A stretch of 34,932 nt of DNA from the NCBI GenBank assembly GCA_002688315.1, contig NZCN01000005.1, positions 1 through 34,932 of the forward strand, read 5' to 3'. Under the pieces are notes generated by a model, which searched no databases, was not told the DNA's origin, and saw only the letters and a list, made by a program, of their open reading frames with translations. The position numbers and the translations under genes are program-made. Within the stretch, counting starts at the first letter, position 1, and every line of letters begins with the position of its first letter. Positions 1 to 34,932 of the stretch are shown one piece after another. The DNA comes from Candidatus Woesearchaeota archaeon (lineage in GTDB: Archaea; Nanobdellota; Nanobdellia; Woesearchaeales; UBA10216).

Positions 1-1
1 A

Positions 2-439
2 AAATGCATAAAAATACTTACAAGGATTGAAGACCCTTATGAAATTCTTGAGCAAAAAACACCAGCAGGCCGCTACTTATACAAGAAGTATGAAAAAATA
101 AACACTGCATATCAAGAGATTTACAATGAAGCAAAAAAGGCATTAACTAAAGACAAATTCTTAGTCCACACTTACAAGGGCGAGCAAAGCTTTTCAAGCG
201 AAGTCTCCAATGAGCTTCTTCATTTTAATCCGAAAAAAGTGATTATTGTAGGCCGCATAAAAGAAGGAGAAGTGAGAATGAGCCTTCGCGGTTCAGGTAA
301 AAACGAAATCCTGCCAAAACTGAAAAAAGCTTTGGAAGGAGTCAACGGCTACGGCGGTGGGCATGAATACGCATGCGGCGCAGCAGTAAAAGTGGAAGAC
401 TTTGACAAGTTTGTTGAGAATTTTAAGAGACTATTTTGA
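2..439 (+). CDS. DHH/DHHA1-family phosphoesterase, C-terminal part (cut by window edge)
   Basis: The reading frame is open from base 2 to a TGA at 437-439, so the visible 145 residues are the carboxy end of a larger protein. The last third carries the glycine-rich motif GYGGGHEYACGAAV, the GGGH signature of the DHHA1 domain that follows the catalytic DHH domain in RecJ-like nucleases and nano-RNase/oligoribonuclease-type phosphoesterases. The DHH domain itself would lie upstream of the window, so the catalytic aspartates cannot be checked. Archaeal members act on single-stranded DNA, short RNA or (di)nucleotides; which one applies here cannot be told from the fragment. An internal ATG near 239 is not the start because the frame continues upstream with protein-like sequence. 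Confidence 0.75.
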   Translation, partial: KCIKILTRIEDPYEILEQKTPAGRYLYKKYEKINTAYQEIYNEAKKALTKDKFLVHTYKGEQSFSSEVSNELLHFNPKKVIIVGRIKEGEVRMSLRGSGKNEILPKLKKALEGVNGYGGGHEYACGAAVKVEDFDKFVENFKRLF

Positions 440-475
440 GAAAAATATTAAAAATCCAGAGATATTTCTTCATAT

Positions 476-1009
476 ATGACTGAAACAAAAATTGATTTAG
501 GTTACAATTTAAGTTCCATTAGTTCTGAAGGCGAAGTTGATTCTGAGGAAAAAATGGCCATTATTCAGGATCTGACAAGAAGCCTTGATGGAATTGGGCC
601 CAAAAGTCCAGAAGTTTACATGGAAATAATTGATGACATATGGAGAAACCCAAACAGAAAAAATAGTTATGTGAGTGCTTATATGTTTGACAAAGAAACG
701 GGATCTACTGTAAGTGTAAACGTTCCTCATCTTAGAAAAGATGGACTTATATGGCCAATCAAAGTAATTTTAGTAAAATTTCGTAGTGTTAGAGATTCAA
801 GCTTATTTAGAAGCACTGTAGAACGTTATATTTCAGAGATAGGCGTGCCTGATTTAGTATCTGCAAACCCTGACTTTGAATTGATTGACGAGCTGCTTCA
901 AGCTGAAGGTAAGAGAACAAAAGATTTGGGAATATTAAACTTAAACAGGTATTTATTTGGTTATAGAAGCGTAATCTCATTAGAAGAACTCGCGATGCAG
1001 ACAAGCTAG
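476..1009 (+). CDS. Hypothetical protein, 177 aa
   Basis: I do not recognise a family. The protein is soluble-looking, acidic in its first 40 residues, with no membrane segment, cysteine cluster or obvious catalytic motif. The start ATG at 476 is supported by an AT-rich TATA-like box near 444-452, about 27 bp upstream, the same leaderless arrangement seen on most genes here. The stop lies four bases before the end of the convergent DNA ligase gene. The overlapping minus-strand frames at 509-730 and 807-1004 look like shadows. Confidence 0.6.
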   Translation: MTETKIDLGYNLSSISSEGEVDSEEKMAIIQDLTRSLDGIGPKSPEVYMEIIDDIWRNPNRKNSYVSAYMFDKETGSTVSVNVPHLRKDGLIWPIKVILVKFRSVRDSSLFRSTVERYISEIGVPDLVSANPDFELIDELLQAEGKRTKDLGILNLNRYLFGYRSVISLEELAMQTS

Positions 1010-1013
1010 TTGG

Positions 1014-2747
1014 TCATTTCTTCTGCTGTTCATATAGTTTTTCAACGTCTTTCAGAGTGTTGATGTTATTAACGTTTTTCTCACTAGTACGATTTCTAAT
1101 AACTCTTGGAAATCTCAATGCATAACCACTGCTGTAACTAGGACTCTTTTGAATTTCTTCATAGCCAACCTCTAGAATTATCTTTGGTTTTACTTTTACG
1201 TGTTTTCCGTGTTCTTCAACAATCAAAGGTTTCAGCATCTGAGTCATTTCATCAAAGCTTAAACCTTCTTCTGGTTTTTCTTTTAAGCCTGTTGCGACTT
1301 TTCCAACTTCCAAAAGCTTTCCGTATTTTCTGCACGCTAAATTATAGCTGCTCAGCCATTTGCTGCGCTTGCCTTCTCCCCATTCTGCTTCTACTACTAC
1401 CAAATCAAGGTTTTCTGCTACCTTCTTGAATTTCAACATATAGCCAACACGAGCTCCTGGCTTGTAAGGCGCTTCCAAATTCTTAATCATAAGCCCTTCA
1501 TTGCCTGCTTCTCTGGCTTTTTTGAAAAACTCTTCGATTTTTTCTTCTTTATCTGTAACAATAGCTTCAGCAGGTCTTATTTTCCGTTTTACATCATCAA
1601 CAATCTTCTCTATTATCTCACGCCTCTTCTTGAAAGGCTCATTAAGCAAATTCTTTCCATTGTAAGCAAGAATATCAAACACATTAACTTCTACAGGCAG
1701 TTCTTTTGCAATCTTATCTATGTCGTATTTTCTCTTAATGCGCTGGGAAATATTCTGGAAAGGCAGGTATTTCATTGTTTTGCGGTCATAGCCTACTGCT
1801 TCTGCATCAAGAATAAAAGAGTCTCCTTTAACATGCTTCTTTACATGTTCAACAACGTCTGGAAATTGTTCAACAACATTATCCAAGCGTCTGGTAAAAA
1901 GAGTTATATTTCCTTTTTCATCTTTTTCTATTTCAAGCCTGAAACCGTCGTACTTAAACTCTACAGAAGCAGGTTTTCCCACTGTTTCAAAAGCTTCTGT
2001 TGCATTTTCAGTTTTTAACGCAAGCATAACTTTTATCGGCTTGCCTATTTTTATCTGAACTGATTTCAAGCCTTTTACTCCTTTTTCTTTGGAAATTTTT
2101 GCTACAACTGCAAAATCATTTGTTAAATCATAAGCTTCCTGCACTGCATCAACAAAAGAATTGTATTTTTCGCGTTTTTCTTTATCCATGTCATCTGTTA
2201 CTTTCATAAAGTTAGCCCAGACAATTGAATCTCTTAATGTTCCTTCTCCTAAGCCAACTCTTAATACTCCCAGTATTGTTCTTGTAATGTATTTTGCTTC
2301 ATTTCCTTTTGAAGAAGATAATAGCTCAGCAATCAGTTGCAGTTTGCGGTCAACACTGCCTCCGCCGCTTTCTTCTGCTAATTTTCTCAGATTACTAAAC
2401 ACTTTTTTAACAGTAAGTTCAGAGCTTGCAAGCGTATGCTGCTTCTTTCCTTTAATCAGATTTTCAGCAACATCACCCAAATCTCCTGTTTTCTTCCATT
2501 CTTTTTTAATAGAAGAGATTTCATTTCCAGAAGCTAAAGATATTGCTTTCGCCATCAATTGTGCAGCCACTCCAAGCTCTCGCTCATCCCATGCAGGAAA
2601 TATTCTGCCTTGAAGCAGCAAAACTACTTCTTCTGTTTCATCTGCATGAACTTTCTTAAGAAACTCAGCAACATGCTCTGTTTTCTCAAGACGCTTAGTA
2701 GTAGAACTAAGCTGTCTATAAACTTCAGCCAATTCAGAGTATTTCAT
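1014..2747 (-). CDS. lig: ATP-dependent DNA ligase (archaeal LigI type)
   Basis: 577 residues, the usual length of archaeal replicative/repair DNA ligases. It joins nicks in duplex DNA through an enzyme-AMP intermediate. The adenylation motif KYDG lies at residues 265-268 with the downstream arginine (GFR), so K265 should be the adenylated lysine; motif III-like FILDAEAV and motif V-like EGLMIKN and LKFKK follow, and the OB domain ends in the typical ALRFPRVIRNR stretch near the carboxy end. The amino-terminal 200 residues match the alpha-helical DNA-binding domain. Its ATG directly follows the stop codon of the HEPN gene with a weak AAGGAA ribosome site, so it is the last gene of an MNT-HEPN-ligase operon. 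Whether the two upstream proteins act with the ligase is unknown. Confidence 0.95.
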   Translation of the reverse strand: MKYSELAEVYRQLSSTTKRLEKTEHVAEFLKKVHADETEEVVLLLQGRIFPAWDERELGVAAQLMAKAISLASGNEISSIKKEWKKTGDLGDVAENLIKGKKQHTLASSELTVKKVFSNLRKLAEESGGGSVDRKLQLIAELLSSSKGNEAKYITRTILGVLRVGLGEGTLRDSIVWANFMKVTDDMDKEKREKYNSFVDAVQEAYDLTNDFAVVAKISKEKGVKGLKSVQIKIGKPIKVMLALKTENATEAFETVGKPASVEFKYDGFRLEIEKDEKGNITLFTRRLDNVVEQFPDVVEHVKKHVKGDSFILDAEAVGYDRKTMKYLPFQNISQRIKRKYDIDKIAKELPVEVNVFDILAYNGKNLLNEPFKKRREIIEKIVDDVKRKIRPAEAIVTDKEEKIEEFFKKAREAGNEGLMIKNLEAPYKPGARVGYMLKFKKVAENLDLVVVEAEWGEGKRSKWLSSYNLACRKYGKLLEVGKVATGLKEKPEEGLSFDEMTQMLKPLIVEEHGKHVKVKPKIILEVGYEEIQKSPSYSSGYALRFPRVIRNRTSEKNVNNINTLKDVEKLYEQQKK

Positions 2748-3167
2748 TTACATCAATTCCTTAAGATATTTGTTTTTTAATATCTCTATCATTTTAATTA
2801 TTTCTGTTGAATGTTCTTTCACTTCTTCAACAGATATATCTTTCCCATAATAATTTATTTTATTTCTTATTTTTCTGAATCTGTCAAATTTTTCTGCAAT
2901 TAATTGTTCATCTTTTTCTTTTAAGAAATATGTAAAGGCTTCGTGCGAGTATGTCTTATAGCCTTCTAATGCTAAAATAGCCTCCAAGACACTTCGCAGT
3001 ACATCATAATAATTAGTCATTACCTTTCTGGCAGATGTTTCAGTAATTTCCACACTTTTAAGAAATTTTAAGTCAGTTTCAGAAGTCGCAATAAGCGACT
3101 TTGCCAAGGAAACGTCTGGGGAAGCTTTTCTTACTTGCCCTTTTTCAATAAAATCACTGAATCTCAT
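2748..3167 (-). CDS. HEPN-domain protein (partner of adjacent nucleotidyltransferase)
   Basis: 139 residues, mostly helical, of the HEPN family that pairs with MNT nucleotidyltransferases in archaea. Catalytic HEPN toxins carry R-x4-6-H; here the matching stretch is RNKINYYG (residues 101-108), with tyrosines 106 and 107 where the histidine is expected. It may therefore lack RNase activity or be a tyrosine-modified variant; in the HepT/MntA system the toxin is silenced by AMP transfer onto a tyrosine beside the motif (established knowledge). The ATG overlaps the stop of the upstream nucleotidyltransferase gene (ATGA), and its own stop touches the ligase start, so the three genes are translationally coupled. 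Confidence 0.8.
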   Translation of the reverse strand: MRFSDFIEKGQVRKASPDVSLAKSLIATSETDLKFLKSVEITETSARKVMTNYYDVLRSVLEAILALEGYKTYSHEAFTYFLKEKDEQLIAEKFDRFRKIRNKINYYGKDISVEEVKEHSTEIIKMIEILKNKYLKELM

Positions 3168-3706
3168 TTAAACAGCTCCCAAAAACCATGTAGTTTAATG
3201 CCGTTTATTAGATTATTTAACAGCTCTTTGTTCTTGATTTTCATTTTTTCCATTTCAACTGTAGAGTAAACAAACAATTGTATCTTATATCCAACAATTT
3301 TTTCAAATTTTGCTAGATTTATTTCTTGTTTAGAAGACGTAATAATAAGCAAATCAATATCGCTTTTAAGAGTGTTTTCTCCTTTTCCAAATGAACCAAA
3401 CAGCACTATTGCCTCAGGATGGTTAAACTCCTGAACTAAGAATTCAATTAATCCAGAATGCCTTAATTTTTTTATGTTATAGCAAATTTTAACATCTTTA
3501 AAGTTTAAACTGTCTGAATTTGCTTTGAATAATAAATGGTTCAGTTTACTTCTTGACTGCAGCAAGCCATCTTTTTCAAGCTTAGAGAGACGTTTAGACA
3601 CAGTAGTAGGTGATTTCTTAGCAAGTTTAGCTAATTCTCTCACATGCAACTCACGTTCAGGTTCAGATATAAAGTATTCAAGCAATTCGTCCATTTTCAT
3701 GTACAC
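3164..3706 (-). CDS. Winged-helix nucleotidyltransferase (MNT/MntA-like)
   Basis: 180 residues with two parts. Residues about 5-60 form a winged helix-turn-helix (HVRELAKLAKKSPTTVSKRL is the recognition region). Residues about 95-180 form a minimal nucleotidyltransferase: GSFGKG at 104-109 followed by SDIDLL with D116 and D118, the two metal-binding aspartates of the GSx10DxD motif. Followed by an overlapping HEPN gene, the arrangement of MntA/HepT modules. The longest frame begins with GTG at 3706; ATG codons at 3700 and 3694 are also possible. A TATA-like box lies at 3741-3748 and a perfect 9-bp inverted repeat (3703-3711 / 3722-3730) covers the expected transcription start and the first codon, so the HTH probably represses its own operon. 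Confidence 0.85.
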   Translation of the reverse strand: MYMKMDELLEYFISEPERELHVRELAKLAKKSPTTVSKRLSKLEKDGLLQSRSKLNHLLFKANSDSLNFKDVKICYNIKKLRHSGLIEFLVQEFNHPEAIVLFGSFGKGENTLKSDIDLLIITSSKQEINLAKFEKIVGYKIQLFVYSTVEMEKMKIKNKELLNNLINGIKLHGFWELFK

Positions 3707-3730
3707 TTGTCCAATATAATAGACAAGTGT
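3703..3730. promoter_or_regulatory. Palindromic operator at the MNT-HEPN-ligase promoter
   Basis: ACACTTGTC (3703-3711) and GACAAGTGT (3722-3730) are exact reverse complements separated by 10 bp, giving half-site centres 19 bp apart, close to two helical turns. The element sits between a TATA-like box on the minus strand (3741-3748) and the MNT start codon, where bound protein would block initiation. The winged-helix domain of the MNT protein is the obvious candidate binder (inference). Confidence 0.65.
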
Positions 3731-3778
3731 CCATTTTAAGTATATAAATGTTTCTGTTTAGTTTGCGAGATTTCTCAA

Positions 3779-5098
3779 TTAAGAAGAATCCGGAAGTGGC
3801 TGTTGCAGTTTTGAAGCTTCGTAAACTTCAACAATGCCATTCAATCTATCTTTCAACGGATTAAAATATTGCTCTTCAATTTCAGAGGGAGGCATAAAAA
3901 ATATATCTGACCATTCAGTACTTAGCCTTTCTCGAGAGTGATTTATAACCATGCTGATGAGTTTATAAGCTGGAGAACTGTCCAAGCTAACGCCTAGACT
4001 GGAAAAAATGTTTGTTAACAAGTCTGCTGATCTCTTTAAACTCTTGAAAGTGTCAATAGTATCTTGAATGCTTTCACGAACATCTTGGATTTTTTCAGGC
4101 ATGGATTTTCTGTCAGTATCAATATATCTTATAATAGTTTGCGAAAGCCCATCTACACAATGGGCAGCATTAACAAGGGAATTAGGTATGTTTGTTGTAT
4201 CATCCTCGTCAAGTATAGCAAGATAGGGTTCATGCCTTCCAAATTCTTGTAAATTATCAGCAATCTTCAAAACAGATTGCCGTGTTATATCGAATAAATT
4301 TTCAATAGAATCATCAGTAGGCTGCAAATCATAATCTTGAGCTTGCTTAAGAACTTCTTCCATTTCTGCATATAATGAATCTACACGCGTTAAATACCCA
4401 CCTCCAAAATATCGAGCAGCTGCTTCAAAATCTTCTATGGTTTCTTTTCTGCCATCAGGAACGTCAAATCTTAATGATTCACCAATAATAGGAGCTAAAT
4501 CAGCAACGAATTCAACAATGTAAGGAGGTATTCTTTCCTCTTCTTCATCGTCAGAAGCTTCTGTAACAGCTGAAATTAATAAAGCATCTGCGGATGAATA
4601 TCCTTTATGATGTTCAAATTTACCTATAGTTTGATGGCGTAATGCATGACCAAGTTCATGTGCAACTGTTTTTTTATTAGACGCAGGGCCTAACGTTACT
4701 CTTTTACCATCGTAGACAGCTGCAGTTTGAGCATCTAACTTTTCTCCAATAGCTTCAAGCTCTGCACTTTCGTCTTCAGTAAACGTCCCTATTGTCTGAT
4801 CGTATAATTCTTGAAATTTATCGCCTGTTAATGTTTCGATTGACTCTTCAAAAGCTTTTAATCTAGTTGCAAATGCATCTATGCTTTCATTTTGTTTTTC
4901 GCGCAATTCATTCTCTCGTTCATAATCTTGATGAGTTTTCTTCTCGCCCACTACTATTTCAGGCAAGCTATATTCCGTAACAGGTATTCCCACTGCTCTT
5001 AAAGCTTGAGCTACGCTTAAGAAATATTGCTCTCCAAATAATACTAGTTCACCTAGATCTTCACTTTTCTGATTTGTTTCTAATGCTTGAACTACCAT
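3779..5098 (-). CDS. HExxH zinc metallopeptidase-like protein, 439 aa
   Basis: Acidic protein without signal peptide or membrane segment. The only recognisable motif is HELGH at residues 147-151 in the context KTVAHELGHALRHQ, the zinc-binding helix of zincin metallopeptidases; the usual third ligand is not obvious, although HALRH and EHHKG follow closely. The rest, rich in predicted long helices, matches no family I know. The start ATG at 5098 has a TATA-like box at 5122-5129, about 27 bp upstream. It is monocistronic and divergent from the nitroreductase at 5259, with an 18-bp palindrome between the two promoters. A peptidase function is inferred only from the motif. Confidence 0.65.
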   Translation of the reverse strand: MVVQALETNQKSEDLGELVLFGEQYFLSVAQALRAVGIPVTEYSLPEIVVGEKKTHQDYERENELREKQNESIDAFATRLKAFEESIETLTGDKFQELYDQTIGTFTEDESAELEAIGEKLDAQTAAVYDGKRVTLGPASNKKTVAHELGHALRHQTIGKFEHHKGYSSADALLISAVTEASDDEEEERIPPYIVEFVADLAPIIGESLRFDVPDGRKETIEDFEAAARYFGGGYLTRVDSLYAEMEEVLKQAQDYDLQPTDDSIENLFDITRQSVLKIADNLQEFGRHEPYLAILDEDDTTNIPNSLVNAAHCVDGLSQTIIRYIDTDRKSMPEKIQDVRESIQDTIDTFKSLKRSADLLTNIFSSLGVSLDSSPAYKLISMVINHSRERLSTEWSDIFFMPPSEIEEQYFNPLKDRLNGIVEVYEASKLQQPLPDSS

Positions 5099-5177
5099 AA
5101 GTTAATCAACCACATCACTACTATATAAACCTTTCTATTTGTAACTACTACATAGTGGATATAAATCATACTTAATT

Positions 5178-5195
5178 ATCTTCAATATTGAAGAT
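5178..5195. promoter_or_regulatory. 18-bp perfect palindrome between divergent genes
   Basis: ATCTTCAATATTGAAGAT reads identically on both strands. It lies about 80 bp upstream of the metallopeptidase-like gene start and 64 bp upstream of the nitroreductase start, just behind the two TATA-like boxes (5122-5129 minus strand, around 5229-5236 plus strand). The position and symmetry suit a binding site for a dimeric transcription factor; no candidate regulator is adjacent. Confidence 0.5.
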
Positions 5196-5258
5196 TAATA
5201 AAGAAAGAATAGCAATTATCCAGTTAACTTTATTAACTATTAACTTAATAGAAGGCAT

Positions 5259-6032
5259 ATGAGTGTTGAAGGAGAGGTACGAGGCGGAGTAGCAAGACCT
5301 GACCCAAATGACGGGCCTGTTATTAAAACCATTAAATCAAGAAGAAGCATTCGTTCTTACATGGATGTTCCTGTTGAATGGGATAAGATAATCACCACAA
5401 TTGAAGCAGGAATGATGGCTCCAAACGCAGGCAACCTTCAGATTTGGAGGTTTGTTGTTGTTCGCAATCCAGACAAAAAAAAGCAGATTACTGATGCATG
5501 CCTGCAGCAGTATTGGATGGAGCAAGCTCCAGTCCACATAGTAATATTCGCCAAGTTACAAAAGGAAGAACAATATTATGGAATCAGAGGAAAGCGCCTT
5601 TACTCAATCCAGGATTGTTCCATGGCTGCAATGAACATAATGCTTGCAGCTCAGGAGCTTGGCTTAGGGACATGCTTTGTAAGCGCTTTTGATGAAGAAG
5701 CTTTGTCAAGGATTTTCGGCCAGCAAGAAGATATAAGGCCTCAAGGAGTTATCACCATGGGCTACACTGATGATAAACCAGAAATTCCTCTCAGATACAG
5801 AGTAGAAAGTTTAATCGGAGTTGAAAATTACGGCACGGCAATGAACCCTGAAGGATATAAAGGAGGCGGCAGAATTGCAAGCGATACTGCTATAGGAACT
5901 TACCGCTATGCTGAAGGCATTTCAAAATACACGCAAAAAGCAACTGAGGAAATTGGAAAAGTAACTGCCAGGAAACGAAACAATTTTTTAAAAAAAATAC
6001 TTGACCAATTCAAGAAGAAACCTAAACAATAA
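5259..6032 (+). CDS. Nitroreductase-family flavoprotein, 257 aa
   Basis: FMN-dependent nitroreductase-like oxidoreductase. The amino end has the FMN phosphate-binding signature SRRSIRSY, followed by MAPNAGNLQIWRFVVV, and the carboxy half has LAAQELGLGTCFVSAFDE and GVITMGY, all standard for the fold. Substrates of archaeal members are mostly unknown. After the core domain (about residue 190) there is a lysine-rich 60-residue tail not typical of minimal members. ATG at 5259 lies about 27 bp after a TATA-like box. A second, shorter paralogue is at 8454-9077; the two are clearly different proteins, not a recent duplication. Confidence 0.9.
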   Translation: MSVEGEVRGGVARPDPNDGPVIKTIKSRRSIRSYMDVPVEWDKIITTIEAGMMAPNAGNLQIWRFVVVRNPDKKKQITDACLQQYWMEQAPVHIVIFAKLQKEEQYYGIRGKRLYSIQDCSMAAMNIMLAAQELGLGTCFVSAFDEEALSRIFGQQEDIRPQGVITMGYTDDKPEIPLRYRVESLIGVENYGTAMNPEGYKGGGRIASDTAIGTYRYAEGISKYTQKATEEIGKVTARKRNNFLKKILDQFKKKPKQ

Positions 6033-6065
6033 CCATTAAAAGTTATCTGATTCTACTTCTTTCTA

Positions 6066-7277
6066 ATGAACAATTCAGTATCCTGGACGCGCAAATACGT
6101 TCCAAAAAGCAGCAATGAAGTAATAGGACAGCAATTGCCATTACAAAGATTAAAAAGATTCATTAACAGCTACAAAACATCAAGAAAAAAAGCTTCACTT
6201 CTGTATGGATTAACTGGTTCTGGAAAAACATGCAGCGTGTATGCAGTTGCTAACGAGCTGAATTATGAAGTCCTTGAAATTAATGCTTCTGATTTTCGCA
6301 ATGCAAACTCAATAAAAGAAATAGTAGGCACTGCTTCCTCTCAAATGAGCTTGTTTGGTAAAGGCAAGATAATTTTAGTTGATGAACTGGACGGCATTTC
6401 AGGACAAAAAGACAGAGGAGGTATTCCTGCTCTTTCAAAAATCATCTCAAAGTCGTCGTTTCCTATTGTAATGACTGCCAATGATCCTTGGGACAAGAAA
6501 TTCTCAACTTTAAGAAGAGCGTCTGAAATGATTGAGTTCATGCAGCTCAAAAGCGATTCAATTCATCAAATCCTTGGTGATATTTGCAAAAAAGAAAGTG
6601 TTGAAGCAGATGAACATGCATTAAAATCAATGGCAAATCGAAGCGGCGGGGATTTAAGAGCTGCAATCAATGATTTGCAAATACTTTCCGCTTCTACAAA
6701 AAAGCTTTCGCAGAGTGACGTTGATAATCTTTCTGACCGCAACAGAGTTGAGAGCATGCTTGCAGCCTTAACAAAAATTCTGAAAACAACAGACTTTGAT
6801 ACAGCAGTATCTGCTTTTGATGAAATTGAAGAGAAGCCTAACGAATGGTTTTTGTGGGTTGACGAAAACATTCCTGCAGAGTACAAAAACCCAAAATATT
6901 TGGCAAAAGCTTACGAAGCAATATCATCAGCAGATGTTTTTAATGGACGAATTACACGCAACCAATACTGGCGCTTTCTTGTGTACATTAAAATCCTGCT
7001 AACAGCAGGCGTTGCTATCTCTAAAGAAACCAAACAGGAAACTCCTGCTAATTACAAAAAGACTTCACGTTTATTAAAAATCTGGATGGCTAACATGCGT
7101 TACAATAAGCGAAAAAACATAGCAGAAAAAATAGCAGAACACACTCACACTTCGCCAAATAAAGTAATTCAGGACATGCATTATTACAAAACTATGATAA
7201 AAAACAGCAGCTACAGCAAACAGCTTGCCGACGACCTAAACCTCGACCAGGAAGAAGTTGAGTGGCTTTCTAAATAA
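6066..7277 (+). CDS. rfcL: Replication factor C large subunit (clamp loader)
   Basis: 403-residue AAA+ ATPase that, with RfcS, opens the PCNA ring and loads it at primer ends. Walker A GLTGSGKT is at residues 48-55 and Walker B ILVDELDG at 103-110; the amino end SWTRKYVPKSSNEVIGQ is characteristic of RfcL. It is at the short end for archaeal RfcL, and I see no clear PCNA-interacting peptide at its carboxy terminus, which ends in LDQEEVEWLSK. The ATG at 6066 follows a weak TATA-like box near 6034-6042. The stop codon is one base from the end of a tRNA gene on the other strand. Confidence 0.93.
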   Translation: MNNSVSWTRKYVPKSSNEVIGQQLPLQRLKRFINSYKTSRKKASLLYGLTGSGKTCSVYAVANELNYEVLEINASDFRNANSIKEIVGTASSQMSLFGKGKIILVDELDGISGQKDRGGIPALSKIISKSSFPIVMTANDPWDKKFSTLRRASEMIEFMQLKSDSIHQILGDICKKESVEADEHALKSMANRSGGDLRAAINDLQILSASTKKLSQSDVDNLSDRNRVESMLAALTKILKTTDFDTAVSAFDEIEEKPNEWFLWVDENIPAEYKNPKYLAKAYEAISSADVFNGRITRNQYWRFLVYIKILLTAGVAISKETKQETPANYKKTSRLLKIWMANMRYNKRKNIAEKIAEHTHTSPNKVIQDMHYYKTMIKNSSYSKQLADDLNLDQEEVEWLSK

Positions 7278-7278
7278 A

Positions 7279-7379
7279 TGCGGGAGGGAGGATTCGAACC
7301 CCCGAACCCACTAAGGGATTAGACGTTTCCTGTTCGCAACCTGAATCTAACGCGTTTGACCAGACTTCGCTACTCCCGC
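7279..7379 (-). tRNA. tRNA-Leu (anticodon CAG) with a 15-nt anticodon-loop intron
   Basis: Acceptor stem GCGGGAG/CTCCCGC, discriminator A (7279), D stem GCG/CGC, T stem and TTCGAAT loop all pair. A long variable arm (CCC-TTAGT-GGG) marks a class II tRNA, and with A73 that means leucine. The anticodon stem TTAGA (7346-7350) / TCTAA (7319-7323) is perfect but encloses 22 nt rather than 7. Reading T32 T33 CAG G37 and resuming at G38 leaves a 15-nt intron (7325-7339) at the canonical 37/38 site. No 3' CCA is encoded. Transcribed after tRNA-Pro, three bases apart. Confidence 0.93.
7325..7339 (-). other. Mini-intron of tRNA-Leu(CAG)
   Basis: Fifteen bases between tRNA positions 37 and 38. The arm can fold as TTC-AG-GTT-loop-AAC-AG-GAA with a 3-nt ACG bulge against the anticodon stem; cleavage after the second bulge nucleotide gives exactly the inferred 3' splice site. 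This is a relaxed bulge-helix-bulge, the substrate of archaeal tRNA-splicing endonuclease, whose gene starts at 34471. Boundaries are inferred from the fold. Confidence 0.75.
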
Positions 7380-7382
7380 AAA

Positions 7383-7454
7383 CGGGGCTACGAAGATTCG
7401 AACTCCGGTTACAAGGCCCCGAACCTTGGGTGATACCAACTACACTACAGCCCC
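7383..7454 (-). tRNA. tRNA-Pro (anticodon CGG)
   Basis: 72-nt class I tRNA: acceptor GGGGCTG/TAGCCCC with one G-U pair, D arm GTGT...ATCAC, anticodon stem CAAGG/CCTTG around loop TTCGGGG, so the anticodon is CGG (7419-7421), and T arm CGGAG-TTCGAAT-CTTCG. The discriminator is G (7383) and no CCA is encoded. First of the two-tRNA unit. A TATA-like box on the minus strand (7482-7488) lies about 28 bp upstream of position 1. Confidence 0.93.
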
Positions 7455-7480
7455 AATTGTAAAAAGAGATTAAGAAATGG

Positions 7481-7489
7481 TATTTAAAT
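7481..7489 (-). promoter_or_regulatory. TATA-like promoter of the tRNA-Pro/tRNA-Leu unit
   Basis: Minus-strand AATTTAAATACC overlaps this interval and is centred about 30 bp upstream of the tRNA-Pro 5' end. It nearly abuts the stop codon of the dehydrogenase gene, so the tRNAs have their own promoter immediately behind that gene. Confidence 0.55.
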
Positions 7490-7490
7490 T

Positions 7491-8369
7491 CTACTTTATC
7501 TCAACACCGACTTTTTCTTCCAATAGTTTTGCTATGCTAACCCAGTCTTCTTTTGCGTACCCTTTGTCCATGGTTTCCTGAAGCACTTTTATCATAGCTT
7601 CTGCAAGAGGCAGGCTTATTCCAAGCTTTCGAATTTCTTGCTCTGCAAGTCTTACATCTTTGTTCATCAATTCAAGAAGAAAGTTTGGAGTAAAATCATG
7701 ATGCGTAATTGCAGGCATCTTTCCAATTGCAACATTGCTTCTTGCTCCTGAATTATCCAGAACGTCTCTTATCACGCCAAGAGTCAATCCATTTTTCAGT
7801 CCAAGCGCAACACCTTCAAGATAAGCTTCCAAAGTCATTGCCTGGGTTAAATTCAATGTTATTTTCATTCGCTGTCCGTAAGTGTTCCCTCCGCAGTAAA
7901 CAAGCTTGTCTCCCATTACAGCAAATACGTCTCTGCATTTCTCAAACGTATCTTTTTTCCCCCCAATCATGAACATCAATGTTCCTTCATCTGCTCCTTT
8001 TTTACCGCCTGTTATCGGAGCATCTAAGAACTCAACATTCTTTTCATCGCATTTATTTGCTACTTCATCAGTCAGCGCTACTGATATTGTTCCGCTGTCT
8101 ACTAAAATGTTTTTCTCAGTTAGTTTTGAAAATATGCCGTTTTCATCAAATAGAATGTTTTTCAGCGCTTCATCGTTTGAAACGCAGATGAATATTACTT
8201 CTGATTTCTCGCATAACTCAGCTGGCGAGTCAACAACAATTGCTTCTTTTATCGATTCTGCCTTGCTTTTTGTTCTGTTATATACAAACACTTTATAGCC
8301 AGCTTTCACTAAATTGTTGGCCATGCCTGCACCCATTGTTCCTATTCCTGCAAATCCAATGTTTTTCAT
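7491..8369 (-). CDS. Beta-hydroxyacid dehydrogenase (3-hydroxyisobutyrate dehydrogenase / 6-PGDH-like)
   Basis: 292 residues, standard length for the NAD(P)-dependent beta-hydroxyacid dehydrogenase family. The amino-terminal Rossmann motif GFAGIGTMGAGMA binds the nucleotide; DAPITGGKKGADEGTLMFMI is the substrate-binding signature; the catalytic lysine is in GQRMKITLNL. The helical carboxy domain holds LMNKDVRLAEQ, normal for the family. The NRTKSKAE stretch after the second strand has an arginine that favours NADP(H). The exact acid (3-hydroxyisobutyrate, tartronate semialdehyde, glyoxylate) cannot be told. ATG 8369 has a TATA-like box at about 8391-8400. Confidence 0.9.
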   Translation of the reverse strand: MKNIGFAGIGTMGAGMANNLVKAGYKVFVYNRTKSKAESIKEAIVVDSPAELCEKSEVIFICVSNDEALKNILFDENGIFSKLTEKNILVDSGTISVALTDEVANKCDEKNVEFLDAPITGGKKGADEGTLMFMIGGKKDTFEKCRDVFAVMGDKLVYCGGNTYGQRMKITLNLTQAMTLEAYLEGVALGLKNGLTLGVIRDVLDNSGARSNVAIGKMPAITHHDFTPNFLLELMNKDVRLAEQEIRKLGISLPLAEAMIKVLQETMDKGYAKEDWVSIAKLLEEKVGVEIK

Positions 8370-8453
8370 AGAAATTAGGAAATTACTGCTATTATAAATT
8401 TTTATTGTAGTTAAACAATAAGTTTTAATATTAGCCAGGAATATCTTCCATTA

Positions 8454-9077
8454 ATGGAATTTGATGAAGTGGTAATAAAAAGAAGAAGTGTTCGTGACTA
8501 TGATGCGAGCAAAGAAGTTACTGACGAGCAATTGAAAGAATTGTTTGAGCTTGTTAAACTCTCGCCGTCAAGTTATAATCTTCAGCCTTGGGAGTTCATT
8601 GTTGTTCGAGACAAGGAAAACAAAAAGCTATTGAAAGCCTGCGCTAATAATCAGCAATTTGTTGAAGATGCTTCTGCTACTGTTATTGTGCTTGGCTCAA
8701 CCAATCCTTTAGTTCATGCAGAGGAAATTTCTGCAGACAGAGTAAAAAAAGGAACAATGGATGAAGAAAAGAAAAAGAAATTTGAAGAAAACGTAAAGAA
8801 AATTGCTGAAAATAAGCCAGAAGCAATGCTTTGGACAGCAAAAAGCACTTCTCTTTCCATAATGACTTTAATGCTTGCTGCAGAAAACATGGGGTTAGCG
8901 ACTTGCCCAATTGGCGGCTTTGATGATGAATGCATTAAGAAAGAATTCAACATCCCTGAAGACTACGAGATTATGATGCTTATAACGCTTGGCTACAAAT
9001 CAGAGAAACAATCAGAAAGACCAAAACGTTATGGTTACGAAGATATTGTTCATTTGGAAAAGTTCGGCGAAAAATGA
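8454..9077 (+). CDS. Nitroreductase-family flavoprotein, 207 aa
   Basis: Compact nitroreductase-like enzyme. KRRSVRDYD near the amino end and LSPSSYNLQPWEFIVV form the FMN site; MLAAENMGLATCPIGGFDDE and MMLITLGY complete the fold. Family members use NAD(P)H to reduce nitro groups, quinones or enones. The ATG at 8454 sits 27 bp after a TTTTAATATT box. Its last four bases overlap the start of the thermonuclease-like lipoprotein gene (ATGA), so the two are co-translated. Confidence 0.9.
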   Translation: MEFDEVVIKRRSVRDYDASKEVTDEQLKELFELVKLSPSSYNLQPWEFIVVRDKENKKLLKACANNQQFVEDASATVIVLGSTNPLVHAEEISADRVKKGTMDEEKKKKFEENVKKIAENKPEAMLWTAKSTSLSIMTLMLAAENMGLATCPIGGFDDECIKKEFNIPEDYEIMMLITLGYKSEKQSERPKRYGYEDIVHLEKFGEK

Positions 9078-9478
9078 AGGCTTATTATTTGCTGCCATTA
9101 ATAATCTTAATCTCTTCCTGCTCGATTTATTTCGAGCCAGAATTTAATTTAACAAATGAAGTGCGAATTTATCAGGTTATTGATGGCGATACGTTCATAG
9201 CAAGTGGTGGAGAATACGTAAGAATCATAGGCATTGATGCTCCTGAGAAAAAACAGGAAGGTTATCACGAAGCAACTGACTTTCTAAGAGAATTTGAAGG
9301 GAAAACAGTAATTTTGGAAGAAGAAAATAAAAACAGAGATAAATTTGGAAGGTTATTAAGGCATGCTTATGTTGACAACCAAAGCCTTGCAGTAGCTTTG
9401 CTGGAAAACAAGCACGCAGTCATTTACAGCAGTTACAACGGAACTTATTACGAAGAATTTTTAGCAGCAGCAAAGTAA
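9074..9478 (+). CDS. Thermonuclease (SNase)-like lipoprotein
   Basis: 134 residues. A hydrophobic signal ends in LISSC, a lipobox, so cysteine 16 may be lipid-anchored on the outer face of the membrane. The rest is a small staphylococcal-nuclease domain: VIDGDTF, then YVRIIGIDAPE (metal and catalytic arginine/glutamate region) and NRDKFGRLLRHAYV (second arginine). It lacks the carboxy-terminal helix of larger members and ends 18 bp inside the convergent GlyRS gene. Likely role: calcium-dependent degradation of external nucleic acid for salvage (inference). Translationally coupled to the nitroreductase, though no functional link is known. Confidence 0.85.
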   Translation: MKAYYLLPLIILISSCSIYFEPEFNLTNEVRIYQVIDGDTFIASGGEYVRIIGIDAPEKKQEGYHEATDFLREFEGKTVILEEENKNRDKFGRLLRHAYVDNQSLAVALLENKHAVIYSSYNGTYYEEFLAAAK

Positions 9479-10960
9479 TCTTTTTCTTATCTCGTCTTTC
9501 AAGCCTTTTATTTTGATTCTCACTTGTCGAGTTGAATCTCTATCACGAATTGTAACATCTTTTTTCTTTAAGCTATCAAAATCAAGTGTTAATGCGATCG
9601 GTGTTCCTGCTTCGTCCATACGAGCATATCTTTTTCCTATGCTTCCTTTTTCATCCAAAAAGCAGTTAAATTCTTTTTTCAAATCATCATAAACATCTTT
9701 TGCCATCTTAACTAATTCTTTCTTGTTTGAAAGCAATGGAAATATTGCAATTTTAATAGGAGCTAGCTTAGGATGCAGTTTCAAAACAACATTTTCCCGT
9801 TTCTTATCGTATTCATAAGCGTCAAATAAAAATACCAAAAAAGTTCTATCAACGCCTAATGAAGGTTCTGCAACAACGTGCGGTATTATTTTTGCTTTTT
9901 CTTCTTCATCGTAATAACTCAAATCTTTTCCTGACGTTTTCATGTGCTGCTTCAAATCAAAGTCTCCTCTGTTAGAGACGCCTTCCAATTCTTTCCAGCC
10001 AAAAGGAAAGTTGTATTCAAGATCCCACGTATCAGTAGCATAATGACTCTTTTCTGTGTCCACATGCTGCCTTATTCTCAGATTTTCAGCTTTAACCCCT
10101 AAAGAAGTCAGCCATTTGTGTTCGTGCGCTAACCAGTATGCATGCCATGGCAATATTAATTTTTTAGTCAGCATTTCGCTTACTTTCATCTTCTTTGGCT
10201 TCTGTTTTTTGTGCTGCATTTCACTTGTAAGAACATTAAATGAGTGGCTAGAAACTTCTTTAATATACGGACAATCATTAACTTTGTAAGGATGCACAAA
10301 ATATTCTATTTCCATCTGTTCAAATTCTCTGCATCTAAACAAGAAATCTCTGGGACTAATTTCATTTCTAAATGCTCTTCCAATCTGAGCGATTCCAAAA
10401 GGAAGTTTCATGCGAGCGTTTTCCTGAACAAGTTTAAAATTAGTAAAGATAACTTGGGCTGTTTCTGGCCTTAAATAAGCGATATTCTTTGTTTCTGATG
10501 GCCCAACATTAGTTTCAAACATTAAATTAAATGGCTGCGGCGCTTTAACATCATTGCCGCATCTAGTGCATTTTATCTTATGCTTTTTTATCAGCTCTCC
10601 TATCTGCTTTGCATCAAGACCATCAGCTGAAATGTTTAGCTTGCTTTCAATAAGTAAGTCTGCGCGTTCTTTATGGCCGCATTTAACACAGTTAAGCATC
10701 AAATCAGTAAAGTTTTCCACATGACCTGAAGCCTGCCAAACTTTAGGATTAGTAATTATGCTTCCATCTATCCCAACTACATCTGCTCTTTGTCTTACGT
10801 GCGTTTTCCACCACTCTGCTTTGATGTTGTTCTTCAACTCAGCTCCTAAAGGTCCATAATCAAAAAAGCCAGACATTCCGCCATAAATCTCAGAGTTCTG
10901 ATAGACAAAACCTTTTCTTTTGCAGAAAACTGCTAACTCTTCTATTGTTAATTTATCCAT
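9461..10960 (-). CDS. glyS: Glycyl-tRNA synthetase (class II, archaeal/eukaryotic type)
   Basis: 499 residues, charges tRNA-Gly. The amino end (ELAVFCKRKGFVYQNSEI and FFDYGPLGAELKNN) is diagnostic of the homodimeric GlyRS. An inserted zinc ribbon has CVKC (91-94) and CTRC (131-134). Motif 2 FRNEISPRDFLFRCREFEQME and the carboxy-terminal anticodon-binding domain (PLLSNKKELVKMAKDVYDDL) are present. It is shorter than many archaeal homologues because other insertions are small. Single gene with a TATA-like box at 10983-10991, 27 bp before the ATG. The upstream region carries three near-repeats (11012-11069). Confidence 0.96.
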   Translation of the reverse strand: MDKLTIEELAVFCKRKGFVYQNSEIYGGMSGFFDYGPLGAELKNNIKAEWWKTHVRQRADVVGIDGSIITNPKVWQASGHVENFTDLMLNCVKCGHKERADLLIESKLNISADGLDAKQIGELIKKHKIKCTRCGNDVKAPQPFNLMFETNVGPSETKNIAYLRPETAQVIFTNFKLVQENARMKLPFGIAQIGRAFRNEISPRDFLFRCREFEQMEIEYFVHPYKVNDCPYIKEVSSHSFNVLTSEMQHKKQKPKKMKVSEMLTKKLILPWHAYWLAHEHKWLTSLGVKAENLRIRQHVDTEKSHYATDTWDLEYNFPFGWKELEGVSNRGDFDLKQHMKTSGKDLSYYDEEEKAKIIPHVVAEPSLGVDRTFLVFLFDAYEYDKKRENVVLKLHPKLAPIKIAIFPLLSNKKELVKMAKDVYDDLKKEFNCFLDEKGSIGKRYARMDEAGTPIALTLDFDSLKKKDVTIRDRDSTRQVRIKIKGLKDEIRKRLLCCC

Positions 10961-11011
10961 TAACTAGAAATACTGTTGCTAGGTTTAAATTATTTGTGGT
11001 TTTACAGCTTT

Positions 11012-11069
11012 ACCGAAAATCTTTCAATCTCGTCGGAAATCTTTCGGTTTTTCTGAAAATCTTCTCATT
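11012..11069. repeat. Three spaced copies of GAAAATCTTTC between divergent genes
   Basis: CGAAAATCTTTC (from 11014), CGGAAATCTTTCGG (from 11035) and CTGAAAATCTTCTC (from 11056) start 21-22 bp apart, about two DNA turns. They lie between the GlyRS promoter and the promoter of the membrane-protein gene at 11114. The spacing suggests a row of protein-binding sites on one face of the helix; function unknown. Confidence 0.45.
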
Positions 11070-11113
11070 TTTTCTGGCAAAGGTTTATTAAGGAGTAATT
11101 ATATTAACATTTT

Positions 11114-11443
11114 ATGGTAGAAATCGAGTTCAAACAGTATACGTTTGATACAGGATTAATAATAGTGTTCATTAGTGCATTTGTTTTATTGATTTGGATA
11201 ATATTAAAGTTATTCAGAATAGTACAAACACCACTAATCTTTGAATTAATGCCTTTAATAACAGGACTAGTGGCAATTTTTGGATTTGGAATAGCTGTTG
11301 GGAGATCATTGCAAATTATAAAACAACTACAAGAAAATTCAAGAGAAACAAACAAGCGTCTTGATAGTTTAGGTAACGACCATATATTGCTAAAATCTGA
11401 TTTCAAACACTTTGTTAAGTATAAAAAAAGCTTGAGTTCTTGA
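11114..11443 (+). CDS. Small membrane protein, 109 aa
   Basis: No family recognised. Two hydrophobic segments, about residues 14-34 (IVFISAFVLLIWIILKLF) and 42-62 (IFELMPLITGLVAIFGFGIAVG), are followed by a polar, probably coiled-coil tail with KQLQENSRETNKRL. This is the layout of small membrane anchors with a cytoplasmic coil. The start ATG follows a TTTATTA box at 11085-11091. The gene after it (11486) also encodes a two-segment membrane protein but begins from its own promoter; the two are not obviously homologous. Confidence 0.6.
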   Translation: MVEIEFKQYTFDTGLIIVFISAFVLLIWIILKLFRIVQTPLIFELMPLITGLVAIFGFGIAVGRSLQIIKQLQENSRETNKRLDSLGNDHILLKSDFKHFVKYKKSLSS

Positions 11444-11464
11444 AAAAGGCAACTTATTTAAACA
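11443..11464 (+). repeat. Promoter repeat, copy 1
   Basis: A 22-bp block containing GGCAACTTATTTAAAC occurs here and again at 11763-11784. Each copy holds a TTATTTAA TATA-like box and ends 22-25 bp before a start codon (11486 and 11809), so both genes appear to be driven by the same promoter module. Confidence 0.6.
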
Positions 11465-11485
11465 GAAATAACAAAAAGATAACTT

Positions 11486-11743
11486 ATGAATGAAAAGGAA
11501 GAAGGTGTTTCAAACACTTTAATTAAAGCTGAGTATTACAAATTTAAATTTTTTATTAAGGCTATTCCTTTTTTTGTTGTTATTTTTGGAACTTTGATTT
11601 TAGTAACAGTTTTTATGGAAAAAGAGACTTTTAAGAAATATGGGTTATACATCCTTTCAGCAAGTGTAGTTATTGGTTTTCTGGTTAACATTTTCGTAAG
11701 CAAACAGGTAAAGAAACTCTTCAAAAGTAAAGAACAACCCTAA
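11486..11743 (+). CDS. Small two-helix membrane protein, 85 aa
   Basis: No family recognised. Two strong hydrophobic segments at about residues 23-43 (IKAIPFFVVIFGTLILVTVF) and 53-72 (GLYILSASVVIGFLVNIFV), with charged residues at both ends (EKEEG at the amino end, KQVKKLFKSKEQ at the carboxy end), suggest a helical hairpin with both ends in the cytoplasm. ATG 11486 is about 27 bp after the TATA-like box of the repeated promoter at 11443-11464. Confidence 0.55.
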   Translation: MNEKEEGVSNTLIKAEYYKFKFFIKAIPFFVVIFGTLILVTVFMEKETFKKYGLYILSASVVIGFLVNIFVSKQVKKLFKSKEQP

Positions 11744-11762
11744 GTTTTGTGTGATATAAACA

Positions 11763-11784
11763 AAAAAGGCAACTTATTTAAACA
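11763..11784 (+). repeat. Promoter repeat, copy 2 (RNase J promoter)
   Basis: Identical over 22 bp to 11443-11464. The TTATTTAA box is centred about 30 bp upstream of the RNase J start codon, so it acts as the RNase J core promoter. Confidence 0.6.
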
Positions 11785-11808
11785 ACCTTCTTTAATTTCA
11801 TTTGCAAT

Positions 11809-13134
11809 ATGCCTGTTGAAATATGCACTGTTTCTGGCTACTCAGAGTTTGGCAAGAATATGACAGCCATCCGCTATGAAAATGAAGTAGTAATATTAGA
11901 TATGGGAATACAGCCTGAGAAATTCATAAAGTTCACCGAAGATGAGGAAGACTTTTCTGCTATTAGAACAAATGATTTAGTAAAAGCAGGCGCAATACCA
12001 GATGTATCTCCTATTAAAGACTGGGCTCATTTGGTAAAAGCAATTGTTCCAAGCCATGCACATCTAGACCACTGCGGCTCTATTATTTATTTAGCAGATA
12101 ATTACAATGCTCCTGTGCTGTGCACGCCTTTTACTGCAGAAGTCATAAGAAGCATGATTAAGGACCGTGAAATTAAGTTCAAAAATAAGATTTCCATTGC
12201 ACAGCCAAATGGAATGAAAAAGATTTCTAAAAACATTACAGTAGAGTTCATACATACAACTCATTCCACACCACAGTCTTCAACGATTGCTATTCATACG
12301 CCAGGAGGGATTGTAGTTTACACAGGTGATTTTAAGTTTGACCTCACACCAGTTCTTGGAAAGCCGCCAAACATAAAGCGCCTGAAAGCATTGGGCAAAG
12401 AAAACGTTGTTGCAATGATAACAGAATCAACTTACGGCGACAAGCCAGGTCGCACTCCTTCCGAGACTGTTGCAAAGGATATGCTAACAGATGCTGTGGA
12501 AACTGCTGCCGCCAAAAAAAATGCTATTATTGTTACTACATTCTCTTCTCATCTTGCCAGACTGAAAAGCATAGTTGGGCTTGGGCAAAAACATGGGAAA
12601 AAAATAGTATTTCTCGGAAGAAGCATGGCAAAATACATTGATGCAGGAGAAAAAACCAATCTTATCAGTTTTTCAAAAAGCTGTGAAATAGTAAAGTATG
12701 GAAGCAAGGTTGAAAAAAAGTTAAGGCAGATTGAAAAGCATGGCAAGCACCGCTACCTTCTTATATGCACAGGCCATCAAGGCGAGCCAAAATCCGTGCT
12801 TTCCAGAATGATAACCAGCAATTTCCTGGATGCAAAAGATTATGTTATTTTCTCATGCAAAACTATTCCTACGCCAACTAACATTGCCAATCGCGAGCGG
12901 TTAGAGCGCGAGCTAAGGCGGTTGGGAATTCATGTAATGACTGACGTTCATCAGTCAGGCCATGGCGCTCAGGATGAACTAAAAGAAATGATTGAAATGG
13001 TTAAGCCTGCCCATATAATAACCAGCCATGGCAGTGATACTGCAAAGAGAGAATTAAAAAAGCTAATCAAAGAACTAAATTACAAAGAAAACAACATCCA
13101 CGTATCAAAAGACGGAGAAAGCATAACGGTTTAA
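11809..13134 (+). CDS. rnj: Ribonuclease J (beta-CASP metallo-beta-lactamase)
   Basis: 441 residues, a 5'-to-3' exoribonuclease in RNA turnover. The metal-binding motif SHAHLDH is at residues 82-88, VEFIHTTHSTPQS and VVYTGDFKFD supply further ligands, TESTYGD is beta-CASP motif A, and ITSHGSDT near the end is the last histidine motif. There is no KH domain at the amino end, so it is the RNase J type rather than archaeal CPSF. Expressed from the repeated promoter module at 11763-11784. The 3' end overlaps the convergent SMC gene by four bases. Confidence 0.93.
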   Translation: MPVEICTVSGYSEFGKNMTAIRYENEVVILDMGIQPEKFIKFTEDEEDFSAIRTNDLVKAGAIPDVSPIKDWAHLVKAIVPSHAHLDHCGSIIYLADNYNAPVLCTPFTAEVIRSMIKDREIKFKNKISIAQPNGMKKISKNITVEFIHTTHSTPQSSTIAIHTPGGIVVYTGDFKFDLTPVLGKPPNIKRLKALGKENVVAMITESTYGDKPGRTPSETVAKDMLTDAVETAAAKKNAIIVTTFSSHLARLKSIVGLGQKHGKKIVFLGRSMAKYIDAGEKTNLISFSKSCEIVKYGSKVEKKLRQIEKHGKHRYLLICTGHQGEPKSVLSRMITSNFLDAKDYVIFSCKTIPTPTNIANRERLERELRRLGIHVMTDVHQSGHGAQDELKEMIEMVKPAHIITSHGSDTAKRELKKLIKELNYKENNIHVSKDGESITV

Positions 13135-16100
13135 ACCTTCAAACTAACAACATTGCTCATACCATGCTCGTCCATGGAAACGCCGTACAAGGTATTCGCA
13201 GAAGTTATTACGTTGTCGTTATGGCTTATTACAATGTATTGCGCTTTTGAGGAGTATTTCTTTATGAGCTGCGCAAACTTTTCTGAGTTTTTCTTATCTA
13301 GAGCAGCGTCTACTTCGTCAAAGATATAGAAAGATGCTGGCTCATACTCTTGTATTGAGAAAATAAATGCTAATGCTGTCATTGCTTTTTCTCCGCCTGA
13401 CAAGCTGCGAATGTCCATGAATTTTTCCCCTGCAATTCTTACTCTTACCCGAACTCCGCCGTCAAATATTTTTTCTTCGTTCTCAAGCATAAGGTATGCT
13501 TCGCTTCCTTTAGTTGAAAGTTCTGTAAATGCTGTTTTGAAATTATTATTAAGCGTGTTAAAAGTGTTCATGAACAAATCTTTTTTCTTGGATTCAATTT
13601 CACTCATCATGCCAGCAACATCATCTTTTTCTTTTGCAAGGGTTTCTTTCTTGCCAAGCAATTCACCATATTGCTTTTCAACATCTTCATAAATTTCAAG
13701 TGCTTTCAGGTTAACATTGCCCATCTGAACAACCATTCGCTCAAATCGGGAAATATCTGCTTTCAATTGTTCCTCAGAAGCGTTCTCTAACAGTTTAACA
13801 TCTGAATATTGTGAAAATTCTTCTTGTAATCCTGCTAACTCTCCTGAAATTTCAGAAGCTTTTATCGTGACATTGTTTATTTTGACTTCTGCTGTATTGA
13901 TTTGCTCTTCTTTTCTGATAATTCGCTCGTCATAGTTTTGTATCTCTTCAATGAGTTTTGTGCGCTTTGCGAAAAGCGTTTTGTGTTTTGCCTGGAATTT
14001 TGAAGCTTTTAGGTTCATTTCTGAAAGCTGTTTTTTCTGTGAAATTGTGTTATTAACAAGCTGGTTTTTTTCTGAAGTGAAGTTTTCCTCTTCTTTTGTG
14101 ATTTGTTTTATGATTTGGGAAATTCTGTTTTTCTCCTGCGCAAGTATTTCTTCAGACTGGACTTTTGAGTTGTTTATTTCAGCATTAGCAGAAATTACTT
14201 GGTCGTTCAGTTCGGTTATCTTTTGGTCAAGGGCAGCGAGTTCTGCTATAACAGCAGGGTTTCCGAGACTGCTTACTTGCTCGCGAAGTTTTAGTTTTTC
14301 TGATTTTACAGCTGCTATTTTATCATTGATTTCAGATGAGTTAGTTTCTATTTCAGAAATTTCTGAAGAGATTTTCTTTAATTCAGAATTTAACTGTTCT
14401 TTATTCTTTTTTGAAACATCGTCATCAGAAGAGTCTAAGTGCAGGCTTTTTTCAGCTTTTATTATTTCTCCCTCAAAAGCTGCTTTTGATTCCCGCAAGT
14501 TTGCAATGGTTTCTTCGTTTTCAGTTTTTTTGTTTTCAAGAATTTGCAAAGCGCTTTCCAATTCAGTGATATTTTTCTCAGAGTCTGAAATGGTTTTGCT
14601 TAAGTCTTTTTCCCGGAAAGCGCTGGCTGTTTTTTGCTTAAAGCCGCCTCGCATTGCTCCTGAAAGTTCTGTTAAGTCTCCGTCAAGCGTTACCATTCTG
14701 TATTTGCCTATGCCAAGCTTTCTTGCAGAATCTATGTCATCAACAACAAGCGTATTTCCAAAAACATAGCTAAAAACGTTTTTGTATTTTGTATCAAACG
14801 AAACAAGGTCAACAGCCATTCCATGAGAGCCTTCTATTTTTGATTTTACGCTGCTCTGTTTTAGCTTGTTTAATGGAAGGAAAGTTGCACGCCCAAGTTT
14901 TTTTGATTTTAAGTATTTGATGCACTTGGAAGCAACCAAGTCTGTGTCTACAACAAGGCTGTTAATTCTTGCTCCTGCAGATGCTTCTAAAGCAGCAGAA
15001 TATTTATCAGGAACTGTTCCTAGTTGCGAAACAGAGCCGTGTATTCCTTTTATTTCGTCTTGTTCAAGTATTGCCTTTACAGCATTGCTTCCAAAAGCTC
15101 TTTCGCGGGAAGCAAGGTGCTGTAGTTTTAGTTTAGTGAAGTCTTCATTTGCTTTGTAAAGCCTTCTTTTAATATCTCCAATGTTTGCAGAGATAGATGA
15201 GTCTTCGCTTAGTAACTTATTCAGTTCTAGAACTGTTTTTTTGAATTCTTTGCGTTTGTTTTCAAGCTGTTCAAGCTCTGATTTGTGTGTTTGTTTTATT
15301 TCTTCAATTTTTTTAACACTTTCGTCAACAGAAGCTATTTGGAATTCTATTTTATCTTTATCGCGCAAAAGCTCTTGTTTGCGTTCAACTACTGTTTGGA
15401 TTTCTGCCTGCAGGCTCTCTGATTCCTTGTCTAGCTTTATCAGTTGCTCTTCAACCTTAGCAACATCGCTAAAATCGTTTCCGCGAAGTTTTTTTGTCTC
15501 TTTTTCAAGCCGGGTTTTCTCTTCAATCAGTGAAGTTTTATTTTTCTCAAGCTCTGCAGATTTTGATGATAAGTCAGCAACTTTTTCATCTAATCCTGTG
15601 AGGTCTGTCTTGAGCTGCTCACGCCTTGAAGTAACTTTCTCAAGCTCTGTGTTAATCATGCTAATTCTATTGTTGGCCGTAGCAATGTCAACTCTTGTCT
15701 GCTCAATGGATTTGTGCATTGCAACTTGCTCTACTTCTCCTTTTTGCTCAACTTCTTCAGTAATAGAATCAGCTTCTTTTTTTCTTTCTTCAACAGCCGC
15801 TTTAAATTTTTCAATAGCGCTTTTTATATTCTCAATTTCCTGTTTTTGCTCGGCAATTTCTTTATCTAAGCCGCTTTTTCTTGATGATTTGGATTTCATT
15901 TGCAGGTGAAGATGTGTTGCCTTGTCCTGCTTTATTTTGTTGCTTAATTCTCGGTATTTTAAAGCTTGGTCTCTGTCTTTCTTAAGTTCTCTTAAATGAG
16001 TTTTTCTCTCTGCAAGCAATATTTCTGCTTCTCTTATTCTTGACTCAACTCTTTCAAGCTCTGCAAGCGCTTTCTTCTTTTTATCTTCGTAAACTCCTAT

Positions 16101-16601
16101 TCCTGCAATGTCTTCTATTGTTTGTCTTCTTTCTTCAGAAGACATTTCAACAAAATGGTTTATGTCTCCTTGAAGAACTATGTTGTAGCCGTTTGGATTG
16201 ATTTTAGCGAGTGCCATCATGTCTATAATTTCCTGGCGTCTGCTTGCTTTGTCATTTATTTTATACACGCTTTGGCCGTTAGGTTTAACTATTCTGCTAA
16301 TTTTCATAACAGCTTCTTCGAAAGGGAATAGTTTTTCTGAATTATCAAAGAAAAGGCTTACTTCTCCTTTTGCAGCTGGCTGTTTTGTCTTGCCTCCATT
16401 GTAAATAAGATGCGCTAGTTTCTCAGTTCGCAGGTCTTTGCTTGAGATTCTGCCGAGAACAAAGCAAAGGCTGTCTAAAACATTGCTTTTGCCAGCCCCA
16501 TTTGGGCCTAGAATAATATTAAATTCTCTGGAAAAAGGCAGTTCTGTCCTCTTTGCAAAAGACTTAAAGCCATGCATAACGAGCTTGTTTATCTGAGTCA
16601 T
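13131..16601 (-). CDS. smc: SMC chromosome segregation ATPase
   Basis: 1156 residues, full length for archaeal SMC; it condenses and segregates chromosomes by ATP-driven DNA looping. Walker A GPNGAGKSN lies at 33-41, two long coiled coils flank a hinge around residues 520-650 (GTVPDKYSAALEASAGARIN), the ABC signature LSGGEKAM begins at about 1067 and Walker B FYIFDEVDAALD at about 1091. No ScpA or ScpB gene is adjacent. A TATA-like box (16628-16637) is about 30 bp before the ATG, with an inverted repeat just upstream. The large plus-strand frames inside it, rich in Ser and Phe, are antisense shadows of the coiled coils. Confidence 0.97.
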   Translation of the reverse strand: MTQINKLVMHGFKSFAKRTELPFSREFNIILGPNGAGKSNVLDSLCFVLGRISSKDLRTEKLAHLIYNGGKTKQPAAKGEVSLFFDNSEKLFPFEEAVMKISRIVKPNGQSVYKINDKASRRQEIIDMMALAKINPNGYNIVLQGDINHFVEMSSEERRQTIEDIAGIGVYEDKKKKALAELERVESRIREAEILLAERKTHLRELKKDRDQALKYRELSNKIKQDKATHLHLQMKSKSSRKSGLDKEIAEQKQEIENIKSAIEKFKAAVEERKKEADSITEEVEQKGEVEQVAMHKSIEQTRVDIATANNRISMINTELEKVTSRREQLKTDLTGLDEKVADLSSKSAELEKNKTSLIEEKTRLEKETKKLRGNDFSDVAKVEEQLIKLDKESESLQAEIQTVVERKQELLRDKDKIEFQIASVDESVKKIEEIKQTHKSELEQLENKRKEFKKTVLELNKLLSEDSSISANIGDIKRRLYKANEDFTKLKLQHLASRERAFGSNAVKAILEQDEIKGIHGSVSQLGTVPDKYSAALEASAGARINSLVVDTDLVASKCIKYLKSKKLGRATFLPLNKLKQSSVKSKIEGSHGMAVDLVSFDTKYKNVFSYVFGNTLVVDDIDSARKLGIGKYRMVTLDGDLTELSGAMRGGFKQKTASAFREKDLSKTISDSEKNITELESALQILENKKTENEETIANLRESKAAFEGEIIKAEKSLHLDSSDDDVSKKNKEQLNSELKKISSEISEIETNSSEINDKIAAVKSEKLKLREQVSSLGNPAVIAELAALDQKITELNDQVISANAEINNSKVQSEEILAQEKNRISQIIKQITKEEENFTSEKNQLVNNTISQKKQLSEMNLKASKFQAKHKTLFAKRTKLIEEIQNYDERIIRKEEQINTAEVKINNVTIKASEISGELAGLQEEFSQYSDVKLLENASEEQLKADISRFERMVVQMGNVNLKALEIYEDVEKQYGELLGKKETLAKEKDDVAGMMSEIESKKKDLFMNTFNTLNNNFKTAFTELSTKGSEAYLMLENEEKIFDGGVRVRVRIAGEKFMDIRSLSGGEKAMTALAFIFSIQEYEPASFYIFDEVDAALDKKNSEKFAQLIKKYSSKAQYIVISHNDNVITSANTLYGVSMDEHGMSNVVSLKV

Positions 16602-16643
16602 ATTCCTTGTTAATTTGTGAGAAGTTGTTATATATATTTTGTG

Positions 16644-16662
16644 TCAAAAACGCTGTTTTTGA
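16644..16662. promoter_or_regulatory. Inverted repeat upstream of the SMC promoter
   Basis: TCAAAAAC (16644-16651) and GTTTTTGA (16655-16662) are exact reverse complements around GCT. The repeat lies directly behind the SMC TATA-like box, in the space shared with the divergent EamA gene. It could be an operator or activator site. Confidence 0.4.
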
Positions 16663-16731
16663 GCATGATCACAAGTTTCTGAGTTCTAACATGGCGAAAC
16701 GTTTAAAAACAAGCTCATAAAAAAAAGTTAG

Positions 16732-17586
16732 ATGTATGCAGAACTTTTCGCGATTATTAGTGCAATTTCCTTTTCTATAAGCGCTATATTCATAAAACTT
16801 GCACTCAACAAGCATCATTCACAGTTCAGTGCTATCATAATATTTACAATAAGCGCAGCAGTAGTCTGGCTTATTGCTTTATTTGCGAATTTGGGGTTGC
16901 CTTCTGCTCAAGCAAGTTTGTTATTCGCAATAAGGGGCGTATTTGATCCAGGAATAGCTGCTTTGCTCCTATTTACCGCATTCAGGAAGCTTGGTGTCAG
17001 CATTACAGTTCCAATAATAGGCGCTGCTCCGCTAATTTCCACTTCTCTCTCAGTTTTATTTCTTAAAGAAAAACTCACGTTAGCTATACTAAGTGGAACC
17101 ATTTTCATTATCAGCGGAGTATTTGTTCTTGCATTCAAGCATCCTCACACTAAAATTAATAAGAAATATATTTTAATGGCAGTTGCCGGTTCAGCATTAA
17201 TAGGTGTTTCTGCAGTAATTGCAAAAACAGCTTTGAACAATTCCAATGCGCTTTTTGGCGGTTTGGCTGTTACTTTCAGCGCAGCGATTCTAATTCAGGT
17301 AGTTATAATAACTGCACTCAAAAAATGGCAAACTCTTCCCAGAAGCTTTGATAAAGCCAAGCTGTTCTTGATTACAAGTATTTTCTCAGTAGGCGGAATT
17401 TCGTTTATTTTTCTTGCATTGTCAAAAGGCCCGGTAAGCGTAGTTATGCCTCTGGCAAGCATTCAGCCGTTGATTTCATTGTTTCTCGCGTTCTTGTTCC
17501 TGAAGAAGCATGAAAACATCACTAAGCACATAGTATTAGGTTCTGTTATGATAGTTGCAGGAGCTGTAATTCTCACTCTACTTTGA
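16732..17586 (+). CDS. EamA/DMT-family transporter
   Basis: 284 residues with about ten hydrophobic segments in two homologous halves (FAIISAISFSISAIFIKLAL in the first, ILMAVAGSALIGVSAVIAKTAL in the second), the typical drug/metabolite transporter arrangement. Members export amino acids, metabolites or sugars; no substrate can be assigned. TATA-like GTTTAAAAAC at about 16699-16708 is 28 bp upstream of the ATG. Its end overlaps the convergent YihY gene by 9 bp. Confidence 0.88.
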   Translation: MYAELFAIISAISFSISAIFIKLALNKHHSQFSAIIIFTISAAVVWLIALFANLGLPSAQASLLFAIRGVFDPGIAALLLFTAFRKLGVSITVPIIGAAPLISTSLSVLFLKEKLTLAILSGTIFIISGVFVLAFKHPHTKINKKYILMAVAGSALIGVSAVIAKTALNNSNALFGGLAVTFSAAILIQVVIITALKKWQTLPRSFDKAKLFLITSIFSVGGISFIFLALSKGPVSVVMPLASIQPLISLFLAFLFLKKHENITKHIVLGSVMIVAGAVILTLL

Positions 17587-18432
17587 GCGTTTTCTGTGTG
17601 AGCCATGCCTGGAAGCATATACTTTGGTGAATACAACACCAAACAAAAACAACTGTGCAGAAATGTAAAGCCAAAACAAAAGAACAACTATTGAGCCTGC
17701 TACGCCATATAACGATGCAATGCTTACCTTGCTGATGTAAAAAGCAATAAGATAGCTTCCTGTGGTGAAAAGAAAAGCAGTTACCATTGCTCCTAATCCA
17801 ACATCTTTCCATTTAAGCTTAATAGACGGCAGAAGCTTGTATATCATTGCAAACAACAAAGAAGATATAATAAAAAGCAGTATAAAGTTAACAGTTTCTA
17901 TCAAAAGAGAATTTACTGTACCAGAAGCAGACAGCAGGATAAAAGCAGAAATTGTTGTGCTTGTTGCAAGCCACATCAAAAGCAATGCAGATACACCAAT
18001 TACCATTACCAGAGAAATCAGTCGCCCTTCAACAAAACGCTGAAGCGTTTTTTTGTTTTCTTTAACATTCCAAATCATGTTAAGAGCGTTTCTCATCTGG
18101 ACAAAAACATAAGAAGCTCCAAGTATAACAAAGCCAGCTGCAACAGCCACTACAACATTCGATGTCTGGTTATAAGTGCTTGCTAATGTTGTCTGAATAA
18201 CATTGGCAACTTTATCTCCAAATAGTTTTGAAAAACTTGTTTCCAACTGGCCTGCAACAGCAGCTTGGCCAAAAAAAAGGTTTCCTATTGCAGCAACTAT
18301 CACTAGGATAGGAATGATGGAAAAAAAAGAATAAAATGCAAGCGCAGCAGCAAAAAGCGAAGGATTATTTTTCCGCCATTCAGCTAATGTTGCCTTCAAA
18401 AGCGAAGGTACTTTGAATACGTGCCTGAACAT
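17578..18432 (-). CDS. YihY/UPF0761-family integral membrane protein
   Basis: 284 residues with about six membrane segments and the family hallmarks: LAFYSFFSIIPILVIVAAIG after an amphipathic start, SYVFVQMRNALNMIWNVKE in the middle, LPSIKLKWKDVGLGA before the fifth segment and YGVAGSIVVLLFWLYISAQLF near the end. The family was once called RNase BN/BrkB, but that activity was misassigned, and its function is still unsettled. ATG 18432 is about 25 bp downstream of an ATTAAAATAG box. Confidence 0.88.
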   Translation of the reverse strand: MFRHVFKVPSLLKATLAEWRKNNPSLFAAALAFYSFFSIIPILVIVAAIGNLFFGQAAVAGQLETSFSKLFGDKVANVIQTTLASTYNQTSNVVVAVAAGFVILGASYVFVQMRNALNMIWNVKENKKTLQRFVEGRLISLVMVIGVSALLLMWLATSTTISAFILLSASGTVNSLLIETVNFILLFIISSLLFAMIYKLLPSIKLKWKDVGLGAMVTAFLFTTGSYLIAFYISKVSIASLYGVAGSIVVLLFWLYISAQLFLFGVVFTKVYASRHGSHRKRSK

Positions 18433-18513
18433 ACTACCACAATGAAAACTTGGCTATTTTAATGTTTCTAAAAACAAACCACTCCACTAGCCACTGGACA
18501 CACCACGATAGGG

Positions 18514-18521
18514 TATTTAAA
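18514..18521 (+). promoter_or_regulatory. TATA-like box of the structured RNA / homing endonuclease unit
   Basis: GGTATTTAAACC contains this box. Initiation about 27 bp downstream would fall at 18541-18545, exactly where the long inverted-repeat RNA begins. This argues that the hairpin is the 5' end of a transcript rather than random palindromes. Confidence 0.55.
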
Positions 18522-18542
18522 CCACTAATTCTATTGTGCTCA

Positions 18543-18623
18543 GAGGACACGCAAAACTCCCAAATTATGCTTTTCGGTCTATTGACGCGAAAAGCAATTA
18601 CGGAGTTTTGCTAAGAAGTCCTC
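18543..18623 (+). ncRNA. Predicted structured RNA upstream of the homing endonuclease
   Basis: Three nested, fully complementary stems form one long hairpin: GAGGAC 18543-18548 with GTCCTC 18618-18623; GCAAAACTCC 18551-18560 with GGAGTTTTGC 18602-18611; GCTTTTCG 18569-18576 with CGAAAAGC 18588-18595. Internal loops of 2/6 and 8/6 nt separate them and the tip is an 11-nt loop. Twenty-four exact pairs in 81 nt is far from chance. A promoter lies just upstream. It could be a stand-alone RNA, a 5' leader controlling the endonuclease, or a guide; the two lower stems plus internal loop faintly resemble an H/ACA hairpin but no ACA follows. Confidence 0.6.
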
Positions 18624-18636
18624 CTCGTCGAATTAA

Positions 18637-18667
18637 GAGATTTCTTACAACAAGTGCAAGAAATCTC
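18637..18667 (+). other. Second hairpin before the homing endonuclease
   Basis: GAGATTTCTT (18637-18646) and AAGAAATCTC (18658-18667) are exact complements around an 11-nt loop. It lies between the large hairpin and the ribosome-binding site of the endonuclease (GAGGT at 18688-18692), so it is part of the mRNA leader and may affect translation or processing. Confidence 0.55.
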
Positions 18668-18698
18668 AACGTTAGATTGGGATTTCAGAGGTACTAAA

Positions 18699-19391
18699 AT
18701 GAATGAAAAAGAAGCAGAGTTAATAGGAATACATACCGGAGACGGTTCGTTATACAAAAATAAAAATTCTCGAAATTGGGAAGTGCGAGGTTCTTTAGAT
18801 GAAAAGGACTATTACAACAATCATATCGTTCCTTTACTAATGGATATTTTTAAACTTGAATTCAGAGCAAAATTCAGAAGTGGAGGTGCTAATGGATGCT
18901 ATGGTGTCCAAACTAGCAAAAAAATAGTTGCCGAATTTTTCATTAAACAAGGTTTTGAAGCAAAATCAAAACTATATACTGGAAGAGTACAAGAATCTAT
19001 ATTCAATACTAACAGAACATGCAAATACGCATTTTTGCGAGGTATTTTTGATACTGATGGTTGCATACGTTTTGATCGAATTAACAAACAGAAATATCAT
19101 ACGTATCCAAGAGTTGAATTTGGCTTTGCTTCAGAGGCATTAAGAGATGGTTTGGCAAAGCTAATAAGTTCTTTGGGTTTCCGTTGTTTTACTTGGGGAA
19201 AGCGGAATTATAGTATCTGCATAGCAGGCAATAAGGAAGTCGCTAAGTGGTTCAGCAAGGTAAAACCCGCTAACAAAAAGCATTTAAATAGATACGGATT
19301 ATGGCTTAGACAAGGGTACTTTATGCCGCGGTCGCATAGCCTGGCCATTGCGGTGATTCGCAAGAACCGTATGATTGCTACCAGGCGGTAA
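18699..19391 (+). CDS. LAGLIDADG homing endonuclease
   Basis: 230 residues from ATG 18699, which has a GAGGT ribosome site seven bases upstream; the longer frame from GTG 18654 begins inside a hairpin and is unlikely. Two LAGLIDADG-type helices are visible: AELIGIHTGDGSLY near the amino end and YAFLRGIFDTDGCIRF in the middle, each with the catalytic acidic residue in G-D-G / T-D-G. Two motifs in one chain mean a monomeric enzyme cutting a long DNA site. The last 21 residues are encoded by the 5' half of the downstream tRNA gene, and the stop TAA (19389-19391) lies inside that tRNA's anticodon arm. Confidence 0.88.
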   Translation: MNEKEAELIGIHTGDGSLYKNKNSRNWEVRGSLDEKDYYNNHIVPLLMDIFKLEFRAKFRSGGANGCYGVQTSKKIVAEFFIKQGFEAKSKLYTGRVQESIFNTNRTCKYAFLRGIFDTDGCIRFDRINKQKYHTYPRVEFGFASEALRDGLAKLISSLGFRCFTWGKRNYSICIAGNKEVAKWFSKVKPANKKHLNRYGLWLRQGYFMPRSHSLAIAVIRKNRMIATRR

Positions 19392-19439
19392 ACATTCACT
19401 GTCCGAAAGGGCACGGGAGTTCAAATCTCCCCCGCGGCG
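19325..19439 (+). tRNA. Class II tRNA, Ser-type, with an interrupted anticodon arm
   Basis: Acceptor GCCGCGG/CCGCGGC, discriminator G (19439), D stem GCA/TGC, T arm GGGAG-TTCAAAT-CTCCC and a long variable arm TGTCC-GAAA-GGGCA are all perfect or near perfect; class II with G73 indicates serine. Between the D arm and variable arm are about 48 nt rather than 17. The outer anticodon stem is GTGA (19353-19356) / TCAC (19396-19399). Within the insert, TTGCTA (19375-19380) has the form T32-T33-GCT-A37 of tRNA-Ser(GCT), which would need about 18 nt removed before it and 14 after it. A single intron would instead give CGC, which fits no class II tRNA. Anticodon therefore tentative. No CCA encoded. Confidence 0.7.
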
Positions 19440-19498
19440 TTTTTTCTATCAAAAATGCAAAAGTAATCTTTTTAAAACCATTCAAATTCACTAATATT

Positions 19499-20038
19499 AT
19501 GACAAAAAAACTATTTACAGCCCAAGATTTCAATGGCGGGCCTTTATTTATATTTGAAGGAGCGCAGTATAACAGCTTTAGCATGGATATGCTTGCAAGC
19601 GATGCAATTTTGAGTAGGCATGAATCTGATTATGAGATAGATGCTGGTCGCTCTGGCAGATCGCTACCACCAGTACAAACTGTTGCTGATGATATGTTAC
19701 ATATTGTAATGCATTATGCTTGGGGGGAGAACGTACCTCAGGATATTTCCAATTTAATTACTGGAAGAAAAAGTGTAGTAGTTAGCACACATGGTGACGA
19801 TTATCCGGAAATTGGGTGGGGTATTAATGTAAATGATGAAATTGTAATCTCTGCTACAGATATTGCAGAGAGACTTCTGTCAGAAGGCTATGAAACATTA
19901 ATGTTTTCAGTATGCAATCCTGAAAAAAGACAACTTGAACTATCATCTGGAGCAGTTATCTATCCTCTCGGAGATTTTGGTCCTGATAATACTAAGTTTG
20001 AAATGGTTTACATGGAAGCAAGTGCAGATTCTGCTTAA
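19499..20038 (+). CDS. Hypothetical protein, 179 aa
   Basis: No family recognised. Acidic soluble protein, no signal peptide or membrane segment. It has two histidine-containing stretches (HIVMHYAWGE and VVVSTHGDDYPEIGWG) but no known motif. TTTTTAAAACC at about 19468-19477 acts as the TATA-like box and the ATG follows about 27 bp later. It sits alone between the tRNA/endonuclease island and the toxin-antitoxin pair, suggesting an accessory gene. Confidence 0.55.
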   Translation: MTKKLFTAQDFNGGPLFIFEGAQYNSFSMDMLASDAILSRHESDYEIDAGRSGRSLPPVQTVADDMLHIVMHYAWGENVPQDISNLITGRKSVVVSTHGDDYPEIGWGINVNDEIVISATDIAERLLSEGYETLMFSVCNPEKRQLELSSGAVIYPLGDFGPDNTKFEMVYMEASADSA

Positions 20039-20083
20039 CAATATTAATACTCGCTGCGTTTTTACGTATAGAAAAGCTTATAT

Positions 20084-20116
20084 ACTATAGCGACACTATA
20101 GAGTCACTATGGTGAC
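20084..20116 (+). promoter_or_regulatory. Triple 11-bp operator repeat of the toxin-antitoxin operon
   Basis: ACTATAGCGAC, ACTATAGAGTC and ACTATGGTGAC follow head to tail with no gap (20084-20094, 20095-20105, 20106-20116). The array runs from the TATA-like box (20077-20084) into the antitoxin start codon (ATG 20109). One unit per helical turn puts all copies on one face of DNA, as expected for cooperative binding of the antitoxin as autorepressor. Confidence 0.65.
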
Positions 20117-20327
20117 TACAATCCAAGTAAGTGAGAAGCTAAAGGAAACTCTTGCAAAAAGGCGTTTTACAAGCAAAGACACATATGAAGAAATTATCTG
20201 GGATTTGCTAGAAGACACTATGGAACTTTCTGAACAGACAAAAAAGGATATTGCAATAGGTCGCAAGGAAATTGCTGAAGGTAAAGGTATTCCACTCTCA
20301 CAAGTAAAGAAAGAGTTGGGATTGTAA
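20109..20327 (+). CDS. RelB-family-like antitoxin
   Basis: 72 residues. The amino end MVTTIQVSEKLKETLAKRRF has the form of a ribbon-helix-helix or AbrB-like antitoxin that binds DNA as a dimer, followed by a helix (DTYEEIIWDLLEDTMEL) and a charged toxin-wrapping tail. It stops immediately before the toxin ATG. Transcription is predicted leaderless from TTATATAC at about 20077-20084, with the triple repeat over the start site pointing to autoregulation. Exact antitoxin family (VapB, RelB or a DUF) not certain. Confidence 0.8.
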   Translation: MVTTIQVSEKLKETLAKRRFTSKDTYEEIIWDLLEDTMELSEQTKKDIAIGRKEIAEGKGIPLSQVKKELGL

Positions 20328-20579
20328 ATGTACGAAGTAACACTTTCTCCAAAGGCACACCGACAGGTTAAGAAGTTACCTAAGTTAGTGGCTGAGCGAA
20401 TAGTAGATGTCTTAGATCGAGCTAAAATCCGTCCAGAACAGCATTTTGAGAGATTAGTGGGAAAAGAATTGTACAAACTGCGCGTAGGAGACTACAGAAT
20501 AATTGCAGAAATAATTCACAATACGCTGCACATTTTAGTATTGGAAATTGACCACAGGAAAAGAATTTACAAACGTTGA
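20328..20579 (+). CDS. RelE/ParE-family toxin
   Basis: 83 residues with the compact RelE fold: amino strand MYEVTLSPKAHRQVKKLP, central EHFERLVGKELYKLRVGDYRIIAEI, and carboxy LVLEIDHRKRIYKR. In RelE-type toxins the basic residues of the RVGDYR and RKRIYKR region contact mRNA in the ribosomal A site, and both are present. It starts directly after the antitoxin stop, so the pair is translationally coupled. A ribosome-dependent mRNA interferase is the most likely activity; ParE-like gyrase inhibition is less likely for this sequence but not excluded. Confidence 0.88.
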   Translation: MYEVTLSPKAHRQVKKLPKLVAERIVDVLDRAKIRPEQHFERLVGKELYKLRVGDYRIIAEIIHNTLHILVLEIDHRKRIYKR

Positions 20580-20652
20580 AAGTCTTTATCTTAGTGTATT
20601 TTCTAAATCAACGAAAAATATATATAGCTAGTTCAAGTCGACAGTTTCTTCA

Positions 20653-22074
20653 ATGAAAATCTTGTTTATAAATCCACCTTTGAAAAATTTGATTCTGGCA
20701 GAAACACCTAAGTTTGTTACAGAAGACAGAGGCTATAATCCTCCTATGGGGCTAATATGGATAGCAACTTGTGTAAATAAAAATTCCAATCATACGGCAG
20801 CTGTTTTGGACAGCCAGGTTGAAGAGATGAATTATGAGCAAATCAAGCAGTATATCCAAAGAGAAAAGCCTGATGTTGTTGGAATTGCTGCAATCACTTT
20901 TACGTTACTTGATTCTCTCTATTGCGCTAAGATAGTGAAAGAAGTTAATAAGGATATAAAGATTGTATTTGGCGGGCCTCATGCAACTCTTTTCCCTATG
21001 GAAACTATGGGTCATGATGTTGTTGACTATATTATCGCTGGAGAAGGTGAGTTAACCTTTCCTGCTTTGCTGGATGCTTTAGAAAAAGGCTCTGACTTGT
21101 CCAAAGTAGGAGGACTCTATTACAGAGCCGAGGGTAAGATTAAATACGGAATGCCTGGCGCAGTGATTGAAAATTTAGATGAGCTTCCTATTCCTGACAG
21201 AACCTTAACAGATTATAAGAAGTATTCATCTGTCTTAGCCCATGCAAATCCTTTAACAACTGCTGTTACTTCCCGCGGTTGTCCTTATCGCTGCACATTT
21301 TGCGACAGGCCGCAAATGGGTGGGAAAAGTTACCGTTCCCGTTCTGCTAAGCTTGTTGTTGATGAACTGGAAGAATGCCAAAAGCTTGGCATCAAAGAAG
21401 TAATGTTTTATGACGATACGTTTACTATGCTTATGCCTCGCGCTGAGGAAATCTGCAAAGAGATTATCAACCGTAAGATTGATATTGCATGGGATTGCAG
21501 AACCCGTGTTGACCGAGTAACTCCAGAACTTGTAAGCTTAATGAAAAAATCAGGATGTAAGCGAATTAACTTTGGCGTAGAGAGCGGGACAGAGAAAGGC
21601 CTTGTAGCAATAAAGAAGAATGTTAGTTTACAAAATGTAAGCGATGCCTTCAAACTATGCCGGAATGGAGGTATGGAAACTCTTGCTTATTTTATGATAG
21701 GTCTTCCTGGGGAAACAAAAGAAGAAATGCATGAGACAATTAAGTTCGCAAAAAAACTAAAGCCTAATTTTTTACATTTTACAGTATTAACGCCATTTCC
21801 TGAAACACAAATTTGGACTGATATGATTACTAGGAAAGATTTCAGAGCAGTAAACGCTTGGAGAGAGTATGCGAAAAATCCTACTGAAGCTTTTGATCCG
21901 CCAACAGCAAACGAATATCTCAATAAAGAAGAGCTATTTGAGATGTGCAACCTTGGCTATCGCACTTTCTACTTTAGGCCAAAGTATATTATGAAGGAAC
22001 TTGTTCGTGTTAGGTCATTTGGTGAATTCTGGAGAAAGACAAAGGCAGGGATGAAAGTTATTACGCAAACGTAA
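20653..22074 (+). CDS. Cobalamin-binding-domain radical SAM protein
   Basis: 473 residues. The amino-terminal domain has the B12-binding shape (MKILFINPP start, DVVGIAAITFT, IVFGGPHATLFP, VDYIIAGEGE). The radical SAM core begins with CPYRCTFC (C210, C214, C217 bind the 4Fe-4S cluster) and continues with MFYDDTFTML and INFGVESGTEKG. The family is BchE/hopanoid-like and includes lipid and cofactor methylases or cyclases; substrate not assignable. The classic DxHxxG cobalamin motif is not seen, so B12 may not be bound through a histidine. TATA-like AAATATATATAG lies about 30 bp before the ATG. Confidence 0.9.
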   Translation: MKILFINPPLKNLILAETPKFVTEDRGYNPPMGLIWIATCVNKNSNHTAAVLDSQVEEMNYEQIKQYIQREKPDVVGIAAITFTLLDSLYCAKIVKEVNKDIKIVFGGPHATLFPMETMGHDVVDYIIAGEGELTFPALLDALEKGSDLSKVGGLYYRAEGKIKYGMPGAVIENLDELPIPDRTLTDYKKYSSVLAHANPLTTAVTSRGCPYRCTFCDRPQMGGKSYRSRSAKLVVDELEECQKLGIKEVMFYDDTFTMLMPRAEEICKEIINRKIDIAWDCRTRVDRVTPELVSLMKKSGCKRINFGVESGTEKGLVAIKKNVSLQNVSDAFKLCRNGGMETLAYFMIGLPGETKEEMHETIKFAKKLKPNFLHFTVLTPFPETQIWTDMITRKDFRAVNAWREYAKNPTEAFDPPTANEYLNKEELFEMCNLGYRTFYFRPKYIMKELVRVRSFGEFWRKTKAGMKVITQT

Positions 22075-22114
22075 GTTCTGTTATATTCATCATTCAATAT
22101 TTCGATTGATTTGT

Positions 22115-22897
22115 ATGGCAATGTTTGGCATTATTGGCGGAACAGGAATGTACGATGCAGATTTTCTTTCTGAGTCTAAAGAGATTTCTGTTGACACGCC
22201 ATACGGCAAGCCTTCTGAGCCTGTTACAACCGGGAAAATAGGGCAAGTAGAAGTTGTTCTCATTCCAAGACATGCGAAAGGCCATAAGGTTAACCCTACA
22301 AATGTCAATTATCGTGCTAACATCTGGGCTATGAAACAGCTCGGAGTTACTCACATACTTGCTCCCTGCGCTGTCGGCTCTCTCAAAGAAGAGATAAAGC
22401 CTGGCGACCTTGTTTTTTCTGACCAGTTTATAGACCGCACTACTAAGAGAGCTTCAACTTTCTATGATAAACAAAAAGTTTGCCATATCTCTATGGCAGA
22501 GCCTTTCTGTCCGGAGCTCAGAAAGTTGTTAGCTGACGCTGCTAAAAAGCTTAACATGTCTTTCCATGAAAAAGGCACTAATGTTGTCATGGAAGGTCCA
22601 AGGTTCTCTACTAAAGCTGAATCTGAGCTTTACAGAAGCTGGAAAGCTGACACAATTAACATGACTATGGTGCCTGAATGCACTCTTGCAAGGGAAGCTG
22701 AGATATGCTATGCTCCCATAGCCCAGGTTACGGATTATGATTGTTGGAGAGATAGAATAGTGACTGCTGATGAAATCATTAATACCTTAAAGGCTAACGT
22801 GGAAAAAACAAAAAAGCTTTTAGAAGAAGTCATACCTCGCATTCCAGAAGAAAGGAAATGTGGTTGTAAGACTGCTTTGACAGGTGCGTTTGTATGA
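22115..22897 (+). CDS. mtnP: S-methyl-5'-thioadenosine phosphorylase
   Basis: About 260 residues. Splits methylthioadenosine with phosphate into adenine and methylthioribose-1-phosphate. Signature blocks: FGIIGGTGMYD at the start, NVNYRANIWAMKQLG, VVMEGPRFSTKAES and NMTMVPECTLAREAEI, and VTDYDCW in the substrate pocket, which favours MTA over inosine or guanosine. The frame can be read from TTG 22106, but ATG 22115 or 22121 better fits the family start. Last four bases overlap the adenine phosphoribosyltransferase start, so its product adenine is used by the next enzyme. Confidence 0.93.
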   Translation: MAMFGIIGGTGMYDADFLSESKEISVDTPYGKPSEPVTTGKIGQVEVVLIPRHAKGHKVNPTNVNYRANIWAMKQLGVTHILAPCAVGSLKEEIKPGDLVFSDQFIDRTTKRASTFYDKQKVCHISMAEPFCPELRKLLADAAKKLNMSFHEKGTNVVMEGPRFSTKAESELYRSWKADTINMTMVPECTLAREAEICYAPIAQVTDYDCWRDRIVTADEIINTLKANVEKTKKLLEEVIPRIPEERKCGCKTALTGAFV

Positions 22898-23436
22898 ACA
22901 TAGACGAGGACTTTCTGAAAAGTAAAATAAGAGATGTTCCTGACTTTCCTAAAAAAGGAATTATATTCAAGGACATCACTCCACTGCTTCTCGATCATGA
23001 AGCATTTAGCTACGCTATTCAACAAATTCTTGATAAAGTTAAAGATAAAAAGATTGATGTGGTTGCATCTGCAGAGAGTCGCGGTTTTATTCTTGGTGCT
23101 GTTTTGGCTTATGAGCTCAAAGCAGGTTTTGTTCCTTTAAGAAAGCCTGGTAAGCTGCCTTACAAAACAATAAAGCAGGAATTCCAGACAGAGTACAGCA
23201 CTGATACGTTTGAGGTTCACGAGGATGCTATTAAGAAAGGCCAAAATGTGCTTATCGTTGATGATTTGATTGCGACTGCAGGCACCATGGTTGCAGCGAT
23301 TAACCTTGTTAAAAAACTAGGAGGAAAGGTAACAGAGTGCATAGTAATTATAGAACTGCCAGACTTGCACGGCAGGGAGAAAATAGAAAATGAAGAGTGT
23401 GAATTATTTTCGCTTATTCAATTTGAAGGCGATTGA
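22894..23436 (+). CDS. apt: Adenine phosphoribosyltransferase
   Basis: 180 residues, normal length. Converts adenine and PRPP to AMP. The PRPP-binding loop VLIVDDLIATAGTM is intact; the amino end KSKIRDVPDFPKKGIIFKDITPLL and VASAESRGFILGAVLAYEL are typical of APT. Overlaps mtnP by four bases (ATGA). Together the two genes turn methylthioadenosine, a by-product of polyamine or related synthesis, back into the purine pool. Confidence 0.95.
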   Translation: MNIDEDFLKSKIRDVPDFPKKGIIFKDITPLLLDHEAFSYAIQQILDKVKDKKIDVVASAESRGFILGAVLAYELKAGFVPLRKPGKLPYKTIKQEFQTEYSTDTFEVHEDAIKKGQNVLIVDDLIATAGTMVAAINLVKKLGGKVTECIVIIELPDLHGREKIENEECELFSLIQFEGD

Positions 23437-23480
23437 TCTCATCTAAAAAGATTTATAAGCATTGAGATTAGTTTTCTTTT

Positions 23481-24044
23481 ATGCTGTCTGAAAGAATTCG
23501 TAAAAGAAACTATAACTTATTCATTCTGTCCAATTCCATAGCTGCTGTTTTCGGCGGGTTAAGCATTCCTTTCTTTCTGATATTTTTTATTGAATTTGGA
23601 GGAAAAGCTTCAGTATTTGGAACTGCCATTGCAATTCAGGGAATCTTCTCTGCGATAACTGCGTATTATGTAGGAAAAGCTTCGGATAAAGTAGGCAGAA
23701 AACCGTTTCTGATTGGAGCTAGTATAGCATTAGGCGCTGTCGTAATGATTTATGCGTTTATTACTGCCATTTGGCAGTTGTTTATTCTACAAGCGCTTAC
23801 AGGCATACTTGGAGCCGGTTATTCAGTTGTGGAACAAATATTTTTAGCTGACATAACAAAAAAGGTTTCAAGAGGAAAGGAGATAGGAAAATATGTCTTG
23901 GTTTTGGGAGTGTTAGCGTCTATTTTTACAATAATAGGTGGCTTTCTGGTTGGCGTAATCCCATTTAAAGTCGTATTTGTTTTCCTGGGAGTAGTCTTTA
24001 TACTGGATACAATACCATTATTCTTTCTGGTTGAGGAAAAATAA
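23481..24044 (+). CDS. Half-length MFS transporter-like protein (six helices)
   Basis: 187 residues with about six membrane segments. MFS motif A appears between segments two and three as GKASDKVGRKPF. A complete MFS protein has about 400 residues and twelve helices, so this matches only the amino-terminal half. It has a proper start with TTTATAAGC 28 bp upstream and a clean stop, followed on the other strand by unrelated genes, with no second half visible nearby. It could be a genuine half-transporter acting as a dimer or the remains of a longer gene. Confidence 0.8.
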   Translation: MLSERIRKRNYNLFILSNSIAAVFGGLSIPFFLIFFIEFGGKASVFGTAIAIQGIFSAITAYYVGKASDKVGRKPFLIGASIALGAVVMIYAFITAIWQLFILQALTGILGAGYSVVEQIFLADITKKVSRGKEIGKYVLVLGVLASIFTIIGGFLVGVIPFKVVFVFLGVVFILDTIPLFFLVEEK

Positions 24045-24062
24045 CTCTTCGCGTATTTTCTT

Positions 24063-24323
24063 CTATATTCCTAATTGACTAATTATAAAATACGCTAAAA
24101 AAAGTAGAATACCTACTCTTTGAATCCAAATTAGAATATTGTATGATTTATCTTCTTTGTATGGGTTCGAAAATAGATGCGTGAACGTGTGTAGTTGTAT
24201 TATAGGTAATGAATATATACTAAAGGGTTTGTCGTTTTCTTTTTTATAAAATTCCCAGAATTTGATCCATATCATTAAGCCAACTATCATCATTATGAGA
24301 ACTAGAATTAAGAAAATCCCCAC
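24063..24323 (-). CDS. Small membrane protein, 86 aa
   Basis: No family recognised. Hydrophobic segments at about residues 3-22 and 65-83 flank a polar middle. The frame starts with GTG 24323; internal ATGs at residues 11 and 12 would cut into the first segment. It begins 12 bp after the upstream secreted-protein gene on the same strand and probably shares its transcript. No Shine-Dalgarno is seen, so the start is uncertain. Confidence 0.45.
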   Translation of the reverse strand: MGIFLILVLIMMIVGLMIWIKFWEFYKKENDKPFSIYSLPIIQLHTFTHLFSNPYKEDKSYNILIWIQRVGILLFLAYFIISQLGI

Positions 24324-24335
24324 GCCGAGAAAAAA

Positions 24336-24581
24336 CTACCAAGGAATTACTTGTTGCTGGATACGTCGTAAATCGGCGTTTTGAACACATCTGTATTCTA
24401 TTTCTCCAGTCACTGGATCTGCAGGCAATTTCTGCAACTCCAAACCCTCACAACAGATAGCTTCATTAGTGGAAAATCTCTCAAACAATTCTCCACAGTC
24501 TTCTTGTGCAGTGGTTAACGGCAGAATTGAAATAATAGCTCCAATGGCAATAAGCAAAAAAAGTATTTTTTTGTAAAGCAT
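24336..24581 (-). CDS. Small secreted or membrane-anchored protein with paired cysteines
   Basis: 81 residues from ATG 24581, chosen because a TATTTATAAAG box at about 24601-24611 lies some 25 bp upstream; the longer frame from 24659 would cross this promoter. The first 25 residues form a signal peptide (LYKKILFLLIAIGAIISIL) ending near TTAQ. The mature part has DCGEL, ICCEG and RCVQN cysteines, which suggests disulfide bonds outside the cell. No known family. Confidence 0.55.
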   Translation of the reverse strand: MLYKKILFLLIAIGAIISILPLTTAQEDCGELFERFSTNEAICCEGLELQKLPADPVTGEIEYRCVQNADLRRIQQQVIPW

Positions 24582-24669
24582 ATGATTGGTATTTATTAAG
24601 TCTTTATAAATATTTTTCCATATACAGTAAATTAGGATGAGCACTATCTTGAAGGACACTCGCGGCGTT

Positions 24670-24870
24670 TTACTTCTTAAAAACCTTGTACATCGGGATT
24701 AAAGCAGCAACAACTGCTACAATCAAATACACGTATGCTTGCTGGCTTAATAGTGGCGCCCATATCTTCGCAATCCACAATGCAAACGCAGCTGAAGAAA
24801 GCTTTACCAATGAAACGTCATAAAACTGCATTTTCTGGATTTTACTGTTCGCCCATGTAGCATAGCTCAT
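24670..24870 (-). CDS. Small two-helix membrane protein, 66 aa
   Basis: No family recognised. Two hydrophobic segments, about residues 22-40 and 44-62, with a short basic carboxy end (KVFKK). The start ATG 24870 is supported by a strong ribosome site GAGGTG seven bases upstream and a TATA-like TTTTAATAC at 24912-24920, so it is a leadered mRNA, unlike most neighbours. The clear signals make it a real gene despite its length. Confidence 0.6.
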   Translation of the reverse strand: MSYATWANSKIQKMQFYDVSLVKLSSAAFALWIAKIWAPLLSQQAYVYLIVAVVAALIPMYKVFKK

Positions 24871-24931
24871 ATTAACACACCTCGCTGTTTTTGTAAAATG
24901 TCAGAAACAAAGTATTAAAATGTTTTTAATT

Positions 24932-25465
24932 TTATGAAACAACAGAAGCTTTAATTATCTTAACATCGGTAAGTGGTTTGTCAGCTCCATCGCGCTTGAC
25001 ACTAACAATCTTATCAGCAACTTCCATGCCTTCAACTACCTTGCCAAATACCGGATGCTTGTCATCCAGAAAGTTGTTGTCAACCACGTTAATGAAGAAC
25101 TGGCTTCCGCCAGTGTTTGGACCTGCGTTTGCCATTGATAAAGTTCCACGCAAGTTCTTATTATCATCTGTAAACTCATCCTTAATAGTGTAGCCAGGGC
25201 CGCCTGTGCCAGTTCCAGTTGGGTCCCCTCCCTGCACCATAAAGCCAGGTATCACTCTATGAAAAATAACACCATCATAAAATCCTTCACTTACTAGCTT
25301 TTTAAAATTGCCTGCAGTAACAGGCATTGTTTCTTCAAACAACTCTATTTTCATGTTTCCTTCAGTTGTTTCCAGAATAACTTGAGTATTCATAGGTTGC
25401 ACCTCAGAGTCAGTTGTACATGCAGCTATAAACATTGACAAAATTAAAAGTAATACGGCTTTCAT
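24932..25465 (-). CDS. Cyclophilin-type peptidyl-prolyl isomerase, lipoprotein
   Basis: 177 residues. A signal ending in FIAAC marks a lipobox with cysteine 16 as the anchor, so the enzyme is probably held outside the membrane and helps fold exported proteins. The cyclophilin core has VIFHRVIPGFMVQGGDPTGTG, ANAGPNTGGSQFFI and HPVFGKVVEGMEV, containing the catalytic arginine (HR) and the FFI block. Single gene with a TATA-like box near 25486-25495; it diverges from the zincin gene at 25547. Confidence 0.93.
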   Translation of the reverse strand: MKAVLLLILSMFIAACTTDSEVQPMNTQVILETTEGNMKIELFEETMPVTAGNFKKLVSEGFYDGVIFHRVIPGFMVQGGDPTGTGTGGPGYTIKDEFTDDNKNLRGTLSMANAGPNTGGSQFFINVVDNNFLDDKHPVFGKVVEGMEVADKIVSVKRDGADKPLTDVKIIKASVVS

Positions 25466-25546
25466 TTTGTTGCTAAAAAACTAGAGCTTTATATTTTTAT
25501 TGGAAACGCATAATATTTTTAAACTTCCGAAAGATTACTAGAGTGA

Positions 25547-26014
25547 ATGGTAAGCGTTGAAGGTCCTGATGGACACAATTATAACATCAATTTTTCACGG
25601 AACAAGGAGTTAGAATTGGTTCTGGAAGAATGTACTGGAAGAAAAATTGAGATATTCGAGGGTTTATTCCTTTGGATTCGCAGGAGAAAAATAATGGGCG
25701 GTTATGAAATTCATCTAGCCGATGGATGGAAAAGTTTTAGTACAGCTGTAAGAGGTGGTTTCTTTGTTGGACATGTTGCGTACTTAAATAGCAATATGCC
25801 GATTGAGGAGAAGCTTGCAATTGCATTTCATGAGTTGGCCCATATAATAGAAGGCCATCCAGAAGGTCAAGATTTGGTAACAGAAAAAGCGGCAACGACT
25901 CTTGCTATTAAACTTGTCAGCGACTCAGCATCACATTTGACTAAAGTTAACATTAGAGAGGTTGTTTTTGCTTTGGAACAACGACAACAGATTTATGAAC
26001 AGCAGGCACTTTAA
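25547..26014 (+). CDS. ImmA/IrrE-like zinc metallopeptidase domain protein
   Basis: 155 residues. HELAH at 95-99 in FHELAHIIEGH is a zincin zinc site and E113 in TEKAATTLAIK is positioned as the third ligand found in ImmA/IrrE proteins. Such enzymes cleave repressors of mobile elements or stress genes; here there is no adjacent Xre-type repressor, so the target is unknown. The start is supported by a TTTTTAAAC box about 28 bp upstream. It shares no obvious similarity with the other HExxH protein at 3779-5098. Confidence 0.7.
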   Translation: MVSVEGPDGHNYNINFSRNKELELVLEECTGRKIEIFEGLFLWIRRRKIMGGYEIHLADGWKSFSTAVRGGFFVGHVAYLNSNMPIEEKLAIAFHELAHIIEGHPEGQDLVTEKAATTLAIKLVSDSASHLTKVNIREVVFALEQRQQIYEQQAL

Positions 26015-26021
26015 CAGTTTT

Positions 26022-26627
26022 TCACTCAAACTCAACTACAGGCACTTGTTCTGTGCCTTCTTCTATGTCAAAGTATGTTTCAGAAGTAAAGCCAAACATA
26101 TTGGCAATGAATACTGTTGGTATGCGTTTTATCTTAATGTTATAAGCTCTTACAGCATCATTGTAGCGCTTTCTTTCAGTTGCAACTCTGTTTTCAGTGC
26201 CTTCAAGCTGTGCCTGAAAAGTTTCAAAGTTTTGAGTTGCTTTTAACTGTGGATAATTTTCTACGTTGATATTCAATCCGCGGAATGCTGAGGCAACACT
26301 GTCAACTTGACGAGCTGCAACAATTTGGTCTGCTGGAGTTGTTGCGCTGTTCCATGAATCTCTGGCTGCTACAGCTTGAGTTCTCAAAGCAGTTATTTGC
26401 TCTTGCGTTTCAGATTCAAAATCAGCAGCGCCCTGCACTGTGCTTATAAGATTTGGAATTAAATCTGCTCTTCTTTGATACTGGTTTTCAACCTGAGCCC
26501 ATCCTGCATCCACTGATTCGCTTAATGTTATCAGTGAATTGTAAGAGCCAAAGAAGATAAGAACTAAGAGTAAAACAAATCCTGCTATTCCTCCTATTAT
26601 ATATAGGTTTTTTCTGCTTTTTGCCAT
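26022..26627 (-). CDS. LemA-family membrane protein
   Basis: 201 residues. One amino-terminal membrane helix (about residues 10-28, IIGGIAGFVLLLVLIFFGSY) followed by the helical LemA domain: SVDAGWAQVENQYQRRADLIPNL and NINVENYPQLKATQNF are the family signatures. The bulk lies outside the membrane or in the cytoplasm depending on topology. Function unknown in archaea. It follows the NTase-like and TPM genes on the same strand, the common LemA-TPM neighbourhood of bacteria and archaea. Confidence 0.93.
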   Translation of the reverse strand: MAKSRKNLYIIGGIAGFVLLLVLIFFGSYNSLITLSESVDAGWAQVENQYQRRADLIPNLISTVQGAADFESETQEQITALRTQAVAARDSWNSATTPADQIVAARQVDSVASAFRGLNINVENYPQLKATQNFETFQAQLEGTENRVATERKRYNDAVRAYNIKIKRIPTVFIANMFGFTSETYFDIEEGTEQVPVVEFE

Positions 26628-26663
26628 AGTCTTTGTATAAACAGGTTCTTTATTAATGTTGTG

Positions 26664-27326
26664 TTAAACCTTCATCTTGTCAATGACAGGTATTATTTGC
26701 CTTAAAAACTCCAGCAAGCCTTCAACATCGCTTTTTAGCTCGTTTCCTTTTGCTTTTCCATCCTTAAGCACTTTGAGCTTTCTTAATATGTCAACATTAA
26801 AGTTGTATTTTTCAGCAACTGAATCAAACAGTTTATCCAGTTCTGTTGGCGGTGTTGTGTTTTTCAGGTAAAGCAAGCCGTAAAACAACGGCATAAGACT
26901 TGGAACCGCAGTAAGCAGCAATGCTTTCAATTCTTTGTCTTTTTTAATCCAGATATAATTTTCCCGCAAATGTATTAGTTTGGAACGCAATTCAGATTCC
27001 AACTCGCGCCTTACATGCTTTTTTTCTATTTTAATCGTTGCGATTAAGTCTTGCCCATACAAAACTTCATGCGGATTCTGTATGTCAAGGAACTCCAATG
27101 GAAAAACATCTGCAGCATTTTGCAATTCGTTTCTTGTAAAGAAAAGCGGCACTATTTTTTCGCCTTGCTTTTGCATTGTTTCCTTAAGTTGTTCTAGTGC
27201 TGCAAAATCAATTTTTTCCAGAACACACAGAAAATTATTGGGTTCTCCTTCAGTACCAAACTTTACTGCGCATAACAAGTTTTCTCCAAGTTTTTCTTTT
27301 AAAACATTAATTATTTTTTCATACAT
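26664..27326 (-). CDS. Nucleotidyltransferase-like protein of unknown function
   Basis: 220 residues from ATG 27326, chosen because a perfect GGAGGT ribosome site lies eight bases upstream (inside the last codons of the TPM gene). The longer frame begins with TTG at 27335. The amino half, with VKFGTEGEPNNFLCVLE and later HEVLYGQDLI, resembles an NTase-type core (the strand-turn and YG.DLI carboxy motif), but I do not see a clear GSxxxxDxD, so catalysis is doubtful. The carboxy half is helical. It sits between TPM and LemA in one unit and may work with them at the membrane. Confidence 0.5.
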   Translation of the reverse strand: MYEKIINVLKEKLGENLLCAVKFGTEGEPNNFLCVLEKIDFAALEQLKETMQKQGEKIVPLFFTRNELQNAADVFPLEFLDIQNPHEVLYGQDLIATIKIEKKHVRRELESELRSKLIHLRENYIWIKKDKELKALLLTAVPSLMPLFYGLLYLKNTTPPTELDKLFDSVAEKYNFNVDILRKLKVLKDGKAKGNELKSDVEGLLEFLRQIIPVIDKMKV

Positions 27327-27328
27327 TT

Positions 27329-28063
27329 TTACCAACCTCCTGAAAAGCCTCCTCCTCCGCTAAAGCCGCCGCCAAATCCTCCAAGACCAGAACCGCCACT
27401 GCCTCCTGAAAAGCCTCCTCCAAATCCTCCAAGGAAAATAGGGAAAAAGCCCATTCTTCTTCTGCCTTTATATTTAAATCCACCAAAACCCATGGAAACA
27501 ATCATTACAATAAAGAAAATAAGATTAAAATAACCGCCAGATGATCTCCGCCTGTTAACATAAGCAGACTGGTATTGCGATAGAACTTCTTCATTGTTTT
27601 CAAGATGCGCTCCTATAACCGCAACTGCAGTGTAAATTCCTTTGCCAAACTCATTGTTTTTGAAATGTGGAACAAAAATGTTTTGGCCGATGTCCATTGC
27701 TGCTGCATCTGTTAATGTTCCTTCTAATCCATACCCTACTTCAATTCTATACTTGCGTTCACTTGGAGCAACTAGTATAAGCAAACCATTATCAACGTCT
27801 TTTTTTCCAATGCCTGCCTGCTCAAAAAGCTCAACAGCATACGTTTCAATATCCACTCCTTCTAGAGAGTTTACAGTTACTACTGCAATTTCCGCTGTTG
27901 TATTTTGTTCTATATGTCTTGCTAAAGCAAGAATTGCCGATTCAAATTGCTCATCAATAACATTCGCTTCATCTGTAACAAAATCGTTTAGATTTGGATA
28001 AGCACTTACTGAAGAGGTAAGTAACAAAAGGCTTGCTAAAAGAAGAATTAATTTGTAATTCAT
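27329..28063 (-). CDS. TPM-domain (YgcG-family) membrane protein with glycine-rich tail
   Basis: 244 residues. Signal peptide 1-22 (ending SVSA), TPM domain about 25-150 with DEANVIDEQ, AEIAVVTVNSLEG, NGLLILVAPSERKYRIEVG, one membrane helix (about 178-196) and a tail made of GGFGGGFSGG repeats ending in GW, typical of the family. The domain lies outside the membrane. The stop codon is two bases before the next ATG, and the GGAGGT coding the final Gly-Trp also serves as the ribosome site of that gene. TATA-like TTTTATATT at about 28083-28091. Confidence 0.93.
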   Translation of the reverse strand: MNYKLILLLASLLLLTSSVSAYPNLNDFVTDEANVIDEQFESAILALARHIEQNTTAEIAVVTVNSLEGVDIETYAVELFEQAGIGKKDVDNGLLILVAPSERKYRIEVGYGLEGTLTDAAAMDIGQNIFVPHFKNNEFGKGIYTAVAVIGAHLENNEEVLSQYQSAYVNRRRSSGGYFNLIFFIVMIVSMGFGGFKYKGRRRMGFFPIFLGGFGGGFSGGSGGSGLGGFGGGFSGGGGFSGGW

Positions 28064-28094
28064 GTAAAATCGAATGTATGGTTAATATAAAAGA

Positions 28095-28655
28095 TTATTG
28101 CTGAACTTTGCCATATCTAAAACAGCCAACTTCATGGTCATTTACCATTCCTGTTGCCTGCATGTGAGCGTACATTATTGTTGGGCCGACGAATGAAAAG
28201 CCTCTTTCCTTCAAATCTTTGCTAAGCGCTTCAGCCTCTTCAGTCATAACAGGAACTTCTTTCATTGATTTTATTTTATTATTGATTGTCTTGCCATTAA
28301 CAAATTGCCAAATATATTTATCAAAAGAACCAAATTCTTTTTGTATTTTTAGAAAAGATTTTGCGTTATTTACTGCTGCTTTAATTTTTAGTTTGTTTCT
28401 TATAATTCCAATATCTTTCAGCAATTGCGCTTTCTTTTTCTCATCATACTTTGCAACTTTTATTGGGTCAAAATTAGCAAACGCTTTTCGATAGCCAGAA
28501 CGGCGCTTTAATATTGTTTGCCAACTAAGACCTGCTTGCGCGCTTTCAAGAATTAGAAACTCAAATATTTTGCGGTCGTCATGAACAGGAACTCCCCATT
28601 CAGTATCGTGATATTCTTGCATTGATTCTGCTTCTGCCCATGTGCATCGTTTCAT
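28095..28655 (-). CDS. tag: DNA-3-methyladenine glycosylase I
   Basis: 186 residues, full length for Tag. Removes 3-methyladenine from alkylated DNA. The zinc site is complete: C4 in MKRCTW, H16 in QEYHDTEWGVP, and the HEVGC pair near the carboxy end. FEFLILESAQAGLSWQTIL holds the base-recognition glutamate and tryptophan. Found chiefly in bacteria, so it may have been acquired by transfer (inference). ATG is 27 bp after a TTTATAAAAG box. Confidence 0.95.
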   Translation of the reverse strand: MKRCTWAEAESMQEYHDTEWGVPVHDDRKIFEFLILESAQAGLSWQTILKRRSGYRKAFANFDPIKVAKYDEKKKAQLLKDIGIIRNKLKIKAAVNNAKSFLKIQKEFGSFDKYIWQFVNGKTINNKIKSMKEVPVMTEEAEALSKDLKERGFSFVGPTIMYAHMQATGMVNDHEVGCFRYGKVQQ

Positions 28656-28719
28656 GATGCAAGCAATAAGTCAGACTTTTATAAATTTAGTGTTGTTTAA
28701 TGGACACAACTTGTTCAAT

Positions 28720-29187
28720 TTATAGCGGTAAAGGAACTGGAACGTCATAAGATCTTTCTTCATTATTGTTATCATTAGCAATGTCCACTAGTTCTCTTAC
28801 ATTGCTTAAGTGATGTTCAAGTACAGGACCGTGAAAAGCATGCCTTATGTTTTCAGGAAAAGGGTCAGAGCCAGATTTTATGCCAATAGAAACAAATCCA
28901 AAAGATGGAGGCTGTTCACAAAGGCATTCGTCTATACTGCCATCATTGTTTGAAGTGTAAAGAACACCATCAGCGACTAAGGCATGAGGGGCAGGAATTT
29001 CTAAATTTCTTGCTACGCTCCCAAAATCATCAAAAGGCAAAGCTGTTACGTAGGTAAAAGGCATTATGCCTTCTACGTCATTAAGATATCCAAGAACACT
29101 TCTATTGACATGAGGATTCAAAGAACCGTCTGGATTCAATAGGAGGCCGTCGATTTCCATTATTACATTAAAAGGAGATTTTGACAT
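28720..29187 (-). CDS. Degenerate HAD-like protein, about 155 aa
   Basis: Weak similarity to Cof/HAD-type hydrolases: VIMEIDGLLLNPDGSLN fits motif I (DxDGTLL) but the first aspartate, the nucleophile, is glutamate. FTYVTALPF is placed like motif II and PHALVADGVLYTSNN like the following strand with the N-G signature. A clear GDxxND motif IV is missing. So an HAD fold is plausible but phosphatase activity is not. ATG 29187 is preferred to 29196 because the TTTATATG box (29213-29220) is 29 bp from it, matching other leaderless genes. Confidence 0.5.
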   Translation of the reverse strand: MSKSPFNVIMEIDGLLLNPDGSLNPHVNRSVLGYLNDVEGIMPFTYVTALPFDDFGSVARNLEIPAPHALVADGVLYTSNNDGSIDECLCEQPPSFGFVSIGIKSGSDPFPENIRHAFHGPVLEHHLSNVRELVDIANDNNNEERSYDVPVPLPL

Positions 29188-29267
29188 ATCATACATCTCA
29201 AAAATATTTCTTCATATAAAAAATCAAAGTGTTATTTTATAAAGTTTTCTAAGCGAGAAAATATAGT

Positions 29268-29837
29268 TTAATTTATCATAATATTTCCAATAGCTAAAAT
29301 TGGTTTGCTTAACGCAATAAAATATGCTATGTTAACGCTTAATAAAACTATAAAGGTTGCTAATGCTTTGCCTAACTCATTGCTTAAAGCAAATGTAATG
29401 AGAGATGCCACAACTGCATAAAGAACAATCAAAATCAGCACGTATGGAAAGTTTAGTGTAGTAACTGCTACTAAGAAGCTCACTAGCAGAATGGAGACAA
29501 GAGACAGTATGCTTATAAAATCTATAACACTTCCTGCTAAAACACTTGGAATAATGCTTGCAAACAGCAAAAAAAGCATAACATGCCATACTCCATAAAA
29601 ATGCATTATAATCACACTTCCAAAAAATATGGGAGATAAATCAAAAGGCACTCTTAAACGGTTAATAATAAAAGCAACAATACCTGTTGCTGCTGTTAAC
29701 AATATTAAAAATAGGATATCTTTCAACAAGAACAAGGCTAATGAAAAAAATAGTAAGTAAGAAGAATTTCTTACAATTCGTTTTCTATGTTTTTTCTGAA
29801 AATTCTTGAGTTTATATGCTAGAGATGTTTTTCCCAT
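29268..29837 (-). CDS. Polytopic membrane protein, 189 aa
   Basis: No family recognised. After a basic amino end (KTSLAYKLKNFQKKHRKRIV) there are about six closely spaced membrane segments to the carboxy end, with almost no soluble loops. The basic start should remain in the cytoplasm. A TTTTTAAATGG box lies about 30 bp before the ATG. The neighbours give no hint of a role. Confidence 0.65.
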   Translation of the reverse strand: MGKTSLAYKLKNFQKKHRKRIVRNSSYLLFFSLALFLLKDILFLILLTAATGIVAFIINRLRVPFDLSPIFFGSVIIMHFYGVWHVMLFLLFASIIPSVLAGSVIDFISILSLVSILLVSFLVAVTTLNFPYVLILIVLYAVVASLITFALSNELGKALATFIVLLSVNIAYFIALSKPILAIGNIMIN

Positions 29838-29965
29838 AGTTCTTCTAAATTATGATTCTTATCCATTTAAAAAGATAATGTTTAATTTTAAACATTTTCT
29901 AGACGAAATAAACCATATCGATATATAATCAAAATTCCATAAAGATAGTCAAAGAGGTGATTTAA

Positions 29966-30079
29966 ATAGGACAGGAAGTTTGCATAGATGGAGAAAAAGG
30001 ACGAATGTGCATTGACGTGCATAAGTTTCTGGAAACAGGCAAGATGGAGTTTAAAATAAAAGAAACATTTGATTATTGA
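29966..30079 (+). CDS. Very small protein, 37 aa, apparent AUA start
   Basis: A frame bounded upstream by TAA (29963-29965) starts at ATA 29966 and ends at TGA 30077-30079. AGAGGTGA (29953-29960) lies five bases before the ATA, a good Shine-Dalgarno distance, and ATATATAA (29921-29928) gives a promoter some 25-30 bp before that. No ATG, GTG or TTG exists in the frame until codon 14 (ATG 30005). The peptide GQEVCIDGEKGRMCIDVHKF plus ETGKMEFKIKETFDY is well mixed and protein-like, with two cysteines. Its last seven bases overlap the convergent zinc-ribbon gene. No family known. Confidence 0.5.
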   Translation: MGQEVCIDGEKGRMCIDVHKFLETGKMEFKIKETFDY

Positions 30080-30258
30080 CTTTTGAGCGTTTCCCTAAGC
30101 TCGCGGTATTGCGTGTATTTTTTAGGGCTCATTGACAGCTTTTCCATTTCTGTAATGCAGCTTTTGCAGTATAAAGGGCTGTCAAAGTCCACTTTACCCA
30201 TATCTTCACTGTTGCAAATCTCGCATTTCTTGTATTTTTTAATATCTGCTTTGTCCAT
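30073..30258 (-). CDS. Small zinc-ribbon protein, 61 aa
   Basis: CEIC (residues 12-15) and CKSC (31-34) form a CxxC-x15-CxxC zinc ribbon; the rest is charged and helical. Such small archaeal ribbons often bind nucleic acid or serve as assembly factors, but no precise role can be given. ATG 30258 has a TTATATGAC box centred 27 bp upstream. It converges on the AUA-start small gene. Confidence 0.65.
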   Translation of the reverse strand: MDKADIKKYKKCEICNSEDMGKVDFDSPLYCKSCITEMEKLSMSPKKYTQYRELRETLKSQ

Positions 30259-30389
30259 TGCAAGTTTTAGTGTATTTTAGTCATATAAGTTTTTTGCTAT
30301 TAAAGCAAATGCAAATCGTATTGAATTGGTAGTGAAAAACAAAAGGTTTTTATAGGCAATATGCAGAATACAATGTTGAGGGAAACAAA

Positions 30390-30629
30390 TTGCCTGCTGA
30401 AAATATTCAAGTTGTCGTGCTAGCAGTGATAATAGGAACACTTGCTGCTATTGTTTATTCTTTAAGAATCCTTGTTTTGATGGAAAGAAGAATTGCCAGA
30501 ATGGACGAAAACCTGCTGGCAATAACAAAGAGAATAGCTGTCGAAGAGATGAAGATAGAGGCAGAAGAAAAGAGCATTGAGCGCGCTTTAAGCAGAAGAA
30601 CAGGAAAAAAGAAGAAAAAGAAGCGCTAA
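30390..30629 (+). CDS. Membrane-anchored coiled-coil protein, 79 aa, TTG start
   Basis: One membrane helix at about residues 7-29 (VVVLAVIIGTLAAIVYSL), then a charged helix with heptad pattern (RRIARMDENLLAITKRIAVEE and on) and a very basic end (RRTGKKKKKKR) that could hold nucleic acid or ribosomes near the membrane. Initiation at TTG 30390 is supported by GAGGG (30378-30382) seven bases before it and TTTTTATAG at 30347-30354; no in-frame ATG lies upstream. Its stop overlaps the convergent Hjc gene by four bases. Confidence 0.6.
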   Translation: MPAENIQVVVLAVIIGTLAAIVYSLRILVLMERRIARMDENLLAITKRIAVEEMKIEAEEKSIERALSRRTGKKKKKKR

Positions 30630-31015
30630 ATTTCTATTAATTCCTCAAATTTCAATCCTTTCTTTTTAGCAAGCTCAATAGAAACTGAAAAGCTTTTTCC
30701 AGAAGCCTTAAGGTCTTCCAGTGAAAGAAAATACCATTTCATATCATCAAACCTCATGCCAATCCACGCTTCTGCTCCGAATAGTTCAGCAAACGTTTGC
30801 AATTCGCCAACCTCTTTTGCAGTAAGGTATTTTGCAGTGTCTTTGCTTGCCTTGCATTCAATAGCAATTCTTCTTGAGCCATTGCCTGCCAAAACATCTG
30901 GAGAAGGATAACGTGATGACCCGGAACCGGCAATGCGAACTGCGCTCCATGAATTATTCCAGAAAGCATGAATAAGCTCCCGTTCAGCGTTGATACCTTT
31001 GGATTTATGGCTCAT
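30626..31015 (-). CDS. hjc: Holliday junction resolvase Hjc
   Basis: 129 residues, the archaeal four-way-junction nuclease. Catalytic pattern E11 (NAERELIHAF), D40 (SPDVLAG), E53 and K55 (IECKAS) is complete; the active serine/basic segment GSGSSRYPSPD lies between. It cuts recombination intermediates as a dimer. ATG 31015 has TTTATATAC about 28 bp upstream, so it is leaderless and monocistronic. Confidence 0.95.
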   Translation of the reverse strand: MSHKSKGINAERELIHAFWNNSWSAVRIAGSGSSRYPSPDVLAGNGSRRIAIECKASKDTAKYLTAKEVGELQTFAELFGAEAWIGMRFDDMKWYFLSLEDLKASGKSFSVSIELAKKKGLKFEELIEI

Positions 31016-31098
31016 TGCAAGGATATTAGAATCAGAGTATATAAATTTTTAACTCATCCAAAACATTTATTAACACTTCTCAAACCCTTATTTTTTTA

Positions 31099-31518
31099 AT
31101 GTATGAAAAGATAGTTATCTGCGATTACGGGATTGCTGCAGATGGCACTGATGCTGCGCATATAGGCGCTGTTCTTGAGGGATTAGGTTACAATGCTATT
31201 CATGTGCCAAGAATTGGAAAGGAAGAAACTATTTATGAAATCTACATACAAAAGCCGCTTGTTGTAGTTGCTAATCCTTTAACTCGTTCTGATGGACGTC
31301 TTCGCATAGACGAAGAATTTGTGGGAGAATTAGAAAATATTTGCCACCCTTCAATCAAATTTGTTCTCTTTTCTAAAAATCCTTCTGATTTGAGTAGAGA
31401 AGATATTTTAGACAAAGGGAATCATCGGTTAGTCGTTGACACAATAGAAAATGAAGTGGCAAAAAGTGTGGCGGTTAAGCAAGCAGAATTCCATGTTGGT
31501 GTGAGATTCATAAACTAA
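31099..31518 (+). CDS. Hypothetical protein, 139 aa (alpha/beta, receiver-like?)
   Basis: Alternating strands and helices: KIVICDYGIA, PLVVVANPLT, IKFVLFSKN, HRLVVDTIE resemble a flavodoxin-like or receiver fold, but the acidic pocket and lysine of a true receiver are not convincing. No family assigned. ATG 31099 is about 29 bp after TTTATTAAC. The 3' end overlaps the convergent RNase Z gene by 11 bp. Confidence 0.5.
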   Translation: MYEKIVICDYGIAADGTDAAHIGAVLEGLGYNAIHVPRIGKEETIYEIYIQKPLVVVANPLTRSDGRLRIDEEFVGELENICHPSIKFVLFSKNPSDLSREDILDKGNHRLVVDTIENEVAKSVAVKQAEFHVGVRFIN

Positions 31519-32404
31519 CTTTCATAAAATCCTTTGCAGAAGTTACGTTGTCAAACACATCTCTCGCGTCTTCTTCGATTTGTTGGGTGTTTTTGTAGCG
31601 CTGGGAGAAATGAGTTAGTATCAGTTTCTTTGCATTTGCTTTGTTTGCTATCAATCCAGCCTGTCCTGCTGTTAAGTGCTTGTACTTTTCTGCTTTTTCC
31701 TGCAAGCTGTTTGTATATGTTGATTCGCAAATCAAAATATCTGCCTCATCAGCCAAATCAATACAGCTCTTGCACAAAGACGTATCTGCTATTATTGTAA
31801 GTTTTTTTCCTTTTGAAAGTGTAGTTGCTTTCTCAGGTGTTATTGTCTTATCTTTCCATTTTATGTTTTTGCCTTCCTGCAATTTTCCAAGCAAAGGACC
31901 GTGAGGTATTCCAAGTTTTTTAATTACATCTGTTTTTATGCGCATTTTATCAGTTTCTACAATACTATAACCAAAAGAAGTTACTGAGTGGTCTAATTTT
32001 GCTGTTTCTATCTTAAAATCATTATTTTGGAAAATAGTGCCTGGTTTTACTTCTATGATTTTTAGTTCAAAAGTTAATTCAAATGTAAGCGCTTCTTTAA
32101 GCATATCAAAATTCTTTTTTATTCCAGGCGGTCCGTAAAGCTCAAGCACTCCAGAATAAGTGTTTGAACTAGAGCTCATAGTTTGCAAAAGACCTGGCAA
32201 TCCGAGAATATGGTCACCATGCCAGTGGCTTATTAGAATCTTGGTGATGTCTGTAAGCTTGATTCCTGTAATTTTCATCTGTCTTTGCGTTCCTTCTCCG
32301 CAATCCATCAATATTCCTTGATTCTGGTATTTAATAAAAAGTGCCGAATGGCTTCTATCTTTTGTTGGCACCATGCTTGAAGTGCCTAAAAATGTTAATT
32401 CCAT
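31508..32404 (-). CDS. rnz: tRNase Z (tRNA 3' processing endonuclease)
   Basis: 298 residues, short-form RNase Z. It cleaves precursor tRNA after the discriminator base, needed here because the tRNA genes lack CCA. SHWHGDH (residues 59-65) binds the zinc ions; GTSSMVPTKDRSHSAL starts the fold; AKLDHSVTSFGY, ADTSLCKSCIDLA and LTHFSQRY supply the remaining ligands and the histidine that completes the site. ATG 32404 has CTTAAATAC about 27 bp upstream. Confidence 0.96.
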   Translation of the reverse strand: MELTFLGTSSMVPTKDRSHSALFIKYQNQGILMDCGEGTQRQMKITGIKLTDITKILISHWHGDHILGLPGLLQTMSSSSNTYSGVLELYGPPGIKKNFDMLKEALTFELTFELKIIEVKPGTIFQNNDFKIETAKLDHSVTSFGYSIVETDKMRIKTDVIKKLGIPHGPLLGKLQEGKNIKWKDKTITPEKATTLSKGKKLTIIADTSLCKSCIDLADEADILICESTYTNSLQEKAEKYKHLTAGQAGLIANKANAKKLILTHFSQRYKNTQQIEEDARDVFDNVTSAKDFMKVSL

Positions 32405-32452
32405 AGAATTAAAGTGGTTGTAGAGCGTATTTAAGCGTTGCTGTTTGGAAAA

Positions 32453-34354
32453 CTAAGTTTTTGCCTTGCCAAAAAACTCGTCAATAGCCTGCTGATAAAA
32501 TGTTGTTGTTTTCGGAGCTAAGTCTTTTGGAAAGCATCGATAGTAATTAGTCCATGCATAGCGCTCATCAACAAACATTATAACGCCTTTGTCTGTTTCA
32601 GAGCGTATACAGCGACCGGCAGATTGAAGTGCTTTAGTAAAAGCAGGGAAAACATAGCCGTAATCCCATCCTTTGCCAAAATTCTTGTCATAATAGTTAA
32701 TAAGCGCTTTGTTGCAAAGGTCAGGTTGGACAAAGGGCAATCCTACAACAATTACTCCATTAAGAAAATTGCCAGGTAAATTAATTCCTTCGCTAAAACT
32801 GCCTCCAATAACAGCAAGCAGAACACCTCCTTTTAGGGATTCTTGCTTAAATCCTTTCAGAAGTTGTTGCTTGGCGGATTTTGACATGCCTTGATGCTCT
32901 TTAAACACTTTTTTGGAAAGTTTTTCATGCAAATAAGTGTGAATCTGCGACATCAGAAAGTAACTGGGAAAGAAAATAGCAAGGTTTCCTTGAACCGAGG
33001 AAGCTGCTCTGGCGCAAATATCAGCAAGATTCATGAATTGTTGTTCATTGCGGGAACTAAATTTTGTAGTTGCGTCTTTTACGATAAGAGAAAGCTTGTT
33101 TTCCTTTGGCAAAGGATTTCCATACTCTTTAAGTGCTGTGTCAGAGGGGAATCCAAGAATGTCGCGATACATTATCATAGGTGTTAAAGTGCCGCTCATC
33201 ATGATAACAGAGTGAGCTTCCTCAATAACACTTTTAGTTGCAACAGAAGAATCAAGACAGTGATTGGAAACAACAATTGTTTTGCCTCTTGCAGATTCTT
33301 TTACAGTAAGTATTCTTGCAAAGCCTTCATCACCACCCATCCAGCTTAAAAGAAAGTCAGCAACACTGCCAATAAAACTCTGCTTCTCAGTTTCCCTGAC
33401 TGTCTCAGCAAGGTCACTCATGCTTTTCAAAATATCATTCAAATCATAGCCTTCAACTGCAGCAAGAAGTTGCTCTTTTGAAATCGCAAGCTCAGGAGAA
33501 GTTGCAAGCTGCTCCATACCATACCTAAGTGAAGCAAGAAACGTCTTAATATCATTTTCATTCCAAGTCTCAGCTTCACTCATAGCTCTGTCAATAATCA
33601 GAGTGGAAAGGCGCGCTGTAAGCATCTCTCTCATTCTTCCAGGAAGGTTATGCGCTTCATCAACTATTATAACTGCATCATTAAGGGCTTTGCTGCTTCT
33701 TCCGAAAAAGCTCTCTCTTATTCTAGAGTTGAAAAGGCAATTATAGTCTGCGATGATAACAGAAGCATCTTTTGCAGCATGGGAAGCAACCTCGTAAGGG
33801 CAAACAGACTGCTTCTTTGAGGAATCCACTACCTCTTCAGTATGCGCAGGCAGGCTGTTGATAAACTTAAGAACATTTTTTGAGGAAGCTGATAATTGGT
33901 TGTCCTTGCGAAAATTAAGATAAAAATCGCAATTGTCTTTCTCACGAAGCGACTTGCAATAATCATGAAAATATCGGCTGGGAAAGGCTTCAACTTCTGA
34001 ACGGGCGCACATGTCCTTCTTGCCAACAAGGTCAACAACTGAAAAGTTTATTTTATGCTTTTCTTTTATTAATCGTAATGTTTCGATTGCAATAGCGTGC
34101 TGTGTATGCCTGGATGTTAGGAAAAACACTGTTAAGTTCTTTTTCAGCGCAACACTAAGCGCAGGAGCAAGGACAGCAGCAGTCTTGCCCAAGCCAGTAG
34201 GAGCATGCGCAATTAGGTTCTTTCCAGAAGAAACAGCTATTTGAACATCCTTAATCATCGCGTCCTGAACTGGACGAATTGTTGAATACGGGAAGAGAGG
34301 AACAGACTGCATAAAACAAAAGGAAAAGCGTTCATTAAAAAAGGTTTTGTTCAT
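32453..34354 (-). CDS. XPD/DinG-type Fe-S superfamily 2 DNA helicase
   Basis: 633 residues, a 5'-3' helicase of the XPD/Rad3/DinG group. Walker A APTGLGKT at 51-58 and DEAH box VIIVDEAHN at about 228-236. Between them C116, C133, C142 and C185 have the spacing of the 4Fe-4S cluster domain that defines the family. Late motifs GGSFSEGINLPG and QSAGRCIRSETDKG (motif VI arginines) are intact. Role in excision repair or replication-linked unwinding. The frame starts at ATG 34354; ATG 34312 (MQSVPLFPY) would fit the family start equally well. Confidence 0.92.
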   Translation of the reverse strand: MNKTFFNERFSFCFMQSVPLFPYSTIRPVQDAMIKDVQIAVSSGKNLIAHAPTGLGKTAAVLAPALSVALKKNLTVFFLTSRHTQHAIAIETLRLIKEKHKINFSVVDLVGKKDMCARSEVEAFPSRYFHDYCKSLREKDNCDFYLNFRKDNQLSASSKNVLKFINSLPAHTEEVVDSSKKQSVCPYEVASHAAKDASVIIADYNCLFNSRIRESFFGRSSKALNDAVIIVDEAHNLPGRMREMLTARLSTLIIDRAMSEAETWNENDIKTFLASLRYGMEQLATSPELAISKEQLLAAVEGYDLNDILKSMSDLAETVRETEKQSFIGSVADFLLSWMGGDEGFARILTVKESARGKTIVVSNHCLDSSVATKSVIEEAHSVIMMSGTLTPMIMYRDILGFPSDTALKEYGNPLPKENKLSLIVKDATTKFSSRNEQQFMNLADICARAASSVQGNLAIFFPSYFLMSQIHTYLHEKLSKKVFKEHQGMSKSAKQQLLKGFKQESLKGGVLLAVIGGSFSEGINLPGNFLNGVIVVGLPFVQPDLCNKALINYYDKNFGKGWDYGYVFPAFTKALQSAGRCIRSETDKGVIMFVDERYAWTNYYRCFPKDLAPKTTTFYQQAIDEFFGKAKT

Positions 34355-34470
34355 CTAAGAAGCAATAAAGAAGGAATTAGAGGCTATTTTTTTCTGAATA
34401 TCTTCCGGTTTTTTATGAGTCTATACGACTCCGCAAAGCTTAAATACTGTCTTCTAGCACCTTAACGGTT

Positions 34471-34932
34471 ATGCAGGAAACAATTAAGGCGCAACTGGCA
34501 GATAACAGAATCGTTACTGAAGATTCTGACCAAGCTAGAGATCTCTATGATAAAAGCAGGTATGGAAAGCTTGCTGACAGCAAGGTTCAGCTTTCTTTCA
34601 TAGAAGCCATGTATCTGCTTGAGAAAGGCAAATTAGTAATAGTTGACAAAAGAAACAAAAAAATAAAACAAGATGCGTTGATTAAGAAAGCCAAAAAGCT
34701 TAGCCCTAACTTCTGGGTAAGATATGCTGTTTACAAAGATATCAGGGACAGGGGTTATATTATTAAGACAGCTCTTAAGTTTGGAGCTGACTTCAGGATT
34801 TATGATAGAGGAGTGAAGCCAGGTGAAGACCATGCCAAATGGATTGTCTATCCTGTCCATGAATCTGAGCAGTTGACCTGGTATGAGTTTGCAGCTAAAA
34901 ACAGGGTTGCGCACTCTACTAAGAAGCGGCTT
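34471..34932 (+). CDS. endA: tRNA-splicing endonuclease, 5' part (cut by window edge)
   Basis: 154 residues visible without a stop. The carboxy-terminal catalytic domain carries the full triad: Y111 in FRIYDRGVKPGEDH, H121 in EDHAKWIVYPV and K151/K152 in VAHSTKK. The amino half (QLSFIEAMYLLEKGKLVIVD) is the usual accessory domain. Residue spacing is that of the single-size alpha-type subunit (about 180 residues, homotetramer). It excises introns at bulge-helix-bulge motifs, such as that in tRNA-Leu at 7279-7379. GCTTAAATAC at 34437-34446 is about 29 bp before the ATG. Confidence 0.93.
   Translation, partial: MQETIKAQLADNRIVTEDSDQARDLYDKSRYGKLADSKVQLSFIEAMYLLEKGKLVIVDKRNKKIKQDALIKKAKKLSPNFWVRYAVYKDIRDRGYIIKTALKFGADFRIYDRGVKPGEDHAKWIVYPVHESEQLTWYEFAAKNRVAHSTKKRL

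Follow-up and report, generated by a model that had tools for sequence, protein, structure and literature searches.

The locus described here raises the question of what a large, exactly paired hairpin is doing directly in front of a LAGLIDADG homing-endonuclease gene, a kind of gene that in archaea is often found inside introns. The window, a stretch of 34,932 nt of contig NZCN01000005.1 from a Candidatus Woesearchaeota archaeon, had been given a sequence-only reading in which the region was taken for a promoter-driven structured RNA and likened, by analogy, to the guide RNAs of IscB. The stems, the second hairpin, the TATA-like box and the downstream LAGLIDADG gene of that reading were all found in the sequence as described (Table 1). 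The region 18514-18699 folds at -57.8 kcal/mol (z -5.4), and a fold started at 18541 reaches z -6.4; none of 200 shuffles folded as well in either case. The score of the nuclease against PF14528 exceeds the curated cut-off, and no match to it was found among PDB sequences. Further along the window, at 20109-20579, lies an adjacent pair of small ORFs (72 and 83 aa) that resembles an antitoxin-toxin pair in appearance.

Table 1. Features of the leader and nuclease locus in the window, and of the cysS insert loci in two genomes
Feature	Sequence	Position	Strand	Remarks
Promoter box	CACTGGACA	18492-18500	+	
TATA-like box	TATTTAAA	18514-18521	+	
Core hairpin P1-P3, model R1		18542-18624	+	R1 85.7 bits, E ~1e-17, the window itself being in the R1 building set
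P1-P3 nested hairpin, 81 nt		18543-18623		From reading the sequence
P1	GAGGAC / GTCCTC	18543-18548 / 18618-18623	+	6 bp, exact, read from sequence
P2	GCAAAACTCC / GGAGTTTTGC	18551-18560 / 18602-18611	+	10 bp, exact
Internal loop, invariant	CAAAUUAU (5' side)	18561-18568	+	Opposite side 18596-18601
P3	GCTTTTCG / partner arm	18569-18576 / 18588-18595	+	8 bp, exact
P4a hairpin	GAGATTTCTT / AAGAAATCTC	18637-18646 / 18658-18667	+	10 bp, exact
P4b, alternative hairpin		18660-18686	+	Uses the 3' arm of P4a; 3' end adjoins the ribosome-binding site
Ribosome-binding site	AGAGGT	18687-18692	+	6 nt 5' of the ATG at 18699
LAGLIDADG homing-endonuclease gene		18699-19391	+	230 aa, two motifs; PF14528 LAGLIDADG_3, E=4.4e-7
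Intron-containing tRNA gene		19324-19440	+	ARAGORN with introns; overlaps the 3' end of the nuclease ORF
cysS insert locus L014 (G000:C1)		6554-6700		
cysS insert locus L054 (G002:C14)		5535-5700		

The sequence-only reading, sound as an observation on a single locus, had overlooked that the element is repeated in its own genome (G000), an archaeal MAG of ~0.9 Mb that carries at least five full copies. Comparison of the window DNA with this genome matched ten more places, the three shortest of which (83-90% identity, 29-52 nt) comprise the promoter part only. Copies on contigs C1, C13 and C15 match the window copy at 85-86% identity over 205-227 nt, a further and more divergent copy lies at about 30 kb on C15, and four other contigs end in half-copies, suggesting that the repeat broke the assembly. 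Each copy that can be read through precedes a nuclease-like ORF, and these ORFs are unlike one another; those that match the window protein do so at only 22-28% identity.

Using BLAST, we found the element in 30 of 193 relatives, and a search with a covariance model, R1, built from 36 copies, extended it to 92 of 353 genomes of the order, with a maximum of eight copies per genome; these genomes are metagenome assemblies as far as they are named, and the model E-values are rough. In a phylum-wide sample all hits listed fall in the same order. The named records with the element are Woesearchaeota, apart from a few labelled Nanoarchaeota, Nanoarchaeia or Micrarchaeota. Viral contigs gave no exact match to the core, Rfam gave no family at gathering score and a single chance-level match at E up to 10, and no description of the element was found in the literature. 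Judged by sequence comparison, then, the element is an undescribed structured-RNA family of one archaeal order.

Covariation among homologues, which had been proposed as the check on a structured RNA, was found in both sets of copies. In an unfitted alignment of 36 copies there are 91 double-change cells, against 32±6 after shuffling; in 101 copies aligned by the model, an alignment that leans towards R1, there are 236 against 70±6. Compensatory changes in the 101 copies fall at 18 of the 24 pairs, with slid controls all far lower, and a mutual-information scan of all column pairs ranked the structure's own pairs at the top and added one further pair, 29-151. Also in this alignment, covariation indicates that position 18568 pairs across the loop, and there is almost no variation in the internal loops (AC/UYAAC and YAAAUWA/WUUAY), with AAAU and UUA invariant or nearly so. 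These loops look like a site at which a host factor or ligand may bind. Downstream of the core, P4a is paired in 94.8% of cells (27 copies), with 10 double-change cells versus 3.3 in shuffles; P4b is paired in 95.9% of cells, its changes being one-sided with no double changes, and it forms part of the minimum-energy fold from 18541.

The leader is also accompanied by a conserved promoter region. The CACTGGACA box is exact in 88 of 107 leaders and in none of 102 control stretches, and 102 of the 107 have a TATA-like match, most commonly 27-36 nt 5' of the core. The combined CACTGGACA-TATA pattern has 19 matches in the window's own genome, against none for a reversed control, and also occurs 5' of tRNAs, a cas4-like gene, nuclease leaders and, in G002, the TBP gene. 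The box looks like an undescribed promoter element, and these counts support the leader having its own promoter. Transcription is likely to begin near 18541, a start that we infer from the promoter layout, under a strong promoter of housekeeping type.

The co-occurrence with LAGLIDADG genes that the sequence-only reading had suggested looking for is substantial, LAGLIDADG_3 being matched by 71 of 102 downstream products. Others match LAGLIDADG_1 or _2 or HNH_repeat, with one product phage-endonuclease-like and one weakly Mrr-like. Nearly all copies lie about 50-80 nt 5' of a mobile-nuclease gene; with ORF starts picked by script, the distance from the end of the core to the start codon spans 49-76 nt for the central 90% of copies. 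We also fetched 20 weaker matches with E between 1e-5 and 0.01. Sixteen of these have a LAGLIDADG, Mrr-type or otherwise nuclease-like ORF downstream, one an intact IS200-like Y1 transposase and one a 104-aa ORF of unclear kind; the other two are situated within decayed remnants of IS200-like elements. In the intact IS200-like element (L260, G263:C74; decayed relatives L268 and L269), the transposase gene has a leader hairpin that scores with R1, followed by a hairpin over the ribosome-binding site. Among the 102 downstream products is one case (L213, G245:C14) in which the gene behind the leader encodes the 23S rRNA intervening-sequence protein, a four-helix bundle and not a nuclease.

How the leader engages the start site differs between parts of the family. 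In a divergent subtype, the ribosome-binding site and the AUG are both taken up in the core-closing stem, and the stretch from the one through the other has an unpaired probability of 0.18 versus 0.39 when the upstream sequence is shuffled (p=3e-5); these and the following shuffles preserved base composition only. In families other than the window's, a hairpin CTCCAAAG...CTTTGGAGG encloses the ribosome-binding site; the effect is modest, at 0.28 unpaired versus 0.36 in shuffles, with 47 of 68 leaders below their shuffles. Within the window's family, by contrast, shuffles leave the site less open (0.37) than the real leaders do (0.58). The proposal that all leaders hide the ribosome-binding site was therefore rejected, all type I copies together showing no effect and the window's family going the opposite way. 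In the window itself, P4b and an outer stem make up the minimum-energy fold, with the site partly enclosed, and throughout this family P4a and P4b are mutually exclusive, having one arm in common. As the site is open there, repression in the window's family would hang on a putative P4a/P4b switch.

Leaders resemble one another according to host and not according to nuclease. They are 76% identical to others of their genome, 73% to others of their family and 60% to those of other families, and detectable nuclease relatedness is no higher within genomes than between them. Eighteen nucleases have a relative in another family; the paired leaders are 57% identical, compared with 56% to the leaders of unrelated nucleases in the other family and 70% to those of unrelated nucleases in their own (p=5e-4). 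One exception, L186, is a nuclease that appears to have carried its own leader along. The tracking of the host could reflect either adaptation to a host factor or homogenisation by gene conversion.

The window nuclease ORF enters a tRNA gene by 67 nt. The sequence-only reading was right that no host gene is interrupted, having remarked that no split host gene was visible, but it overlooked this abutting and overlapping tRNA gene. ARAGORN calls the tRNA Ala CGC with a 32-nt intron, its intron option being liable to errors on single genes; the long variable arm suggests Ser instead. A link between this intron and the nuclease was considered and rejected, because counterparts of the tRNA in relatives have introns as well and the copy in G001 has no adjoining nuclease. 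Across the family, 27 of 99 complete nuclease genes have a tRNA near the 3' end, counted when it overlaps an interval that opens 120 nt ahead of the stop and closes 100 nt past it, versus 4 that have one within the 320 nt preceding the core; this adjacency is at most indirect support for site-specific DNA cleavage and homing. By eye, several tRNA genes at L087 and L088 (G002) and at L021 and L022 (G000) seem to have short T-loop insertions. Two other genes beside leader-nuclease copies, the lhr helicase gene at L016 (G000:C15) and rnhB at L017 (G000:C9), have unusual residues in conserved motifs (TGATKT and DEAARG, respectively).

At their exon-intron joints, BHB introns have a 4-bp helix with a 3-nt bulge on either side. 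The nuclease of the C1 copy abuts a cysS gene with a 31-nt BHB-like insert between CGP and TVYDYPHIGN; removal of the 31 nt leaves CGPTVYDYPHIGN, which matches the uninterrupted gene of G001. The insert folds with two 3-nt bulges, and a strictly symmetric cut would release 30 nt, not 31. It is present only in G000 and G002, which share the C1 nuclease; cysS is uninterrupted in ten relatives, and one gave no match. Collaborative homing denotes the partnership of a free-standing endonuclease and an intron that occupies its target site (reviewed in PMC2988022), and the C1 copy, like that of G002, lies directly upstream of a cysS gene in which a short insert falls at a conserved motif. The differences are that the insert is BHB-like and not a group I intron, and that the target is a predicted one. 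From its sequence, the pair of cysS and nuclease resembles a case of collaborative homing in which the intron is of BHB type, and the insert is possibly a protein-gene intron tied to the neighbouring homing endonuclease. That it occurs only beside the nuclease suggests one possible route for archaeal protein-gene introns.

What, then, is the element? The computations establish a family with covariation, an association with mobile nucleases, host-tracking, and start-site pairing in part of the family. The most likely explanation, and one that we hold to be probably correct, is that the region serves a mobile homing-nuclease gene as its 5' leader and belongs to an RNA family that acts in cis as an expression lock. 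The RNA would fold into P1-P3, presenting the conserved internal loops as a putative site for a host factor or ligand, and a second structure between the core and the start codon would govern access to the ribosome-binding site: the P4a/P4b alternatives in the window's family, the site-containing hairpin in other families and the core-closing stem in the divergent subtype. We infer from this arrangement repression, a switch and possibly a ligand, with the outcome that the nuclease would be made rarely, or under some condition only.

Leader hairpins with the function proposed here have precedents. In phage T4, they have been experimentally proven to control translation of homing endonucleases (PMC2988022), and hairpins at the ribosome-binding site are known for I-TevI, I-TevII, I-TevIII, segB and mobE, as well as seg43 of Aeromonas phage 25 (PMC2988022). 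There, the leader structure hides the ribosome-binding site or, in seg43, sits just upstream, and here too the element lies directly 5' of the homing-endonuclease gene. The T4-type hairpins, however, have been described one by one, as simple structures belonging to phage genes, whereas the archaeal element forms a single covarying family whose large conserved core stands before many unrelated nucleases. The leader of IS200 tnpA is a second case of experimentally proven translational control (PMC12594629), with a structured 5' end of a mobile-element mRNA and a stem-loop over the ribosome-binding site. The IS200-like archaeal relative has the same two-part layout, a core hairpin followed by a ribosome-binding-site hairpin. 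The archaeal family differs in mostly preceding homing nucleases, and its likeness to the Salmonella RNA is one of layout. On the best reading, the leader would hold back translation of mobile nucleases, by analogy with the phage T4 and IS200 leader hairpins.

More tentatively, the core may be a sensor, riboswitch-like or protein-responsive, through which hosts gate unrelated selfish nucleases and a transposase, with entrant nuclease genes acquiring the host-specific form; we regard this as possible and distinctly less probable than the lock itself.

It is unlikely that the core is a separate, trans-acting small RNA, either a guide or cofactor bound by the nuclease or a regulator of other genes like the 5' tnpA RNA of IS200. 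The strong promoter of a type used for stable RNAs, found before tRNAs too, would suit such an RNA, as would the position of the core at the predicted 5' end and the run of at least four T after P1 in 69 of 108 copies; moreover, the IS200 tnpA leader is processed to an sRNA of ~111-125 nt (PMC12594629). Working against it, the spacing to the start codon is short and fixed and the start site is paired, both of which are cis features; no target-matching segment was found; and the one RNA precedes LAGLIDADG, HNH-repeat, Mrr-like and Y1 transposase genes, and so cannot fit one enzyme fold. The parallel with IscB guide RNAs finds no support. HEARO, the OMEGA RNA of IscB, is likewise a structured RNA beside a mobile endonuclease gene, but here there is no guide-like segment and no IscB or TnpB (RuvC/HNH) partner. 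RNAs of one genome that lie beside different genes are ~85% identical and contain no target-specific segment, and the apical loop matches its flanks over 7.8 nt versus 7.4 nt in shuffles, a comparison that left out the L016 match as a slicing artefact. With unrelated partners on top of the missing target segment, and with much of the family sequestering the ribosome-binding site by the 3' side of the RNA, a regulatory leader explains the element better than a guide does.

We give still less credence to a transcription attenuator, in which the leader would set read-through into the nuclease gene and the T-run after P1 would be the terminator. The T-run itself and the alternative hairpins P4a and P4b speak for it; the window and most of its family, however, have no T-run, and the divergent subtype directly pairs the ribosome-binding site and AUG.

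Very improbable is an element acting at the level of DNA and without RNA function, be it a recombination or mobility signal of the kind at IS200/IS605 ends or an expression cassette spread by gene conversion. The likeness of copies within a genome would fit, as would the related hairpin inside an IS200-like element and the palindromic nature of the element, from which its antisense matches follow. In the IS200-like relative, however, the palindrome of IS-end type is a separate hairpin outside the one related to R1, and nuclease ORFs that run into the neighbouring gene leave no space for a right end. The near-invariant unpaired loops within covarying stems, together with the start-site pairing, point to RNA.

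Finally, that the element belongs to a BHB, group I or other intron enclosing the nuclease gene is scarcely tenable and largely refuted: an intron does lie in the adjacent tRNA and a BHB-like insert in the cysS beside the C1 copy, but these inserts are distinct from the leader, an upstream half of a host gene was not identified, the core internal loop YAAAUWA/WUUAY is 7/5 nt and not a 3-4-3 BHB, and no group I/II or other Rfam intron covariance model matched.

The expression lock that we favour would extend what has been seen of leader hairpins restraining selfish nucleases, which were previously individual cases from phages and IS200. New here is a single RNA fold set before many unrelated nucleases, in one archaeal order, and tracking the host rather than the nuclease. 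It is now a testable question which host molecule reads the RNA, and whether hosts police mobile nucleases through it.
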